NCBI RefSeq assembly: GCF_900188375.1
Contig: NZ_FZOO01000004.1
Location: forward strand, 62,001-126,000
Reading direction: 5' to 3'
From: Geodermatophilus pulveris
GTDB taxonomy: Bacteria; Actinomycetota; Actinomycetes; Mycobacteriales; Geodermatophilaceae
Length of the DNA: 64,000 nt
Shown: piece after piece, positions 1-64,000 of the stretch
How positions within the stretch are numbered: the stretch's first letter is position 1
How the letters are laid out: each line of letters starts with the position of its first letter
Notes under the pieces: generated by a model
Databases searched by the model: none
What the model saw: only the letters and a program-made list of their open reading frames with translations
Told to the model about the DNA's origin: nothing
Position numbers and translations under genes: made by a program

Positions 1-325
1 CGTGCAGCGCGCCGACGCCCTCGGCCAGCCGCGCGCCGCCGGAGTGCCAGAAGCCGACGACCGGCACCCGCTCGCGCACCGCGGTGTCGATGGCGTCCAC
101 GACGTGCCGGCAGCCGTCCACGCCCATCGCCCCGCCCATGACGGTGGCGTCGGTGCAGTAGGCGACCGCCGGGGTGCCCGCGACGGTGCCCCGGGCCGCG
201 ACGACGCCCGAGGAGTCGCGCGGGCCGAGCAGGGACAGCGAGCCGGGGTCGAGCAGGCGGGCCAGGCGGTCGCCGGGGTCGCGCGGGTCGGTGGTGGTCG
301 GGGGAGCGGCGTGCAGCGTGGTCAT
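1..325 (-). CDS. Acyl-CoA carboxylase carboxyltransferase (AccD-type), N-terminal part, cut by window edge
   Basis: Reading on the minus strand from an ATG at 325 gives 108 residues that run off the window. After a Pro/Thr-rich start come the segments SLLGPRDSSGVVAARGTVAG and VVGFWHSGGARLAEGV, which are typical of the beta (carboxyltransferase) subunit of acetyl- or propionyl-CoA carboxylases; the HSGGARL stretch forms part of the acyl-CoA binding region in that family. The protein would transfer CO2 from carboxybiotin to acyl-CoA, supplying malonyl-CoA. It begins 8 bp after the fabF stop and is probably the last or next gene of the fab operon, the place held by accD6 in mycobacteria. Which acyl-CoA it prefers cannot be judged from this fragment. 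Confidence 0.82.
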   Translation of the reverse strand, partial: MTTLHAAPPTTTDPRDPGDRLARLLDPGSLSLLGPRDSSGVVAARGTVAGTPAVAYCTDATVMGGAMGVDGCRHVVDAIDTAVRERVPVVGFWHSGGARLAEGVGALH

Positions 326-333
326 CGGACTCG

Positions 334-1575
334 TCAGGCGGTGGTGAAGACCAGGGCGATGTTGTGGCCGCCGAAACCGAAGGAGTCGTTGACCGCGGCC
401 TCGAGCCGGGCCTTCCGCGGCTCGCGGCGCACGATGTCGAGGGCCTGGACGGCGGCGTCGTCGTCCGGGTCGTCGAGGTTCGCGGTGGCCGGCACCAGCT
501 GCTCGCGCAGCGCGAGGATGGTGAACACCGACTCCAGCGCGCCCGCGGCGCCCAGCAGGTGCCCGGTCTGGCTCTTGGTGGCCGTCACGAGGGCGTGCTC
601 GCCGACGGTGTCCCGGATGGCGGCGGCCTCCGCGGTGTCGCCCACCGGCGTGGACGTGGCGTGCGCGTTGACGTGGCCGATGTCGGCGGCGGTCAGCCCG
701 GCGTCGCGCAGCGCCGCGGCGATGGCCCGGCCGGCGCCCTCGCCCTCGGGGTGCGGCGCGACCAGGTCGTAGCCGTCGGCGGTGCCGGCGGCCCCGGCGA
801 GGCGGGCGTGCACGCGGGCGCCGCGGGCGCGCGCGGCGTCGCCGCGCTCGAGCACCAGCGCGGCCGCGCCCTCGCCGAGCACGAAGCCGTCGCGGGCCTT
901 GTCGAACGGCCGGGAGGCGCGCTCGGGCTCGTCGTTGCGGGTGCTCATGGCGCGCATCGAGGCGAAGCCGGCCATCGGCAGCGGGTGCACGCAGGCCTCC
1001 GCGCCGCCGACCAGCACCACGTCGGCGCGGTCCAGCCGCAGCAGGTCCAGCCCCCAGCGGATGGCCTCCGCACCCGAGGCGCAGGCGCTCACCGGGGCGT
1101 GCACGCCGCCCTTGGCGCCGACCGCCAGCCCCACCGCGGCGGCCGGGCCGTTCGGCATGAGCATCGGGATGGTGAACGGGGAGACCCGCTTGGGGCCCTT
1201 CTCCTCCAGGATGTCGTCCTGGCCGAGCAGGGTCAGCGCCCCGCCGATGCCGGTGCCGAAGACGACGGCGACCCGCAGGGGGTCGACCCCGGCGTCGGCC
1301 GCCCCGGAGTGCCGCCAGGCCTCCTCGGCGGCGACCACGGCCACCTGCTGGCTGCGGTCGAGCCGGCGGGCGCGGACGCGGTCGATCTGGGTGGACGGCT
1401 CGGTGGCCAGCCGGGCGACGAGCTGGGCGGGGAAGTCCCGGGCCCACTCGTCGGTGAGCCGGCTGACCCCCGACCGCCCGGCCAGCAGTGCGTCCCACGT
1501 GCTGGCGACGTCGCTCCCGAGCGGCGTGGTGGCGCCGAGTCCGGTGACGACGACGTCACCGATGGACGTGCTCAT
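334..1575 (-). CDS. fabF: Beta-ketoacyl-ACP synthase II (FabF/KasA type)
   Basis: 413 residues, the normal length for KAS II. It condenses malonyl-ACP with a growing acyl-ACP in type II fatty acid elongation in the cytoplasm. The nucleophile is Cys165 in PVSACASGAEA, and the two catalytic histidines lie in NAHATSTPVGD (about residue 303) and KSQTGHLLGAAG (about 337); the C-terminal FGFGGHN glycine-rich loop is present. The ATG at 1575 is preceded on the minus strand by a GGAGGAA ribosome site. It follows acpP by 48 bp in the order fabD-fabH-acpP-fabF, the standard actinobacterial operon. It corresponds to KasA or KasB of mycobacteria, but only one copy is present here. Confidence 0.97.
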   Translation of the reverse strand: MSTSIGDVVVTGLGATTPLGSDVASTWDALLAGRSGVSRLTDEWARDFPAQLVARLATEPSTQIDRVRARRLDRSQQVAVVAAEEAWRHSGAADAGVDPLRVAVVFGTGIGGALTLLGQDDILEEKGPKRVSPFTIPMLMPNGPAAAVGLAVGAKGGVHAPVSACASGAEAIRWGLDLLRLDRADVVLVGGAEACVHPLPMAGFASMRAMSTRNDEPERASRPFDKARDGFVLGEGAAALVLERGDAARARGARVHARLAGAAGTADGYDLVAPHPEGEGAGRAIAAALRDAGLTAADIGHVNAHATSTPVGDTAEAAAIRDTVGEHALVTATKSQTGHLLGAAGALESVFTILALREQLVPATANLDDPDDDAAVQALDIVRREPRKARLEAAVNDSFGFGGHNIALVFTTA

Positions 1576-1623
1576 GACGGGTTCCTCCTGGGGCGGGCGG
1601 GCGGGGGCCGGGGGCGCCTCTTC

Positions 1624-1875
1624 CTAGGCGCGGTTCTTCTGGATGTAGTCCATGGCGTCGCCGACGGTCTTGATGTTGGCCAGCTCGTCGTCGGGGATGG
1701 CGACGCCGAACTTGTCCTCGACCGCGGTGGCGATCTCGACCATCGACAGGGAGTCGACGTCGAGGTCCTCGGTGAACGACTTCTCGGGGGTGGCGTCTGC
1801 GGGGGCGACGCCCGCGACCTCCTCCAGGATCTCGGCCAGACCGGTCTGGATGTCCGCGTTCGCGGGCTCGCTCAC
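1624..1875 (-). CDS. acpP: Acyl carrier protein
   Basis: 83 residues starting at GTG 1875 (a longer open frame upstream is only read-through). It carries the growing acyl chain on a 4'-phosphopantetheine arm. The attachment site is Ser42 in the motif DVDSLSMVEI, followed by the acidic helix II typical of ACPs (VEDKFGVAIPDDEL). Length and pattern match actinobacterial fatty acid ACPs; the long acidic C-terminal extension of mycobacterial AcpM is absent, the protein ending at DYIQKNRA. It lies between fabH and fabF with short gaps (74 and 48 bp), consistent with one transcript. Confidence 0.96.
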   Translation of the reverse strand: MSEPANADIQTGLAEILEEVAGVAPADATPEKSFTEDLDVDSLSMVEIATAVEDKFGVAIPDDELANIKTVGDAMDYIQKNRA

Positions 1876-1949
1876 GTGCAGGTCCTCTCTCTCGGGTGGG
1901 GCGGGGGTCCCGCCGTCGGGCCGGTCGGCCCGGGGGTCAGTGGGGCCGC

Positions 1950-2918
1950 TCAGGGCAGGATGACGACCTGGCCGGCGAAGGTGAGGCCGGCGCCGTAGCC
2001 GAGCAGCAGGGCGACGTCGCCGCTCCGGGCCTCCCCGCTCTCCAGCAGCGCGGACAGCGCCAGCGGCACCGAGGCCGAGGAGGTGTTGCCCGACCGGACG
2101 ACGTCGCGGGCGATGACGGTGCGCGCGGGCAGCTCCAGCCGCTTGGCCATCAGCTCGATGATCCGCAGGTTGGCCTGGTGCGGCGCGAACACGTCGATGT
2201 CGTCGGGGCCCACGCCGGCGAGGTCCATCGCGGTGAGCAGGGTGGCGGTGAGCCGGGTGGTGGCCCAGCGGTAGACCGCCTGCCCGGCCATGCTCATCGC
2301 CGCCTCGCCCTGGGGGATGGCGATCGCCTCGGCCTGGTCGCCGTCGCTGCCCCACACGACCGGGCCCACCCCGGGGGTGTCCGACGGGCCCAGCACGGCC
2401 GCGCCGGCGCCGTCGGCGAAGATCACCGCGGTCGACCGGTCGGTCAGGTCGGTGTAGTCGGTGAGCCGCTCGCCGCCGATCACCAGGGCGTTGCGGGCCG
2501 ACCCGCTGCGGATGGCGTCGGCGGCCGCGCTCAGCGCGTAGCACCAGCCCGCGCACCCGGCGTTGACGTCGAAGGCACCGGGCCGCTGGGCGCCGAGCTT
2601 GTGCGCGATCTCTGGCGCCAGCCCGGGGATGGGCCGGGGCAGGCTGGCCGAGGCGAGCAGCACGAGGTCCAGCTCGGAGGCGTCCAGGCCGCTGGCGGCC
2701 AGGGCCTTGCCGCCGGCGGCGACGCTCATCTCCAGCAGCGTCTCGTCCGGCTCCGCCCAGCGGCGCTCGGCGATGCCCACCCGCGCCTGGATCCACTCGT
2801 CGTTGGTGTCCATGGTCTCGGCGAGCTCGTCGTTGGTGACCCGGCGGCGGGGCCGGTAGCTGCCGAAGCCGAGGATGCGCGCGCCGGGGGCGCCGGCGGG
2901 CAGCTGGAGTCCGGTCAT
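1950..2918 (-). CDS. fabH: Beta-ketoacyl-ACP synthase III (FabH)
   Basis: 322 residues, full length. FabH starts fatty acid synthesis by condensing an acyl-CoA with malonyl-ACP; in actinomycetes it often accepts branched primers. The Cys-His-Asn triad is visible: Cys122 in FDVNAGCAGWCYALS, His in VFAPHQANLRII (about 248) and Asn in RSGNTSSASVPL (about 279). The ATG at 2918 overlaps the fabD stop by 4 bp (ATGA), which indicates translational coupling. Substrate preference cannot be read from the sequence by eye. Confidence 0.97.
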   Translation of the reverse strand: MTGLQLPAGAPGARILGFGSYRPRRRVTNDELAETMDTNDEWIQARVGIAERRWAEPDETLLEMSVAAGGKALAASGLDASELDLVLLASASLPRPIPGLAPEIAHKLGAQRPGAFDVNAGCAGWCYALSAAADAIRSGSARNALVIGGERLTDYTDLTDRSTAVIFADGAGAAVLGPSDTPGVGPVVWGSDGDQAEAIAIPQGEAAMSMAGQAVYRWATTRLTATLLTAMDLAGVGPDDIDVFAPHQANLRIIELMAKRLELPARTVIARDVVRSGNTSSASVPLALSALLESGEARSGDVALLLGYGAGLTFAGQVVILP

Positions 2919-4117
2919 GACGGCACCTCCGGGTACAGGCGGGCGATCGGGTCACCGGCGTCCACGAGGTCACCCTCGGCCACCAGCCACTCGGCCAGCA
3001 CGCCGGCGTAGCCGGCCGACACGTCGGCCTCCTGGCGGCGGCTGCTGATCCGCCCCAGCGGCGTGCCGGCGGGCAGGCGCGTGCCCTCGGCGATCGTGGC
3101 CGGGCGCACCGTGCCGCGCACGGGGGACACGACGACCCGCCAGTCGGGCAGGTGGTCGGGCTCGGGGCGGCCCCGCTCGGCCTCGATGAGCTCGCGGGCC
3201 CGGTCCAGGTCGGCCGGCTTGGCGATCGCCAGCACCTCGACGTCGGCGCCCTTCCACTCCCGCTTGGCCAGCCCGGACAGGGCGCCGGCGGGGGGCAGCT
3301 CGATGGCGGCGGTGACGCCGAGCTCGCGCATCGTGGCCAGGCAGGCGTCGAAGCGCACCGGGCTGGTGACCTGGCTGACCAGCCGGGACAGCGCCTCCGT
3401 CCCGGTGGTCACCGCGGCGCCGTCGGCGTTGGACAGCAGCAGCCGGCTGGGGTCGGCCGGCCGCAGCCCCCCGACCAGGCCCTCGAGCCGCTCGCGGGCG
3501 GGGGCCATGTAGGAGGTGTGGAACGCGCCGGCCACCGGCAGCGGTACGACCCGCGCCCCGGCCGGGGGCGCGGCGCGCAGCTCGGCCAGCGCGTCGACCG
3601 GCCCGGCGGCCACGACCTGGCCGGCACCGTTCACGTTGGCCGGGGTCAGCCCGCGCTGCTCCAGGGCGGCGGCCAGCTCGTCGGGGTCACCGCCCAGGAC
3701 GGCGGACATGCCGGTCGGCGTCTGCGCGCAGGCGGCGGCCATCGCCCGGCCGCGGACGGCGGTCAGCGCGATCGCCGCCTCGACGCTGAGCACCCCCGCC
3801 AGCGCGGCCGCGGTGAGCTCGCCGACGCTGTGCCCGGCGATGACGACGTCGCGGCCGGCCTGCGGGCTGTGCGCGACCGGGCCGGGCAGGCCACCGAGCT
3901 CGCGGGCCACGAACAGGCTCATCGCGACCACGAGCGGCTGGGTGACCGCGGTGTCCTTGATCGCCTCGGCGTCGCCGGTGGTGCCCAGGGTGAGCAGGTC
4001 CGCGTCGGCGATCGCGCCGGCCCAGCGGAAGAACGACTCGGCCCCGGGGAGCTCGAGCCAGTCGGTCAGCATCCCGGGCTTCTGGGCACCCTGTCCAGGG
4101 GCGAGGACGGCGAGCAC
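2915..4117 (-). CDS. fabD: Malonyl-CoA:ACP transacylase with an extra biotinyl/lipoyl-like C-terminal domain
   Basis: 400 residues, about 90 longer than a usual FabD. Residues 1-315 are the transacylase, which moves malonyl from CoA to ACP: the LAPGQGAQ start, nucleophile Ser97 in GHSVGE, and His200 in GAFHTSYM. Residues about 325-400 are additional and look like a biotinyl/lipoyl barrel: RGTVRPATIAEGTRLPAG, then a turn at 356-366, then AGVLAEWLVAEGDLVDAGDP. The lysine that would carry biotin or lipoate in such domains aligns with Arg361, so the tail is probably not modified. Start is GTG 4117. First gene of the fab operon, 149 bp downstream of fasR. Confidence 0.95.
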   Translation of the reverse strand: MLAVLAPGQGAQKPGMLTDWLELPGAESFFRWAGAIADADLLTLGTTGDAEAIKDTAVTQPLVVAMSLFVARELGGLPGPVAHSPQAGRDVVIAGHSVGELTAAALAGVLSVEAAIALTAVRGRAMAAACAQTPTGMSAVLGGDPDELAAALEQRGLTPANVNGAGQVVAAGPVDALAELRAAPPAGARVVPLPVAGAFHTSYMAPARERLEGLVGGLRPADPSRLLLSNADGAAVTTGTEALSRLVSQVTSPVRFDACLATMRELGVTAAIELPPAGALSGLAKREWKGADVEVLAIAKPADLDRARELIEAERGRPEPDHLPDWRVVVSPVRGTVRPATIAEGTRLPAGTPLGRISSRRQEADVSAGYAGVLAEWLVAEGDLVDAGDPIARLYPEVPS

Positions 4118-4183
4118 CAGATCACCGTCTCAGACAACGGCAGGTGACGTGGTGGCGAACGGCACGAAACCGCCCCCCGCCTC

Positions 4184-4200
4184 TTTGGAGGGTCTCCACA
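4184..4200. promoter_or_regulatory. Candidate operator upstream of fabD (inverted repeat)
   Basis: In the 149-bp gap between fasR and fabD lies the inverted repeat TTTGGAG-GGT-CTCCACA: 7-bp arms with one mismatch and a 3-bp spacer. It sits about 67-83 bp upstream of the fabD GTG. In Streptomyces the neighbouring PucR-type regulator FasR activates the fabDHPF operon by binding this intergenic region (recalled). That this repeat is the site is inference; the arms are short for 70+ percent GC DNA. Confidence 0.35.
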
Positions 4201-4266
4201 ACAGGACCGGGTTCACGCGGGGTGTCGCCGGGGTCCGTGTGGTGGGAACCGCACTGTGCCGGGGTG

Positions 4267-5445
4267 TCAGTGCCAGAGGGAGCGGTCCTGGTCGAGGGCG
4301 GCGAGGGCGAGGGCGACCTGGACGGTCCAGCCGCCGCGCGGGTCGGTGACCGACACCCCGGTGACCTCGATGGCCCGCCGCAGCCGGTAGCGGACGGTGT
4401 TCGGGTGCACGAACAGCGCCCGGGCGCTGGCCTCCAGGTTGCCGCCGCTGGCGAGCACCGCGCGCACCGTCTCCAGCAGCTCCCCGCCGGCGGCCTGCAG
4501 GGGCAGCGCCACCCGCTCCTGCAGCGTCGCGCGGGCGGTCGGGTCGCCGTCCAGGGCCCGCTCGGGCAGCAGCGCGTCGGCCGCCACCGGCCGGGGTGCG
4601 GCCGGCCAGGCGCGGGCGGCGCCCAGCCCGGCGAGCGCCGCGGTCGCGGAGTCCCCGGCCCGCCCGAGGCTGTCCACCGCCGGGCCCACCACCACCGGGC
4701 CGGGGCCGAACTCGTCGCTGAGCCGCTCGGCCGCCGACTGCAGGTCCGGCGACCCGCCCAGGACGACGACGAGCTGGTCGGCGTGCACCCCGACGAGCAC
4801 CTCCCCGCGCACCTGCCGGGCGGCCCGCCGGGTGGCGCCGTGCACGTCGCCGTCCGGCGGGGCCGCCCCGACCAGCACGGTGACCGGGCTCATCGCCGCC
4901 CAGCCCAGCGCCGAGGCCCGGCCGGACAGCTCGGACACCTGCTCGCCGCGTACGAGGGCGTCGACCAGCAGCGCCTCCAGGCGGGCGTCCCAGGCGCCGC
5001 GGCTCTCGGCGAAGGAGGCGTAGACGTGCGCGGTGGCGAACGCCACCTCGCGGCTGTACTGCAGCACCGCGAGCCGCAGCACGTCGGCGTCCCCCGGCTC
5101 GGCGACCGTCCCGACGAAGTCGTCCATCACCTCGACGGTGACCCGGACCAGGTCGACGGTGTGCTTGAGCGGCACCACCCGGGCCAGCTCCCGCGGCGCG
5201 GCGCCGAACACCTCACCGGTGAGCCGCGGCGGGCGGTCGAGGGTGCGGCACCACTCGACGAAGGAGGCCAGGCCGGCCTGCGCCACGAGCATCACCCACG
5301 AGCGCTGGTCGGCGGGCATCGTCCGGAACCAGGGCAGCACCTCGTCCATCCGCGCGACGGCGCGGGTGGCCAGCGACCCCGACGCCCGCTCCAGCCGCCG
5401 CAGCGTGGCGGCGGAGGGCGGGTGCCGGCGGGTCGCGGAGGACAC
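4267..5445 (-). CDS. fasR: PucR-family transcriptional activator of fatty acid synthesis (FasR-like)
   Basis: 392 residues from GTG 5445. Only the C-terminal region has a clear DNA-binding signature: the PucR helix-turn-helix at about 335-385 (ASARALFVHPNTVRYRLRRA) followed by WTVQVALALAAL. The central part resembles the GGDEF-like sensor region of PucR/CdaR proteins. Position is the strongest clue: same strand and immediately upstream of fabD, as for FasR (SCO2386) in Streptomyces and Rv2242 in mycobacteria, where it activates the fab operon. Upstream it diverges from a PAP2 phosphatase gene with only 45 bp between the starts. The start could be further downstream, for example the ATG of MDEVLPWF, because no strong ribosome site is visible. 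Confidence 0.85.
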   Translation of the reverse strand: MSSATRRHPPSAATLRRLERASGSLATRAVARMDEVLPWFRTMPADQRSWVMLVAQAGLASFVEWCRTLDRPPRLTGEVFGAAPRELARVVPLKHTVDLVRVTVEVMDDFVGTVAEPGDADVLRLAVLQYSREVAFATAHVYASFAESRGAWDARLEALLVDALVRGEQVSELSGRASALGWAAMSPVTVLVGAAPPDGDVHGATRRAARQVRGEVLVGVHADQLVVVLGGSPDLQSAAERLSDEFGPGPVVVGPAVDSLGRAGDSATAALAGLGAARAWPAAPRPVAADALLPERALDGDPTARATLQERVALPLQAAGGELLETVRAVLASGGNLEASARALFVHPNTVRYRLRRAIEVTGVSVTDPRGGWTVQVALALAALDQDRSLWH

Positions 5446-5490
5446 AGCGGCCAGCGTGGCACGGCCGGCCGGTTCGGGGAGAGTGGGGGA

Positions 5491-6183
5491 GTGGACGTGC
5501 TGCAGCAGACCCCCGGGCGGGTGACCGTCCGGCGGGGCGCCGCCGCGGCAGCCGGTGCGGCGGTGGCCGTGCTGCTCGCCCTCGGCGCCGGCGTGCTGGC
5601 CGGCTGGGCGCCGCAGGTCCGGCTGGACGACGCGCTGAGCAGCGCGCTGTACGCCGGCGACGACCGCTCCGCCCTGCACGACGCCCTGCTGGAGGTGCTG
5701 ACCACCCCGGGCGTCACCTGGTTCCGGGTGGTGGTCTGCCTGCCGGTGCTGTTCTGGCTGGGGGCCCGGCGGGCGTGGCGGACGGCGGGCTGGGTGGTGA
5801 CCGCCAACGTGCTGGTGGCCCCGCTCACCACGCTGCTCAAGGAGGCGGTGGGCCGGGTGCGCCCGGCCTTCGAGGACGGCGGCGCCTCCTACGACACCCT
5901 GAGCTTCCCCAGCGGGCACTCCTCGGGCATCGCCACGCTGGTCACCCTCGGCCTCGTCCTCGCCTGGCCGCGGCTGTCCCCGGCGCGGCGCCGCCTGGCC
6001 CTCGCCGGGGGGCTGGCCCTCGCCGTCCTGGTCGGGGTGACCCGGATGTGGCTGGGCGTGCACTTCCTCTCCGACGTCGTCGGCGGGTGGGCGCTGGGCG
6101 TGGCCTGGACGCTGCTGGTGGCGATGGCATACGACGCGCTGCCCGGCGGCCGCGGCGCGCTCCCGCCGCGGGAGGGCCGGTGA
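5491..6183 (+). CDS. PAP2-family membrane phosphatase
   Basis: 230 residues from GTG 5491, preceded by a GGGGAGAG-type purine stretch. The three phosphatase motifs of the PAP2 superfamily are intact: KEAVGRVRP, FPSGHSSG and TRMWLGVHFLSD, which supply the phosphate-binding Lys/Arg and the catalytic histidines. Five or six hydrophobic segments surround them, giving the usual membrane topology with the active site facing outward. Likely substrates are phosphatidic acid or undecaprenyl diphosphate; the sequence does not decide. It overlaps the next gene by 4 bp (GTGA), so the two are probably co-transcribed. Confidence 0.88.
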   Translation: MDVLQQTPGRVTVRRGAAAAAGAAVAVLLALGAGVLAGWAPQVRLDDALSSALYAGDDRSALHDALLEVLTTPGVTWFRVVVCLPVLFWLGARRAWRTAGWVVTANVLVAPLTTLLKEAVGRVRPAFEDGGASYDTLSFPSGHSSGIATLVTLGLVLAWPRLSPARRRLALAGGLALAVLVGVTRMWLGVHFLSDVVGGWALGVAWTLLVAMAYDALPGGRGALPPREGR

Positions 6184-6725
6184 CCCCGGCCTCGGACGTC
6201 CTGGTCGAGCCGGACGACGGCTCGGCCGGGCCGCTGCTGCGGATCGCCGACGACCGCCTGGCGCCGGGCACCGGCTACGGGCGGCACCCGCACCGCGCCG
6301 TCGACGTCGTCGCCGTCGTGCTGGCCGGCTCGCTGCGGCACGCCTGGGGGGCGCGGCCGGTGCTGCGCGCCGGCGACGTCGCCGTCCTGCGGGCCGGCAC
6401 CGGGCTGGAGCACGACGAGGTGGCCGGGGACGACGGCGCACACGTGCTGCAGACCTACCTGCGCAGCGCCCGCCCGGCCGGGCCGGCCACCCACGAGGTG
6501 CACCGCGCCCCGGCCGGCTGGGTGCCGCTGCACCGCCCCGACGCCCGGCTGTGGACCGCGGCGGTGCCCGCGGGGGCGACCGCGGCGGTGCCCCCCGGGC
6601 TGCTGGTGCTCGCCGGCCCCGACGGCACCCGGGTGCGGCGGCAGGACGGCGGCGAGGTCCTCGGGCCCGCGACCGTCCTGGTGTGGCAGCTGGACGCCAC
6701 GCGCCCCGCCTGGGCCGACGCCTGA
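6180..6725 (+). CDS. Pirin-like cupin protein
   Basis: 181 residues from GTG 6180, overlapping the PAP2 stop. The first half has the cupin pattern of pirin/YhaK-type proteins: GRHPHRAVDVVAVVLAGSL, then LRAGDVAVLRAGTGLEHDEV, with histidines that would bind a metal, and PGLLVLAGPDG in the second half suggests the second barrel. It is shorter than classic pirins (about 230-290 residues). Some pirins act as quercetinases and others as regulators; no function can be assigned here. Confidence 0.7.
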   Translation: MTPASDVLVEPDDGSAGPLLRIADDRLAPGTGYGRHPHRAVDVVAVVLAGSLRHAWGARPVLRAGDVAVLRAGTGLEHDEVAGDDGAHVLQTYLRSARPAGPATHEVHRAPAGWVPLHRPDARLWTAAVPAGATAAVPPGLLVLAGPDGTRVRRQDGGEVLGPATVLVWQLDATRPAWADA

Positions 6726-6855
6726 GCCCGCGACGATCACGGACATCGGGAGGCGACACGCCGTCCGGCACTGGTGCGTCGCTCCCCGCTCCCCATGATC
6801 GTCGGGACGGCGGGCGGACGACCGGGCCGGCCTGGTCTGGGGGAGAGTGGGGCGC

Positions 6856-8058
6856 ATGCCGATCCCCGCCGCCGACCTGCTGGCCGCCGCCCGCGCCGAC
6901 GCCGACCGCACCGTGGACCTGCGCCGGCGGCTGCACCGGCACCCGGAGATCGGGCTGCACCTCCCGCGGACCCAGGCGACGGTGCTGGCCGAGCTCGCCG
7001 ACCTCCCGGTGGAGGTGGCCACCGGCAGCTCGACCACCTCGGTGGTGGGCGTGCTGCGCGGCGCCCGCCCGGGTCCCACCCACCTGCTGCGCGCCGACAT
7101 GGACGCGCTGCCGGTGCAGGAGGACACCGGCCTGCCCTTCGCCTCCGAGGTCCCCGGCGCGATGCACGCCTGCGGGCACGACCTGCACACCGCGATGCTG
7201 CTGTCGGCCGCCCGGCTGCTGGCCGCCCGGCGCGAGGAGTTCACCGGGCAGGTGGTGCTGATGCTGCAGCCGGGGGAGGAGGGCTTCCACGGGGCCCGGT
7301 ACATGCTCGAGGAGGGCCTGCTGGACGCCGTCCCGGAGGCGCCGGTGGCCGGGGCGTTCGCGCTGCACGTGTTCGCCACCCAGCCCAGCGGGGTGGTGAG
7401 CGTGCGGCCGGGCCCGATGATGGCCGCGGCCGACCACTGGGAGCTCACCGTGCGCGGCCGCGGCGGGCACGCCTCCATGCCGCACACCGCCGCCGACCCG
7501 GTGCCGGTCGCCGCGGAGGTGGTGCTGGCGCTGCAGTCGATGCTCACCCGCCGGGTACCGGTGTTCGACCCCGCGGTGGTGACCGTCGCCCAGCTGACCG
7601 CGGGCGCCACGGACAACGTCATCCCCGACACCGCGTTCCTGCAGGGCACCATCCGCACCCTGTCGCCGGAGCGGCGGGCCGACGTCGTGGCCGCCGTGCG
7701 CCGGGTGGCGACCCACGTGGCCGCCGCGCACGACATGGCGGTCGAGTTCGTGCACCAGGAGGGCTACCCGGTCACCGTCAACGACCCCGGCGTGGCGGCG
7801 CGGGTGCTCGGGACGGCGGGCGAGCTGTTCGGGCGCGGGTGTACCGAGACCGCCACCGAGCCCCTGATGGGCGCCGAGGACTTCTCCTACGTGCTGCAGC
7901 AGGTGCCCGGCGCGATGGCGTTCCTGGGCGCCTGCCCGCCGGGCGCCGACCCGGCGACCGCGGCCGGCAACCACTCCAACCTCGTGGTCTTCGACGAGGC
8001 GGTGCTACCGGCGGGGGCGGCGCTGTACGCCGCGATGGCGCTGGACGCCCTGGGCTGA
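6856..8058 (+). CDS. M20-family amidohydrolase (HipO/IAA-amino acid hydrolase type)
   Basis: 400 residues from ATG 6856 (an in-frame GTG at 6847 is an alternative). The dinuclear-metal peptidase M20D pattern is complete: RRLHRHPEIG near the N-terminus, LLRADMDALPVQEDTG with the metal Asp, AMHACGHDLHTAMLL with His and Cys ligands, QPGEEGFHGARYM with the catalytic Glu, and MGAEDFSYVLQ near the C-terminus. Such enzymes cleave N-acyl amino acids (hippurate, IAA conjugates, N-acetyl-diaminopimelate). Its end overlaps the tail of the convergent oxidase pseudogene by 54 bp. Substrate unknown. Confidence 0.9.
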   Translation: MPIPAADLLAAARADADRTVDLRRRLHRHPEIGLHLPRTQATVLAELADLPVEVATGSSTTSVVGVLRGARPGPTHLLRADMDALPVQEDTGLPFASEVPGAMHACGHDLHTAMLLSAARLLAARREEFTGQVVLMLQPGEEGFHGARYMLEEGLLDAVPEAPVAGAFALHVFATQPSGVVSVRPGPMMAAADHWELTVRGRGGHASMPHTAADPVPVAAEVVLALQSMLTRRVPVFDPAVVTVAQLTAGATDNVIPDTAFLQGTIRTLSPERRADVVAAVRRVATHVAAAHDMAVEFVHQEGYPVTVNDPGVAARVLGTAGELFGRGCTETATEPLMGAEDFSYVLQQVPGAMAFLGACPPGADPATAAGNHSNLVVFDEAVLPAGAALYAAMALDALG

Positions 8059-8438
8059 GCGCCGCTGGACCAGGCCGGCCACCTCGGCGGCGCAGCCCCA
8101 GGAGAGGGTGACCCCGGCGCCGCCGTGCCCGTAGCAGGCGGCCACCGGCCGGCCGTCGAGGTCCAGCCGCTCCAGCCCTACCGTCGGCCGGCCCGGCCGC
8201 AGCCCGACGGCCCGGGACAGCACCGGCTGCCCGCGCAGCGCGGGCACCAGGGCGCAGGCCCGGGCGAGGACGGCGGCCTCGACCTGCGGGTCGGGCTCGG
8301 TGCCGGTGGCCCCCTCGACGGCGGTGCCGCCACAGACCACGTCGCGACCGCGCGGGACGACGTGGGTGGGCCCGGCCGGGTCGTCGTCGTCCAGCACCCA
8401 GCCGGTGAGCCCGGGGTCGGCGGCCAGCCCGGTCAGGT

Positions 8439-8498
8439 GGCCCTCCTGCAGGGGCCCGCCGCGAGCGTGCGAGCGGTGGGGGGCAGGAGGGTCCTTCC
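8439..8498 (-). repeat. Stop-linked hairpin repeat, copy A (inside oxidase remnant)
   Basis: About 60 bp directly after the TGA at 8499-8501 (minus strand). Outer stem GGACCCTCCTGC pairs with GCAGGAGGGCC; the interior holds a GCTCGC/GCTCGCGG core. Same orientation to the preceding stop codon as the three other copies. Confidence 0.85.
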
Positions 8499-8654
8499 TC
8501 AGATGGCAGCGGCCACCGCCGAGGTGGTCGCCTCCACGGGGTCGGCGGTGTGCACGCGCACCCGGTGCCCGGCCCGGGCGAGCAGCAGCGCGCAGGTCAG
8601 CCCGACCACGCCGCCGCCGACGACGGCCACCTCGCGGTGGCCGTCGTCGGCGGG

Positions 8655-8716
8655 GCGGCCCCCCTGCAGGGTCCCGCCGCGAGCCTGCGAGGGGCGGGGG
8701 GCAGGGGGGTCCTCTG
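8655..8716 (-). repeat. Stop-linked hairpin repeat, copy B (after aceE)
   Basis: Begins directly after the aceE TGA (8717-8719). Outer stem GGACCCCCCTGC / GCAGGGGGGCC, interior CTCGCAGGCTCGCGGCGGG. Because the oxidase remnant's ATG overlaps the aceE stop, this copy is also read as its first codons. Confidence 0.85.
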
Positions 8717-11536
<2,820 letters not shown>

Positions 11537-11897
11537 GGGCACATCGTCCCCCAGGGTGGGGTGCGCGTCACCCGGTCCCGCCCACCTGTCGGGACGGCGG
11601 GGCCGCCGGGCGCTCCCATTTCGACCGCTTGCACCTGACCAGGCATGCCCTACGCTTCCGCCAACGCCGGCCACCGCTGGATGACGCCCCGGATCACCGG
11701 GGCGCGCGGACCGGTGCGGGCGGGGAGGGTGACATGGCCGGGCTGCGGGGGAGCGCTCCCGCTGGTCGTGCCACGCACCGCCGTCCCCGGCCCCCCGCGT
11801 GCCAGGCCGCGCGCCCCACCCCCACGACACCCCACCGGCGCGGGCACGCACCTGCCGCCCGGTCAGCAGCTTCGGAACCCATGGAGGAACAGCAGGG
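11537..11897. other. 361-bp divergent intergenic region between aceE and DUF3052 gene
   Basis: No credible gene on either strand. It must hold the promoters of aceE (minus) and of the DUF3052/ahpE pair (plus). One sigma-70-like promoter on the plus strand is listed separately; nothing convincing was seen for aceE. The last 240 bp form a GC-rich leader with no obvious riboswitch core. Confidence 0.5.
11629..11656 (+). promoter_or_regulatory. Candidate sigma-70-type promoter for DUF3052-ahpE
   Basis: A -35 box TTGCAC (11629-11634) and a -10 box TACGCT (11651-11656) are separated by 16 bp, in a locally less GC-rich stretch. It would give a leader of roughly 235 nt before the ATG at 11898. Prediction by eye only. 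Confidence 0.4.
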
Positions 11898-12323
11898 ATG
11901 AGCGTCGACTCGGGCAGCGCCGGCATGGCGGCCCGGCTGGGGATCAAGCCGGGCATGGTCGTGCAGGAGCTCGGCTGGGACGAGGACGCCGACGAGGACC
12001 TGCGGGACTCCATCGTCGAGGTCGCCGGGAGCGAGATGGTCGACGAGGACACCGACGAGGTGGCCGACGTCGTCCTGCTGTGGTGGCGCGAGGACGACGG
12101 CGACCTGTTCGACGCGCTCACCGACGCGATCACGTCCCTGGCCGACGACGGCGTCGTGTGGCTGCTGGTGCCCAAGTCCGGGCGCCCGGGCCACGTCGAG
12201 CCCGGCGACGTCACCGAGGTCGCCCCGACCGCCGGCCTGTCCCAGACGAGCAGCATCTCCGCGGCCAAGGACTGGTCCGGCATCCGCCTGGTCACCCCCA
12301 AGGCGGCCCGCACCCGCCGGTGA
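11898..12323 (+). CDS. DUF3052 family protein
   Basis: 141 residues from ATG 11898, chosen because AGCAGGG precedes it and because the family begins near [20 protein letters not shown]. It is strongly acidic ([26 protein letters not shown]) and has no membrane segment or signal peptide. The family is conserved in actinobacteria between aceE and ahpE (Rv2239c in mycobacteria), and that order holds here. The fold is sometimes compared with small nucleotide- or metal-independent regulators, but no biochemical function is known to me. It is followed by ahpE after 22 bp. Confidence 0.88.
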
Positions 12324-12345
12324 GGGATGCGGCACCATCGGGCGC

Positions 12346-12807
12346 ATGAGCCTCTCCGTCGGTGACGTCGCGCCCGACTTCAGCCTGCCCGACCAGGACC
12401 GGCAGGTCGTCTCGCTGGCCGGCCTGCGCGGGACGCCGGTCCTGCTGGTCTTCTACCCGTTCGCCTTCTCCGGCATCTGCACCGGCGAGCTGTGCCAGCT
12501 GCGCGACGAGCTGGCCGCCTACACCGACGCCGGCGTGCGGGTGCTGGCGGTCAGCACCGACCCGGCGCCCGCGCTGAAGGCGTGGCGCGAGCAGGAGGGC
12601 TTCGACTTCCCGCTGCTGTCGGACTTCTGGCCGCACGGCACGGTGGCGCAGGCCTACGGCGTCTTCCACGACAAGGCGGGCATGGCCGTGCGCGGCACCT
12701 TCCTCGTCGACGCCGAGGGCCGCATCGCGTTCACCGAGGTCAACGGCCCCGGCGACGTGCGCCAGCAGTCCGGCTGGAAGGACGCCGTGGCGCAGCTCGC
12801 CGCCTGA
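12346..12807 (+). CDS. ahpE: AhpE-type peroxiredoxin
   Basis: 153 residues, the exact size of mycobacterial AhpE. A thiol peroxidase that reduces hydrogen peroxide, organic peroxides and peroxynitrite. The peroxidatic cysteine is Cys45 in [14 protein letters not shown], with the preceding Pro and Thr and the later Arg that shape the active site. Downstream are [12 protein letters not shown] and LLSDFWPHG, the usual peroxiredoxin segments. It is second in an operon with the DUF3052 gene. Its TGA stop is followed directly by hairpin repeat copy C, which may end the transcript. Confidence 0.95.
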
Positions 12808-12866
12808 TGAAGGACCCCCTGCCCCCCACCGCTCGCAGGCTCGCGGCGGGCCCCTGCAGGGGGCCG
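12808..12866 (+). repeat. Stop-linked hairpin repeat, copy C (after ahpE)
   Basis: Directly after the ahpE TGA. Outer stem GGACCCCCTGC / GCAGGGGGCC, interior CCGCTCGCAGGCTCGCGGCGGG. Position after the gene and stem strength would suit a terminator, although no U-run follows. Confidence 0.85.
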
Positions 12867-12914
12867 CGCACCCGCGCACACCGTCGACGCTGGGGTCCTT
12901 AGGCTGGGCGGGCG

Positions 12915-12986
12915 GGGCGCGTAGCTCAGCGGGAGAGCTCTCGCCTTACAAGCGAGCGGTCGCAGGTTCGATCCCTGCCGCGCCCA
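12915..12986 (+). tRNA. tRNA-Val (anticodon TAC)
   Basis: A complete 72-nt cloverleaf. Acceptor stem GGGCGCG / CGCGCCC, D-stem GCTC/GAGC, anticodon stem CTCGC/GCGAG around loop CTTACAA (anticodon TAC), T-arm GCAGG-TTCGATC-CCTGC, discriminator A. The 3' CCA is not encoded. It stands alone, 49 bp after hairpin repeat copy C. Confidence 0.96.
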
Positions 12987-13022
12987 CACCAGCTCGGCAC
13001 CGGTGGACGGCCGCGCACGACC

Positions 13023-13808
13023 TCAGGCGGCGGCCGGCCCCGAGCGGGGGACGTCGGGCCGCGGGAAGGCCGGGCGCAGGAACACCGGCGCGCGGAACGG
13101 CGCCCAGGTGCCCTCGGGCTGGGCCAGCCGGTCGGCGATGGCCCAGATGGCGGCCGGGTGGTGGCCCAGGCCGAGGTGGCTGGCGTGGACGGCGATGTTC
13201 TCGCACCGCTCGCCGGGGGTCTCCAGGCAGGTCTCCCAGTGCACGATGCCGTCGAAGTGCGAGTAGATCGACGTGGTCGGCACCGGCAGCGGCTCGCCGT
13301 CGGGCTCCAGCGGCAGCGAGCGGTCCTGCACGTGCAGGTGGGAGTACCGGTCGAAGACCCGCGAGGCGCGGCTCTGACTGGACCGGGTGAGCCGGAACGG
13401 GCTGCCCAGGGTGATCACCTGGCGCACCGACTCCGGCGTCCGGCGGGCCAGGTCGCGGGCGAAGATGCCGCCCAGGCTCCAGCCGACCAGGGACAGCGGC
13501 CGGTCGTAGCGGTCGCTGAGGTCGGCGATCCGGTCGCGCATGCCCGCCACGCACGCCGGGGTGGGGCCGATGTTGCGGCCCAGCCGCCAGCCGTGGACGC
13601 GGTAGCCCAGCCGGCGCAGCGTCGCGCGCAGCACCCGCGTGGAGGCGTCGTCCGCCATGAAGCCCGGCAGGACGAGCACCGGGTGACCGTCGCCCTGCGG
13701 CAGCCGCGGCAGCAGCGGCCGGGCGGCGAGGTAGAGGCCGTAGTCGGCCACCGCCCGCCCGGGCTCGCTCAGGTACAGCGGCAGAGCCGGTCCGTCGCCT
13801 CGCGTCAC
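13023..13808 (-). CDS. Alpha/beta-hydrolase, lipase-like
   Basis: 261 residues from GTG 13808, selected because GAGGAGGA lies just upstream; the frame stays open further back. The hydrolase core is seen in HPVLVLPGFMADDAS, the nucleophile elbow GWSLGG (SLVGWSLGGIFARDLA), the Asp region SIYSHFDGIVHWETC, and a late His in NIAVHASHLGLGHHP. The pattern resembles bacterial lipases/esterases and the PGAP1-like group acting on hydrophobic substrates. No signal peptide, so probably cytoplasmic. Substrate unknown. Confidence 0.82.
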   Translation of the reverse strand: MTRGDGPALPLYLSEPGRAVADYGLYLAARPLLPRLPQGDGHPVLVLPGFMADDASTRVLRATLRRLGYRVHGWRLGRNIGPTPACVAGMRDRIADLSDRYDRPLSLVGWSLGGIFARDLARRTPESVRQVITLGSPFRLTRSSQSRASRVFDRYSHLHVQDRSLPLEPDGEPLPVPTTSIYSHFDGIVHWETCLETPGERCENIAVHASHLGLGHHPAAIWAIADRLAQPEGTWAPFRAPVFLRPAFPRPDVPRSGPAAA

Positions 13809-13990
13809 GTCGTCCTCCTCGTCGGCCGCCGGTCGAGGCGGCCCCGCCCGCTGGTACCACCGGGGCCCGCCCGCGACACACCGGGCGGCTGTGAGGTCCC
13901 CATCGGCAGTGTGGGCCCGCCGTGTGACCGCGGTCACCGCGGCGGCACCCGGACGAGGGGGTGCCCGGGCGGCCGTGGCACGGTCAGGGC

Positions 13991-14899
13991 ATGGACGTCG
14001 ACGCGGGGAGCGGGCCGGGGCGCAGCCGCACCCTGGACATCGACGGGCCGGTCCACCACGTCGACTTCGGCGGGGCCGCGGACGGGCCGGTCGTGGTCCT
14101 GGTGCACGGGCTGGGCGGCTCGCACCTCAACTGGGACCTGTTCGCGCCGCTGCTCACCCCGCACGCCCGGGTGCACGCCCTCGACCTGCCCGGCTTCGGC
14201 CGCAGCGAGCCGGGACGGCGGACGGCGAGCGTGCGGGACAACGTGGTGGTGCTCGACCGCTTCGTCCGCGAGGTGGCCGGCGGCCCGGTGGTGCTGGTCG
14301 GCAACTCGATGGGCGGGATGGTGTCGCTGCTGGAGGCGGAGCGGGCGCCGGCGCGGGTGCGCGGCCTCGTGCTGGTCGACCCGGCCCTGCCCGTCCCGCG
14401 CGGGCGCCCGGACCCCCGGGTGGCGGCGGCCTTCGCGCTGTACGCCCTGCCCGGTGCGGGCGAGCGCTACCTGGCCGGCCGGCGGCAGCGGCTCGCCGCG
14501 CGGGCCAGGGTCCGGGAGATGCTGGAGCTGTGCGGCGTCGACCCCGACGCCGTCCCCGCGGAGCTGGTCGACCGCTCGGTGGCGCTGATCGAGGAGCGCA
14601 GCGACCCGGCCGGCATGGACCGCGCCTTCCTCACCGCGGCCCGCTCGCTGCTCCTGCTGCTGGCCGACCCGCGGCTGGCCCGCCGGGCGATGGCCGGCGT
14701 GCGGGTCCCGGTGCTGCTGGTCCACGGCGACCGCGACCGCCTGGTGCCGGTGTCGGTGGCCCGCGACGCGGCCCGGCGGCACCCGGACTGGCGCTACGTG
14801 GAGCTGCCCGGGGTCGGGCACGTGCCCCAGCTGCAGTGCCCGGAGCTGCTCGCCGGGCACGTGCTCGCCTGGCTGCCCTCGGTGGCGCGGACGCCCTAG
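13991..14899 (+). CDS. Alpha/beta-hydrolase fold enzyme
   Basis: 302 residues from ATG 13991. It has the oxyanion-loop motif LVHGLGGSHLNWD, nucleophile Ser in GNSMGG, the acid residue in LLVHGDRDRLVPV and the His in LPGVGHVPQLQCPE: a complete Ser-Asp-His triad of the MhpC/epoxide hydrolase-like family. Cytoplasmic, with no signal sequence. It ends with a 4-bp convergent overlap with the SDR gene. The specific substrate cannot be read. Confidence 0.85.
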   Translation: MDVDAGSGPGRSRTLDIDGPVHHVDFGGAADGPVVVLVHGLGGSHLNWDLFAPLLTPHARVHALDLPGFGRSEPGRRTASVRDNVVVLDRFVREVAGGPVVLVGNSMGGMVSLLEAERAPARVRGLVLVDPALPVPRGRPDPRVAAAFALYALPGAGERYLAGRRQRLAARARVREMLELCGVDPDAVPAELVDRSVALIEERSDPAGMDRAFLTAARSLLLLLADPRLARRAMAGVRVPVLLVHGDRDRLVPVSVARDAARRHPDWRYVELPGVGHVPQLQCPELLAGHVLAWLPSVARTP

Positions 14900-15900
14900 C
14901 CGTCGCGCAGGGTGGACCGCAGCGCCTCCCACGCGGTGTACCGCGGCCGCCAGCCCAGCTGCATCTTGGCCTTGGCGGTGTCCACGAGCAGCGGCCGGCT
15001 GAGCGCCTCCACCCACTCGGCGGCCGGCGGGAGCAGCGGCAGCCGGGACACCGCGCGGGCGGCGAGCTCGGCCGGCGCGGCCGGCACCGGCACCGGCGTG
15101 GCGCCGACCTCGCGGAGCAGGTCGGCGGCGGTCAGCACGCCGTCCCCGGCGACGTTGTAGGCGCCCGCCGGTCCGGCGCCCACGACGCACAACTGCAACG
15201 CGCGGCCGACGTCGTCGTGGTGCACCACCTGGAAGCGCAGCCCGGGGGCGAGCACGGGCAGCGGCACCGGCAGCCGCCGCGGCCGGCCGAACAGCCACCG
15301 GCCCAGCGGGGCCAGCGGGCCGGGCAGGACGTCCTTGGCGCCGACCGCGTCCGGGCCGACGACCAGCGGCGGGCGCAGCCGGTACTGCGCCAGGCCCGGC
15401 GAGGTGGCGGCCTCGGCGTCCAGCAGCCGCTCGATCTCGGCCTTCTCGCGGCCGTAGAACAGCCGGGCGGCCGGGCGCACCGGCCAGTCCTCGTCGATCC
15501 GGTCGGGGTTGTCCCGGTGCCAGCCGTAGGCGGCCACCGAGGACGCGTACACGAAGCGGCGGGCCCCGGCCGCCGCGGCGGCGCGGAAGACCTCGAGCGT
15601 CCCGTCGACGTTGACCGCGCGGATCGTGTCCCGGGGGGCGTTGCCGGTGATGAGGAAGGCCAGGTGGACGACGACGTCGGCGCCGGCGAAGGCCTCCCGC
15701 AGGGCGCCGGGGTCGCGGACGTCGCCGCGCCGGTAGACCATCTTCGTCCAGCCGCGCGCGGCCGGGTCGAACGGGCGGCGGGCGATGCCCACGATCCGCG
15801 CGACCCGGTCGTCGGCCTGCAGCAGCGGGACCAGCCCCGCGCCGAAGGTCCCCGTGGGGCCGGTGACGGCGACGGTCAGGTCGGTCTCGGGGTCGGCCAC
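14896..15900 (-). CDS. NAD-dependent epimerase/dehydratase (extended SDR)
   Basis: 334 residues. The N-terminal nucleotide-binding motif is TGPTGTFG, followed by VVHLAF and VNVDGTLEVFRAA. Catalytic residues follow the SDR pattern: Ser in VYASSVAAYG and the Tyr-Lys pair in LFYGREKAEIE. Extended SDRs of this shape include sugar epimerases and 3-beta-hydroxysteroid or dihydroflavonol-type reductases. It precedes, on the same strand as, nothing closely linked; the gap to the WS/DGAT gene contains repeat copy D. Function beyond NAD(P)-dependent redox or epimerisation is not assignable. Confidence 0.85.
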   Translation of the reverse strand: MADPETDLTVAVTGPTGTFGAGLVPLLQADDRVARIVGIARRPFDPAARGWTKMVYRRGDVRDPGALREAFAGADVVVHLAFLITGNAPRDTIRAVNVDGTLEVFRAAAAAGARRFVYASSVAAYGWHRDNPDRIDEDWPVRPAARLFYGREKAEIERLLDAEAATSPGLAQYRLRPPLVVGPDAVGAKDVLPGPLAPLGRWLFGRPRRLPVPLPVLAPGLRFQVVHHDDVGRALQLCVVGAGPAGAYNVAGDGVLTAADLLREVGATPVPVPAAPAELAARAVSRLPLLPPAAEWVEALSRPLLVDTAKAKMQLGWRPRYTAWEALRSTLRDG

Positions 15901-15939
15901 GCCGACCGGCTACCCGGCCGGCCCCGCGACGAACCGGGC

Positions 15940-15997
15940 GGCCCCGTCCCGGGGCCCGTCCTGAGCCTGCGAAGGGTGGGGAGGACGGGGCCCTCTC
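15940..15997 (-). repeat. Stop-linked hairpin repeat, copy D (after WS/DGAT gene), divergent variant
   Basis: Directly after the TGA at 15998-16000. Outer stem GGCCCCGTCC / GGACGGGGCC is a perfect 10-bp stem that differs from the other copies on both sides, while the interior (CCACCCTTCGCAGGCTC) remains recognisably related. Both arms changed together. Confidence 0.75.
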
Positions 15998-17398
15998 TCA
16001 GGTCGCCGCGGCGGCGGGGGTGGCCTGCGCGGCCGCCAGCAGCTCGGCCAGCCCGGCGCAGATGCCGCGGGACAGGACGTCGATGTCGGGGAAGGCGTCG
16101 AAGTCGGCGTTGATCCCGAAGGTCATCGAGCTCAGGTAGGAGAAGATGCCGATCGACACGCGGGTGCCGCCGGCGATCGGCACGTAGGCGTGCGCGGAGC
16201 ACATCCGGCGGCCGAGCACGTACAGCGGCACCCGCGGCCCGGGCACGTTGGTCGTCACCGCCTGGTACCACACCTGGCCGGCGGCCATCGCGGCGCGGAC
16301 GCCGAGGGAGAGCAGCGTCGGGGCCACGAAGTCGCCCATCGCGATGATCGACCGGGCGTCGACGGCCTGCATCAGCCGCTTGTGCTCGTCCATCTGCCGG
16401 CGGACGGAGTCCAGCCGGGCGACCGGGTCCCGCTCGGCCACCGGCAGGTCGACGAAGACCGCCGACACCTGGTTGTCCAGCTGCCCGCGCTGGTCGGCCT
16501 GGCGCACCGACACCGGCACCATCGAGCGCACGACCAGGCCGTCACGCAGCGACCCGCGGCCGTCCAGCAGGTCGCGGAAGCCGCGGGTGATGGCGGCGAG
16601 CACGACGTCGTTGACGGTGCCGCCGAGCGCCGTCCGGACCGCGCGGAGGTCCTCGAGGTCCGCGTCGGCCCAGGCCCACCGCCGGTGCGGGCCGATCGGG
16701 CCGTTGAGCGAGCGGGCGGTCGGCGTGGCCAGCTGGCGGGTCACGGCCGGCACGGTGGCCGCCAGCGACCGGCCGGCCGCGACCGCGCTGCGCCCGGCGC
16801 CGCGGACCCCGCCGGCCCCGGACAGCCGGGTGAGCTCGCGCAGCGGGTGGGTGAGGGCGTCCTGCACCGCGCCGGCGGCCACGCCGAGGGACGACGGGCC
16901 GCGCTGCGGCGTCCAGTCCTGCGGCTCGGCGTGGACGGCGTCGGGGGTCAGGTCGAACAGCAGCTGCATCAGGTCGGTGCCGGCGACGCCGTCGACCATG
17001 CAGTGGTGGACCTTGGAGATCAGCGCCCACCGGCCGTCCGCCAGGCCCTCGACCAGCCACAGCTCCCACAGCGGCTTGGCCAGGTCCAGCCGTTGGCCCA
17101 GCACGCGGCCGGCCAGGTTGCGCAGCTGCTCCTCCCCGCCCGGGCTGGGCACCGCGGTGTGCCGCACGTGGTAGAGGACCTGGAAGTGCGGGTCGTCGAC
17201 CCACAGCGGCCGGCCCAGGTCCAGCGGCACCCGCCGCACCCGCTGGCGGTAGCGGGGCACCAGCGGCAGCTTGCCCATCAGCAGCCGCACGACGTCGCCG
17301 TAGGAGGGGGCCGGCCCCTCGAAGACGGCCACCGACCCCACGTGCAGAGGGGTGTCCTCGCTCTCGGCGTAGTAGAACCCGGCGTCGGTCGGACTCAT
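15998..17398 (-). CDS. WS/DGAT-type O-acyltransferase (wax ester / triacylglycerol synthase)
   Basis: 466 residues from ATG 17398, the family's usual length. It would esterify diacylglycerol or long-chain alcohols with acyl-CoA, making storage lipids at the membrane. The catalytic HHxxxDG motif is HHCMVDG, about residue 134. The N-terminus MSPTDAGFYYAESEDTPLHV and the later NVPGPRVPLYVLGRRM are hallmark segments. Actinomycetes carry several paralogues, and the true acceptor of this one is unknown. Same strand as the alpha/beta-hydrolase upstream (82 bp gap), so possibly co-transcribed. Confidence 0.92.
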   Translation of the reverse strand: MSPTDAGFYYAESEDTPLHVGSVAVFEGPAPSYGDVVRLLMGKLPLVPRYRQRVRRVPLDLGRPLWVDDPHFQVLYHVRHTAVPSPGGEEQLRNLAGRVLGQRLDLAKPLWELWLVEGLADGRWALISKVHHCMVDGVAGTDLMQLLFDLTPDAVHAEPQDWTPQRGPSSLGVAAGAVQDALTHPLRELTRLSGAGGVRGAGRSAVAAGRSLAATVPAVTRQLATPTARSLNGPIGPHRRWAWADADLEDLRAVRTALGGTVNDVVLAAITRGFRDLLDGRGSLRDGLVVRSMVPVSVRQADQRGQLDNQVSAVFVDLPVAERDPVARLDSVRRQMDEHKRLMQAVDARSIIAMGDFVAPTLLSLGVRAAMAAGQVWYQAVTTNVPGPRVPLYVLGRRMCSAHAYVPIAGGTRVSIGIFSYLSSMTFGINADFDAFPDIDVLSRGICAGLAELLAAAQATPAAAAT

Positions 17399-17480
17399 GC
17401 GGTCCACGGTGCGCTCCCCCCTCGGTGCCTCCCGGCCGCTCCTACCCGACCACGTGACCGGGGTCACGTCCAGCCGGCGG

Positions 17481-18407
17481 TCAGGCCGCGCGGGCGGCGT
17501 CCTCCACGCGGTCCAGCAGCCGCAGGAACGCCGCGTCGACGACCGCCGTCCGGGTCAGGTTGACGCTGTGCCCGGCGCCGTCGACGACGACCAGCTCGGC
17601 CGACGGGCCGAGATCCGCGGCCAGCCGCCGGCCGTGGTCGACCGGGGTGAGCCGGTCGTGGGTGGCGGCGACGACGGTGACCGGCACCCGGGCGAGCACC
17701 GGCAGCGCCGCGGACTCGTCGTGCTCCAGCAGGGTCGCGTAGAAGGCCATGGTGACCGGCAGCGGGGTCTCCTCCAGCAGCTCCTGCACCTGGCGCACCA
17801 GCTCGGGGTCGGCGTCGTCGCGGCCGAACAGGTAGCGGCGCACGTACCAGCGGCCGGCCCGGGTGCCGCGCCGGCGGTGCCGCTCCAGGCCCGGGGCCAG
17901 CACCTGCAGCAGGAACAGGTAGGGGCGCAGCAGGTGCAGCCGGCGCAGCACCCGCAGCGACAGGCCGACGACGCCGTGGGTGGCCAGGCCGCCGGCGGAG
18001 GTGGCGAGCAGGAAGACGCCGACGACGCGGCTGCCGAACAGCTCGGGGCGCTGGCGGGCCAGCGCCATGACGCTCATCCCGCCCATCGAGTGCCCGGCCA
18101 GCACCACCGGCCCGTCGGGGACGACCGCGTCCAGCACCCGGCCGAGGTCGCGGCCGGTGCGGTCGATGGTGGCGCGGGCCAGCGGCGTCCAGCCGGAGCG
18201 GCCGTGCCCGCGCTGGTCCCACAGCACCAGCCGGGCGCGGGACCGCAGCGCCTGCCGCTGCAGGTCCCACTCGCCCAGCCGGGCGGTGAAGCCGTGGCTG
18301 AGGACGACGGTCGGTGCCGTCCTGTCCCCGCCCACCCCGTCGCCGTCGGTCTCCACGTGCAGGTCGATGCCGTCGTCGGTGCGGACGGTCAGCTCGCGGG
18401 TGCTCAC
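17481..18407 (-). CDS. Alpha/beta-hydrolase
   Basis: 308 residues from GTG 18407. Motifs: VVLSHGFTARLGEWDLQ (oxyanion loop), LVLWDQRGHGRSG, nucleophile Ser in GHSMGGMSVMALA, Asp in VVAATHDRLTPVD, and His in VDGAGHSVNLT. The insert between nucleophile and Asp forms the lid region, rich in Arg and Leu. Typical of actinobacterial lipase/peptidase-like hydrolases. It is 41 bp from the FUSC gene on the same strand and may share its transcript, with WS/DGAT downstream. Substrate unknown. Confidence 0.85.
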   Translation of the reverse strand: MSTRELTVRTDDGIDLHVETDGDGVGGDRTAPTVVLSHGFTARLGEWDLQRQALRSRARLVLWDQRGHGRSGWTPLARATIDRTGRDLGRVLDAVVPDGPVVLAGHSMGGMSVMALARQRPELFGSRVVGVFLLATSAGGLATHGVVGLSLRVLRRLHLLRPYLFLLQVLAPGLERHRRRGTRAGRWYVRRYLFGRDDADPELVRQVQELLEETPLPVTMAFYATLLEHDESAALPVLARVPVTVVAATHDRLTPVDHGRRLAADLGPSAELVVVDGAGHSVNLTRTAVVDAAFLRLLDRVEDAARAA

Positions 18408-18448
18408 CGGGCCATCCTCACCCGGGCGCCCGGTGCCGACCCGCCGGC

Positions 18449-20413
18449 CTACCCGTCGGCGACGGCGGTGCCGGGCCGGCGGCCGGGGGCGGCGTCGCGG
18501 ACCAGCCGGCGGGCGGCGTCGACCTCGCGGGCGACCGGGGCGAGGACGCCCTCGGCGTCGATCTCCGCGTCGTCGGGCACCCGGTGCGCGCGGATGTCGT
18601 CCTCCAGCTCCCGGATCGCCCGGCGCAGCACGGCCACCTGGGCCGGGTCGGGCTCGGGCGCCCCGTGCCGGGTGGCGATGACGGCCTCGGTGACGGCGTC
18701 CGACGTCCGTTCCAGCTGCACGATCACCGGCCACAGGGCGGCCGCGCGGGTGCTCACCGGCGGCGGCTCGGCCAGCCGGCGCTGCAGCTGGGTGTGCAGT
18801 TCGGTGAGCGCCCGGTAGCTGGCGCGGCGGGCGCGCCGCCGCTCGGTGGGGCTGCCGGTGAAGGCCGCCCCGACGAACTCGTCGAGCGCGTGCGCGGCCT
18901 CGCGCAGGGCCTCGTCCAGCGGCGCCCGCCAGGTCCGCGGCCACAGCAGGTAGCCGAAGACCAGCACGATCGCGCAGCCGATGAGGGTGTCCAGCAGCCG
19001 CGCGCCGACCAGGCCGGGCTCGCCGGCCAGGGCGATGTCGAGCAGCAGGATGATCAGCGGGGTCTGGAAGACCGAGAACAGGCCGAAGTTGGCCGCCCGC
19101 CCCCAGGGCATGAGCGCCGCGGCGGCGGCCATCGCGACCAGCACCCAGGCGTTGCGCGGCAGCACCGACAGCAGCAGCGAGCCGATGAGGACGCCGACCA
19201 GCGTGCCGGCGCCGCGCTGCACCGCCCGGGTGAAGACCGAGCCGAAGTCCGGCTTGAGCACGATCGCCACGGTGAGCAGCACCCAGTACGGCCGCTCGAT
19301 GGGCAGGTACTGGCGGGCGACCTCCGCGACGGTCATGCACAGCACCAGGCGGACGGCGAAGTCGCGGGTGTCGGCGCTGGCGAGGGTGCGGTCGCCGAGC
19401 TCGCGCAGCCGGGTGCGCCGGTCCGGCCGGGGCGGGGGGACCGCGGCGCCGGCCCGCTCCTGCGGGTCGCCGACGACGTTCCACGCCAGCCGCAGCCCGT
19501 GCCGCACCGCGCGGCGGGTCGGCTCGCCCTCCTCCAGGTGCGCCGGGCGCTCCGCGGGCAGCTCGTGGCGGCCGGCGACCGCGGCGGCCAGCGCGTGCAC
19601 CCCGTTCACGTCCTGCGGGTCGGCGGGCACCCCGGCGCGGGCGGTGGCGACCGCGCCCTCGACCAGGGGTGCCGCGGCGTTGAGGACGCCGGCCAGCTCG
19701 GCGAGCTCCCGGCTGCGGCCGGCGAGGTGGCTGCGCGAGCGGATCACCCGGTCGTAGGCGTCGTTGAGGGCGGCGGTCAGCTCCCGGCGCGCGTCCTCGG
19801 CCTGCGCTGTCCCGGCCGCGGCCAGCAGCTCGCCCAGGCGGGTGAAGACCGCCGCGACCGCCGTCCGGTCCGGGTCGGCGGGCTCGGTGGCGTAGGCGAC
19901 CAGCATGGTCAGCGTGGCCCAGGCCGCGCCGACGGCGAACCAGCCGACCTCGGCGGCCGGGGACAGCGGGGTGACCAGCCCCGAGGCCAGCGCGGTGCAG
20001 ACCAGCAGCTGCAGGGCGCCCAGGGACAGCGCCGCGTTGACCGCGCTGACGAACGCCGCCAGGGCCGCCGCGAGCGCCACCACGACCACGGGCAGCCAGC
20101 CGCCCCCGGCGGCGAACTGCCCCACGACCAGCCCGAGGCCGCCGAAGCCGGCCGCCGCGGCGGTGCGGCGCACCCGGTCGCGCAGCGGGCCGCCCTGCGG
20201 GGCCAGCACGGCGGCCAGCGCGCCGGTCGTGGCGAAGACCCCCGCGCCGAGCACCGGGCCGGGCTCGATCCCGCCTACGACGGCGACCGCCACGGCCAGC
20301 GGCGCGGGCACGGTCACGGCGAAGCGGGCGACGTCCCGCCAGGGCACGGGGGAAGGCGTCGTCCGGACCAGCTCCTCGAGCCAGGCCGGCGCCCGCACCC
20401 CCCGCTCCGCCAC
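18449..20413 (-). CDS. FUSC-family membrane protein (aromatic acid exporter-like)
   Basis: 654 residues from GTG 20413, chosen because an upstream extension would overlap the divergent GNAT gene. Two blocks of about five hydrophobic helices (roughly 30-150 and 385-505) flank and precede long soluble regions, the arrangement of FUSC/YccS/AaeB proteins. The second block includes YLPIERPYWVLLTVAIVLKP and FTRAVQRGAGTLVGVLIGS, the FUSC signature. Family members are linked to efflux of aromatic carboxylates or to surface attachment, often without proof. Inner membrane protein; transported substrate unknown. Confidence 0.85.
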   Translation of the reverse strand: MAERGVRAPAWLEELVRTTPSPVPWRDVARFAVTVPAPLAVAVAVVGGIEPGPVLGAGVFATTGALAAVLAPQGGPLRDRVRRTAAAAGFGGLGLVVGQFAAGGGWLPVVVVALAAALAAFVSAVNAALSLGALQLLVCTALASGLVTPLSPAAEVGWFAVGAAWATLTMLVAYATEPADPDRTAVAAVFTRLGELLAAAGTAQAEDARRELTAALNDAYDRVIRSRSHLAGRSRELAELAGVLNAAAPLVEGAVATARAGVPADPQDVNGVHALAAAVAGRHELPAERPAHLEEGEPTRRAVRHGLRLAWNVVGDPQERAGAAVPPPRPDRRTRLRELGDRTLASADTRDFAVRLVLCMTVAEVARQYLPIERPYWVLLTVAIVLKPDFGSVFTRAVQRGAGTLVGVLIGSLLLSVLPRNAWVLVAMAAAAALMPWGRAANFGLFSVFQTPLIILLLDIALAGEPGLVGARLLDTLIGCAIVLVFGYLLWPRTWRAPLDEALREAAHALDEFVGAAFTGSPTERRRARRASYRALTELHTQLQRRLAEPPPVSTRAAALWPVIVQLERTSDAVTEAVIATRHGAPEPDPAQVAVLRRAIRELEDDIRAHRVPDDAEIDAEGVLAPVAREVDAARRLVRDAAPGRRPGTAVADG

Positions 20414-20459
20414 GGTGACCGAGCTTCCCACCACCGGGTTCGTGGGGGACCCTCCGGGC

Positions 20460-20963
20460 GTGGCGGAGTCGATCGTGGTCCGAGTGGCCTCGGCCGGGGA
20501 CCTGCTGGCGGTCCCCGCCGTCGAGGAGGCCGCCGACCGGCTGTTCCGCGACCGCGGCGTCCGGGACCTGCCGCCCGCGGCCCCCGCCGCCGCGCGCGCC
20601 GAGGCGTGGCGGGTGCTCGTCGCCGGGCGGCCGGTGCAGGGGTTCGCCGTCCTGGAGCGGGTGGACGGCGACGCGCACCTGGAGCAGCTGTCGGTGCACC
20701 CCGCGGCCATGCGGCAGGGCATCGGGGCGGCGCTGCTGCGGGCGTCGGTGTCGCTGGCCTGGGCCGTCGGTGCCCGGCGGGTCTCGCTGCTGACCTACGC
20801 CGACGTGCCGTGGAACGCGCCCTGGTACGCCCGGCACGGCTGGCGGGTGACCGACGACCTCGGGCCGGGCCTGCGGGCCCTCGCCGAGTCGGCGGTCGAG
20901 CGGGACCTGGGCCGGCACGGCCGCCGGGTCGCGATGGTCCGTCCCGTCCGCGACCCCGGCTGA
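20460..20963 (+). CDS. GNAT-family N-acetyltransferase
   Basis: 167 residues from GTG 20460; GTG 20475 is equally possible. The acetyl-CoA-binding motif A is LEQLSVHPAAMRQGIGAALLRASV (read as strand, R-x-x-G-x-G loop and helix), followed by VSLLTYADVPWNAPWYARHGWR, the usual motif B. Substrate unidentified. It diverges from the FUSC gene with 46 bp between starts and precedes the Nif3-like gene by 32 bp. Confidence 0.85.
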   Translation: MAESIVVRVASAGDLLAVPAVEEAADRLFRDRGVRDLPPAAPAAARAEAWRVLVAGRPVQGFAVLERVDGDAHLEQLSVHPAAMRQGIGAALLRASVSLAWAVGARRVSLLTYADVPWNAPWYARHGWRVTDDLGPGLRALAESAVERDLGRHGRRVAMVRPVRDPG

Positions 20964-20995
20964 CCGCCCCCGGGCCCCTCCCTAGGCTGCCGCGC

Positions 20996-21817
20996 GTGAC
21001 CGTGACCCTGGGGGAGGTCGTCGCCGCCCTCGACGCGCGCTACGACCCGGCGCTGGCCGAGGACTGGGACGCCGTCGGGCTGGTCTGCGGCGACCCCGCC
21101 GAGCCGGTGCGGCGGGTGCTGTTCGCCGTCGACCCGGTGACCGCGGTCGTCGACGAGGTGCTGGAGACCGGCGCGCAGCTGCTGGTCACCCACCACCCGC
21201 TGTTCCTCACCGCCGTGCACGGCGTCCCGGCCGACGACCCGAGGGGCCGGCTGGTGCACCGGCTGGTCCGGGCCGGGGCCGGGCTGTTCGTCGCGCACAC
21301 CAACGCCGACCGCGCCCCGGACCACGGGGTGAACGACGCGCTCGCCGCGGTCCTGGGGCTCACCGACACCCGCCCGCTGCAGCCCGCGGCCGCCGACCGG
21401 CGCGCGGGGCTGGGCCGGGTCGGCCGGCTGCCCGGGGCGGTGACCCTCGCGGAGTTCGCCCGGCTCGCCGCCGGCGCGCTGCCGGACACCGTCGGCGGCG
21501 TCCGCGCGGCCGGGGACCCCGGGCGCCCGGTGCGGACCGTCGCCGTGTGCGGCGGCAGCGGCGGCTCGCTGCTCCCGGCCGCGGCCGCCGCCGGCGCCGA
21601 CGTCCTGCTCACCAGCGACCTGCGCCACCACCCGGTGACCGACGTGCTGGAGGCGGGCGGCCCCGCGGTGTGCGACGTGGCGCACTTCGCCTCCGAGTGG
21701 CCCTGGCTGCCGGTCGCCGCGGACGTGCTGCGCGGGGACCTGTCCGGGCGGGTGGAGGTCGCCGTCTCCCGGTGGCGCACGGACCCGTGGACGGCGTACG
21801 CCGGCGCCGGCCGCTGA
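20996..21817 (+). CDS. Nif3-like dinuclear metal centre protein
   Basis: 273 residues from GTG 20996. Nif3 proteins form hexamers with two metals per subunit; some are annotated as GTP cyclohydrolase I type 2, but the cellular role is unsettled. The metal ligands appear in LVTHHPLFLT, in VAHTNADRAPDHG and in VAHFASEWP. Other family signatures are EDWDAVGLVCGD at the start and LTSDLRHHPVTD. It leads an operon-like row with the zinc-ribbon and RNase H genes, the same order as Rv2230c-Rv2229c-Rv2228c. Confidence 0.92.
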   Translation: MTVTLGEVVAALDARYDPALAEDWDAVGLVCGDPAEPVRRVLFAVDPVTAVVDEVLETGAQLLVTHHPLFLTAVHGVPADDPRGRLVHRLVRAGAGLFVAHTNADRAPDHGVNDALAAVLGLTDTRPLQPAAADRRAGLGRVGRLPGAVTLAEFARLAAGALPDTVGGVRAAGDPGRPVRTVAVCGGSGGSLLPAAAAAGADVLLTSDLRHHPVTDVLEAGGPAVCDVAHFASEWPWLPVAADVLRGDLSGRVEVAVSRWRTDPWTAYAGAGR

Positions 21818-21863
21818 CGGCACGTGGGCCGGGTACCGGGCCGGCCCCCGGTAGGTTGAGCCG

Positions 21864-22604
21864 GTGAAGGCCGACCACTTCGACCAGCAGAGGCTCCTGG
21901 CCCTCGCCGCGGAGGACGTCGCGCTGGGCCAGCTGGCCCACCGCCGGCGCACCCTCCCCGAGAACGCCGCGGTCGAGGCCGCCGCCGACGCCGAGCGGGA
22001 GCTGTCCGCCGCCGTCGTCCGCGCCGAGACCGAGGTGCGCGACCTGCAGCGGGAGGTGACGCGGCTGGAGGCCGACGTGGAGACGGTGCGCAAGCGGGTG
22101 GCCCGCGATCAGGGCCTGCTGGACTCCGGCAGCGTCTCGGCCAAGCAGATGACCGACCTGCAGCACGAGATGACGTCCCTGGCGCGCCGGCAGTCGGACC
22201 TGGAGGACCAGGAGCTCGAGCTGATGGAGCAGCTGGAGACCGCGGAGAAGACGCTCGCCGAGGCGCGCACGGGCCACGAGGCGGCGCAGGCGCAGCTGGT
22301 CCGCGCCGAGGAGCTGCGCGACGCCGCCGTGGCTGACATCGCGGACGGGACGGCGAGCCACGAGGCCGCCCGCAGTGAGGCCGCCTCCCGCATCCCGGCG
22401 GACCTGCTGGCGCTGTACGAGCGGATCCGCGCCCAGACCGGCGGCACCGGCGCGGCGGTGCTCAAGGCCCGCCAGTGCCAGGGCTGCCGCATCGAGCTCA
22501 ACGGCCGGGAGCTGGCCGCCGTCCGCAACGCCGACCCGCACGAGGTGGTGCGGTGCGAGAACTGCGGCCGGGTGCTGGTCCGGACGGCGGAGAGCGGCCT
22601 GTGA
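21864..22604 (+). CDS. Coiled-coil protein with C-terminal C4 zinc ribbon
   Basis: 246 residues from GTG 21864. Residues about 10-185 form a long charged coiled coil (many Glu, Ala, Gln, Arg heptads). The end holds a C4 zinc ribbon: CQGCRIELNG and CENCGRVLV. The family (Rv2229c, C4-type zinc-ribbon, once DUF164) is conserved between Nif3 and RNase H genes in actinobacteria. Homologues in other bacteria have been linked to nucleic-acid handling or flagellar formation, but no role is established here. Cytoplasmic. Confidence 0.9.
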   Translation: MKADHFDQQRLLALAAEDVALGQLAHRRRTLPENAAVEAAADAERELSAAVVRAETEVRDLQREVTRLEADVETVRKRVARDQGLLDSGSVSAKQMTDLQHEMTSLARRQSDLEDQELELMEQLETAEKTLAEARTGHEAAQAQLVRAEELRDAAVADIADGTASHEAARSEAASRIPADLLALYERIRAQTGGTGAAVLKARQCQGCRIELNGRELAAVRNADPHEVVRCENCGRVLVRTAESGL

Positions 22605-22683
22605 GGACGACGGGCGAGGGAGCATCGCAGGGAGCGCCAGCGACCGAGGAGCGGATCGAGTCCGGAGCCGAACGGGGTGCACT

Positions 22684-23778
22684 GTGACGCGCCGCCTGGT
22701 CGTCGAGGCCGACGGGGGATCGCGGGGCAACCCGGGCCCGGCCGGCTACGGCGCGCTGGTCCGCGACGCCGCGACCGGGCGGGTGCTCGCCGAGCGGGCC
22801 GCGTCGGTGGGGCGGGCCACCAACAACGTCGCCGAGTACGGCGGCCTGGTCGCCGGCCTGCAGGCCGCCCTGGACCTGGACCCTCAGGCTGAGGTCGAGG
22901 TCCGGATGGACTCCAAACTCGTCGTCGAGCAGATGTCCGGGCGGTGGAAGGTCAAGCACCCCGACATGCAGGAGCTGGCGCGGGAGGCCCAGGCCCTCGC
23001 CCGGCAGCTGGGCGGCGTCCGCTACACGTGGGTGCCCCGGGCGCAGAACGGCGCCGCGGACGCGCTGGCCAACAGCGCCATGGACGGCCGGCCGGTGCAC
23101 CGTGACCTCGCCGCCGAGCCGACCACGGTGGGGGACGACGTCCAGCCGGTGGCCTCCCGCGCGCCCGCCGTCACCACGGTCACGCACCTGCTGCGGCACG
23201 GCCGCACGGAGCACACCCCGGAACGCCGGTACAGCGGCCGCAACGACCTGCCGCTGTCGGCCACCGGCCGGGCGGAGGCCGAGGCCGCGGCGAAGCGGGC
23301 CGGCGAGCTGGGCATCGAGGTGGTCGTGGCCTCGCCGCTGCGGCGCACCCGGGAGACCGCCGAGGCCGTCGCCGCCGTCCTCGGCCTGCCGGTCGAGTTC
23401 GACGACGACCTGGTCGAGCTGGACTTCGGCGACCTCGAGGGGCTCACCGCCGCGGAGGCCCGGCAGCGGCACCCGCTGGCCGCCCGCCGGTTCGCCGAGG
23501 ACGTCACCGTGGCCGCCCCGGGCGGGGAGTCGGTCGCCGACGTCAGCGCCCGGGTGGCCCGCGCCCGGGCCCGCATCCTGCGCGGGCACACCGGGCGGAC
23601 GGTGCTCGTCGTGTCGCACGTGACGCCGATCAAGCTGCTGCTGGCCGCGGGCCTCGACGTGCCCGACGAGGTCGTGCACCGGGTGTTCCTCGAGGCGGCG
23701 TCGCTGAGCACCGTGGCCTGGTCCACCGACGGGCGGTCCTCCGTCCGCCTGGTCAACGACACCGGCCACCTCCGCTGA
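22684..23778 (+). CDS. Bifunctional RNase H / histidine phosphatase (CobC-like) fusion
   Basis: 364 residues from GTG 22684. Residues 1-135 are RNase [18 protein letters not shown] with the first catalytic Asp, [10 protein letters not shown] with Glu, [13 protein letters not shown] with the second Asp, and [10 protein letters not shown] with the fourth carboxylate. Residues about 165-364 are a histidine phosphatase: [22 protein letters not shown] and [13 protein letters not shown]. In mycobacteria the homologue Rv2228c degrades RNA-DNA hybrids and its C-terminal part acts as an alpha-ribazole phosphatase. Separated from the zinc-ribbon gene by 79 bp without evident function. Confidence 0.93.
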
Positions 23779-23805
23779 GCGGCGTGCGGGGAAGCCCGCA
23801 CCGCT
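23778..23805 (+). terminator. Candidate intrinsic terminator after the RNase H gene
   Basis: Hairpin with GTGCGGG-GAAG-CCCGCAC as upper stem and loop, extended below by AGCG/CGCT across a 2-nt bulge. It starts in the stop codon. A U-run is lacking, as is common in high-GC actinobacteria. Confidence 0.55.
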
Positions 23806-23851
23806 GCCCGCTGTTGACGTCGACGACGCCCGCGCAACACCTGGAGAGCCC

Positions 23852-24883
23852 GTGACCGCCAGCACCGCGCCCGCCACCCCCGCCGTCAGCGGCGACGAGC
23901 GCACGCTCTCACCGTCCGAGTACGAGGCCTGGGCGGCCGAGGTCCGCCGGCTGGCCGAGCAGCGCGGCGCGGTGATCCTGGCGCACAACTACCAGGTCCC
24001 CAAGATCCAGGACGTCGCGCACGTCACCGGCGACTCGCTGTACCTGTCGCGGGTCGCCGCCCAGACCGACGCCCGGGAGATCGTCTTCTGCGGCGTCCAC
24101 TTCATGGCCGAGACGGCGAAGATCCTCTCCCCGGACAAGACCGTGCTGCTGCCCGACCACGACGCCGGCTGCTCGCTGGCCGACTCCATCACCGCCGGGC
24201 AGCTGCGCGAGTGGAAGGCCGAGCACCCCGGCGCGGTCGTCGTCAGCTACGTCAACACCACCGCGGCGGTCAAGGCCGAGACCGACATCTGCTGCACGTC
24301 GTCCAACGCCGCCGACGTGATCCGGTCGATCCCCGAGGACCGCGAGGTGCTGTTCTGCCCCGACCAGTTCCTCGGCGCGCACGTCAGGCGGGTGACCGGG
24401 CGGCAGGACATCCACGTGTGGGCCGGGGAGTGCCACGTGCACGCCGGCATCAGCCCCTCCGACGTCCGCGCTCAGGTGGCCGCCCACCCGGACGCCGAGA
24501 TCCTGGTACACCCCGAGTGCGGCTGCACCACCTCGGTGCTGGACCTGGTGAGCCACGGCGACCTGCCGGCCGAGCGCACCCGGGTGCTGTCGACCGGCGG
24601 CATGGTCGAGCAGGCGGCGGCGACCCGGGCGCCGCAGGTGCTGGTCGCCACCGAGGTCGGCATCCTGCACCAGCTGCGGGCACTGAACGCCGGCACGCAG
24701 TTCATCGCGATGAACGACCGCGCCGCCTGCCGCTACATGAAGATGATCACCCCGGCCAAGCTGCTGCGGACGCTGCGCACCGGCCAGGGGGCGGTGGACG
24801 TCGACCCCGCGACCGCCGCGCGCGCCCGCCGCGCGGTGGAGGCGATGATCGCCATCGGCGAGCCCGGCCGCGGCGGGGAGTGA
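23852..24883 (+). CDS. nadA: Quinolinate synthase A
   Basis: 343 residues from GTG 23852, with CTGGAGAG in front. NadA condenses iminoaspartate with dihydroxyacetone phosphate to quinolinate, an early step in NAD synthesis, using an oxygen-sensitive [4Fe-4S] cluster. Family motifs: [22 protein letters not shown], the cysteine pair [21 protein letters not shown] and [14 protein letters not shown]. No nadB or nadC lies next to it in the window; nadE, the last NAD-synthesis step, is 32 kb away on the other strand. The preceding TTGACG at 23814 has no convincing -10. Confidence 0.96.
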
Positions 24884-24918
24884 GGAGCCGCGTCACGGTG
24901 GTCCGGGCCGCGTCCGGA

Positions 24919-25116
24919 TCAGTGCGCGGCGTCGCCGGACAGGTCGGTGACGATGGCCCGGAAGGTGCTGGTGTCGACCTCGTCGTCCACCGTGACGCGG
25001 ACGATGTCGGACACCTGCTGGGGCGAGGTCGGGCGCAGCGCGTCCACGCGGGCCGCGGCGATGAGGTGCAGCTGGTGGACCCGCCCGGTCGGGCAGTCGC
25101 TGGGGGAGGCAGCCAT
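24919..25116 (-). CDS. Small hypothetical protein (65 aa)
   Basis: ATG 25116 to a TGA at 24919, 65 residues, with G or C in nearly all third positions, as expected of real coding DNA here. Sequence segments HQLHLIAAARVDALRPTSPQ and VTVDDEVDTSTFRAIVTDLS suggest a small alpha/beta fold. I do not recognise the family. No membrane segment. It converges with nadA, 35 bp away. Confidence 0.6.
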   Translation of the reverse strand: MAASPSDCPTGRVHQLHLIAAARVDALRPTSPQQVSDIVRVTVDDEVDTSTFRAIVTDLSGDAAH

Positions 25117-25205
25117 GTGCCGACGGTAGGCAGCGCCGCCCGGGGCGGCGGGGGAGTGCCGGTGGCGTGTCGGGACCGTCCGTCACACCCGCCCCGCCCG
25201 ACGCC

Positions 25206-25961
25206 TCAGATCCGGGTGAACAGGTACACCGAGACCGCGATGCCGAAGACCACGATGAACACCCGCAGCGGCGTCACCGGGATGCGGGTGGCGATGCGGG
25301 CGCCGAGGAAGCCGCCGATCAGGCTGGCCGGGGCGGCGACGGCGACGACCAGCCAGTCCACCGGGCCGAAGATCGCGAAGATGACCAGACTGACGGTGGC
25401 GGTGACCGCCGACAGTGCGGACTTCAGCGCGTTGGCCAGCTTGAGCCGGTGCAGGCCCACGCCGAGGATGCCGACCAGGATCACCCCGAGCGCGCCGCCG
25501 AAGTAGCCGCCGTAGACGGTGGCGAGGAACAGCGCGAGGTACAGCCACACCGGGTCGTGCCGCGCGCCGCCCTCCTCGGCCTTCCGGAGCCGCCGGGTGA
25601 GCAGCGGCTGGACGGCGAGCAGCAGGCTGGCCAGCAGCACGAGGACCGGGACGACGACGTCGAAGGCCTCGCTGGGCGTGGTGAGCAGCAGCACGCTGCC
25701 CGCGGCGCCGCCGAGCAGCGCCACGACGCCGAAGCGCACCAGCCGGCTCCGCTGCCCGGCGTACTCCCGCCGGAACCCGACCACCCCGCCGAGGTAGCCC
25801 GGCCACTGGGCGACGGAGTTCGTGACGTTGGCCGCCACGGTGCCGAGCCCGAGGGCGACGAGGGTCGGGAAGAGGATCAGCGATCCGCCGCCGGCCACGG
25901 AGTTGATCGCACCGGCGAGGAGGGCGACGCCCGCCGCGATGGCCAGGTCGAGGGCGGACAC
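25206..25961 (-). CDS. TSUP-family (TauE/SafE) membrane transporter
   Basis: 251 residues from GTG 25961. Seven or eight hydrophobic helices with the two TSUP repeats: AINSVAGGGSLILFPTLVAL near the N-terminus and YGGYFGGALGVILVGILG in the second half. The family exports or imports sulfite, sulfonates or sulfoacetate across the plasma membrane; the substrate here is unknown. It diverges from the DoxX-like gene with 24 bp between starts. Confidence 0.9.
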   Translation of the reverse strand: MSALDLAIAAGVALLAGAINSVAGGGSLILFPTLVALGLGTVAANVTNSVAQWPGYLGGVVGFRREYAGQRSRLVRFGVVALLGGAAGSVLLLTTPSEAFDVVVPVLVLLASLLLAVQPLLTRRLRKAEEGGARHDPVWLYLALFLATVYGGYFGGALGVILVGILGVGLHRLKLANALKSALSAVTATVSLVIFAIFGPVDWLVVAVAAPASLIGGFLGARIATRIPVTPLRVFIVVFGIAVSVYLFTRI

Positions 25962-25985
25962 GGACGGCGAGCCTACGGTGCCCCT

Positions 25986-26345
25986 GTGCGGCTCACGCGG
26001 ACGGCGACGGGACTGGCGGCGGCGCTCGGCGGGTCGGGGGTGCTGCACCTGCTCCGGCCGCGGACCTTCGAGTGGCTCGTCCCGCCGGAGCTGGGCGAGG
26101 CCCGCGCCTGGGTGTACGCCAGCGGGGTGGCCGAGATCGGCACCGCCGCGCTCATGGCGGTGCCCGCGACGCGGCGGACCGGGGGCTGGGCCGCGGCCGG
26201 GCTGCTGGTCGCCTTCGTCCCGGCGCACCTGCACACCCTCCGGGTGGTGCCTCGGCGTCCGGTGCCGCTGACGGTCGCCGCCGTCCGGCTGGTGCTGCAG
26301 GCGCCGATGGTCGGCGTGGCCCTCGGCGTGGCGAGGAGCCGGTGA
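25986..26345 (+). CDS. DoxX-like small membrane protein
   Basis: 119 residues from GTG 25986. Four hydrophobic segments with the pattern GLAAALGGSGVLHLLRP, VYASGVAEIGTAALMAVP, WAAAGLLVAFVPAHLH and VRLVLQAPMVGVAL. This matches the DoxX/DUF4267-like group, whose function is mostly unknown and sometimes linked to thiol or quinone stress. It overlaps the next gene by 4 bp (GTGA). Confidence 0.72.
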   Translation: MRLTRTATGLAAALGGSGVLHLLRPRTFEWLVPPELGEARAWVYASGVAEIGTAALMAVPATRRTGGWAAAGLLVAFVPAHLHTLRVVPRRPVPLTVAAVRLVLQAPMVGVALGVARSR

Positions 26346-27049
26346 GCACCGTCGTCCTCGTCGCGGGCGCCTGGCACGGCGCCTGGTGCTGGCAGCGGGT
26401 GCTGCCCGCGCTGTGGCGCGCCGGGCACGTCGCCGTCCCGGTGCCGCTGACCGGGGTGGGAGAGCGGGCCCACCAGCTGTCCGCGGAGGTCGGCCTGGGC
26501 ACGCACGTGGAGGACGTCGTGGCCACGGTGCGCGCCCAGGAGTGCCGGGACGCCGTCCTCGTCGGGCACAGCTACGGCGGGCTGGTGGTCACCGGGGCGG
26601 CCGACCGGCTGGGTTCCGAGGTGGGCAGGCTGGTGTACCTCGACGCCGTCGTCCCCCTGCCCGGGCGCAGCTGGGCCGACTCCGTCCCGGAGGCCACCCG
26701 TGCCCAGCGGGAGGCGCTGATCACCGCCCACGGCCACATCCCGCCGGCGCCGGCTGCGGCCTACGGGCTGACCGGGGACGACGCGGCGTGGGTGGAGCGG
26801 CGGCAGACCCCGCACCCGGCCGGCGCCTTCGCCGAGCCGCTGCACTTCGACGCCGGCCGGTGGGCGGCCCGCCCGCGCACCTACGTCGACTGCACCGCGC
26901 CGGCGCTGCCGACGATCGAGCCCTCCCGCCGGCTGGTGCGCTCCCAGCCCGGCTGGGAGGTGGTCGGGCTGGCCACCGGGCACGACCCGATGGTCAGCGC
27001 GCCGGAGGAGCTGGCCGCCGTGCTGCTGGCGGCCGCCGACCGCCGCTGA
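26342..27049 (+). CDS. Alpha/beta-hydrolase (EstC / methyl-esterase-like)
   Basis: 235 residues from GTG 26342. The N-terminal VVLVAGAWHGAWCWQRVLPAL, nucleophile Ser in LVGHSYGGLVVTG, and His in GLATGHDPMVSAPEELA are typical of the plant-methylesterase/EstC group of hydrolases. Translationally coupled to the DoxX-like gene. No signal peptide. Substrate unknown. Confidence 0.86.
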   Translation: MSTVVLVAGAWHGAWCWQRVLPALWRAGHVAVPVPLTGVGERAHQLSAEVGLGTHVEDVVATVRAQECRDAVLVGHSYGGLVVTGAADRLGSEVGRLVYLDAVVPLPGRSWADSVPEATRAQREALITAHGHIPPAPAAAYGLTGDDAAWVERRQTPHPAGAFAEPLHFDAGRWAARPRTYVDCTAPALPTIEPSRRLVRSQPGWEVVGLATGHDPMVSAPEELAAVLLAAADRR

Positions 27050-27125
27050 GCGGGTGCGCCCACGCCCCGGTCCGCGGCCGGGAACCGGGCCTGCGCGCAC
27101 ACACCGGTCGGGGCCGGGCGGTCCC

Positions 27126-27605
27126 TCACGCCCGGCCGCGGTGCCGCCGGTGCAGCTCGTGCACCTGCTCGTCCAGCCCGGGCACCGGCCCCTCGACCGG
27201 CACGCCGGGCGCGACGTCGGTGACCGGCAGCGGGCGCACCGGCGCCGGGGGGACGCCGAGGTCGGCCAGCCAGGCGGTGAGCTGGGCCGAGGAGCTGGCG
27301 TAGACGATCCGGCCGAGCCCGACCCAGCCGTGCGCGGCGGCGCACATCGGGCAGTGCTCCCCGGAGGTGTAGACGGTGGCGGCGGCCCGCTCGGCCGGGG
27401 CCAGGTGGGCGGCGGCCCAGCGGGCGATGGCGAACTCCGGGTGCTGGGTGGCGTCGCCGCCGGCCACGTGGTTGTGGTCCTCGAAGCGGACCCGCCCGCC
27501 GGCGTCCACCAGCACCGACCCGAACGGCTCGTCCCCGGCGTCCAGCGCGGCGCGGGCGAGCTCGATGCACCGGCGCAGGTGGGCGCGGTCCGTGTCGTCG
27601 ACCAT
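27126..27605 (-). CDS. Nucleoside/guanine deaminase (CDA superfamily)
   Basis: 159 residues from ATG 27605. The zinc site is seen as QHPEFAIARWAA (His ligand, catalytic Glu) and GEHCPMCAAAHGWVG (two Cys ligands). The usual HAE is HPE here, with ligand and proton shuttle kept; this variant occurs in one clade of nucleoside deaminases. DEPFGSVLVD near the N-terminus fits guanine deaminase-like enzymes. It deaminates a free base or nucleoside rather than tRNA, judging by length and lack of the tRNA-loop residues. Divergent from the PIG-L gene. Confidence 0.82.
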   Translation of the reverse strand: MVDDTDRAHLRRCIELARAALDAGDEPFGSVLVDAGGRVRFEDHNHVAGGDATQHPEFAIARWAAAHLAPAERAAATVYTSGEHCPMCAAAHGWVGLGRIVYASSSAQLTAWLADLGVPPAPVRPLPVTDVAPGVPVEGPVPGLDEQVHELHRRHRGRA

Positions 27606-27653
27606 GCGGCCCATCCTCGCCGCCCGTGGTCCCCCGGGAGCAGACTGCCCGCC

Positions 27654-28373
27654 ATGCCCCCTCTGCCCATGCCCGACGACTGGCAGCGCGCGCTCGTCGT
27701 GGCCGCCCACCCCGACGACATCGAGTACGGCCTGGCCGCGGCCGTCGCGGTGTGGACCGCGGCCGGCAAGGAGGTGCACTACCTGCTGGCCACCCGCGGC
27801 GAGGCCGGGATGGCCGGCGTCCCCCCGGCGGAGGCCGGGCCGCTGCGCGAGGAGGAGGAGCGGCGGTCGGCCGCCGTCGTCGGGGTCACCGAGGTCGAGT
27901 TCCTCGACCACCGCGACGGCGTCCTGGTGGCCGGGCCGGAGCTGCGGCGCGACCTGGCCGCGGCCATCCGGCGGCACCGCCCCGACATGGTCGTCACCGG
28001 CTGGTTCGGCCCGACCTGGACCCCGCCGGGCGTCTCGCCGGCCTACGTGAACTCCGCCGACCACCGGGCGCTCGGCCAGAGCGTGGTCGACGCCGTCGCC
28101 GACGCCGGCAACGAGTGGATCTTCCCCGACCTCCCCGAGCCCCGGTGGGGCGGCGTGCAGTACATCGCCGTCGGGGAGATGACCGACCCGCCGCACCAGG
28201 TGGACGTCGGCGCGGCGGTCGAGCTCGCGGTCGCGTCGCTGTCCGAGCACCGCCGCTACCTCGAGCTGCTGTCCGACGCCCCGGTGGAGGAGCAGGCGCG
28301 GCAGGTCGTCGACATGTCGACCCTCACCGAGGACGGCGTCCGGCGGGTCGGCTTCCGCCTCTACTGGGGATAG
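27654..28373 (+). CDS. PIG-L family deacetylase
   Basis: 239 residues from ATG 27654. The LmbE/PIG-L zinc motif AHPDDIEYG (His, two Asp) and the second histidine region NSADHRALGQ are present. Relatives remove acetyl from N-acetylglucosaminyl conjugates, for example MshB in mycothiol synthesis and Mca in mycothiol conjugate detoxification. Sequence length is shorter than MshB (about 300), so a general PIG-L label is safer. Converges with the DUF2254 gene, 4 bp apart. Confidence 0.86.
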   Translation: MPPLPMPDDWQRALVVAAHPDDIEYGLAAAVAVWTAAGKEVHYLLATRGEAGMAGVPPAEAGPLREEEERRSAAVVGVTEVEFLDHRDGVLVAGPELRRDLAAAIRRHRPDMVVTGWFGPTWTPPGVSPAYVNSADHRALGQSVVDAVADAGNEWIFPDLPEPRWGGVQYIAVGEMTDPPHQVDVGAAVELAVASLSEHRRYLELLSDAPVEEQARQVVDMSTLTEDGVRRVGFRLYWG

Positions 28374-28377
28374 CCCC

Positions 28378-29691
28378 CTACCGGGGATGGCCCTCCGTCG
28401 CCCGACGCGGCGGTCTTGCCGGCGAGGGGACGCCAGCGGTGACCAGTTCCGCGGCCGAGCCGATGCCGGAGGGGTCGGGCACGGTGGCGGCCTCTCGGTC
28501 GGCGTCACTCGGCGCCGCAGCGGCGGCCAGCTCCGCCAGCAGTGCCAGCTGGCGCTCCAGTGGCGGGCGGCGGTCCGGCGGCGCGACCGCCAGCAGGTCG
28601 TCCAAGGCCGACCTCAGCCGCCGGGAGACCTGCGGGGAGCCCGCCCCGGCCTGCCGGAGCTCGTCGAAGGCCAGGCGGACGAAGCCCTCCCACTGCATGG
28701 TGGGCGCCACGAGACGCAGCATCCCGGCCGCGTCGCGGTACCGCCCGGAGTGCAGCGGGCGGCGGGCGATCTGGCGCAGGATGTCGTGCAGCCGGTCGAT
28801 CGCCTGCACGGTGGTCGTCGGGTCGTCGAACGGTCCTGACGACAGCGACCGCACCGCGATGTCGACCAGCATCCTGATGCCGTAGGCGACGTCCTGGTTC
28901 AGCGTGCGCTCGGGACCGAGGACGACGGAACCGGCCACGCGCTTGGGCGACAGCCCCGCCGGGTCGCCGACGACGCGGACCAGCGGTGCCCCGGTGGGCA
29001 CGAAGTCGCCGACCGCCCACAGCAGCTCCAGGCAGCAGCCGGCCTCCCGGGCCTGGGCGACCAGGCGGTCGTGACCGACCTCGAAGACGACCCCGCTCCG
29101 TGGCGCGAGGACGAGGTCCGGTCCCGTGTCCGGATCGGTGCCCTGGTCGGGGTAGACGTGGTCGAGCGTCGTGACGGTGTCACGGGCGACCCACCCGACC
29201 AGCGCCGCGGTCCGCAGCGACTGCGCGATGTGGTTGAGGTACCAGACCAGCGTCCCGATGCAGCCCAGCACCAGGACGATGGCCACGACGACGGCCAGGC
29301 CGGGCACCGTCCCGCCCTCGGGGGTCGTCCGGACGTGCCGCATGGACAGCAGGGCGTGCGTGAACGTGCCGGCGAAGAGCCCGATCGCGGCCTGACTGGG
29401 CCGGTCCTGGAGGATCTGCCGCACGATCCGCGGGGAGAACGTGCCCATCGCCAGCTGCACGGCGACCACGAGCAGGGACAGCACCAGACCGGTCAGGGTC
29501 AGCATCGCGAACGCGATGAGGTAGAGGATCTGCAGTGCCGCCGTCGCGTCGCCGGTGACGCTCTGCGGGACCAGGCTGCCGTCGTCGACCGCGGTCAGGG
29601 TCAGGGACAGGACGATCGCGCCGAGGACGCAGAGCAGGGGGACGAGCCACAGGCTGGTCTTCAGGTAGTGGCTCAGTCGGAACCGTCGCAT
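28378..29691 (-). CDS. DUF2254 membrane protein
   Basis: 437 residues from ATG 29691. Four hydrophobic helices occupy residues about 15-150 (LWLVPLLCVLGAIVLSLTL and others); the segment QLAMGTFSPRIVRQILQDRP between helices is the family signature. The C-terminal 280 residues are soluble and helical. DUF2254 proteins are predicted inner membrane proteins without known function. Alternative name in databases: predicted membrane protein COG4325. Confidence 0.85.
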   Translation of the reverse strand: MRRFRLSHYLKTSLWLVPLLCVLGAIVLSLTLTAVDDGSLVPQSVTGDATAALQILYLIAFAMLTLTGLVLSLLVVAVQLAMGTFSPRIVRQILQDRPSQAAIGLFAGTFTHALLSMRHVRTTPEGGTVPGLAVVVAIVLVLGCIGTLVWYLNHIAQSLRTAALVGWVARDTVTTLDHVYPDQGTDPDTGPDLVLAPRSGVVFEVGHDRLVAQAREAGCCLELLWAVGDFVPTGAPLVRVVGDPAGLSPKRVAGSVVLGPERTLNQDVAYGIRMLVDIAVRSLSSGPFDDPTTTVQAIDRLHDILRQIARRPLHSGRYRDAAGMLRLVAPTMQWEGFVRLAFDELRQAGAGSPQVSRRLRSALDDLLAVAPPDRRPPLERQLALLAELAAAAAPSDADREAATVPDPSGIGSAAELVTAGVPSPARPPRRATEGHPR

Positions 29692-29835
29692 GGTCGTCGT
29701 CGCTCCGCTCGTGAGGTCGTCACCGGGTCGACAGGCCACCGCCGTCCCTGGCCAGCATGGCCGCCGGTCGACCGGCGCGGCACCTCCACGGGTGCGGGCT
29801 CCGGCGGGCCGTGGGCGGGGTCGCGGAGGCCGCTC

Positions 29836-29841
29836 TAGACT
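29836..29841 (+). promoter_or_regulatory. -10 box of the rnpB promoter
   Basis: TAGACT fits the TANNNT consensus and lies 9 bp before the first base of the RNase P RNA P1 stem. The expected -35 region is GC-rich without a clear match. Confidence 0.45.
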
Positions 29842-29850
29842 CCCGGGCAC

Positions 29851-30273
29851 GACGGACGAGTCGGCTGGGCGGTCGCGTCGGCAGGGGAGACCCCGCCGCC
29901 GAGGAACGTCCGGGCTCCACAGGGCAGGGTGGTCGCTAACGGCGACCCGGGGCGACCCGCGGGACAGTGCCACAGAGAACAGACCGCCGGCGGCGCCGTG
30001 CAGACGGCGCGGTCGGTGAGGGTGAAACGGTGGTGTAAGAGACCACCAGCGCGCCGGGTGACCGGCGCGGCTCGGTAAACCCCACCCGGAGCAAGGTCGA
30101 GAGGGACGGCGGGCGACCGCCGTCCTGCGCAGGCGTTCGAGGGCTGCCCGCCCGAGCCTGCGGGTGGACCGCTGGAGCCGGCCGGCAACGGCAGGCCTAG
30201 ATGGATGACCGCCCACCGGGAGGCCGCGAGGCACCCGGGGACAGAACCCGGCGTACAGGCCGACTCGTCCGTC
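29851..30273 (+). ncRNA. rnpB: RNase P RNA (class A)
   Basis: The catalytic RNA that trims tRNA 5' leaders. Conserved blocks appear in order: GAGGAACGTCCGGGCTCC near the start (J2/P3-P4 side), ACAGTGCCACAGAGAACAGA, GAGGGTGAAACGGTGGTGTA, AGAGACCACCAGCG, and near the end AGATGGATGACCGCC and ACAGAACCCGGCGTACAGGC. The ends are fixed by the P1 helix: the first 15 bases (29851-29865) are exactly complementary to the last 15 (30259-30273). Length about 423 nt fits actinobacterial class A RNAs. Confidence 0.97.
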
Positions 30274-30323
30274 GCCCGCCGGGCGGCGTGGGGCCCCGAG
30301 CACGGCTTCGACAGACTGGCCCG

Positions 30324-31223
30324 GTGACGGGGACGAGCTCGCGGGTCCAGACGATGGGTGGGCCGGCGCTGTTCGTCCTGCTGTGGAGCACCGGCTTCGT
30401 CGGCGCCAAGTACGGGCTGCCCTACGCCGAGCCCTTCACCTTCCTGGCCCTGCGGCTGGGCGTCGCCGCGGCGCTGCTCGGCGTCCTCGCCGCCGCGCTG
30501 CGCTCGGCCGCCATGGCCGCCCGCCCGCAGTACGGCCACGCCGCGGTCGTCGGGCTGCTGCTGCACGGCGGGTACCTGGGCGGCGTCTTCTACGGCATCT
30601 CGCTGGGCGTGCCCGCCGGCGTGTCGGCGGTCGTCGTCAGCCTGCAGCCGGTGCTCACCGCCGTCCTCGCCGCGCGGGTGCTCGGGGAGCGGCCCACCGG
30701 GCGGCAGTGGCTGGGCCTGGCGCTCGGCGTCGCCGGCGTCGTCCTGGTCGTCGGCCCGGGCATCGCCGCCGCCGGCCCGGCCCAGCCGCTGCCGGTGGCC
30801 GGGGTGCTCGCGTGCCTGGTGGCCCTCGTCTCCGGGACGGCCGGCACCGTGTACCAGAAGCGGCACGGCGACCGGATCCCGCTGGTCTGGGGGACGGCGG
30901 TGCAGTACGCGGCGGCCGCGGCGGTGCTGCTGGCGATCGCGCTGGCGACCGAGGACATGGCGATCCGGTGGACCGGTGAGTTCGTCGCGGCGTTCGTCTG
31001 GCTGGTGCTGGTGCTGTCGATCGGCGCCGTCCTGCTGCTGCTCCTGCTGCTCCGCCGCGGCACGGCCTCCGGCGTCTCCAGCCTCTACTACCTCGTCCCG
31101 GTGGCCACCGCGGTCGAGGCGTACCTGCTCTTCGGCGAGCGGGTGAGCGGGCTGTCCTTCGTCGGCATCGGCGTCACCGCCCTCGGCGTCGCGCTCGTGG
31201 TGGTGCCGCCGCGGGAGCGGTGA
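30324..31223 (+). CDS. EamA/DMT-family transporter
   Basis: 299 residues from GTG 30324; ATG 30354 (MGGPALFVLLW) is the alternative. Ten hydrophobic helices form two EamA repeats: LLWSTGFVGAKYGLPYAEPF starts the first and ACLVALVSGTAGTVYQKRHG the second. Drug/metabolite superfamily exporters of this shape move amino acids or metabolites out of the cell. It is preceded by rnpB (50 bp). Substrate unknown. Confidence 0.88.
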   Translation: MTGTSSRVQTMGGPALFVLLWSTGFVGAKYGLPYAEPFTFLALRLGVAAALLGVLAAALRSAAMAARPQYGHAAVVGLLLHGGYLGGVFYGISLGVPAGVSAVVVSLQPVLTAVLAARVLGERPTGRQWLGLALGVAGVVLVVGPGIAAAGPAQPLPVAGVLACLVALVSGTAGTVYQKRHGDRIPLVWGTAVQYAAAAAVLLAIALATEDMAIRWTGEFVAAFVWLVLVLSIGAVLLLLLLLRRGTASGVSSLYYLVPVATAVEAYLLFGERVSGLSFVGIGVTALGVALVVVPPRER

Positions 31224-31229
31224 CGTGCA

Positions 31230-31714
31230 CCGCGCGTGCCCGGCTGCCAGGCAGCCCAGGCCGGCGCCAGCAGTGGCCGCAGCGGCCAGCGGTTTGCCCG
31301 GAACGACGCCAGCGCCGCCACGCGCTCGGCGGGCCGCGTCAGCTGCCCGGCCCGGTGGAGGCGGCCCAACGCGGAGAGCACCTCGGCGTCCAGATGGGCC
31401 GGCGCCGCCACGGCGTCCGCGCCGCCACGGCACCGCGGAACGGCTCGGCGGCAGAGAAGCCGCCAGACGAGGTCGTCGTCCTCAGCGCGCGCGGCGGCGA
31501 CCAGCTCGGGCCCGGTCGGGCCACCGGCGTGGGCCGGGCCGAGGTCGCGCACGCGTCGCAACCACGCGTCCATCGAGGGCACGGCCACGTGGTCGGACAG
31601 CACCTGTCGCAGGTAGGCGCGCAGGCTCATGTCACTGGCGGACGCCCGGCGGACCAGCTCCGCGTGCACCGACCGGGTGATCGGGAACAGCAGCGGCCGC
31701 CGACGCGCTGACAA
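31230..31714 (-). pseudogene. Eroded VapBC toxin-antitoxin pair, merged in one frame
   Basis: On the minus strand one open frame holds two damaged pieces. The first (about 31700-31470) is the VapB/FitA-like antitoxin: [20 protein letters not shown] and RQVLSDHVAVPSMDAWL, ending LVAAARAEDDDLV, where the antitoxin normally stops. The frame runs on into the middle of a VapC PIN toxin: APAHLDAEVLSALGRLHRAG and RANRWPLRPLLAPAWA. The toxin lacks its N-terminal catalytic Asp region and everything after about residue 90, so it cannot be active. The start, possibly TTG 31714, is unclear. The 5' end abuts the selO start on the other strand. Confidence 0.7.
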
Positions 31715-31718
31715 CGGG

Positions 31719-33185
31719 GTGAGTGTCGCCCCCGCCTCGACGGTCCACCTCGACGACCGCTTCGCCCGCGAGCTGCCCGAGATGGCGGTCTCATGGCAGG
31801 CCGAGGAGGCGCCGCGGCCGCAGCTGCTGGTGCTCAACGAGGCGCTGGCCGCCGAGCTCGGCCTCGACGCGGGCTGGCTGCGCACCCCCGACGGCGTCGG
31901 GCTGCTGACCGGCACCGTCGTCCCCGAGGGCGCCCACCCGGTCGCGCAGGCCTACGCCGGCCACCAGTTCGGCGGCTACTCGCCGCGCCTCGGCGACGGT
32001 CGGGCGCTGCTGCTCGGCGAGCTCACCGACGCCACCGGCCGGCTGCGCGACCTGCACCTCAAGGGCTCCGGCCGCACCCCGTTCGCCCGCGGCGGTGCCG
32101 ACGGGCTGGCCGTGGTCGGGCCGATGCTGCGCGAGTACGTCATCAGCGAGGCGATGCACGCCTTCGGCATCCCGACCACGCGCTCCCTCGCCGTCGTCGC
32201 GACCGGCCGCCCGGTCCGCCGCGAGACCCTGCTGCCGGGCGCCGTCCTCGCCCGGGTCGCCGACAGCCACCTGCGGGTGGGCAGCTTCCAGTACGCCCGC
32301 GCCACCGGGGACGTCGACCTGCTGCGCCGGCTGGCCGACCACGCCATCGCCCGGCACCACCCGCATGCCGCCGACGCCGACAACCCGTACCTGGCGCTGT
32401 TCGAGGCCGTCGTCGCCGCACAGGGCGGGCTCGTGGCGCAGTGGATGCTGGTCGGCTTCGTGCACGGCGTCATGAACACCGACAACACGACCATCTCGGG
32501 CGAGACCATCGACTACGGGCCCTGCGCCTTCCTCGACGGCTTCGACCCGGCCACGGTCTACAGCTCCATCGACCACGGCGGGCGGTACGCCTACGGCAAC
32601 CAGCCGGTCGTCGCGCAGTGGAACCTGGCGCGGTTCGCCGAGACGCTGCTCCCGCTGCTCGACGACGACCAGGAGCGGGCGATCGCCCTCGCTGTCGAGG
32701 CCCTGGGCGGGTTCGCGACCGCCTACAACGCCGCCTGGTCGGCCGGGATGCGCGCCAAGCTCGGCCTGCCCGAGGGGCTGGACGGCGAGGTCGCCGACGG
32801 GCTCGTCCAGGAGCTGCTCGGCCTCATGCGGGAGAGCCGCGTCGACCTCACCTCGTTCCTGCGCCGCCTGGGCGCCGCCGCCCGCGGCGACGCCGAGCCC
32901 GCCCGCCTGCTCGTCATGGACCTCGCCGCCCTCGACGCCTGGCTGGAGCGCTGGCGTGCCGTGGGCCCGGACGCCGACCTCATGGACCGGGTCAACCCCG
33001 TCTACACCCCCCGCAACCACCTCGTCGAGGAGGCGCTCACCGCCGCGACCGCGGGCGACCTGGCCCCGCTGCAGCAGCTGGTCGAGGTGGTGACCCGCCC
33101 GTTCGAGGAGCGGCCGGGTCTCGAGCGGTACACCGAGCCCGCCCCCGGCGGCTCCGGGCCGTACCGCACCTTCTGCGGCACCTGA
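31719..33185 (+). CDS. selO: Protein adenylyltransferase SelO (YdiU)
   Basis: 488 residues from GTG 31719. SelO is a pseudokinase-fold enzyme that transfers AMP from ATP to Ser/Thr/Tyr of target proteins in redox stress. Family blocks: [73 protein letters not shown] and the conserved last residues YRTFCGT. The C-terminal Cys is at the position of the selenocysteine of vertebrate SelO. GTG 31719 is preferred because it excludes the antisense vapB remnant; an ATG at 31629 is open but implausible. Confidence 0.95.
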
Positions 33186-33197
33186 GCGCTCTTGCTG

Positions 33198-33221
33198 GAT
33201 CGGCAAGGGCCCTTGCCGATC
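33198..33221. terminator. Perfect 24-bp palindrome after selO
   Basis: GATCGGCAAGGG joined directly to its complement CCCTTGCCGATC, starting 13 bp after the selO stop. It could end the selO transcript from either side or be a protein-binding site. The hairpin has no U-tail. Confidence 0.5.
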
Positions 33222-33383
33222 GGCCGCCCGCGGCGCACGGTCGCCGCCCGGGCGCCGATGGCCCCGTGGACGGCAGGCGGACGGCGGCGGCGTCCGGAAT
33301 GCGGGGGCGGCCGGCGGCCTTGGCCCCTCACGTCGGCCAGCGTGGGCCGCCCCGCACACCGACCGGACGACGACAGGACCACC

Positions 33384-34655
33384 GTGACCGACCTGCAGGA
33401 CCGCGCCGCCGCCGCGGCGCACCCGTCATCCGTCGACTCCGCCCCACCCCGCCGGGCGCTGCTCGCCCTCGTCCTCGGCGCCTTCGTCGCCGTCGGCCCG
33501 CTGACCATCGACATGTACCTGCCGGCGCTGCCGACCATCGCCACCGAGCTGGGGACGACGCCGGCGCTGGTCCAGCTGACCCTCACCGGCACCCTGGTCG
33601 GCCTGGCGCTCGGCCAGCTGGTGCTCGGCCCCCTGTCCGACGCGCTCGGCCGGCGGGCGCCGCTGCTGGCCGGCACCGCCCTCTACGTGGTGGCGTCCGC
33701 GCTCATCCTCGTCGCGCCCGGCATCGAGGTCCTCGGCGTGCTGCGGTTCCTGCAGGGCGTGGGCACCGCGGCCGGGGCGGTGGTCGCCATGGCCGTCGTC
33801 CGCGACCTGTTCACCGGCCGGGCGGCGGCCACCATGCTGTCCCGCCTGTTCCTCGTGCTGGGTGCCGCGCCGGTCCTGGCGCCCACCCTCGGCGGGGAGC
33901 TGCTGCGGTTCACCAGCTGGCGCGGCATCTTCGCCGTCCTCACGCTGTACGGCCTGCTGCTGCTCGCTGTCGGCTGGTACGCGCTGCGCGAGACGCTGCC
34001 GCCCGCCCGCCGCAGCAGCGCCGGTGTCGGGGAGACGCTGCGCACCTACCGGTGGCTGCTGCGCGACCGCACGCTGGTCGGCCTGGTGCTGGTCGCCGGG
34101 CTCACCATGGCCGGGCTGTTCAGCTACGTGTCGGGGTCCTCGTTCGTCTTCCAGGAGCAGTTCGGCCTCGACGAGCAGCAGTTCGGGCTGCTGTTCGGCG
34201 CCGGTGCGGTCTGGCTGATCGCGGCCACCCAGCTCAACCCGGTGGCGCTGCGCCGCTGGTCGCCGGCGCAGGTGCTGGTCGCCGGCACGGTCGGTGGCGC
34301 GGTGTCCGGCGCGGTGCTGCTCGCGCTGGCCGCCACCGGCACCGGCGGGCTGCCCGGCGTCGTCGTCCCGCTGTGGGCGATGCTCTTCGCCTCCGGCCTG
34401 GCGCTGCCCAACGCGCCGGCGCTGGCGCTGTCCCGGCACGGCGACAACGCCGGCGCGGCCGCGGCGCTGCTCGGCGCGGTCCAGTTCGGCGTCGGCGCGG
34501 CGGTGTCGCCGGTGGTCGGCCTGCTGGGCAACGACGCCGCGGCGATGGGCACGGTCATCCTCGTCGCCCTGCTGCTGGCGATCACCGTGCTGGTCACCGT
34601 CGTCCGGCCCTGGCAGCTGACCGAGGCCGAGGAGCCCGTCCCCGCCGCGGTCTGA
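33384..34655 (+). CDS. Bcr/CflA-type MFS multidrug transporter
   Basis: 423 residues from GTG 33384. Twelve hydrophobic helices; signature GPLTIDMYLPALPTIATELG at helix 1, then LGQLVLGPLSDALGRRAPLL (motif A of the DHA1 family), FLQGVGTAAGAVVAMAVVRD and LFLVLGAAPVLAPTLGGELL. The family exports bicyclomycin, chloramphenicol and other compounds by proton antiport at the plasma membrane. Upstream lie 198 bp that hold only the palindrome. Confidence 0.92.
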   Translation: MTDLQDRAAAAAHPSSVDSAPPRRALLALVLGAFVAVGPLTIDMYLPALPTIATELGTTPALVQLTLTGTLVGLALGQLVLGPLSDALGRRAPLLAGTALYVVASALILVAPGIEVLGVLRFLQGVGTAAGAVVAMAVVRDLFTGRAAATMLSRLFLVLGAAPVLAPTLGGELLRFTSWRGIFAVLTLYGLLLLAVGWYALRETLPPARRSSAGVGETLRTYRWLLRDRTLVGLVLVAGLTMAGLFSYVSGSSFVFQEQFGLDEQQFGLLFGAGAVWLIAATQLNPVALRRWSPAQVLVAGTVGGAVSGAVLLALAATGTGGLPGVVVPLWAMLFASGLALPNAPALALSRHGDNAGAAAALLGAVQFGVGAAVSPVVGLLGNDAAAMGTVILVALLLAITVLVTVVRPWQLTEAEEPVPAAV

Positions 34656-34698
34656 CCGGCCGGTTGACGGGCCGGGGCGCGGCGGCCACGGTTCCCGG

Positions 34699-35916
34699 AT
34701 GAGCGACAGCCGGGGCGTGGTCGACCGTCGCGGGCTCGGCGTGCTGACCGCCAGCCACGTCGTCGACGACCTCTACCAGGGCGCGGTGCCCGCGCTGCTG
34801 CCCTTCCTCGTGCTCGAGCGGGGGTACTCCTACGCGGCCGCGACCGGCATCACGCTGGCCGCCACGGTGCTGTCGTCGGTGGTGCAGCCGGCCTTCGGCG
34901 TCCTGGTCGACCGGCGGCCGCTGCCCTGGCTGACGCCGGCGGGGCTGCTGGTCGCCGGGATCGGGATCGGGCTGGCCGGGATCGGCGACGCCTACTGGTG
35001 GACCTGGGCGGCGGTGGCCCTGTCCGGTCTGGGCGTGGCCGCCTACCACCCGGCCGCCGCCCGGGCGGCCCGCGCGGCGGCGGGCGCCTCCGCGCAGGGG
35101 ATGAGCTGGTTCGCCGTCGGCGGCAACGCCGGCCTTGCCCTCGGCCCGGTGGTGGTCACCCCCGTGCTGCTGGCCTACGGGGTGGCCGGGACGCCGCTGC
35201 TCGCGCTGCCCGCCCTGGTCACGGCCGCCGTCCTGCTGGCGCTGGGCCGCCGGGCCCGCGCCCGCCCGCGCCCGGCCCGCGCCGTCGGCGGTGCCCCCCC
35301 GCGGGCCGACGACTGGCGGTCGTTCGGCTGGCTGACCGGGCTGGTCGTGATCCGCTCGGTCCTCTACTTCGGCGTCTCCTCGCTCGTCGCGCTGCACGTC
35401 ATCGACCGCTTCGGCGTGTCCGCCGCGGCCGGCTCGGCGGCGCTGACCACGTTCCTCGCCGTGGGTGCGGTGGGCACCCTGGCCGGCGGGTGGCTGGCCG
35501 ACCGGTGGGGGCGGGTGCCCGCGATCCGGCTGGGCTACGCCGTGGCCCTCCCCGGCCTGGCCCTGCTGGTCGCGGCCCCCTCCTGGCCGGTGGCGGTGGC
35601 CGCCGCCGTGCTGCTGGGGGTCGGGCTCTACCTGCCGTTCTCCGTGCAGACCACGCTGGGGCAGGAACTGCTGCCCAACCGGGTCGGCACCGCCTCCGGC
35701 GTCACCCTGGGCCTGGCGGTGTCGGCCGGTGGCGCCGCGACGCCGCTGTTCGGGCTGCTCGCCGACGCGCACGGCCTGGAGTGGGCGCTGGCGGCGCTGC
35801 TCCCGCTGCCGCTGCTGGCCCTGCTGGTCAGCCTCCGGCTGCCGGGGCGACCGGCCGGCACCGCGGCGTCGCCCGTGGACGAGCGCGCCGCCGAGCGGGC
35901 CGCCCCACGCCGCTGA
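34699..35916 (+). CDS. MFS transporter, fosmidomycin-resistance (Fsr) type
   Basis: 405 residues from ATG 34699. The N-terminus SHVVDDLYQGAVPALLPFLV is characteristic of the Fsr group; further family features are FGVLVDRRPLPWLTPAG, GVAAYHPAAARAARAAAG and ADRWGRVPAIRLGYAVALPG. About twelve helices. Fsr proteins export fosmidomycin and related phosphonates in E. coli, but physiological substrates are unclear. Only 43 bp separate it from the preceding MFS gene, so both may lie on one transcript. Ends 123 bp before a strong hairpin. Confidence 0.88.
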   Translation: MSDSRGVVDRRGLGVLTASHVVDDLYQGAVPALLPFLVLERGYSYAAATGITLAATVLSSVVQPAFGVLVDRRPLPWLTPAGLLVAGIGIGLAGIGDAYWWTWAAVALSGLGVAAYHPAAARAARAAAGASAQGMSWFAVGGNAGLALGPVVVTPVLLAYGVAGTPLLALPALVTAAVLLALGRRARARPRPARAVGGAPPRADDWRSFGWLTGLVVIRSVLYFGVSSLVALHVIDRFGVSAAAGSAALTTFLAVGAVGTLAGGWLADRWGRVPAIRLGYAVALPGLALLVAAPSWPVAVAAAVLLGVGLYLPFSVQTTLGQELLPNRVGTASGVTLGLAVSAGGAATPLFGLLADAHGLEWALAALLPLPLLALLVSLRLPGRPAGTAASPVDERAAERAAPRR

Positions 35917-36038
35917 TGCCGGGCCGCCAGGCGGTCAGCCGGCCAGCCAGGCGGCGGCACCGGCCCCGCTCGACGAGGCGGCCTCCACCGCGCTGGTCGA
36001 GCAGGCCGTGCAGGCGGCGCGGGAGGGCTGAGGCCCGC

Positions 36039-36063
36039 GGGGACGGCGGTACGCGCCGTCCCC
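36039..36063 (+). terminator. Strong hairpin terminator before the Tad locus
   Basis: Perfect 10-bp stem GGGGACGGCG / CGCCGTCCCC around a 5-nt loop GTACG. It would isolate the two MFS genes from the pilus genes. The sequence between 35917 and 36038 contains no gene with a start codon. Confidence 0.7.
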
Positions 36064-36115
36064 CGACCCGGTGGCGGTCCCGCGCCCCCGGCCCGGGCCG
36101 TGTCATCGTCGCCGC

Positions 36116-36778
36116 GTGGTCGCCGCCCTCGCCCTGGTCGCCGGTGCGGTCGCCGGGTGGCTGGTCAACCGTGCGGCCGGCCGCTTCCCCTGGACGGCGG
36201 GCACCGGGGTCCGCCGGCTGCTCGGACCCGGGCCGGTCGCCGTCCGCCCGCCCCTGGTCGAGGCCGTGACCGCGCTGCTGGCGGCCGGTACGGCGCTGCG
36301 CTTCGGCCTCTCCTGGGAGCTGCCGGCGTTCCTGCTGCTCGCCGTCGCGGGCGTGCTGCTGGCGGTCGTGGACCTGCAGCACCGGCTGCTGCCCAACCGC
36401 GTGGTGCTGCCCTGCCTCGCCGCGGGGACGGTGCTGCTGGTCCTGCCCGCCCTGGCCGACGGCTCCTGGGGCGCGCTGCTGCGGGCGGTGCTCGGCGCGG
36501 GCGCCCTGTGCACGGCGTACCTGGCGCTGGCGCTGGTCTCGCCGGGCGGACTGGGCATGGGCGACGTCAAGCTGGCCGCCGTCCTCGGCCTGTACCTGGG
36601 CTGGCTCGGCTGGGCGGCGGTGGTGCTCGGCGCGCTCACCGGCTTCGTCGTCCAGGCCCTGGTCGCGCTGGTCCTGCTGGCCACCCGGCGGATCGGGCTG
36701 CGCGGCGAGCTGCCCTTCGGCCCGGCCATGCTGGCCGGTGCCGCCCTGGCGATCGCCGTACCGCTGCTGCTGCCCTGA
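36116..36778 (+). CDS. Prepilin peptidase (TadV/CpaA-like, type IV A24)
   Basis: 220 residues from GTG 36116. Membrane aspartyl protease that removes the leader of Flp prepilin and TadE/TadG-like pseudopilins. Catalytic Asp pair: VVDLQHRLLPN (about residue 87) and the GxGD motif LGMGDVKL (about 146). Six or more hydrophobic helices. The N-terminal methylase cysteines of PilD are absent and the first helix is short, in line with the compact Gram-positive enzymes. First gene of the Tad locus, 178 bp before flp. Confidence 0.92.
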   Translation: MVAALALVAGAVAGWLVNRAAGRFPWTAGTGVRRLLGPGPVAVRPPLVEAVTALLAAGTALRFGLSWELPAFLLLAVAGVLLAVVDLQHRLLPNRVVLPCLAAGTVLLVLPALADGSWGALLRAVLGAGALCTAYLALALVSPGGLGMGDVKLAAVLGLYLGWLGWAAVVLGALTGFVVQALVALVLLATRRIGLRGELPFGPAMLAGAALAIAVPLLLP

Positions 36779-36790
36779 TCGCGGTCGCAG

Positions 36791-36821
36791 CCGGTGACCG
36801 GTGGGGACGCCGGTCAGCCGG
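36791..36821 (+). terminator. Stem-loop between prepilin peptidase gene and flp
   Basis: CCGGTGACCGG and CCGGTCAGCCGG pair with one bulge around the loop TGGGGACG. It lies 12 bp after the peptidase stop, and could be a terminator or part of the flp leader, allowing higher expression of the major pilin. The rest of 36822-36956 shows nothing firm. Confidence 0.4.
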
Positions 36822-36956
36822 GGGAGGGACAGCCGTCCGTCGTCCGGGTGAGTGGGGCTCAAGCCGGCGAACCGGCCGCTCGACACCCCTGGGGAGTGCC
36901 GCGACGCCGGGTCGCCCGACCCTGACCGGCCGGCACCGTCCTCCAGGGAGTCCTCC

Positions 36957-37172
36957 GTGCTGAACCTGATCACCCACCCGCTGGCCACCGTCGTCACGCT
37001 CTACGCCCTCGCCGGGGAGCGTCTGAAGCGCGAGGAGAGGGGCGCGACCGCCGTCGAGTACGGCCTGATGGTCGGCCTGATCGCCGTCGCGATCATCACC
37101 GCCGTCGTCCTCATGGAGGACGCCCTCTCCGGCCTGTTCACCGACATCGGCACCACCCTCACCGGTCTCTGA
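36957..37172 (+). CDS. flp: Flp-family major pilin
   Basis: 71 residues from GTG 36957, with AGGGAG before it. The prepilin shape is clear: a short charged leader, the cleavage region LKREERGATAVEYGLMVGLI with processing expected after the Gly, Glu at position 5 of the mature protein, then one hydrophobic helix. Mature Flp pilins are about 45-50 residues and assemble into adhesive fibres. A separate transcript from the genes downstream is plausible. Class: Flp/Fap pilin component. Confidence 0.93.
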   Translation: MLNLITHPLATVVTLYALAGERLKREERGATAVEYGLMVGLIAVAIITAVVLMEDALSGLFTDIGTTLTGL

Positions 37173-37265
37173 CCCTCGGCCACCCACGGCGCAGCGGTCC
37201 CGTCCCCCGGGGCCGCTGCGCCGCGCCCCATGCCGGCGACGACGACTGCGCGAGGAGGTGGGGGA

Positions 37266-37655
37266 GTGCGCACCAGGCTGCGTGACGAGCACGGCGCCAG
37301 CGCCGTCGAGTTCGCGTTCATCGTGCCGCTGCTGCTCGTCCTGGTGCTCGGCATCGCCGAGTTCGGCCACGCCTTCCAGGTGCAGGGCACCCTGTCCGCC
37401 GCCGCCCGCGAGGGAGCCCGCGTCATGGCCCTGCAGAACGACCCGGCCGCGGCACGCGCCGCCGTCCGCGAGGCCAGCCCGACGCTCGACCCGGCGGTCA
37501 CCGACCCGCAGGTCACCGTCGCCCCGGCCGCCTGCCCGGCGACCGGCACCGCGAACGTGCGGGTGACCGTCGACTACCCGATGCCCTTCCTCACCGGCTT
37601 CTTCGGCGCGGAGATCGACCTGACCGGGACGGGGGTCATGCGGTGCAACGGGTGA
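37266..37655 (+). CDS. TadE-like pseudopilin
   Basis: 129 residues from GTG 37266, with an excellent GAGGAGG ribosome site. The TadE motif is DEHGASAVEFAFIVPLLLVLV followed by GIAEFGHAFQVQGTLSAAAR; one N-terminal membrane helix anchors an extracytoplasmic domain. TadE-like minor pilins are processed by the prepilin peptidase and take part in Flp pilus assembly. Overlaps the next gene. Confidence 0.92.
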   Translation: MRTRLRDEHGASAVEFAFIVPLLLVLVLGIAEFGHAFQVQGTLSAAAREGARVMALQNDPAAARAAVREASPTLDPAVTDPQVTVAPAACPATGTANVRVTVDYPMPFLTGFFGAEIDLTGTGVMRCNG

Positions 37656-38599
37656 CGCACCACCGCGCCCGGGGCGGTGGCGAGCACGGCGCGGCGGCGG
37701 TGCTGCTCGCGCTGCTCATGGTGCCGGTGCTCGGGTTCACCGCGATCGCCGTCGACGTCGGCGCCCTCTACGCCGAGCGCGCCCGGTTGCAGACGGCGGC
37801 CGACGCCGCGGCGCTGGCCGTCGCGGCCGACTGCGCCAAGGGCGCCTGCGGCGACATGCAGGCGACCGCGCAGGAGCTCGTCGACGCCAACCTCGGCGAC
37901 GCGGCCGCCGCCCCGCCCGTCCTGGCCACGAACCCGAACCGGGTCACCGTCGACGGCAGCACGCCGGTGGAGCACTGGTTCGCCCCGGTCATCGGCCAGG
38001 ACTCGACCGCCGTCTCGGCCACCGCCACGGTGGCCTGGGGCGGGCCGAGCGGGGGCACCGCCGTGCTGCCGCTGGCCTTCTCCTGGTGCGAGTTCTCCCA
38101 GCAGACCGGTGGTGGACTGCCGTCGAGCACGACGCAGCACACCGTCTACCTCACCAAGTCCTCGCAGACCGCCGACTGCACCGGACCGTCGGAGAACATC
38201 GTGCCCGGCGGGTTCGGCTACCTCGTCAGCGACGAGGGGGAGTGCCGCGCCTCCAGCGCGATCGCGGAACGGTCCTACTCCTCGACCGGCAACACGCCGC
38301 CGGCGGAGTGCTCGGCCGCCGACTTCGCCTCCTGGGTCGACCGCACGGTGCTGCTGCCGATCTTCGACGACTCCGGCGGCACGGGCAGCAACGCCTGGTA
38401 CCGGGTCTACGGCTACGCGGCCTTCCGGCTGACCGGCTACCACCTCGGCGGCCAGTTCAGCTCCTCGCCGAGGCCGTGCGACGGCAGCGCACGGTGCGTG
38501 ACCGGCTACTTCACCCGCTTCGTCGACCTCGGCGATGCCTTCGACTACGACGCCGGCGCCCCCCAGATGGGCGCCTGGGTCCTCCGACTGATCCGATAG
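37643..38599 (+). CDS. TadG-like pilus assembly protein, Cys-rich
   Basis: 318 residues from GTG 37643 (GTG 37652, forming GTGA with the tadE stop, is equally likely). N-terminal TadG/Flp-assembly segment: GEHGAAAVLLALLMVPVLGF, then VDVGALYAERARLQTAADAA. The extracytoplasmic remainder carries eight cysteines, suggesting up to four disulfides, and has aromatic-rich stretches (WYRVYGYAAFRLTGYHLGGQ). The von Willebrand domain of larger TadG proteins is missing. Likely envelope-anchored minor pilin or assembly factor. Confidence 0.88.
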   Translation: MQRVTHHRARGGGEHGAAAVLLALLMVPVLGFTAIAVDVGALYAERARLQTAADAAALAVAADCAKGACGDMQATAQELVDANLGDAAAAPPVLATNPNRVTVDGSTPVEHWFAPVIGQDSTAVSATATVAWGGPSGGTAVLPLAFSWCEFSQQTGGGLPSSTTQHTVYLTKSSQTADCTGPSENIVPGGFGYLVSDEGECRASSAIAERSYSSTGNTPPAECSAADFASWVDRTVLLPIFDDSGGTGSNAWYRVYGYAAFRLTGYHLGGQFSSSPRPCDGSARCVTGYFTRFVDLGDAFDYDAGAPQMGAWVLRLIR

Positions 38600-38608
38600 G
38601 GGCCCCTC

Positions 38609-39349
38609 GTGAGACGCCGACTGCTCGCCGCCACCACGGCGCTGCTGCTCACCGCCGCCGGCACCGTGGTGCTGCTGGCCTACGTCCGCGGCGCCGACGC
38701 CCGCGCGCTGGCGGGGGTGCAGACCGTGGACGTCCTGGTCGTCGACCGGCCCGTCGCCGAGGGGACACCCGCCGGGGAGCTGGCCGCCCTCGTCCGCACC
38801 GAGCAGGTGCCGGCCAAGGCCGCCGTCCCCGGCGGGGTGACCGACCTCGGCGACCTCGCCGGGCAGGTCGCCACCGCCGACCTGCAGCCCGGCGAGCAGC
38901 TGCTGGCCGCCCGCTTCGCCGCGCCGGAGGACCTCACCGCGCCCGGCACCGTCGCCGCGCCGGACGGCGCCGCCGAGGTGAGCCTGCTGCTGGAGCCGCA
39001 GCGCGCCGTCGGCGGCCGCCTGGCGGCCGGGGACACCGTCGGCGTGCACGTCTCCCTCGCCGACGGGAGGACCACCCACTCCGTCCTGCACGGCGTGCTG
39101 GTCACCCAGGTGCAGGGCGCCCCGGCGCCGGCACCGGACGCCGGCACGGCCGACACCGCCTCCTCCGGCGGCGCGGCCCCGACCGACAGCCTGCTGGTCA
39201 CCCTCGGGCTGCGTGCCGAGCAGGCCGAGGCCGTCGTCTTCGGCATGGAGCACGGCACCGTCTGGCTCTCCCTGGAGACCGACGGCACCGACCTCGGTGG
39301 CACCGAGGTCCTCACCCCCGGCAACGTCTACGAGAAGGACCTCTCATGA
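38609..39349 (+). CDS. cpaB: CpaB/RcpC-like pilus assembly protein (SAF domain)
   Basis: 246 residues from GTG 38609, 9 bp after the preceding stop. One N-terminal membrane helix (LLAATTALLLTAAGTVVLLA) is followed by a SAF domain: VLVVDRPVAEGTPAGELAAL and ATADLQPGEQLLAARFA. CpaB proteins work outside the membrane and may guide the pilus. The stop overlaps the start of tadZ by 4 bp (ATGA). Confidence 0.88.
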   Translation: MRRRLLAATTALLLTAAGTVVLLAYVRGADARALAGVQTVDVLVVDRPVAEGTPAGELAALVRTEQVPAKAAVPGGVTDLGDLAGQVATADLQPGEQLLAARFAAPEDLTAPGTVAAPDGAAEVSLLLEPQRAVGGRLAAGDTVGVHVSLADGRTTHSVLHGVLVTQVQGAPAPAPDAGTADTASSGGAAPTDSLLVTLGLRAEQAEAVVFGMEHGTVWLSLETDGTDLGGTEVLTPGNVYEKDLS

Positions 39350-40536
39350 GCCACGTGGTGCTCGGCGCAGCCGACGACGACCTCGTCCTGCGGGTCGAGG
39401 AGGCGACCGACGGCGACGTGCACGTGCTGCCGCCGGGCCGGCTGCCCGCCGACCCGGCCCGGCTGTTCGAGCAGCTGGTCGACGGCGAGCTGCCCGAGGT
39501 GCTGCTCATCGGCCCGCTGGCGCCGCCGCAGGAGGCGTTCGGGCTGGCCGCGCGGCTGGACGTGCAGTGCCCGGGCATCAGCGTCGTGCTGCTCGCCGAG
39601 CCGACCCGGGAGACGTGGCAGGAGGCCATGCGGGCCGGCGTCCGCGACCTGCTGGCGCCCACCGCCGACGTCGGTGAGCTGCGCGCCGCCGTGGAGCGCG
39701 CCGGCTCCACCGCGGCCGGGCGGCGGCGGGTGCTGCGGCCGGTCGAGGAGACCGCCCGCTACACCGGCCGGGTCATCACCGTGGCCTCCCCGAAGGGCGG
39801 CGTCGGCAAGACGACCGTGTCGGCCAACCTGGCCGTCGGGCTGACCGCGGCCGCGCCCCAGTCCACGGTGCTGGTCGACCTCGACGTGCAGTTCGGCGAC
39901 GTCGCCTCCGCGCTCGGCCTCACGCCGGAGTACGCGCTGCCCGACGTCGCCCACGGCCCCGCGGCCGAGGACACGATGGTGCTCAAGACCTTCCTCACCC
40001 AGCACCCCAGCGGCCTCTACGCCGTCTGCGGGGCGGAGTCCCCGGCCGCCGGCGACACCGTCACCGCCGCCGACGTCACCCGGCTGCTGGCCTCCCTGGC
40101 CCGGGAGTTCCGCTACGTGGTCGTCGACACCGCGCCCGGCCTGTCCGAGCAGACCCTCGCCGCGCTGGACCGGGCCACCGACGTGGTGATGGTGACCAGC
40201 ATGGACGTCCCCGGCGTGCGCGGGCTGCGCAAGGAGCTCGACGTGCTGCGCGAGCTGTGCATGATCCCGGCCGGCCGGCACGTGGTCATGAACCTCGCCG
40301 ACGCCAAGGGCGGGCCCTCGGTGCGCGACGTCGAGACCGCCATCGGCACCGGCGTGGACGTCGTGGTGCCGCGCTCGGCGGCGGTGCCGGCGTCGACCAA
40401 CCAGGGCGTGCCGATCCTGGCGTCCGGCCGCCGCGACCCGGCGGCCCGGGAGCTGCGCCGGCTGGTGTCCCGCTTCTCCGCGACCCCGATCGTGCGGCCC
40501 GGCCGCTACCGGGCCAAGCACCGGGCGGCCTCGTGA
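39346..40536 (+). CDS. tadZ: TadZ/CpaE-like MinD-family ATPase
   Basis: 396 residues from ATG 39346. Residues about 1-130 resemble a receiver-like domain (VLLIGPLAPPQEAFGLAARL). Residues about 140-396 are a ParA/MinD ATPase with deviant Walker A ASPKGGVGKTTVSANLAVGL at about 147 and VLVDLDVQFGDVASALGL. CpaE/TadZ positions the pilus machine at the cell pole or membrane. The long Arg-rich tail (GRYRAKHRAAS) is basic. Coupled to tadA by a 4-bp overlap. Confidence 0.92.
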   Translation: MSHVVLGAADDDLVLRVEEATDGDVHVLPPGRLPADPARLFEQLVDGELPEVLLIGPLAPPQEAFGLAARLDVQCPGISVVLLAEPTRETWQEAMRAGVRDLLAPTADVGELRAAVERAGSTAAGRRRVLRPVEETARYTGRVITVASPKGGVGKTTVSANLAVGLTAAAPQSTVLVDLDVQFGDVASALGLTPEYALPDVAHGPAAEDTMVLKTFLTQHPSGLYAVCGAESPAAGDTVTAADVTRLLASLAREFRYVVVDTAPGLSEQTLAALDRATDVVMVTSMDVPGVRGLRKELDVLRELCMIPAGRHVVMNLADAKGGPSVRDVETAIGTGVDVVVPRSAAVPASTNQGVPILASGRRDPAARELRRLVSRFSATPIVRPGRYRAKHRAAS

Positions 40537-41945
40537 ACCTCTCCTCCCGGCTGGCCGCCGCGCAGGGCCGCCCCGTGGCCCCGGAGGCCCCGGCGGTCCT
40601 GCCCGCCCCCCGGCCGGTGCCTGCGGCCCGTCCCGCGGCGGCCGCCGTCCCGCCGGCCGACGCGCTCGCCCGGCTCAAGGACCGCGTCGCCAAGGCGCTG
40701 TTCGAGCGCATGGGCAACCGGATGAACGACCCGTCGCTGTCGGAGGAGGCGCTGCGCACCGTCGTCCTCGGCGAGCTCGACGAGGTCGTCGAGGAGGAGA
40801 AGGTCCCGCTGTCGGCCGACGAGCGGGCCCGGCTGACCGCGGAGCTCGCCGACGACGTCCTCGGCTACGGCCCGCTGCAGCGGCTGCTCGACGACCCGAG
40901 CGTCACCGAGATCATGTGCAACGGCCCGGACGCCGTGTACGTCGAGCAGAGCGGCCGGCTGGTGCGCACCGCCGCCCGGTTCACCTCCGAGGAGCACCTG
41001 CGCCGGGTCATCGACCGGATCGTCTCCCGGGTGGGACGGCGGATCGACGAGTCCTCGCCGCTGGTCGACGCCCGGCTGGCCGACGGCTCCCGGGTCAACG
41101 CGATCATCCCGCCGCTGGCCTTCAGCGGCTCCACGCTGACCATCCGCAAGTTCGCCAAGGACCCGTTCGGCGTCGACGACCTGATCGGCTTCGGCACGCT
41201 GAGCCCGGAGATGGCCGAGCTGCTGCGCGCCTGCGTGCAGGCCCGGCTGAACATCATCGTCTCCGGCGGCACCGGCACCGGGAAGACGACGCTGCTCAAC
41301 GTGCTGTCCTCGTTCATCCCCGACGGCGAGCGGATCGTCACCATCGAGGACGCCGTCGAGCTGCAGCTGCAGCAGGACCACGTCGTCCGGCTGGAGTCCC
41401 GCCCGCCCAACATCGAGGGCAGGGGCGCGGTCACCATCCGGGACCTGGTCCGCAACTCGCTGCGGATGCGCCCCGACCGCATCGTGGTCGGGGAGTGCCG
41501 CGGCGGGGAGTCGCTGGACATGCTGCAGGCGATGAACACCGGCCACGACGGGTCGCTGTCCACGGTGCACGCCAACTCCCCGCGCGACGCGATCGCTCGG
41601 CTGGAGACCCTCGTCCTGATGGCCGGCATGGACCTGCCGCTGCGGGCCATCCGCGAGCAGATCGCCTCGGCCGTCGACGTCGTCGTCCAGCTGACCCGGC
41701 TGCGCGACGGCACCCGCCGGGTCACCCACGTGACGGAGGTGCAGGGCATGGAGGGCGAGACGGTCACCCTGCAGGACGCGTTCCTCTTCGACTACTCCGC
41801 CGGGGTGGACGCCGCCGGCCGCTTCCTCGGCGCGCCGGTGGCGACCGGGGTGCGGCCGCGGTTCACCGACCGCTTCGCCGAGCTCGGCATCACCGTCTCC
41901 CCGCGGGTCTTCGGGACGCCGGCGGCGCGGCGCGGGTGGGCGTGA
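40533..41945 (+). CDS. tadA: TadA/CpaF secretion ATPase
   Basis: 470 residues from GTG 40533. The motor ATPase of the Tad machine. N-terminal Ala/Pro-rich linker (10-45), then the N2 domain (VLGYGPLQRLLDDPSVTEIM), Walker A IIVSGGTGTGKTTLLNVLS near residue 244, Asp box IVTIEDAVELQL, Walker B RPDRIVVGECRGGESLDMLQ and the His box STVHANSPRDAIARLE. Cytoplasmic hexamer that pairs with TadB and TadC. All catalytic motifs intact. Confidence 0.96.
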   Translation: MNLSSRLAAAQGRPVAPEAPAVLPAPRPVPAARPAAAAVPPADALARLKDRVAKALFERMGNRMNDPSLSEEALRTVVLGELDEVVEEEKVPLSADERARLTAELADDVLGYGPLQRLLDDPSVTEIMCNGPDAVYVEQSGRLVRTAARFTSEEHLRRVIDRIVSRVGRRIDESSPLVDARLADGSRVNAIIPPLAFSGSTLTIRKFAKDPFGVDDLIGFGTLSPEMAELLRACVQARLNIIVSGGTGTGKTTLLNVLSSFIPDGERIVTIEDAVELQLQQDHVVRLESRPPNIEGRGAVTIRDLVRNSLRMRPDRIVVGECRGGESLDMLQAMNTGHDGSLSTVHANSPRDAIARLETLVLMAGMDLPLRAIREQIASAVDVVVQLTRLRDGTRRVTHVTEVQGMEGETVTLQDAFLFDYSAGVDAAGRFLGAPVATGVRPRFTDRFAELGITVSPRVFGTPAARRGWA

Positions 41946-42877
41946 TGCTGCTCGCCGTCGGGCTGCTCGCCATCGCCGGCGCCCTGCTGCTGGTCGCCCT
42001 CGTCGTCGTGCCCGCCGGTCCGCGCCGGGTGCCGCTGTCCCGCCTGGACCCGACCGTCGCGCCGCCGGCGTCGCCGCTGGCCGGCGCGTCGGCCGCGGCC
42101 GGAGCCGCGGTGGAGCGCGCGCTGGCCCGCCGCGGGCTGGTGGCCCGCGGCAGCGCCGCCCTGGAGCGGGCCGGGGTGGCCATGGCGCTGCCGGACGTCG
42201 TGCTGCTGGCCGGCCTGGCCGCCGTCGTGCTCGGCGTCCTCGGCCTGCTGCTCGGCGGGGTGCTGCTGGCCGTGCCGCTGGCCGTCGCCGTCCCGCTGGC
42301 CGCGCGGGTGGTGGTCCGGTTCCGCACCGGGCGCCGGCAGGCCGCCTTCGCCGACGCCCTCGACGACTCGCTGCAGCTGATGGCCTCCAGCCTGCGGGCC
42401 GGGCACAGCCTGCTGCGCGCGGTGGACGCGGTGTCCCAGGAGGCCGCGGCGCCGACGTCGGAGGAGTTCGCCCGCATCGTCAACGAGACGCGGGTGGGCC
42501 GCGACCTCGGCGACGCCCTGGACGAGGTCGCCGAGCGGATGGGCAGCGACGACTTCCGCTGGGTCGCCCAGGCGATCGGCATCCACCGCGAGGTCGGCGG
42601 CAACCTGGCCGAGGTCCTGGACACCGTCGGGCACACCATCCGCGAGCGCAACGCCATCCGCCGGCAGGTCAAGGCGCTGTCGGCCGAGGGCAAGCTGTCC
42701 GCGGTCGTGCTGATGAGCCTGCCGTTCGGCATCGTCGCGTTCCTCGCGGTGAGCAACCCCGCCTACCTGTCCGGGTTCACCGAGAGCCCGGTCGGCTGGG
42801 GCATGGTCGCGGCCGTCGTCGTGCTGCTCACCGTCGGCGGGCTGTGGCTGCGCGCGACGGTGCGGATCCGGTTCTGA
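41942..42877 (+). CDS. tadB: TadB inner-membrane platform protein
   Basis: 311 residues from GTG 41942 (ATG 41945 also possible). T2SSF-domain protein: helices at the N-terminus (residues 3-25 and 80-115), then the cytoplasmic DALDDSLQLMASSLRAGHSL and VAQAIGIHREVGGNLAEVLD, and two C-terminal helices. Works with TadC as platform for TadA. Overlaps tadC by one base (TGATG). Confidence 0.93.
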   Translation: MMLLAVGLLAIAGALLLVALVVVPAGPRRVPLSRLDPTVAPPASPLAGASAAAGAAVERALARRGLVARGSAALERAGVAMALPDVVLLAGLAAVVLGVLGLLLGGVLLAVPLAVAVPLAARVVVRFRTGRRQAAFADALDDSLQLMASSLRAGHSLLRAVDAVSQEAAAPTSEEFARIVNETRVGRDLGDALDEVAERMGSDDFRWVAQAIGIHREVGGNLAEVLDTVGHTIRERNAIRRQVKALSAEGKLSAVVLMSLPFGIVAFLAVSNPAYLSGFTESPVGWGMVAAVVVLLTVGGLWLRATVRIRF

Positions 42878-43767
42878 TGCTGCCCGCCCCCGTGCTGGCG
42901 GCCGCGCTGGCCGTCGCCCTCGCCGTCCCGCTGCTGGGCTGGGCGCTGCTGGCCCACCCGCAGGACGCCGCCGCCCGGACCCGGGAGAACCTGACCCGCG
43001 GCCTCGACCTGCCCGGCGCCGTCGCCGTCCCGGCCCGGGCCCGGCTGCTGCCCCGGCTGGCCCGCGCGCTCACCCCGGCCGGCACCGTGGCCCGGCTCAA
43101 CCGGCTGGCCGGCGCCGCCGGGCGCCCCGCCGAGTGGCCGCTGCCCCGGCTGGTCGCCGCCAAGCTGGTGCTGGGGCTGGTCGCCGCGGCGCTCGGCGTG
43201 CTGGTGGTCTCGGCCCGGCCCGGCCCGCTGACCGTGGTCATGGCCGTCGTCGTCACCGCCGTGGCCCACGTCGTGCCCGAGCTGCTGCTGTACAGCCGCG
43301 GGCAGGAGCGGCAGCAGGCGATCGCGCTGGAGCTGGCCGACACCCTCGACCAGATGACCATCGCGGTGGAGGCCGGACTCGGCTTCGAGGCCGCGATGGC
43401 CCGTGCCGGGCGCAACGGCCGCGGCCCGCTCGCCGAGGAGCTGGTGCGCACGCTGCAGGACATCGCCGTCGGCCAGCCCCGCCGGGAGGCCTACCTGGCG
43501 CTGGCCGACCGGACCGCGGTGCCGGACCTGCGCCGGTTCATCCGCGCGGTCGTGCAGGCCGACGCGTACGGCGTCTCGATCGCCGACGTGCTGCGCACGC
43601 AGGCGGCCGAGATGCGGCTCAAGCGGCGGCAGCGGGCCGAGGAGAAGGCGATGCAGATCCCGGTCAAGGTGATCTTCCCGCTGATCCTGTGCATCCTGCC
43701 GACGCTGTTCATCGTGCTGCTCGGCCCGGCCGCCCTCGACATCGCCGGGGCCTTCGGCGGGCAGTGA
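42877..43767 (+). CDS. tadC: TadC inner-membrane platform protein
   Basis: 296 residues from ATG 42877. Second T2SSF-domain platform protein: ELADTLDQMTIAVEAGLGFE and AVVQADAYGVSIADVLRTQA, C-terminal helix VKVIFPLILCILPTLFIVLL. Last gene of the Tad locus. It ends 11 bp from the convergent stop of the stressosome operon. No secretin or TadD-type gene is present, as expected for a Gram-positive Tad system. Confidence 0.93.
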   Translation: MLPAPVLAAALAVALAVPLLGWALLAHPQDAAARTRENLTRGLDLPGAVAVPARARLLPRLARALTPAGTVARLNRLAGAAGRPAEWPLPRLVAAKLVLGLVAAALGVLVVSARPGPLTVVMAVVVTAVAHVVPELLLYSRGQERQQAIALELADTLDQMTIAVEAGLGFEAAMARAGRNGRGPLAEELVRTLQDIAVGQPRREAYLALADRTAVPDLRRFIRAVVQADAYGVSIADVLRTQAAEMRLKRRQRAEEKAMQIPVKVIFPLILCILPTLFIVLLGPAALDIAGAFGGQ

Positions 43768-43778
43768 GACGTCGTCGG

Positions 43779-44063
43779 TCAGGGGTGCAGCGGACGACGG
43801 ACCATGTCGTGACTGGCCAGGACCTCGACGAGGAAGTCCGACGCCGCCCGCGCCACCTCGGGCACCTCGTCGGCAGGGCAGTCCTGCAGCACCTCGAGGA
43901 GCAGGTCGTGGTGCACGCGGACGATGTCCAGCAGGCTCAGCGCCGTGCCCAGGGTGCCGCGGCCCAGGGACCAGCCGGCGGCGAGCGCGGACTCCCCCGG
44001 GCGGGCCAGGTACCGCAGGAACGCGGCGCGGTAGTTGCGGCGCAGGTCGGCCTCCGCACTCAT
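43779..44063 (-). CDS. Stand-alone RsbU N-terminal (RsbT-binding) domain protein
   Basis: 94 residues from ATG 44063. The sequence RRNYRAAFLRYLARPGESAL, then LSLLDIVRVHHDLLLEVLQD and ASDFLVEVLASHDM, is the four-helix N-terminal domain of RsbU phosphatases, the part that RsbT binds in Bacillus. The PP2C phosphatase domain is completely absent; the gene ends cleanly at 43779 and nothing resembling PP2C follows. Fourth gene of the stressosome operon, overlapping rsbS by 4 bp. I infer a binding partner for the RsbT domain of the sigma fusion, perhaps as antagonist or adaptor. Confidence 0.8.
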   Translation of the reverse strand: MSAEADLRRNYRAAFLRYLARPGESALAAGWSLGRGTLGTALSLLDIVRVHHDLLLEVLQDCPADEVPEVARAASDFLVEVLASHDMVRRPLHP

Positions 44064-44449
44064 GGCCGCTGCGCCGTGGGGTCACGCGCGCCCCGGTCCA
44101 GCTCCGCCAGTCCCTCCTCCAGGTCCAGTGCGGTGACCACCCGGCCGGTGTCCATGCCCAGCTGGACCATGGCGAACGCGACGTCCGGTTGGATCCCGAC
44201 GATCACGGTCACCGCCCCGCGCAGCCGGGCCATCTCGGCCATGTCCCGCAGCGTCCGGGAGGCGAAGGAGTCCAGGACGTCGAGGGCGGCCACGTCGATG
44301 ACCACCCCGCGTGCCCGGTCGGAGCCGATCCGTTCCACGAGGTCGTTCTGGAAGCGCACCAGCTGGGAGTCGTCCAGGGCGGTGTGGACGGACGCGATCA
44401 GGTACGGGCCCTGCCGCAGGATCGAGAACAGCCGCGGGCCGTCGTTCAC
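44060..44449 (-). CDS. rsbS: RsbS-type STAS stressosome scaffold
   Basis: 129 residues from ATG 44449. A single STAS domain close to B. subtilis RsbS: RQGPYLIASVHTALDDSQL, then VVIDVAALDVLDSFASRTLR with Ser61 at the position phosphorylated by RsbT (DSF motif), and VIVGIQPDVAFAMVQLGMD. RsbS and RsbR form the stressosome core. Longer by about ten residues at the C-terminus than typical. Overlaps rsbR and the RsbU-N gene by 4 bp each. Confidence 0.92.
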   Translation of the reverse strand: MNDGPRLFSILRQGPYLIASVHTALDDSQLVRFQNDLVERIGSDRARGVVIDVAALDVLDSFASRTLRDMAEMARLRGAVTVIVGIQPDVAFAMVQLGMDTGRVVTALDLEEGLAELDRGARDPTAQRP

Positions 44450-45351
44450 GGCCCACCGTTCCCGTCCTCACGGGAGACCGCGTACCCCAGCAGCCGCTCG
44501 GCCTCCTCGAGGCCGCCCTGCAGGTCGCCGATGGTGTTCATCTTCGACAGGTCGACACCGATGGTGACCAGCGTCTGGGCGATCTCCGGGGACAGCCCGG
44601 TGATGATCACGCTGGCACCCATGAGCCGCGAGGCGTCGACCGTCCGCACCAGGTGGTTCGCGACGGACTCGTCGACGTCCGGGACGCCGGTGATGTCGAC
44701 GACGACGACCTTGGCCCGGTGGGTCCGGATGCCGCTGAGCAGCTGCACCGTCAGCTGCCGGGCCCGCTCCCGGTCGAGCACCCCGATGATCGGCAGGATC
44801 AGCAGCCGCTCACGGACCGGCAGCACCGGGGTCGACAGCTCGCGGATGGAGTCCTGCTGCTGCCGGATGACCCGCTCGCGCTCCTCCACGAAGGAGACGG
44901 CCACGGTGTTGGCGATGCGGTTGGCCGCCGGCTCGTAGGCGTCGAGCACCCGGTTGAGCAACGCGAAGTCGCGCTGGTACTTCTCGAACAGCGACCTGGC
45001 GAGGACGTCGCGCAGCAGGAGCACGATGCCGACGACCTCGTGGGTCTCCACGCCCCGCGGGATGATCCGCTCGGAGAGGTCGCGGGCGTAGTGCTGCAGT
45101 GCCTCCACGCTGCCGGTCTCCAGGACCTCGACGTAGTTGTCGTAGACGAGCGTGGTCTCGGCGGACATCTCCTGAGCGGTCATCGCCTGCAGGAGGTGCG
45201 CCTCCCGGATGCGGCCGACCCACTCCTGACGGAGCCGGGTGCGGTGCTCCCGCAGGTGCGCCACCAGCTGCGGGAGGAGGTCCTCCTCGTCGAGGGCGCG
45301 CGGGGGGCCCGTCGGAGCCACGGTCGCGCTCGGGTCCTCGTACCTGGTCAT
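44446..45351 (-). CDS. rsbR: RsbR-type stressosome sensor
   Basis: 301 residues from ATG 45351. N-terminal helical sensor region (about 25-165, non-haem globin-like RsbR fold: REHRTRLRQEWVGRIREAHL, IVLLLRDVLARSLFEKYQRD) and a C-terminal STAS domain (about 180-290: VVVVDITGVPDVDESVANHL, VIITGLSPEIAQTLVTIGVD). In B. subtilis RsbRA two Thr in the STAS domain are phosphorylated by RsbT; by eye those positions are Arg (in VLDRERAR) and Glu (in DVDESVA) here. Overlaps the sigma-RsbT gene by 4 bp. Confidence 0.9.
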   Translation of the reverse strand: MTRYEDPSATVAPTGPPRALDEEDLLPQLVAHLREHRTRLRQEWVGRIREAHLLQAMTAQEMSAETTLVYDNYVEVLETGSVEALQHYARDLSERIIPRGVETHEVVGIVLLLRDVLARSLFEKYQRDFALLNRVLDAYEPAANRIANTVAVSFVEERERVIRQQQDSIRELSTPVLPVRERLLILPIIGVLDRERARQLTVQLLSGIRTHRAKVVVVDITGVPDVDESVANHLVRTVDASRLMGASVIITGLSPEIAQTLVTIGVDLSKMNTIGDLQGGLEEAERLLGYAVSREDGNGGP

Positions 45352-46493
45352 GCCTCTCCCCGCCACCTCGTCATCGTCACCGTCGTGCCGCGGCCGATCT
45401 CGGAGACCACCGCGAACTCGTCCATCAGCCGCCGTGCGCCCGGCAGCCCCAGCCCAAGCCCCCGGTAGGTGCTGTAGCCGTCCTGCAGCGCCTGTTCGAC
45501 GTCCGGGATCCCGGGGCCCGCGTCGCGGGCGACGATGGAGATCCCCGTCCTCGGCTCCTGCAGCTCCGCGACGACCACCTCGCCGGAGTCGGCGAAGCGC
45601 ACGATGTTGCGGGTCATCTCCGACACCGCCGTGGCGATCAGCGTGACGTCGGTGGCGGAGAACCCCAGCCGGGTCGCCACCTCCCGGGCGGCCTGCCGGG
45701 CGGCCACGACGTCGGCATCGGTGCGCACGGCGACGCGCACCGCGTCGTCCCGGGAGCGCCCGCGTCCCATGAGGGGCTCGGAGAGTCGCGCGCACAGGTC
45801 GCACTCCAGCATGTGGCGGGCGGCGTCGACCTCCCGTTGGCGACGGCGGTCGCCGCCGGAGATGGCGAGCAGCACCGGACGGCAGCGCTCCGTGGGCGGC
45901 TCCGCCCGCTCGGAGACGAGCAGGTACTCCACCCGCAACCGGGCGCGGGTGCGGTTGAGCTGGGCGGCCACCGCACCGGCGGTGGAGCCGAGCTCGGCCG
46001 CCAGCGACCGGGTGTCCTGACCGGACACCTCGTGGGCCAGCAGCGTCGTCCGCTCGCGGTCGGAGAGCCGGGTCAGTGCCTCCGCGACGGCGGTGCGGTC
46101 CTCGCGGGCGAGGACGTCCTCGTCGGGCGCCTGCGGAGGCCGCAGGTCGACGACGCGGTGCTGGTGCCGTCGCTGTCGGTCCTGGTCCCGCCACATCGAG
46201 GCGACCGTGTTGCGCGCCGTCACGATCGCGTAGGGCTCCAGCAGCCCCGGCTCCACGCGGCCGGCGGCGGCGAGGACCCGGGTCAGCGTCTCCTGGACCA
46301 GGTCGTCGGCGGTCGCCGGATCGGGGACGCGGGACGCGACGATCCGCCGGACCAGCGGGATGAGCGCTGCGACGTCCGCAGATCCGCGGTCGCCTGCCCC
46401 GCTCTCCACCGGCTCGCCGGACACCACCCGCGAGACGGTACGCCCGGGGACCCGGATGACCCCGCTCCCTGGACGCCCTCGCCTCCCCCGCAT
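45348..46493 (-). CDS. ECF-like sigma factor fused to HC2 zinc-finger motif and RsbT kinase domain
   Basis: 381 residues from ATG 46493; no good ribosome site, and GTG codons near residue 23 are alternatives. Residues about 41-108 are sigma region 2 (ADDLVQETLTRVLAAAGRVE, AIVTARNTVASMWRDQDR); 131-192 are region 4 (LTRLSDRERTTLLAHEVSG, LAAELGSTAGAVAAQLNRTR). Residues 204-234 hold Cys204, His227, Cys231 and Cys234 in the C-x22-H-x3-C-x2-C spacing of zinc-binding anti-sigma domains. Residues about 251-378 are an RsbT-type GHKL kinase: N box AVSEMTRNIVRFAD, G1 DAGPGI, G2 GLGLGLPGARRLMDEF. First gene of the stressosome operon. I infer that the kinase domain binds the RsbR-RsbS core and so ties the sigma factor to it. 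Confidence 0.88.
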   Translation of the reverse strand: MRGRRGRPGSGVIRVPGRTVSRVVSGEPVESGAGDRGSADVAALIPLVRRIVASRVPDPATADDLVQETLTRVLAAAGRVEPGLLEPYAIVTARNTVASMWRDQDRQRRHQHRVVDLRPPQAPDEDVLAREDRTAVAEALTRLSDRERTTLLAHEVSGQDTRSLAAELGSTAGAVAAQLNRTRARLRVEYLLVSERAEPPTERCRPVLLAISGGDRRRQREVDAARHMLECDLCARLSEPLMGRGRSRDDAVRVAVRTDADVVAARQAAREVATRLGFSATDVTLIATAVSEMTRNIVRFADSGEVVVAELQEPRTGISIVARDAGPGIPDVEQALQDGYSTYRGLGLGLPGARRLMDEFAVVSEIGRGTTVTMTRWRGEA

Positions 46494-46728
46494 GACGAGG
46501 AGGCCGGGGATCGCGTCGGCCGGCCCCGCCGACGCGCCGGGACGCGGGGACCCCGTCCGGGCAGCGACGACACCGGACCGGAACGGGGAGGAGGGACCCG
46601 GCCGGGCCGGTCGTCCGCCCGGGCGGGCTCGTCATCCGCCCGGGAGGGCGACGTCTTCACGGGTGCGGTGCCGTACTCCCTCCGGCCAGAGGCGCCGGGC
46701 CGGCACACGAGCAAGGAGGCTCCCCCTG

Positions 46729-47019
46729 ATGAACACATGGGCACGCAAGGCCGTCGTCCCCGTCTTCGCCGCCGCCGCCGTGGTGGCCGCTGCCACCCCC
46801 GCCGCCGCACAGCAGCAGGACGGCCTGGTCAACGTCGCCGTGGGCGACGTGACGGTCCTCGAGGAGGTCAGCATCGGGGTGGCGGCCCAGCTCGCGGCCC
46901 AGGTGTGCGGTGTCGACGTCGGGCCGGTCGCCGTCCTCGGCACGGCCGTGGACCGCAGTGGCGCCGACCGCACCGTCTGCGAGAGCGACCAGGGGGACGT
47001 GGTGCTCACCCAGAACTGA
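46729..47019 (+). CDS. Small secreted protein, function unknown
   Basis: 96 residues from ATG 46729, with a near-perfect AAGGAGG ribosome site. A Sec signal peptide is evident: WARKAVVPVFAAAAVVAAAT, cleavage after PAAA or so, giving a mature chain of about 68 residues. The mature part has two Cys (in AQVCGVDVG and TVCESDQG) that could form one disulfide, and repeats of the type VNVAVGDVTVLEEVSIGV. The family is familiar from related actinomycetes but uncharacterised. Divergent from the sigma-RsbT operon with 235 bp between the starts; a good candidate target of that sigma factor (inference). Confidence 0.78.
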   Translation: MNTWARKAVVPVFAAAAVVAAATPAAAQQQDGLVNVAVGDVTVLEEVSIGVAAQLAAQVCGVDVGPVAVLGTAVDRSGADRTVCESDQGDVVLTQN

Positions 47020-47025
47020 GCACCA

Positions 47026-47060
47026 CCGGCCGGCGGGCCCCGACCCTGTCCGCCGGCCGG
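47026..47060. terminator. Bidirectional hairpin terminator
   Basis: Perfect 11-bp stem CCGGCCGGCGG / CCGCCGGCCGG around a 13-nt loop. It lies between the convergent secreted-protein gene and the DUF8129-like gene, so it can serve both. Confidence 0.7.
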
Positions 47061-47118
47061 CCCGGCTCCCCGCATGGGACGCCGCGGGCAGTGCGGGGCG
47101 ACGGGGGGTGGGCCCGGA

Positions 47119-47463
47119 TCAGCCGGTGGAGCGGGGCTGGGCGGGGTTGGTCGGGTCGCCGTGGGACGGCGGGTTGACCGGCGGGCCCGACGTCGCCGCG
47201 GACACCTTCGAGCCGCCGGCTGCCTGCGCCGGGTCGTCCGCGGCCGGGGTGGCCGGGTCGCCGCCGGAGGGCTGGGCGCCGTCGCGCAGGTCCGCCAGCC
47301 GGGCCTCCATGATCGTCACCACCTGCAGCCGGTCGGCGTGCGCCCGCTCGTACGCCAGCAGCGTCTCCAGCCCGGCGGCGTCGAGGGTGCGGATCCGCGA
47401 CGCGAGCCCCTGCACGGGGAGGTGGTCGTAGTCGGGCAGCGGCAGTTGGTCGTGCTCGGTCAT
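47119..47463 (-). CDS. Conserved actinobacterial protein (DUF8129-like)
   Basis: 114 residues from ATG 47463. The conserved part is N-terminal: MTEHDQLPLPDYDHLPVQGL, then ASRIRTLDAAGLETLLAYER and AHADRLQVVTIMEARLADL, a short helical region. The C-terminal half is low-complexity Pro/Ala/Gly. The pattern recalls lipid-droplet-associated and stress proteins of actinomycetes, but no function is established. Soluble, no signal peptide. Confidence 0.75.
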   Translation of the reverse strand: MTEHDQLPLPDYDHLPVQGLASRIRTLDAAGLETLLAYERAHADRLQVVTIMEARLADLRDGAQPSGGDPATPAADDPAQAAGGSKVSAATSGPPVNPPSHGDPTNPAQPRSTG

Positions 47464-47601
47464 GGCCGGTCCACCTACCCCCGGCCCGCCGGATCACACC
47501 GGGTGTGAGGGCACGGCCGGTGGGTAGGCGGCGGGGGAGACCCGGCGTCCGGGAGTCCGGCGCCGACGAGCCCACCGCGATCGAGGAGTGCTCCCACCCC
47601 C

Positions 47602-48735
47602 ATGGACGTGTCCTTCCTGGCGCCGGTGTTCGCCGCCCCTGGGCCGTACGCCACGGTGTGCGCCGACGTCACGCACACCACCGAGAACGCCGACACCGAG
47701 CTGGAGCTGAAGGTCCGCGCCATCACCGAGCAGCTCGAGGGGCAGGGGGCGCCGGAGCCGGTCGTGCAGGCCGTCCGGGACCGGCTGCTCGAGGGCAACG
47801 AGGGCGGGGAGGCCGGCACCCTGCGCGGCCGCGCCGTGGTCGTGGCCGCCGACGGGTCCGTGGTGCTCGACGAGGTGCTCGCCGACGTGCCGCGCGACCC
47901 GGTCGTCGAGTGGGCCGCGCAGCCGCACCTGCTGCCCGTCCTGCGCCAGCTGGCCGGTCGCGTCCCGCACGCCGTGGTCATCACCGACCGGGCCGGCGCC
48001 GACGTCTCCGTGGCCTCCCTGGCCGGGCACCCCGAGCTCGAGCAGCAGGTCGAGGGCCGGACCTTCCACATGCGGAAGGTCAAGGTCGGCGGGTGGGCGC
48101 ACAACACCTACATGCACACCGCCGAGAACCAGTGGGAGGAGAACGCCGGCCTGGTCGGCGACGAGCTCTCCTCGCTGGCCCGGCGGCTGCCGCTGCGCTT
48201 CGTGCTGGTGGCCGGCGACGTCCGCGCCCGGCAGATCCTGACCGACACGGCGAAGGGCACCTGGGCCGACCTGGTCGTGACGACCGACGAGGGCGGCCGG
48301 GCGGCCGGCGCCGACCGCGAGGTGGTCCAGCGGCGCGCCGCCGAGCTCGTCGCCGAGTACGAGGCGCACGACGAGGCCGACGCGGTGGAGAAGATCCAGT
48401 CCGCGGCCGCGCACGGGCTGGCGGTCACCGGCACGCCATCGGTCGTCGAGGCGCTGCGCAAGAGCCAGGTCGAGACACTGGTGCTCGCCGACCGGCCGGA
48501 CGACGAGGAGCTGGTCGTCGGCCCCGACCCGCTGCTGCTCGGCACCGGGCAGGGCGACATGGAGGCCCTCGGCGTCCAGGACGCGCAGTCCGTGCCCGCC
48601 GACCGGGCGCTGGTCGCCGCGGCCGTGGCCAGCGACGCCGGCGTGGTCGTCGTCCCCCGCTCGGCGATGCCCGGCGACATCCCCGTGGCGGCGATCCTCC
48701 GCTACACCGACGACTCGACCCCGAAGGCGCAGTGA
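47602..48735 (+). CDS. Rv2629/Balon-like eRF1-domain factor (baeRF family)
   Basis: 377 residues from ATG 47602. The protein matches the actinobacterial Rv2629 family, which is built of domains related to eRF1/Pelota. Segments: YATVCADVTHTTENADTELE, then HAVVITDRAGADVSV, VGGWAHNTYMHTAENQWEEN and RFVLVAGDVRARQIL, with a final VVVPRSAMPGDIPVAAILRY. Homologues (Balon in Psychrobacter, Rv2629 in Mycobacterium) bind the ribosomal A site during dormancy. The GGQ tripeptide of eRF1 is not seen; GGWAHNTY may be the corresponding loop. First gene of a compact operon of five. Confidence 0.85.
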   Translation: MDVSFLAPVFAAPGPYATVCADVTHTTENADTELELKVRAITEQLEGQGAPEPVVQAVRDRLLEGNEGGEAGTLRGRAVVVAADGSVVLDEVLADVPRDPVVEWAAQPHLLPVLRQLAGRVPHAVVITDRAGADVSVASLAGHPELEQQVEGRTFHMRKVKVGGWAHNTYMHTAENQWEENAGLVGDELSSLARRLPLRFVLVAGDVRARQILTDTAKGTWADLVVTTDEGGRAAGADREVVQRRAAELVAEYEAHDEADAVEKIQSAAAHGLAVTGTPSVVEALRKSQVETLVLADRPDDEELVVGPDPLLLGTGQGDMEALGVQDAQSVPADRALVAAAVASDAGVVVVPRSAMPGDIPVAAILRYTDDSTPKAQ

Positions 48736-48998
48736 CCGACATGACCGATCCCCACCAGCCGGGCACGCCGGCCGGCACCTCCTCCGGCGACGTCGACCGT
48801 CGCGCCGCCATCGCCGAGGCCCTCGGCAAGGAGGTCTGGCCGGCCGACCGGGACACCCTCGTGGCCCGGGCCCAGGAGGCAGGCGCCCTCGATGGCGTGC
48901 TGGCCGACCTGCGCCGGCTGCCGTCGGGCCAGCAGTTCGCCAACGTGCAGGACGTCGCGCGGGCGCTGGGCATCGGCACCGAGCAGCAGCGGTTCTGA
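48732..48998 (+). CDS. DUF2795 protein
   Basis: 88 residues from GTG 48732, overlapping the previous stop (ATG 48741 is the alternative). The DUF2795 pattern is AEALGKEVWPADRDTLVARA, then GVLADLRRLPSGQQFANVQD and VARALG: two related helical halves. These small soluble proteins are common in actinobacteria; function unknown. Translationally coupled to the Rv2629-like gene, so possibly connected with stress or dormancy. Confidence 0.8.
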   Translation: MTDMTDPHQPGTPAGTSSGDVDRRAAIAEALGKEVWPADRDTLVARAQEAGALDGVLADLRRLPSGQQFANVQDVARALGIGTEQQRF

Positions 48999-48999
48999 C

Positions 49000-49224
49000 G
49001 TGACGACGCACAAGGAGCCCAGTCCCGAGGCGCGGGCCAACGTCACCCGGCACAACGTCGAGACGCGGACCAACCCGGTGCTGCCCGAGGAACGGGATGC
49101 CGGCCTGGAGGAGCGGGCCGCCGAGCTGATCCTGGCCGAGTCGGAGGAGCGGACGCTGCACCCCGACCCGGACGACGCCCAGGGCGGCCACCGGCGGTCC
49201 GAGGACACCGCGGACCTGCCCTGA
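49000..49224 (+). CDS. Small hydrophilic protein (74 aa)
   Basis: 74 residues from GTG 49000, one base after the previous stop. Very rich in Glu, Arg, Asp and Thr (EARANVTRHNVETRTN, LEERAAELILAESEERTLHP), probably disordered apart from one helix. Family not recognised. The tight spacing to both neighbours is the best evidence that it is real. Confidence 0.62.
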   Translation: MTTHKEPSPEARANVTRHNVETRTNPVLPEERDAGLEERAAELILAESEERTLHPDPDDAQGGHRRSEDTADLP

Positions 49225-49601
49225 GCGCGCACGAGCACACCGTCCAGCTGCGCTGGTCGGACCCGGACTCCCTCGGCCACGTCAACCACGCGCGGGCGCT
49301 GAGCCTGATCGAGGACGCCCGGCTGGCGATGGCCGAGGGCGACCGCGGGGTCATCCTGGCCCGGCTGGAGGTCGACTACCTGCGGCAGCTGTACTACCGG
49401 GTGGGCGAGCGGCTGTGCGTGCGCAGCACGGTCACCCGGCTGGGCACCCGGTCGCTCACCGTCCACCAGGAGCTGCTGCAGGACGACGCGGTCGCCCTCC
49501 GCGCGGACGTCGTCATGGTGCTGTTCGACTTCGACACCGACACCAGCCGGCCGATGACCGACGCCGAGCGCGCGCACTGGTCCCGCTACGCCGAGACCTG
49601 A
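49221..49601 (+). CDS. 4HBT acyl-CoA thioesterase, probable CTG start
   Basis: 126 residues. Hotdog thioesterase signature: VQLRWSDPDSLGHVNHARAL with the catalytic Asp, then SLIEDARLAMAEGD, LEVDYLRQLYYRVGERLCV and TVHQELLQDDAVALRADVVM. The first in-frame ATG (49329) would cut off the catalytic region, and upstream in this frame there is no ATG, GTG or TTG. The codon that overlaps the previous stop is CTG (CTGA, 49221-49224), which mirrors the GTGA and ATGA couplings nearby, so I call CTG as start. It hydrolyses acyl-CoA; chain preference unknown. Confidence 0.8.
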   Translation: MSAHEHTVQLRWSDPDSLGHVNHARALSLIEDARLAMAEGDRGVILARLEVDYLRQLYYRVGERLCVRSTVTRLGTRSLTVHQELLQDDAVALRADVVMVLFDFDTDTSRPMTDAERAHWSRYAET

Positions 49602-49602
49602 G

Positions 49603-50475
49603 GTGACGTTCTTCCCCGGGTTCGAGGAACTCCGGGTCGACGGGGCGGACGGCGTCCGGCTGCGGGTGCGTGTCGGTGGTTCCGGTCCGCCGGTGGTGCT
49701 GCTGCACGGGCACCCGCGGACCCACACCACCTGGCACCGCGTCGCCCCGTTGCTGGCCGCGGCGGGGCACACCGTCGTGTGCCCGGACCTGCGCGGGTAC
49801 GGCCGGTCGTCGAAGCCGCCGACCACCGACGACCACGCTCCCTACTCCAAGCGGGCGATGGCCGGTGACGTGGTGGCGATGGCGCGTGGCCTGGGCCTCG
49901 GGCGCTTCGCCGTCGTCGGGCACGACCGGGGCAGCTACGTCGCGCTCCGGACCGCACTGGACCACCCGGACGCGGTCACGCACCTGGCCGTCCTCGACTG
50001 CATCCCGATCGTGGAGCACCTGGACCGCGCCGACGCACGGTTCGCCGCAGCGTGGTGGCACTGGTTCTTCTTCGCCCAGCCCGACAAGCCCGAGCGCGCC
50101 ATCCTCGCCGACCCCGACGCCTGGTACGGGGGAGACCCCGCGGCGATGGGGGTGCAGAACCACGCCGACTTCCGGGCCGCGGTGCGCGACCCGGCCGTGG
50201 TGCGGGCCATGCTCGAGGACTACCGGGCCGGGGTCACCGTCGACCGGGCCGCCGACGAGGCCGACCGGGCCGCTGGACGGCGGGTCGCCTGTCCGACGCT
50301 GGTGCTGTGGTCGGCGCACGACGACCTCGAGCAGTTGCACGGCGACCCACTGCACATCTGGGCGGGCTGGGCGGACGACCTGCGCGGTGGCGGGCGGGTC
50401 GACAGCGGTCACCACATGGCCGAGGAGGCCCCCGGACAGGTGGTCGCCGCGCTCGTCCCGTTCCTCGCCGGGTGA
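49603..50475 (+). CDS. Haloacetate/fluoroacetate dehalogenase-like alpha/beta-hydrolase
   Basis: 290 residues from GTG 49603. Very like fluoroacetate dehalogenase: LLHGHPRTHTTWHRVAPLLA, DLRGYGRSSKPPTTDDHAPY, the nucleophilic Asp in VVGHDRGSYVALRTALDHPD, AVLDCIPIVEHL, and WWHWFFFAQPDKPERAI with the His and Trp that bind the halide in that enzyme, then His in SGHHMAEEAP. Such enzymes replace fluoride or chloride of haloacetates by hydroxyl; epoxide hydrolases share the fold. Fluoride activity is a possibility only. Last gene of the row starting with the Rv2629-like gene. Confidence 0.82.
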   Translation: MTFFPGFEELRVDGADGVRLRVRVGGSGPPVVLLHGHPRTHTTWHRVAPLLAAAGHTVVCPDLRGYGRSSKPPTTDDHAPYSKRAMAGDVVAMARGLGLGRFAVVGHDRGSYVALRTALDHPDAVTHLAVLDCIPIVEHLDRADARFAAAWWHWFFFAQPDKPERAILADPDAWYGGDPAAMGVQNHADFRAAVRDPAVVRAMLEDYRAGVTVDRAADEADRAAGRRVACPTLVLWSAHDDLEQLHGDPLHIWAGWADDLRGGGRVDSGHHMAEEAPGQVVAALVPFLAG

Positions 50476-50495
50476 TCCCGGGTACGGCAGGGAGC

Positions 50496-50918
50496 ATGCC
50501 GAAGACGACGAAGAGCGGGGACGCCAAGCAGGACGAACTCCCCAGCACGCTGCAGCGGTCCGACGAGAAGGCCCAGCGCACCTTCGCCAAGGCGCACGAC
50601 TCGGCGGCGGACTCCTACGACGACGAGCGGCGCGCCAACCAGGTGGCCTGGGCCGCGGTCAAGCACACCCACGAGAAGGTCGGCGACCACTGGGAGCCGA
50701 AGGACCACAAGGGCCCGTCGGACGACCAGGCCGCCGGCGGCCGGGACACCGACCGGGAGACCAAGGGCGGCGTCGACGCGAACGCCACCAAGGAGCACCT
50801 GATGGAGCTCGCCCGGCGGCTGGACGTCAGCGGCCGGTCGACGATGAGCAAGGAGGAGCTGGTCGACGCCGTCAAGAAGGCCAGCGACAGGGAGACCCGC
50901 AGGGCGCGGGAGAGCTGA
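50496..50918 (+). CDS. ChaB-domain protein with Rho-N/SAP-like C-terminus
   Basis: 140 residues from ATG 50496. Residues about 10-70 follow the ChaB pattern (ELPSTLQRSDEKAQRTFAKA, DERRANQVAWAAVKHTHEK). The C-terminal part, TKEHLMELARRLDVSGRSTM then SKEELVDAVKKA, resembles a SAP or Rho N-terminal helix-extended-loop-helix motif that may bind nucleic acid. Very charged. ChaB was once linked to cation transport regulation, without support. Converges with the M24 peptidase gene. Confidence 0.82.
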   Translation: MPKTTKSGDAKQDELPSTLQRSDEKAQRTFAKAHDSAADSYDDERRANQVAWAAVKHTHEKVGDHWEPKDHKGPSDDQAAGGRDTDRETKGGVDANATKEHLMELARRLDVSGRSTMSKEELVDAVKKASDRETRRARES

Positions 50919-50925
50919 GGGCCGC

Positions 50926-52236
50926 TCAGGTGGCGGGGATGAGCAGCAGCTCGATCTGCCGCTCGCCGAGGTAGCGCACGCCCTCCCCGGTCAGGGCCAC
51001 GCCTTCCTCCAGCGCCATGCGCACCGGTTGCCCGCCCCACTCGGGCACCGGCACCCGCACGCACAGCTCCAGGGCGTAGACGGTGTCCGGGCACAGCACG
51101 CGGTCACCGGCGCCGGGGACACCGCGCTGGTCGTCCCAGCGGCCGATCGCCGGCCCGGCCCCGTGCCCGTGCACGCCCACCGGGTGGGAGTAGATGTCGC
51201 CGTCGATCCCCTCGGCCGCGGCGGCGCGCCGGGCCGCGGCCAGCACCTCGTTCCCGGTGCGGCCGGCGACCAGCTCCGCGGTCGTGAGGTCCTGCAGCCG
51301 GTTGCCGACGGCCAGCGCCCGCCGCAGCCCCGCCGGCGCGTCGGTCTCCCCGGGCCGCAGCACGTACCCGTTGCGCTGGCTGTCGGTCTTCAGCCCCAGG
51401 CTGCCCAGCCCGACGTCGCAGTGCACCAGGTCGCCCGGCTGCACCGGCTCGTCGTAGCCGACGGCGGGCAGGAGCGTCCCCTGGCGGCGCAGCGGCGGCA
51501 CCCCGGCGCGCTGCAGGTCGACCACGGGGTGGAACCACGGCTCGCAGCCGAGGTCGGCCAGCCGCTGGCGCAGCCACCAGGCGAGGTCGGTGGCGGTGGA
51601 GACGCCGGCGGTCAGGACGGCGGGGGAGAAGGCCTCCTCGACCACCTCCACCACCCGACGGTTGAGGCCGTCCATCGTGGCGATCTCCTCGGGCAGCCGC
51701 GTCTCCAGCCACCCGACGGCGAGGTCCTCCGCGGACACCAGCCGGTCGGCCCAGGGGCCCAGCGCCTCGGTGACCTGCTGGTGCTCGGTGTGCGACAGGC
51801 CGTCGGCGAGCGCGGAGTCCGCCGACACGTCGACGCCGATCCGCCGCGGCGCCGCCTGCTCCACGAAGCGCCGCACCTCGGCCCACTGGGAGTCCTCGGT
51901 CCGTCCCCGCCCGTCGTCCTCCGGTGACCAGGCCGGGAGGAACTGCCCCACCGGGTACCGGGAGACCGCGGCCGCGGTGACGCCGTCGTCGCTGCGGTGC
52001 AGCACCAGGATCGTGCGCCGGCGGGCCGACAGCCAGGTCGCCGGCAGCAGCGTGGCCAGCACAGGGTCCTCGTTGTACTCGCGGCCGACCACCAGCCACA
52101 GGTCGATGCCGGCCCGGTCCATCAGGTCGGGCAGCAGGTCCAGCAGGCGCTGGGTGAGCCACCGGTCGCGGACGTCGGCCTGCTCGCGGAGCGGCAGGGG
52201 CACCGTCCGGGTCGGGTCCGGCGCGACGAGCGGCAT
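50926..52236 (-). CDS. M24-family metallopeptidase (Xaa-Pro peptidase-like)
   Basis: 436 residues from ATG 52236. Creatinase-like N-terminal domain (RAGIDLWLVVGREYNEDPVL) and a pita-bread catalytic domain: DLVHCDVGLGSLGLKTDSQR with the metal Asp, SHPVGVHGHGAGPAIGRWDD with the His, and YALELCVRVPVPEW / MALEEGVALTGEGV with the Glu ligands. These would split the bond before proline or act on related substrates. The segment TDSQRNGY departs from the DTTR of classic enzymes, so activity may differ. Confidence 0.85.
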   Translation of the reverse strand: MPLVAPDPTRTVPLPLREQADVRDRWLTQRLLDLLPDLMDRAGIDLWLVVGREYNEDPVLATLLPATWLSARRRTILVLHRSDDGVTAAAVSRYPVGQFLPAWSPEDDGRGRTEDSQWAEVRRFVEQAAPRRIGVDVSADSALADGLSHTEHQQVTEALGPWADRLVSAEDLAVGWLETRLPEEIATMDGLNRRVVEVVEEAFSPAVLTAGVSTATDLAWWLRQRLADLGCEPWFHPVVDLQRAGVPPLRRQGTLLPAVGYDEPVQPGDLVHCDVGLGSLGLKTDSQRNGYVLRPGETDAPAGLRRALAVGNRLQDLTTAELVAGRTGNEVLAAARRAAAAEGIDGDIYSHPVGVHGHGAGPAIGRWDDQRGVPGAGDRVLCPDTVYALELCVRVPVPEWGGQPVRMALEEGVALTGEGVRYLGERQIELLLIPAT

Positions 52237-52283
52237 GGGAAGAGTGGAGCAGACAACCGCCGTCCCCACCGGGCGAGCCGGAG

Positions 52284-53435
52284 TCAGCCGGCCGCCCGGC
52301 TGGGCGGCGGGACGCTGTCGTGCCGCCGCGCGGTGCGCTGCCGCGGCAGGACGGCGGCCACCCGGTCACGCCCGGCCTGCTTGGCCTCGTACATGGCGCC
52401 GTCGGCCCGGTCGACCAGCCGCCACATCGCCGCCGCGGCGTCCTCGCCGTCCACCGGCCGGGTCAGCGCGACCCCGATCGAGGCGGTCACCGTGTGCCCG
52501 CCACCCGAGCGGCTGGCGGCCACCGCCCCCCGGAGCCGCTCGGCCAGCCGGCGTGCCTCGACCGGGTCGCCGACCAGTCCGAGCACGATCATCTCCTCGC
52601 CGCCCGTGCGCGCCAGCACGTCGTTCGGGCGCACGCTGGCCGCCAGGGAGGCCGCCACCGCCTGCAGCACGGCGTCGCCGGCGGCGTGCCCGTGGGCGTC
52701 GTTGAGCTGCTTGAAGTGGTCGAGGTCCAGGACCATCGCGACCACCTGGGACCCCTCCCGGCGCGCCTGCCGCCACACCCGCGGCGCCTGCTCGACGAGC
52801 ACCCGCCGGTTGGCCAGCCCGGTGAGCGGGTCCTGGTGGGACAGCGCCCGGGTGGCCTCCAGCAGCCGCTGCACCCGGCGGCGCAGCACGTGGACGCCGG
52901 CGGCCGCCGCGTTGAGGATCCCGGAGTTCACGGCCACCTGGACGGCGAGGGCCAGCGGGTCGTCGTAGCTGCCCCACATCCCCAGCAGGCAGGCCAGCAC
53001 GATGGCCGCCATGTTGACCCCGAGCATCCCCGGGCCCAGGAACCAGGCCGCGACGAACGCCGGGAACAGCAGCATCAGCGGGGTGGCGTAGCGGACCGGG
53101 TCCTCGATGCACAGCGCGATGACGACGTAGACCAGGTCGCCGAGCAGCACCAGCCCGAAGGTCTCCCACCGGCCCACCCGCCGGAAGACGCCCAGCCACG
53201 CCGCCAGGGCCATCAGCAGCAGCATCGTGCCGCCGTACACCCAGCGGGAGGTGCCCTCGCGCAGCACCCCGTCGACGAGCAGGTTGAGCAGCCCCATGGT
53301 CGCGCCCAGGAACAGCAGCCCGGCGAGGGTGAGCGCGGCGACCTGGCGCTCGACCCCGCGACCGGCATCGAGGTCGGTCGCCCGCCGCCGTGTGTCGGTG
53401 CCCTTGCGTCGCCCCCCGGTCACGAGGTGCAGCAT
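52284..53435 (-). CDS. Membrane-bound diguanylate cyclase (GGDEF)
   Basis: 383 residues from ATG 53435 (GTG 53444 is possible). About five or six hydrophobic helices at residues 30-190 form the sensor part, similar to MHYT-free seven-helix types. The GGDEF domain starts at SHQDPLTGLANRRVLVEQAP, continues LDLDHFKQLNDAHGHAAGD, with the active-site loop RTGGEEMIVLG (GGEEM in place of GGEEF) and ASIGVALTRP. It should make c-di-GMP from two GTP; Phe-to-Met in the last position should be tolerated. No EAL domain. Confidence 0.9.
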   Translation of the reverse strand: MLHLVTGGRRKGTDTRRRATDLDAGRGVERQVAALTLAGLLFLGATMGLLNLLVDGVLREGTSRWVYGGTMLLLMALAAWLGVFRRVGRWETFGLVLLGDLVYVVIALCIEDPVRYATPLMLLFPAFVAAWFLGPGMLGVNMAAIVLACLLGMWGSYDDPLALAVQVAVNSGILNAAAAGVHVLRRRVQRLLEATRALSHQDPLTGLANRRVLVEQAPRVWRQARREGSQVVAMVLDLDHFKQLNDAHGHAAGDAVLQAVAASLAASVRPNDVLARTGGEEMIVLGLVGDPVEARRLAERLRGAVAASRSGGGHTVTASIGVALTRPVDGEDAAAAMWRLVDRADGAMYEAKQAGRDRVAAVLPRQRTARRHDSVPPPSRAAG

Positions 53436-53612
53436 GCCGTACACAGGTGGTTGTCAGGGAGTCCCCGACCATCACCGGGACGAGCGGTCCCGGCCACCGG
53501 GACGCTCGACGGCGCGCCCGGCCGGTGCCAGGGTGACGGCCGTGTCCCACCCCGGACCCGGCAGGGTCGTGGACCTGGGCGGGGCCCGGGGACGACCGAG
53601 GAGGAGGCGCAC

Positions 53613-53795
53613 GTGGCGCAGGGACCGTGGTTCTACTGCCTCAAGCACCACACCGTCGAGGACCGGGACGGTTGCGCCGAGCGGCACCGTCTCGGTCCGT
53701 ACGAGACCCGCGAGGAGGCCGAGCACGCGCTGCAGTCGGTGGCCGAGCGCGAGGAGCGGCTGACCGCGGAGGACCGCCGCTGGCGGGACGAGTGA
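53613..53795 (+). CDS. Small conserved SPOR-like protein (60 aa)
   Basis: 60 residues from GTG 53613, with GAGGAGGAGGC upstream. WFYCLKHHTVEDRDGCAERH and LGPYETREEAEHALQSVAER match a small actinobacterial family with a Cys-x-Lys-His segment, a second Cys and the SPOR-like GPY-eeA pattern. Possibly binds a metal through the two Cys and the His residues (inference). No role known. Confidence 0.75.
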   Translation: MAQGPWFYCLKHHTVEDRDGCAERHRLGPYETREEAEHALQSVAEREERLTAEDRRWRDE

Positions 53796-53798
53796 CGA

Positions 53799-53828
53799 CG
53801 GGCCCCGCCCCGATCCCGCGCGGGCCCG
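53799..53828 (+). terminator. Candidate hairpin terminator
   Basis: CGGGCCC and GGGCCCG arms, 16-nt loop, just after the 60-aa gene's stop. Moderate, since short G/C palindromes are common here. Confidence 0.4.
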
Positions 53829-53918
53829 GGACGGGACCCTGACGCGGGGCCGTTCCAGTCCGTCACCAGGGGGCATGATCGGCGGGACGCCGGGCGGTCC
53901 GGCGGCGGGAGGTGGCAC

Positions 53919-54614
53919 GTGTCGGACGCACGCTCGGTGGAGGACCTGGTCGTCGGGGTGCTCGGCGGCACCGGTCCGCAGGGCCGGGGGCTCGCCGTCC
54001 GGCTGGCCGCGGCCGGGCAGCGGGTGCTGCTGGGCTCCCGCGAGGCCGGCCGGGCCGGTGAGGTGGCCGCCCAGGTCGCCGAGCGGGCGGCCGCGGCGTC
54101 CGGGGGCGGTGAGGTCTCCGTCACCGGCGGCGTCAACCTCGACGTCGCCGGCGCGGCCGACCTGGTGATCGTCGCCGTCCCCTACTCCGGGCACGCCGAC
54201 ACCCTGGCCGGGATGGCCACGCCGCTGGCCGGGAAGGTCGTCGTCGACTGCGTCGTCCCGATGGCCTTCGACGAGCTCGGCGCCTACGTGCTCGACGTGC
54301 CCGAGGGCTCGGCGGCCCAGCAGGCCGCGGCGCTGCTGCCCGACTCGCACGTGGTCGGCGCCTTCCACCACCTGTCCGCGCGGCTGCTCGAGGACCTCTC
54401 CACGCCCACCCTGGACGGCGACGTGATGGTCGTCGGCGACGTCCGCGAGGCCACCGACACCGTGCAGGCGCTGGCCGGCCGGCTGCCCGGCATGCGGGGC
54501 ATCTACGCCGGCCGGTTGCGCAACGCCCGCCAGGTGGAGGCGCTCACCATCAACCTGGTGTCGGTGAACCGCCGCTACAAGGCCCACGCCGGCATCCGCG
54601 TCACCGACGTCTGA
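53919..54614 (+). CDS. npdG: F420-dependent NADP oxidoreductase (NADPH-F420 reductase)
   Basis: 231 residues from GTG 53919. The Rossmann motif GVLGGTGPQGRGLAVRLAAA is followed by LLGSREAGRAGEVA, with a Ser-Arg pair typical of NADP recognition. VIVAVPYSGHADTLAGM and the C-terminal RLRNARQVEALTINLVSVNR are family features. It transfers hydride between F420H2 and NADP in the cytoplasm, so the organism should make F420, although no biosynthesis gene lies in the window. Confidence 0.92.
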   Translation: MSDARSVEDLVVGVLGGTGPQGRGLAVRLAAAGQRVLLGSREAGRAGEVAAQVAERAAAASGGGEVSVTGGVNLDVAGAADLVIVAVPYSGHADTLAGMATPLAGKVVVDCVVPMAFDELGAYVLDVPEGSAAQQAAALLPDSHVVGAFHHLSARLLEDLSTPTLDGDVMVVGDVREATDTVQALAGRLPGMRGIYAGRLRNARQVEALTINLVSVNRRYKAHAGIRVTDV

Positions 54615-54646
54615 GCCCCGGCGCCCTCTGCGGGCGGGATCCGGGC

Positions 54647-54672
54647 CCTGCGGGCGGGATCAGGCCCGCAGG
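54647..54672 (+). terminator. Hairpin terminator after npdG
   Basis: CCTGCGGGC and GCCCGCAGG form a 9-bp stem with an 8-nt loop, 33 bp after the npdG stop. The 14-mer CTGCGGGCGGGATC occurs twice here (54628, 54648). Confidence 0.55.
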
Positions 54673-54782
54673 CCCCGGAACCCGGGCGCAGCGCGGACCG
54701 CCCGGTGTCCACAGCCGGGTCCGCCGTCCACCGGTCACCGCGCGGCCCGCCCCCCGCGGCACCGGTGGACCACCGTGGCGCC

Positions 54783-55399
54783 ATGGACCCGTGGCTGCCC
54801 CCCGACCTGCTGCTCCGCCGCGCCGCACTGCGCAGGGGCTGGTCGGACGAGGAGATCGCCCGCGACCTGAGGACCGGCGCCCTCACCCGGCTCCGCCCCG
54901 GCGCCCACCTGCCCGACGCGTCCTCCGTGGACGCCGCGCGGCGGCACCGGCTGCTGGTCGCCGCGACGCTCGACGCCCTGCGCCGGCCGGCCGTGGTCAG
55001 CCACCAGTCCGCGGCGGTGCTGCTCGGCATGCCGCTGGGGGGTGCCGCTGGGGCGGGTGCACGTGACCCGGCGGCCACCGGCGTCCAGCGAGGTCGGCCG
55101 GTACCTGCGCTGCCACGTCGCCGCGCTGGCCGACGACGAGGTGGTCACCGTGGACGGCGTACCCGTCACCAGCCCCACCCGCACCGCGCTCGACCTGGCG
55201 CGGACCCTCCCGGCCGAGCCGGCCGTCGCCGCCCTCGATGCGGCGCTGCACGCCCGGCTGCTCGACCACGACCCGCTGGTGCAGGCGCTGCGGGGGATCG
55301 CCGGGACGCCGGGGTGCCGGTCCGCGGCCCCTCGGTGCGGTTCGCCGACGGGCGCAGCGGGAGCGTCCGCCCGCAGAGCAGGACAGCCGACGCCGCGGG
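54783..55399 (+). pseudogene. Broken AbiEi-like / DUF559-type protein gene
   Basis: ATG 54783 opens a frame whose start (LRRAALRRGWSDEEIARDLR, TGALTRLRPGAHL, VVSHQSAAVLLGMPL) matches the N-terminal winged-helix and core of actinobacterial AbiEi-like/DUF559 proteins. At about 55035, in a run of six G, the frame is lost; the continuation PLGRVHVTRRPPASSEVGRY then DGVPVTSPTRTALDLARTLP is in the +1 frame. At about 55310, next to another G run, it returns to the original frame (VRFADGRSGSV). The C-terminal nuclease-like half is missing; panB begins at 55403 from the other side. Two G-run shifts could be assembly errors, but the missing C-terminus could not. Confidence 0.72.
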
Positions 55400-55402
55400 C
55401 GG

Positions 55403-56233
55403 CTACTCGAAGGAGTGCTCGGGGCCGGGGAAGGTCCCGTTGCGCACCTCGTCGGCGTACTCGCGGGCCGCCCGCAGCAGCTCGCCGCGGAGGTCCGCGT
55501 ACTTCTTCACGAACCGGGGCACCCGCCCGCCGGTCAGCCCGGCCATGTCCGGCCAGACCAGCACCTGGGCGTCGCAGTGCGGGCCGGCGCCGATGCCGAT
55601 GGTCGGGATGGCCAGCTCCGCGGTCACCTTGGCGGCCAGCTCGGCGGGCACCATCTCCAGGACGACGGCGAACGCGCCGGCGTCCTGCACCGCGTGCGCG
55701 TCGGCCAGCAGCCGGTCGGCGCCCGCGCCGCGGCCCTGCACCCGGAAGCCGCCGAGGGCGTGCTCGCTCTGCGGGGTGAAGCCGATGTGCGCCATCACCG
55801 GGATGCCGGAGTCGTGCAGCAGCCGGATCTGCGGGGCCACCCGCTCCCCGCCCTCGAGCTTGACCGCCTGCGCGCCGCCCTCCTTCATCATCCGGACGGC
55901 GGTGCCGAAGGCCTGCTCCGGCGAGGCCTCGTAGCTGCCGAACGGCAGGTCGGCGACGATCAGCGAGCGCGTCGTCGAGCGGGTGACCGCCCGGGTCATC
56001 AGCAGCAGGTCCTCGACGGTGACCGGCACGGTCGAGGCGTGCCCGAGGACGACGTTGCCCGAGGAGTCGCCGACCAGCATCACCGGGATGCCGGCCTCCT
56101 CGAAGACCGTCGCGCTGGAGGTGTCGTAGGCGGTGAGCATCGCCCACCGTTCGCCGCGTTCCTTGGCCTGCTGCAGGTGGTGCACCCGCACCCGGGCGGT
56201 GGACCCGCCCCCGTAGAGCACCGACTCGGTCAT
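55403..56233 (-). CDS. panB: Ketopantoate hydroxymethyltransferase
   Basis: 276 residues from ATG 56233. Adds a hydroxymethyl group from methylene-THF to alpha-ketoisovalerate, first step of pantothenate synthesis. Motifs: [40 protein letters not shown] with the metal Asp, [34 protein letters not shown] and [32 protein letters not shown]. Complete. Overlaps nadE by 4 bp, so the two coenzyme genes are co-transcribed. Confidence 0.96.
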
Positions 56234-58059
56234 GCCCTGGCTCCTTCGCGGACGGTGGGCAGGCTCTCCCGCCACCGGTTGGTGACGGGCAGCCGGCGGT
56301 CGCGGCCGAACGCCTTGAGCGAGATCTTGGTGCCGGGCGCGGACTGCCGGCGCTTGAACTCCGCGGCGTCCACCAGCCGCAGCACCCGGGCGACCACCTC
56401 CGGGTCGTGGCCCCGTTCCAGCAGCTGCGCCATCCCGAGGTCGCGGTCGACGTAGTCGGCGACGACCGCGTCGAGCTCCTCGTAGGAGGGCAGCGAGTCG
56501 CTGTCCACCTGCCCGGGCGCGAGCTCGGCCGACGGCGGCTTGTCGATGGAGTCCTGCGGGATCGGCTCGGTCTCCCCGCGCTCCCGGGCGTGCGCGTTGC
56601 GCCAGCGGGCGAGGTCCCACACCAGCGTCTTGGGGACGTCCTTGATGGGGGCGAACCCGCCGGCCGAGTCGCCGTAGAGCGTCGAGTAGCCGACGGCGAT
56701 CTCGCTCTTGTTGCCGGTGGTCAGCAGCAGGTGGCCGTGCTGGTTGGACAGCCCCATGAGCAGCGTGCCGCGCACCCGCGCCTGCAGGTTCTCCGCCGCC
56801 ACCCCGGACAGCTCCACCGAGGAGTGGTAGGCGTCGACCATCGGCGCGATCGGGACGACCGACCAGTGCAGCCCGGTGCGCCGCGCCAGGTCCTCGGCGT
56901 CGGCGAGGGAGTGCTCGCTGGAGTACCGGGACGGCAGGCCGACGCCGTGCACCCGGTCGGCGCCCAGCGCGTCGACTGCCAGCGCCGCGCAGACCGCGGA
57001 GTCGATGCCGCCGGACAGCCCGAGCACCACCGACGGCATGCCGTTCTTGTCGATGAAGTCCCGCAGCCCCACGACCAGCGCCCGCCAGACCTCCTCGTGG
57101 TCCGGCAGCGGCCCGGTCAGCACCGCCGGCCGGGGGTCGAACGCCGGCACCGGGTCCTCGGACAGCACGTGCCGGGTCACCGTCATCGGCCCGATCCGGC
57201 CCGCGCGCCGCTCGGGGACGGCCGACGGGTCGATCGACAGGTCGACGCACATCAGGTGCTCGACGAACTGCGGCGCGCGGCCCAGCAGCTCGCCGTCCGC
57301 CGCCACGGCCAGCGAGTCGCCGTCGAAGACCAGCTCGTCCTGGCCGCCCACCTGGTTGCAGTAGACGACCGTCGCGCCCGCCTCGGCCGCGCGGCGGCGG
57401 ACCAGCGGCAGGCGCAGGTCGTCCTTGGCCCGCTCGTAGGGCGAGGCGTTGGGGGACAGGACGACGTCGACGCCGGCCTGCCCGGCGACCGCGCACGGCC
57501 CGCCCTCGACCCACAGGTCCTCGCAGACGGTCAGCGCCAGGTCCACGCCGTGCAGCCGCACCACGGGCAGCTCGGTGCCGGGCACGAAGTAGCGGGCCTC
57601 GTCGAAGACGCCGTAGTTGGGCAGGTGCCGCTTGTAGTAGCGCACGACGACCTCGCCGCCGTGCAGCAGGGCCGCGGCGTTGCGCGGGGCGCCGCGGCGC
57701 GGGTTGGCGTCGGCCGGGCGGTCGTCGTCCCCGGGCATCGACTCCGCCGGTGCCGGGCCCGGCCCCTCGGTGTGCGCGAGGTAGCCGACGACGACCGCGA
57801 CCCCGCCCAGGCCCCGGGCGTCCAGGTCGGCCGCCAGGTCGACCAGCGCGGTCTCGCTGGCGCGCGCGAAGGACTCGCGCAGCACGAGGTCCTCGGCCGG
57901 GTAGCCGGTCAGCGTCATCTCGGGGAACACGACGACGTGCGCGCCGGCGCCCGCGGCGTCGGCCGCCCAGCGGGTCACCAGGGCGGCGTTGCCCTCGACG
58001 TCGCCCACGCGGGTGTCGACCTGGGCCAGGGCCACTCGGAGCTGCACGGGTCCGGTCAC
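56230..58059 (-). CDS. nadE: Glutamine-dependent NAD+ synthetase
   Basis: 609 residues from GTG 58059. N-terminal nitrilase-type glutaminase (residues 1-275; Glu, Lys and Cys triad seen in [37 protein letters not shown] and [16 protein letters not shown]) and C-terminal NAD synthetase ([20 protein letters not shown] with the ATP P-loop, [34 protein letters not shown]). Makes NAD from deamido-NAD, ATP and glutamine. Compared with the Mtb enzyme (about 680) it lacks some terminal segments, common in shorter two-domain forms. Confidence 0.94.
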
Positions 58060-58188
58060 GCGTCCATCCTCGTCCGCGTCGGCGGCGAGCGGCCAGGCGG
58101 GGCCGCGGCGCGGTCACCGGTGTGTCCACGGCGCGGACCGGGCAGGCTGGGGGCGGACGTCACCTGACCGAAACGAGTGGACACGATC

Positions 58189-59538
58189 ATGGCGAGCATG
58201 GACCGACAGCAGGAGTTCGTCCTGCGCACCCTCGAGGAACGCGACATCCGCTTCGTGCGGCTGTGGTTCACCGACGTCTCCGGCTACCTCAAGGCCGTGG
58301 CCGTGGCGCCGGCGGAGATCGAGGCGGCCTTCGCGGAGGGCATCGGCTTCGACGGCTCGGCGATCGAGGGCTTCGCCCGCGTCTACGAGTCCGACATGCT
58401 GGCCAAGCCCGACCCGGGCACGTTCCAGGTGATGCCCTCGGCCAAGGGGCAGCCCAGCGACACCGCCCGCATGTTCTGCGACCTCACCCTGCCCGACGGG
58501 TCGCCGTCCTGGGCCGACCCCCGGCACGTGCTGCGCCGGGCGCTGTCCAAGGCCGCGGACATGGGGTTCACCTTCTACACCCACCCCGAGGTCGAGTTCT
58601 TCCTGCTCAAGGACCTCCCCACCGACGGCCACCCGCCCGAGCCGGCCGACAACGGCGGCTACTTCGACCTGTCCACCCACAACGTCGCCCACGACTTCCG
58701 CCGGGAGGCGGTCTTCGCGCTGGAGGCGATGGGCATCTCGGTGGAGTTCAGCCACCACGAGGTGGCGCCCGGCCAGCAGGAGATCGACCTGCGCTACGCC
58801 GACGCGCTGTCGATGGCCGACAACATCATGACGCTGCGGCACGTCGTCCGGGAGGTGGCACTGGCCCAGGGCGTGCACGCCACCTTCATGCCCAAGCCGT
58901 TCACCGACCTGGCCGGCTCGGCGATGCACACCCACCTGTCGCTGTTCGAGGGCGACGGCAACGCCTTCCACGACCCGGCCGACCCGATGCGCCTGTCGGC
59001 CACCGGCAAGCAGTTCATCGCCGGGCTGCTCACCCACGCCAAGGAGTACACCGCCGTCACCAACCAGACGGTGAACTCCTACCGGCGGCTGCTGGCCGGC
59101 ACCGAGGCGCCGACGGCGGCGACCTGGGGGCGGGCCAACCGCTCGGCGCTGGTGCGGCTGCCCTCCTACAAGCCGAACAAGGGGCAGTCGGCGCGGGTGG
59201 AGGTGCGCTCGCCGGACTCCGCGTGCAACCCCTACCTGACCTTCGCGGTCCTGCTCGCCGCCGGGCTGCGGGGCATCGAGAAGGGCTACGAGCTCACCGC
59301 CGAGGCCGAGGACGACGTCTGGTCGCTCACCGACACCGAGCGCCGCGCGGCCGGCTACGAGGACCTGCCGGTGTCCCTCGGCGAGGCGCTCACCGCGATG
59401 CAGGGCAGCGAGCTGGTCGCGGAGACCCTCGGCGAGCACGTGTTCGAGTTCTTCCTGCGCAACAAGTGGGCCGAGTGGAACGCCTATCGGCAGAACGTGA
59501 CCCCCTGGGAGCTCACCCGCTACCTGCCCGGCCTGTAG
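58189..59538 (+). CDS. glnA2: Glutamine synthetase, type I (GlnA2-like)
   Basis: 449 residues from ATG 58189; GTG 58177 and ATG 58198 are alternatives, the latter matching the usual MDRQ start. GSI motifs: IGFDGSAIEGFARVYESDM (latch), EVEFFLLKD, HHEVAPGQQEIDLRYADALS, TFMPKPFTDLAGSAMHTHLS, NSYRRLLAGTEAP, NRSALVRLPSYK and VEVRSPDSACNPYLTFAVLL. The adenylylation-site loop (NLYDLPPEE) of GlnA1 is absent, as in Mtb GlnA2. Places ammonia on glutamate, or a related reaction. Located upstream of glnE, as in mycobacteria, with an amidotransferase inserted between. Confidence 0.92.
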   Translation: MASMDRQQEFVLRTLEERDIRFVRLWFTDVSGYLKAVAVAPAEIEAAFAEGIGFDGSAIEGFARVYESDMLAKPDPGTFQVMPSAKGQPSDTARMFCDLTLPDGSPSWADPRHVLRRALSKAADMGFTFYTHPEVEFFLLKDLPTDGHPPEPADNGGYFDLSTHNVAHDFRREAVFALEAMGISVEFSHHEVAPGQQEIDLRYADALSMADNIMTLRHVVREVALAQGVHATFMPKPFTDLAGSAMHTHLSLFEGDGNAFHDPADPMRLSATGKQFIAGLLTHAKEYTAVTNQTVNSYRRLLAGTEAPTAATWGRANRSALVRLPSYKPNKGQSARVEVRSPDSACNPYLTFAVLLAAGLRGIEKGYELTAEAEDDVWSLTDTERRAAGYEDLPVSLGEALTAMQGSELVAETLGEHVFEFFLRNKWAEWNAYRQNVTPWELTRYLPGL

Positions 59539-59578
59539 CGGCCGGGACCGGCCCGGGCCGGGAACTACGCTCGGCGCC

Positions 59579-60331
59579 ATGCCCGGCGCCCCCGCCCGCC
59601 TGCTCGTCGTCGTCCCCTCCGAGACCGACCCGCCCGCGCGGCTGGGCGGCTGGCTGGCGCGGGCCGGGCTGGAGCTCGACGAGCGGCACCTGGGCACCGG
59701 CGACCCGCTCCCGGCGACCCTGGACGGCGCCGACGGGCTGCTGGTCCTTGGCGGCCCGCAGTCGGCGCTGGACGACGAGGCGACCAGCCCCGAGCTGACC
59801 GGCGTCCGCCGGCTGCTCGCCGAGGCGCTGCGGGCCGACCTGCCGACCCTGGCCGTCTGCCTGGGCGCCCAGCTGCTGGCCGAGGTCGGCGGTGGCCGGG
59901 TCCGGGAGGGCGTCGAGGGGCCGGAGGTGGGCGCCACCCTGGTCGCCAAGCGGGACGCCGCGGACGCCGACCCGCTGTTCGGCCCGCTGCCGATGACCCC
60001 CGACGTCATCCAGTTCCACCACGACGAGATCGCCGAGCTGCCGCGCGGGGCCACCCTGCTGGCCAGCAGCCCCGTGTACGCCCACCAGGCCTACCGCGTG
60101 GGCCGGCACGTGTACGGCGTGCAGTTCCACATCGAGACGACGCCGGAGGTCGTCGAGGAGTGGGCCACCCGCGACACCGTCGGCGTGGCCGCCAGCCGCC
60201 TCGACCAGGAGACGGTCATCGCCCGCTCCACGGCGGTGCACCCCGACCTCGAGGAGGTGTGGGCGCCGTTCGCCGCTCGCTTCGCCGACCTCGTCCGCAG
60301 CCGTGCCCGCTCAGGGGCGGCCACGCCGTGA
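59579..60331 (+). CDS. Class I glutamine amidotransferase-like protein
   Basis: 250 residues from ATG 59579. Class I GATase fold: ADGLLVLGGPQSALDDEATS, the Cys nucleophile in LAVCLGAQLLAEVGGG, and the His-Glu pair in VYGVQFHIETTPEVVEEWA. Similar stand-alone domains (GMP synthase-like, YpgL/GuaA_1) occur in actinomycetes without clear partners. It lies between glnA2 and glnE and overlaps glnE by 4 bp (GTGA), so a link with glutamine or gamma-glutamyl metabolism is likely. Substrate unknown. Confidence 0.88.
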   Translation: MPGAPARLLVVVPSETDPPARLGGWLARAGLELDERHLGTGDPLPATLDGADGLLVLGGPQSALDDEATSPELTGVRRLLAEALRADLPTLAVCLGAQLLAEVGGGRVREGVEGPEVGATLVAKRDAADADPLFGPLPMTPDVIQFHHDEIAELPRGATLLASSPVYAHQAYRVGRHVYGVQFHIETTPEVVEEWATRDTVGVAASRLDQETVIARSTAVHPDLEEVWAPFAARFADLVRSRARSGAATP

Positions 60332-63300
60332 CCGCCGGCGCACCGGAGGTCCCCCGACGGGCCGTCGTCCGGCTGGTGCGCTTCGGCTTCGTCGACGGCG
60401 AGCGGGCCGCCCGGCTGCTGTCCGAGCCCGCGATGGGACTGTGGGACCTCGAGCGCAACGAGCCGGCCGACCCCGAGGCCGGCCCGGTCGTGGCGGCCGT
60501 CGCCCGCACCGGCGACCCCGACCTCGCCGTCCGGTCGCTGCGCCGGCTGGTGGAGGCGCTGGACGCCGCCGACCCCACCGGCGGCTCGGCCGCCGCCCTG
60601 CTCGCCCGGCTGCGCGGATCGGCGCTGCTGCGCTCCCGGCTGCTCGCCGTCCTCGGCGCCAGCTCCGGCCTCGCCGACCACCTGGCCGCCCACCCCGCCG
60701 ACTGGGCCGTCCTCGACGACGACGACGGCCGCGGCCCCGCCCGGCCCACCCCGCAGGCGCTGCAGCGGCAGATGCTCGCCGCCGTCGGCGCCGACCCCGA
60801 CGACCCGCCGTGGGGCGTGCGGCTGGGCCGCGGCGCGCCGGACGCCTCCCCCCAGCGGGTCGCCGGCCTGCGGGAGGCCTACCGCCGCGCGGTGCTGTCC
60901 CTGGCCGGCCGCGACCTCGGCGAGGGCCTGCCCGCCGAGGACGTCGCCGCCGAGCTCGCCGACGTCGCCGCCGCCGTGCTGACCGCCGGCCTGGCCGTCG
61001 CGGTCGCCGAGCAACCCGCCGACGCCGCCGCCTGCCGGCTGGCCGTCATCGGGCTGGGCAAGTGCGGCGGCCGGGAGCTCAACTACGTCAGCGACGTCGA
61101 CGTGGTCTTCGTCGCCGAGCCGGTCGACCCCGCGGACGCCGACCCCGCGCCCGCGCTGCGCAGCGCCACCCGGGTCGCCGCGGCGCTCATGCGCGTCTGC
61201 CGCGAGGCGGCCTGGGAGGTCGACGCGGCGCTGCGCCCCGAGGGGAAGGCCGGCGCGCTGGTCCGGACCCTGCACGGGCACGCCGCCTACTACCGGCAGT
61301 GGGCCAGCACCTGGGAGTTCCAGGCGCTGCTGAAGATGCGCCCGGTCGCCGGCGACCCCGACCTCGGCCGCGCCTACGTCGAGGAGCTGTTCCCCCTGGT
61401 GTGGCAGGCCGGCGAGCGGCCGGGCTTCGTCGCCGAGGTGCAGGCGATGCGCCGCCGGGTCCTGGACAACATCCCGCCCGCGCAGGCCGAGCGCGAGCTC
61501 AAGCTGGGCCGCGGCGGGCTGCGCGACGTGGAGTTCGCCGTCCAGCTGCTGCAGCTGGTGCACGGCCGGGTGGACGTGCGGCTCAGGGTCGGGGGGACCC
61601 TCCCCGGGCTGCACGCGCTGCGCGCCGGCGGGTACGTCGGCCGCGCCGACGCCGACACGCTGATCGCCTCCTACCGCTTCCTGCGCACCGTGGAGCACCG
61701 GCTGCAGCTGCTCCGGCTGCGCCGCACCCACCTGCTGCCCACCGACGACGCCCAGCTGCGCTGGCTGGCCCGCTCGCTGGGCTACAAGCCCGACCACCGG
61801 GGCGACGCGGTCGCCGTCCTGGACGCGGAGCTGTCCCTGCACACCCGCGAGGTGCGCCGGCTGCACGAGAAGCTCTTCTACCGGCCGCTGCTGTCGGCGG
61901 TGGCCAAGGTGCCGCCGGAGGCCGCGCAGCTGGGCTCGAAGGCCGCCGGCGACTGGCTGCGCGCGCTCGGCTTCGCCGACCCCGACGGGGCGCTGCGGCA
62001 CATGGCCGCGCTCACCGGCGGGGTGTCCCGGTCGGCGTCGATGCAGAAGTACCTGCTGCCGGTGGTGCTGCAGACCCTCGCCGACTGCGCCGACCCCGAC
62101 GCCGGCCTGCTGGCCTACCGCCGGGTGAGCGAGGCCCTCGGCGGCAACCAGTGGTACCTGCGGCTGCTGCGCGACGAGGGGCAGGTCGCCGAGCGGCTGG
62201 CCCAGCTGCTGGGCTCCAGCCAGTACGTCGCCGCGCTGCTCACCCGCACCCCCGAGGCGCTGCGGATCCTCGCCGACGACGAGCAGCTGCGCCCGCGCAC
62301 CGCCGAGGCGCTGACCCGGGCGTGGGGTCAGGCCGCCGGGCGGGCCCCGGACCCCGCCGCCGGCGTGCGCGTGCTGCGCGGGCTGCGCCGGCACGAGTTG
62401 CTGCGGGTGGCCGCCGCCGACCTGCTCGGCATGCTCGACGTCGCGCAGGTCGGCCGGGCGCTCACCGACATCGCCGTCGCGGTGCTGCAGGTCGGCCTGG
62501 ACGTCGCCGTGCGCGCGCACGCCGCCGAGGCGGGCACCGCTCCCGGTGACCTGCCCACCGACGTCGCCGTCATCGGCATGGGCCGCCTCGGCGGCGGGGA
62601 GATGGCCTACGGCTCGGACGCCGACGTGCTGTTCGTGCACCGGCCTCGGCCGGGTGCGGACGACGCGCGGGCGACCGCGGCGGCCAACGCGGTGGCGCAC
62701 ACGCTGCGCCGGCTGCTCGGCGAGCCGGCCCCCGACCCGGCCTTCGCCGTCGACGCCGACCTGCGGCCGGAGGGCCGGCAGGGTCCGCTGGTGCGCAGCC
62801 TGGACTCCTACCGGGAGTACTACGAGCGCTGGATGTCGGTGTGGGAGGTGCAGGCGCTGCTGCGCGCCGTCCCGGTCGCCGGCGACGAGGCCCTCGGGAC
62901 GGCGTTCACCGAGCTGGCCGACCCGATCCGCTACCCGGCCGCCGGGCTCACCCCCGAGCAGGTCGCCGAGATCCGCCGGATCAAGGCCCGGGTGGAGCGC
63001 GAGCGGTTGCCCCGCGGCGCGGACCCGACCACGCACACCAAGCTCGGCCGCGGGGGGCTCTCCGACGTCGAGTGGACCGTGCAGCTGCTGCAGCTGCAGC
63101 ACGCCGCCGGGCGCCCCGGGCTGCAGGTGACGTCCACCGTCGCCGCCCTGCAGGAGCTGCGCGAGGCGGGGCTGCTCGACGGGGACCAGGCGGAGACCCT
63201 GCAGCGGGCGTGGGAGCTGGCCGGCCGCGCCCGCAACGCGGTCTTCCTGGTGCGCGGGCGGCCCAGCGACCAGCTGCCCCGCCCCGGCGTGGAGCTGGCC

Positions 63301-63435
63301 GGCGTCGCACGGGCCAGCGGCTACGGCCCCGACGCCGAGCCCGGGCAGTTCCTCGACGACTACCGGCGGGCCACCCGCCAGGCGCGCGGCGTCGTCGAGC
63401 AGGTCTTCTACGGCCAGCCGCCGGCCGGCGCCTGA
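60328..63435 (+). CDS. glnE: Bifunctional glutamine synthetase adenylyltransferase/deadenylase
   Basis: 1035 residues from GTG 60328, near the normal 990. Two nucleotidyltransferase domains: the first with VIGLGKCGGRELNYVSDVDV (about residue 240), the second with VIGMGRLGGGEMAYGSDADV (about 749). Each is followed by helical bundles (QALLKMRPVAGDPDLGRAYV; KLGRGGLSDVEWTVQLLQLQ). GlnE adds or removes AMP on GlnA1 according to nitrogen status. The GlnA1 substrate itself is not within the window. N-terminal half normally removes AMP, C-terminal half adds it. Confidence 0.96.
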   Translation: MTAGAPEVPRRAVVRLVRFGFVDGERAARLLSEPAMGLWDLERNEPADPEAGPVVAAVARTGDPDLAVRSLRRLVEALDAADPTGGSAAALLARLRGSALLRSRLLAVLGASSGLADHLAAHPADWAVLDDDDGRGPARPTPQALQRQMLAAVGADPDDPPWGVRLGRGAPDASPQRVAGLREAYRRAVLSLAGRDLGEGLPAEDVAAELADVAAAVLTAGLAVAVAEQPADAAACRLAVIGLGKCGGRELNYVSDVDVVFVAEPVDPADADPAPALRSATRVAAALMRVCREAAWEVDAALRPEGKAGALVRTLHGHAAYYRQWASTWEFQALLKMRPVAGDPDLGRAYVEELFPLVWQAGERPGFVAEVQAMRRRVLDNIPPAQAERELKLGRGGLRDVEFAVQLLQLVHGRVDVRLRVGGTLPGLHALRAGGYVGRADADTLIASYRFLRTVEHRLQLLRLRRTHLLPTDDAQLRWLARSLGYKPDHRGDAVAVLDAELSLHTREVRRLHEKLFYRPLLSAVAKVPPEAAQLGSKAAGDWLRALGFADPDGALRHMAALTGGVSRSASMQKYLLPVVLQTLADCADPDAGLLAYRRVSEALGGNQWYLRLLRDEGQVAERLAQLLGSSQYVAALLTRTPEALRILADDEQLRPRTAEALTRAWGQAAGRAPDPAAGVRVLRGLRRHELLRVAAADLLGMLDVAQVGRALTDIAVAVLQVGLDVAVRAHAAEAGTAPGDLPTDVAVIGMGRLGGGEMAYGSDADVLFVHRPRPGADDARATAAANAVAHTLRRLLGEPAPDPAFAVDADLRPEGRQGPLVRSLDSYREYYERWMSVWEVQALLRAVPVAGDEALGTAFTELADPIRYPAAGLTPEQVAEIRRIKARVERERLPRGADPTTHTKLGRGGLSDVEWTVQLLQLQHAAGRPGLQVTSTVAALQELREAGLLDGDQAETLQRAWELAGRARNAVFLVRGRPSDQLPRPGVELAGVARASGYGPDAEPGQFLDDYRRATRQARGVVEQVFYGQPPAGA

Positions 63436-63479
63436 CCCCGGTGGGTGTGCCGACCGCCCCGGCGGGGCAGGGGGAGAGG

Positions 63480-63824
63480 GTGTCCCAGCCCGCGCCCGCC
63501 GACGACCCCGCCCACGACGCTGCCAGCGACCCCGACGAGGCCGCGCTGCGCCCCGGCGGGGCCACCATCACGCCCTACCGGGACGGCCCGCTGATCGTCC
63601 GCGGCGACTTCCGGCTGGTCGACCAGGACGGCGGCGAGATCGACCCCGGCCGGGAGACCGTGGCGCTGTGCCGGTGCGGCAAGTCCGGCATCAAGCCGTT
63701 CTGCGACGGCTCGCACAAGCGCGCAGGGTTCGCCGCCCCCAGCGCCCCGAGCCGCCCCCGCCCGGCCGCCCGCATCGTGCGGGAGGTCCGGCGGGAGGGC
63801 GCCCCGGGCGCCGACACCCCCTAG
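63480..63824 (+). CDS. CDGSH-type iron-sulfur protein
   Basis: 114 residues from GTG 63480 (GTG 63441 and 63447 also in frame). The [2Fe-2S] motif is CRCGKSGIKPFCDGSHKRAG, with ligands Cys, Cys, Cys and His. The N-terminus is Ala/Pro/Asp-rich; ITPYRDGPLIVRGDFRLVDQ is the conserved lead-in. Soluble, as in bacterial mitoNEET relatives, and likely an electron or cluster carrier. Ends in a 3-4 bp convergent overlap with the chemoreceptor gene. Confidence 0.9.
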   Translation: MSQPAPADDPAHDAASDPDEAALRPGGATITPYRDGPLIVRGDFRLVDQDGGEIDPGRETVALCRCGKSGIKPFCDGSHKRAGFAAPSAPSRPRPAARIVREVRREGAPGADTP

Positions 63825-64000
63825 CGTCCCTCGAACCTCCGGGCCATCCGCTCCTGGGCCTCGAGCGCCGCGTCCATCCGGGCCTGGACGGCGTCGAGCT
63901 GACCGATCACCTCGCTGGTCGCATGGATGCCGGCTGCCACCGACCCGGTGCTGGTCTGGATGCCGGTGATCTGGGCGGCGACCCGCTGGGTGGCCGCGGC
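63821..64000 (-). CDS. Methyl-accepting chemotaxis protein, C-terminal end only
   Basis: The minus strand reads from the window edge into a stop at 63821-63823, giving the last 59 residues of a protein: ATQRVAAQITGIQTSTGSVA, then AGIHATSEVIGQLDAVQARM and ending ERMARRFEGR. The Ala/Gln/Ser/Thr-rich heptads and IQTSTGSVA fit the end of the signalling/adaptation helix of a chemoreceptor. The start and sensory domain lie beyond the window. Confidence 0.72.
   Translation of the reverse strand, partial: AAATQRVAAQITGIQTSTGSVAAGIHATSEVIGQLDAVQARMDAALEAQERMARRFEGR

Follow-up and report, generated by a model that had tools for sequence, protein, structure and literature searches.

The window, by which is meant the whole stretch of 64,000 nucleotides of Geodermatophilus pulveris DNA that was analysed, contains a four-gene operon encoded on one strand in the order sigma-RsbT fusion (here sigT), RsbR, RsbS and RsbU N-terminal domain, referred to below as the cassette (Table 1). 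According to the profile matches and the operon structure, a full RsbRST set is encoded together here, namely an RsbR with a STAS domain, a single-STAS RsbS and an RsbT GHKL kinase, the last of these as part of the fusion.

Table 1. Genes, domains and promoter-like sites at the sigT locus (positions in the window).
Feature	Position	Strand	Remarks
Lone RsbU N-terminal domain gene	43779..44063	minus	94 aa, no phosphatase; PF08673 5e-15
rsbS-like gene	44060..44449	minus	Single STAS; phospho-serine position conserved
rsbR-like gene	44446..45351	minus	301 aa; STAS, RsbRD_N-like N-terminus
sigT (sigma-HC2-RsbT fusion gene)	45348..46427	minus	359 aa from GTG 46427 (likely start)
Mechanical ORF of sigT	45348-46493	minus	381 aa; domain residue numbers count from here
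RsbT-like GHKL kinase domain of sigT	45369..45719	minus	ORF residues 259-375; PF13581 (HATPase_c_2) 5e-14
Cys204-His227-Cys231-Cys234 block of sigT	45792..45884	minus	HC2 pattern, zinc-binding anti-sigma-like; alignment of 27 relatives
Sigma-70 region 4 of sigT	45936..46091	minus	ORF residues 135-186; Pfam PF08281 (Sigma70_r4_2) 2e-6
Sigma-70 region 2 of sigT	46176..46370	minus	ORF residues 42-106; Pfam PF04542 (Sigma70_r2) 3e-12
TACCGT, -10-like box, leaderless type	46435..46440	minus	7 nt before conserved sigT start; alignment, 37 loci
Promoter-like site CGTCAT-N17-GTCC (variant)	46468..46497	minus	Upstream of sigT/operon
Promoter-like site CGTCAT-N17-GTCTTCA	46630..46659	plus	Upstream of secreted-protein gene
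Small secreted-protein gene, family A	46729..47019	plus	96 aa; signal-peptide-like start by eye

The preliminary description had placed regions 2 and 4 of an ECF-like sigma factor, a cysteine/histidine block in HC2 spacing and a complete RsbT-like GHKL kinase in one protein. The single reading frame on which this relied, given there with no strand, was found to be real and to lie on the minus strand, and all three parts were recovered within it. The Pfam matches to Sigma70_r2, Sigma70_r4_2 and HATPase_c_2 each exceed the curated cut-off, as does a match to the sigma70-ECF model TIGR02937 (3.7e-20), and hence the sigma regions do not score as noise. Foldseek showed the sigma part to resemble the ECF structures SigL, SigE, SigH and AlgU, which together with the profiles identifies it as ECF-like (group 4) with regions 2 and 4 only, and assigned the SpoIIAB fold to the kinase domain (8e-7). 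In an alignment of 27 relatives, the kinase residues E292, N296, D324, G326, G328, G345, G347 and G349 and the zinc-block ligands C204, H227, C231 and C234 (C...H-x3-C-x2-C) were unchanged in all 27 rows. The zf-HC2 profile of Pfam gave no match in the sigT protein itself and scored downstream of sigma region 4 in three of the five distant sigma relatives scanned. Structure prediction modelled residues 204-241 as helices, and in the multi-domain model of sigT (pTM 0.40) the zinc block could not be placed against the sigma part.

The ATG at 46493 was rejected as the start of the operon, because it falls within the upstream promoter-like site and because a conserved TANNNT box precedes a conserved start codon, the GTG at 46427, from which sigT is probably translated. 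This box suggests that a second, ordinary promoter lies before sigT.

A survey for the same fusion beside RsbR and RsbS found that 40 of the 43 distinct full-length fusions head the complete four-gene operon in the same order, the other three being cut by contig ends (L049, L045 and L055), and that rsbR and rsbS follow the fusion wherever the contig extends far enough. Left out of the alignments and counts were L002 (an ordinary sigma factor), the fragment G070, and L031 and L053, in which the gene is spread over three frames. There is no RsbX-like resetting phosphatase in the cassette, and 12 SpoIIE matches lie elsewhere. The Tad pilus genes that converge on the operon were rejected as partners, as among the flanks listed they are not common to the loci; the only common flanks among those listed are secreted-protein genes and those of closely related species.

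Stressosome chains of solved structure were matched by RsbS at 2e-25 and by RsbR at 2e-34, with the RsbRD_N-like N-terminus of RsbR scoring 22.8 bits, just under the cut-off of 24.3. The phospho-serine of RsbS, a DSF serine positioned by alignment to Listeria RsbS and corresponding to S59 of Bacillus, was present in 37 of 37 distinct proteins. A conserved pair of RsbR phospho-threonines was not found among 37 distinct proteins. At the second position (which we take to be T205 in Bacillus numbering) Glu occurs in 33, Gln in three and Ala in one, with Glu and His in the further loci L056 and L057, and the first (taken to be T171) is mixed (S 15, R 13, T 2, G 2, Q 1, A 1, unread 3). It is therefore likely that RsbR regulation differs from that of Bacillus. 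It had been proposed that the kinase domain docks the sigma factor on the RsbR-RsbS core, and this is the natural reading of the genomic data, because the kinase is RsbT-like, rsbR and rsbS follow it and the RsbS serine is kept.

The fusion kinases cluster together, 92% of bootstrap trees giving them one origin, and their neighbours in the tree are the RsbT proteins of mycobacterial type, a label given here to the loci of family f2, which were taken as that operon type. Operons of this family run R-S-T and then an RsbU with PAS, SpoIIE and HATPase domains (the whole protein scanned in one, part of it in five), and the stressosome operon of M. marinum is described as rsbR-rsbS-rsbT-rsbX-rsbUW (PMC8115616). 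The mycobacterial-type loci share orthologous RsbR (E about 1e-160), RsbS and RsbT with the cassette but differ in having a separate RsbT, a full RsbU phosphatase, no sigma domain and, in 12 stretches, no N17 site of the promoter-like motif. The Bacillus and Listeria RsbRST-RsbU-RsbV-RsbW-SigB pathway likewise shares the stressosome parts, the RsbS serine and RsbU_N as partner of RsbT; there, it is RsbW, a long way down the pathway, that keeps Sigma-B bound, whereas in the cassette the ECF sigma factor sits on the switch kinase itself and the second RsbR phospho-threonine is mostly replaced by Glu.

The fourth gene encodes the sole RsbU_N match in this genome. It had been suggested that the pathway skips RsbU, RsbV and RsbW; neither RsbV nor RsbW has a gene in the cassette, but the skipping of RsbU is not supported, as its RsbT-binding domain is kept and only the phosphatase is lost. 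A SpoIIE/PP2C domain is absent from the 94-aa product, and wherever the gene end is visible (31 distinct loci and the window) at most 39 residues extend beyond the RsbU_N domain. The predicted structure consists of four helices (pLDDT 84.5). Comparison with the RsbU N domain by phmmer gave 0.009, and in Foldseek 2j6y/1w53 came up at no better than E 0.3-0.5, behind KaiA, and no structure reached 0.001. Of 394 genomes of the class, 14 have an RsbU_N: ten are of family f2, with long proteins, three have the fusion, and one holds an orphan, a lone RsbU_N without a fusion nearby. The window's RsbU_N was aligned to the RsbU N domain; the E24 position was unchanged in 20 of 20, and position 28, a variable column, is Ala in the window. 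On the kinase side, R19, R23 and N24 of Bacillus RsbT presumably map to R266, R270 and E271 of the fusion. In Bacillus RsbU, changing Y28 is described as abolishing RsbT binding (PMC12143880). The linker of Bacillus RsbU also contacts RsbT, and the lone RsbU_N is without that linker.

The earlier view, in which an active sigma factor is set free once RsbS is phosphorylated and nothing more is needed, thus appears too simple, because RsbU_N, which would be expected to bind the freed kinase domain, is conserved too. It is possible, if on balance unlikely, that RsbU_N is an antagonist whose dimer captures the released fusion and keeps it idle, giving two holding stations and a sigma factor that fires only once both are exhausted or RsbU_N is removed. 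No effector domain accompanies RsbU_N where the gene end is visible, and RsbT binding is a described role of the domain, which agree with such a function; however, binding activates the partner in the systems described (PMC12143880), and RsbU_N could equally well be activating the RsbT side. A helping role for RsbU_N is rated likelier than one of merely soaking up the fusion protein.

The promoter-like signal CGTCAT-N17-GTC(C/T) is considered a candidate promoter linked to the cassette. In 35 of 39 cassette loci, related by descent, 56 sites with this spacing were counted (44 groups by differing flanks), compared with 0-2 sites at any of the other spacings between 10 and 24, for a motif that had first been spotted visually in some ten loci and tested afterwards. 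There were no N17 sites in 12 mycobacterial-type stretches (10 genomes) or in a further 14 stretches in which RsbT has no sigma domain beside it. The match count in the window alone is unremarkable, being reached by 6 of 100 shuffles with one mismatch allowed. Across 112 genomes, the exact pattern at spacings 16-18 gave 147 matches against 16 for a reversed control pattern; the N16 matches were dropped because they resemble coding sequence (e.g., the repeated CGTCACCGACGAGCC). Eighteen of the 29 exact N17 matches lie within 2.5 kb of sigT, including those of G000, G051 and G029, which were also among the roughly ten loci seen first; four lie elsewhere in fusion genomes and seven in genomes without the whole fusion. 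The figure of 1.6e-50 for N17 matches near sigT ignores descent and the post-hoc choice of pattern. In this genome the relaxed motif matches seven times, twice at the cassette. As to a genome-wide regulon, four of the other five lie within long open frames and none of the five is an obvious promoter, although one of them (L215) stands ahead of a possible gene start. A search of 13 upstream regions with two patterns for a GGAAC-type ECF promoter found nothing. It should also be noted that no more than 5 of the 39 loci have the motif directly ahead of sigT, and self-regulation is therefore not universal.

It is doubtful that some other sigma factor or regulator recognises this signal while the fusion acts elsewhere. 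The four cassettes that are without the motif (L160 and L162 from another class, L205 and L206 from the same genus) speak for such a reading, and one of L160 and L162 keeps the secreted-protein gene despite the missing motif. Against this, the motif adjoins the cassette in the remaining loci in mostly different surroundings, is rare elsewhere in the genome and does not occur at N17 in the RsbT stretches without a sigma domain. Transcription from these sites by the fusion itself is thus the preferred reading.

A further reading, in which redox state or metal is sensed by the zinc block while the stressosome arm merely sets the baseline, is considered improbable. RsrA is an example of a redox-sensing zinc anti-sigma factor. 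The invariant Cys/His ligands are compatible with sensing, and zinc anti-sigma factors that sense redox state are described (PMC8999054); however, the block is kept where an apparent membrane anchor replaces RsbT, as in ten relatives from the Actinomycetota (L058, L059, L073, L161 and L163-L168). Being kept with either C-terminus, it therefore looks like a common clamp and not an input. The anchor-type proteins (three compared) show 36-43% identity to that of the window and a signature of CRPVL-x-A-x-S; where sigT has RsbT, inspection by eye shows a hydrophobic segment and an outer portion. In the stretches searched beside their genes there were no RsbR or RsbS matches, and the ten loci (69,016 bases) gave two promoter-motif matches at N17 and three at N16. 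A single chain with an ECF sigma factor and, C-terminal to it, a zinc finger is also described for ECF52 (SCO4117) and other ECF sigma factors; in ECF52, by that account, membrane helices come next, along with a proline-rich region and a module that binds carbohydrate (PMC5826349), whereas sigT goes on to RsbT.

It is very improbable that the sigma part is a PhyR-like mimic that titrates another anti-sigma factor without starting transcription. PhyR of Alphaproteobacteria, in which a sigma mimic is fused to a receiver, is a precedent (PMC8999054), and a weak PhyR_sigma2 match was obtained (E 0.031, below cut-off), but the intact regions 2 and 4 score as ordinary sigma-70/ECF, the promoter-like motif is tied to the cassette, and there is no separate anti-sigma gene among the four operon genes. 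Comparison of eight relatives with the window gave pN/pS values of 0.08-0.41 across the sigma regions, zinc block and kinase, indicating that both sigma regions are under purifying selection; a ninth comparison, with the distant Knoellia row, gave 0.45-0.80 and is near saturation. The PhyR-NepR-EcfG system resembles sigT in its partner switching and in the fusion of a sigma-like to a signalling domain, whereas the corresponding partners are absent among the four cassette genes. An origin of the fusion in a sequencing error, or in two adjacent genes joined by chance, can be dismissed, as nothing in the window points to it and the fusion is whole in 29 of 112 Geodermatophilaceae genomes, in other families and in a second class, marking it as a real gene and no assembly accident. 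Within the family it is broken in one genome (G017/L053, three frames) and a fragment in another (G070), and in three of the 29 the match also spans stop codons in the stretch ahead of the likely start.

With a probability of about two in three, the four genes are read as a self-contained stress-to-transcription switch, in which the ECF sigma factor held by the stressosome is the released kinase itself; each step of binding, phosphorylation and transcription is inferred from sequence. RsbR and RsbS would assemble the stressosome core, and the RsbT domain of the fusion would dock on RsbS, so that the attached sigma factor is held on the core. The zinc block, lying between sigma and kinase, would serve as an anti-sigma clamp within the protein itself. 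Once RsbR senses stress, the kinase domain would phosphorylate the conserved serine of RsbS and be released. The freed fusion would then be met by the lone RsbU_N, which may bind the kinase domain, pair two fusion proteins and open the clamp. The free sigma factor would take RNA polymerase to the CGTCAT-N17-GTC(C/T) promoters beside the cassette; its main targets would be genes for small secreted proteins, joined in several Geodermatophilus by the operon itself. Somewhat less certain, though still favoured, is the broader reading of a portable, complete module in which the released kinase is the sigma factor, RsbU is cut down to its partner, and promoters and a secreted output gene are its own, with a single release step in place of phosphatase, anti-anti-sigma and anti-sigma relay proteins.

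The stressosome outputs through RsbT named in a survey comprise phosphatases, cyclic-di-GMP enzymes and two-component proteins, and relative to every output named there a sigma factor fused to RsbT would shorten the pathway (PMC9237108). This suggests that stress could turn genes on in one step, replacing the usual relay. RsbT release after RsbS phosphorylation, the effect of RsbU_N on RsbT and zinc gating of an ECF sigma factor could be easier to test in this system, and release should be readable by a reporter because the output would be transcription from a defined promoter. It is also possible that parts have been swapped between a sigma module of the membrane type and a stress hub of the cytosol. 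Actinomycetes of deserts and rock surfaces belong to the host family, and surface proteins, if under stress control, would therefore be of interest.

The adjacent family A secreted-protein gene adjoins the cassette in 13 of the 14 Geodermatophilaceae genomes that have it, and is a candidate target and fifth cassette member. The Chaplin profile ChpA-C (PF03777) gave no match in the window's secreted protein. Among similarly placed proteins, that of L046 scored 0.007 against ChpA-C, below the cut-off, and that of L193 matched at 2.5e-5, above it.

The preliminary description had placed a sigma factor and a switch kinase in one protein, which was borne out here: sigma region 2 (residues 42–106), sigma region 4 (residues 135–186) and a HATPase_c_2 domain (residues 259–375) of the product of sigT, the fusion gene, all scored above the Pfam cut-offs, and the protein also passed the ECF superfamily model of NCBIfam. 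In the predicted model (mean pLDDT 78, pTM 0.40) the sigma helices were well defined, residues 204–241 formed a helical block and a GHKL fold was present. When the model was compared to the PDB with Foldseek, SpoIIAB ranked first (8e-7), and lower matches included RsbW and, among ECF sigma factors, SigL, SigE, SigH and AlgU. All of 27 aligned relatives had the same zinc ligands and the same residues at the kinase positions tested. Values of pN/pS across the sigma regions, zinc block and kinase were 0.08–0.41 against eight relatives, and 0.45–0.80 against a distant Knoellia relative, a comparison near saturation.

Features of the window discussed in the text
Feature	Position	Strand	Remark
sigT ORF	45348-46493	minus	
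Family A secreted-protein gene	46729-47016	plus	adjoins the operon
Tad/Flp pilus-like genes (by eye)	38086-43767	plus	convergent with the operon

Downstream of sigT, on the same strand, lie genes for RsbR-like and RsbS-like proteins and a gene of 94 residues encoding the RsbU N-terminal domain alone (RsbU_N; PF08673, 5e-15). This fourth gene had been overlooked in the preliminary description. RsbR and RsbS match solved stressosome proteins at 2e-34 and 2e-25, respectively. The lone RsbU_N is the sole PF08673 match in this genome, so that the search revealed no RsbU phosphatase of this type. The survey proposed for the fusion beside RsbR/RsbS recovered the four genes in the same order on one strand for 40 of 43 distinct full-length fusions, the other three being cut by a contig end. 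Many of the other stretches are cut within the RsbU_N gene; where the sequence reached its end, as in 31 distinct loci besides the window, at most 39 residues followed the domain. It should also be noted that in one locus (L051, 10444–10794) a second RsbS-like STAS gene, 70% identical, follows the operon.

The fusion is probably an ECF sigma factor held by the stressosome which is itself the released kinase: it would dock on RsbR-RsbS, phosphorylate RsbS and leave, with a putative clamp. The RsbS phospho-serine was kept in 37/37 distinct proteins. At the position of Bacillus RsbR T205, Glu was found in 33/37 proteins of fusion operons, Glu and His in two further fusion loci, and Ser in 9/10 proteins of f2, a family taken to have mycobacterial-type operons; the T171 position was mixed among fusion operons. 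In Bacillus, T205 phosphorylation is regarded as inhibitory to signalling when stress is extreme (PMC3944199), and a fixed charge at this position may for that reason set a damped baseline. For RsbU_N, a role as a sink for the fusion has to be weighed against one as its activator. The available part of PMC12143880 reports E24 of RsbU as an RsbT contact, loss of RsbT binding when Y28 is changed, and a binding mode which orders dimers. E24 was invariant (20/20); position 28 differed among the other loci and was occupied by Ala in the window, and Y28 was also absent, by eye, from one f2 RsbU. By analogy with the ordering of dimers in Bacillus, the balance leans towards an activator.

No sigma-RsbT fusion was described among the matches listed for open PMC text (titles and abstract starts), and none is mentioned in the portions available of PMC8999054, PMC8103513, PMC8115616, PMC5826349 and section 10 of PMC9237108; earlier notice in the full ECF classification or the Pane-Farre 2005 and 2017 stressosome surveys is possible.

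Small secreted-protein genes recur beside these operons although the flanks differ among loci, and their upstream regions have CGTCAT/C-N17-GTCTTCA in common (by eye). When CGTCAT-Nk-GTC(C/T) was searched for at each spacing k of 10 to 24, no more than 1 kb from the operon in 39 loci, 56 matches in 35 loci were obtained at k=17 (44 groups by surrounding bases) and 0 to 2 at every other k. Far flanks, 4.5-fold longer, gave 6 matches at k=17, and 200 single-base shuffles a mean of 0.18 and a maximum of 3. No k=17 site was present in f2 (12 stretches from 10 genomes, two of the stretches overlapping with others) or in 14 other RsbT loci. Of the 29 N17 matches of the exact pattern in 112 Geodermatophilaceae genomes, 18 lay within 2.5 kb of sigT (one in each of 18 fusion genomes, out of 29), 4 at other places in such genomes and 7 in the remaining genomes. 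Seven relaxed matches were detected in this genome, two of them a divergent pair flanking sigT and the family A gene, and a reversed control pattern had none; counting against the motif, its number within the window alone is unremarkable, and no site lies near the operon in L160 and L162 (both of another class) or in L205 and L206. The motif may represent a promoter, its GTCAT-like −35 and CGTC-like −10 form resembling ECF promoters.

Family A occurred in 14/112 genomes, in 13 beside a whole or broken operon (two of these matches weak, 8e-5 and 4e-4) and in one as a weak match (5e-4) on a contig other than that of the operon. It was also found in other lineages, with an unrelated family B elsewhere. 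Its protein has a signal-peptide-like start (by eye). The chaplin profile was matched above cut-off by a similarly placed protein of one relative and not by the window's own, so that "chaplin-like" is a lead. A PRC-barrel/DUF2382 gene (Pfam-confirmed) follows the motif in the L048 operon. An esterase/lipase-like gene follows a motif site in L039, L189 and L193 (Pfam support for L193 alone), and this site points away from the gene for the small secreted protein or from the motif of that gene. The Tad/Flp-like genes were not seen in common with other loci of the operon.

The whole fusion was present in 29/112 Geodermatophilaceae genomes, with a fragment in one (G070) and a broken copy in another (G017, Blastococcus sp. 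TML/M2B). In the latter (L031/L053) the gene is spread over three frames, representing either a pseudogene or sequencing errors, and rsbR and rsbS match over full length, as does rsbU_N in L053. Relatives carrying the fusion, among 22 loci, include Geodermatophilus, Modestobacter, Blastococcus, Trujillonella, Segeticoccus and Knoellia, as well as MAGs labelled Nocardioidaceae, Nocardioides and Propionibacteriaceae. A class sample (394 genomes) held three full-length fusions besides that of the window's genome, and a phylum sample (396 genomes) the whole four-gene operon in two genomes of one family outside the class. The single exception among 14 RsbU_N genomes of the 394 was G355 (L123/L127), where a lone RsbU_N lies in a 209-aa frame with no fusion nearby. 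In L043, a short piece resembling sigT residues 166–219 (549–710), a possible duplication remnant, directly precedes the whole copy.

The kinase domains of the fusions clustered as a single group (support 94/88), for which 92% of bootstrap trees gave a single origin, with RsbT of f2, taken to be mycobacterial, as the neighbour group. In f2 the genes stand in the order R-S-T and are separated by a gap from an RsbU gene whose product has PAS, SpoIIE and HATPase domains (scans of one protein over its whole length and of five in part), as in the M. marinum operon described in the available part of PMC8115616. Ten other proteins also have the sigma-zinc module, followed there by a hydrophobic stretch and then an outer part, as judged by eye; in the sigma-zinc tree, which has long branches, the fusions clustered together (85/77). 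Most simply, RsbT from a mycobacterial-type operon would have been fused to a sigma-zinc module of the membrane type, and RsbU trimmed down to the part that binds RsbT, events whose order we infer. The outer part of the ten proteins (L058, L059, L073, L161, L163–L168) has a PADEGFW-like motif (by eye); five were scanned and had no Pfam match besides sigma. A PRC-barrel-like gene (by eye) adjoins the sigma-HC2 gene in L058, L059 and L073. In other actinobacterial RsbT loci (L070–L082), a second, weaker kinase-like match directly follows the first.
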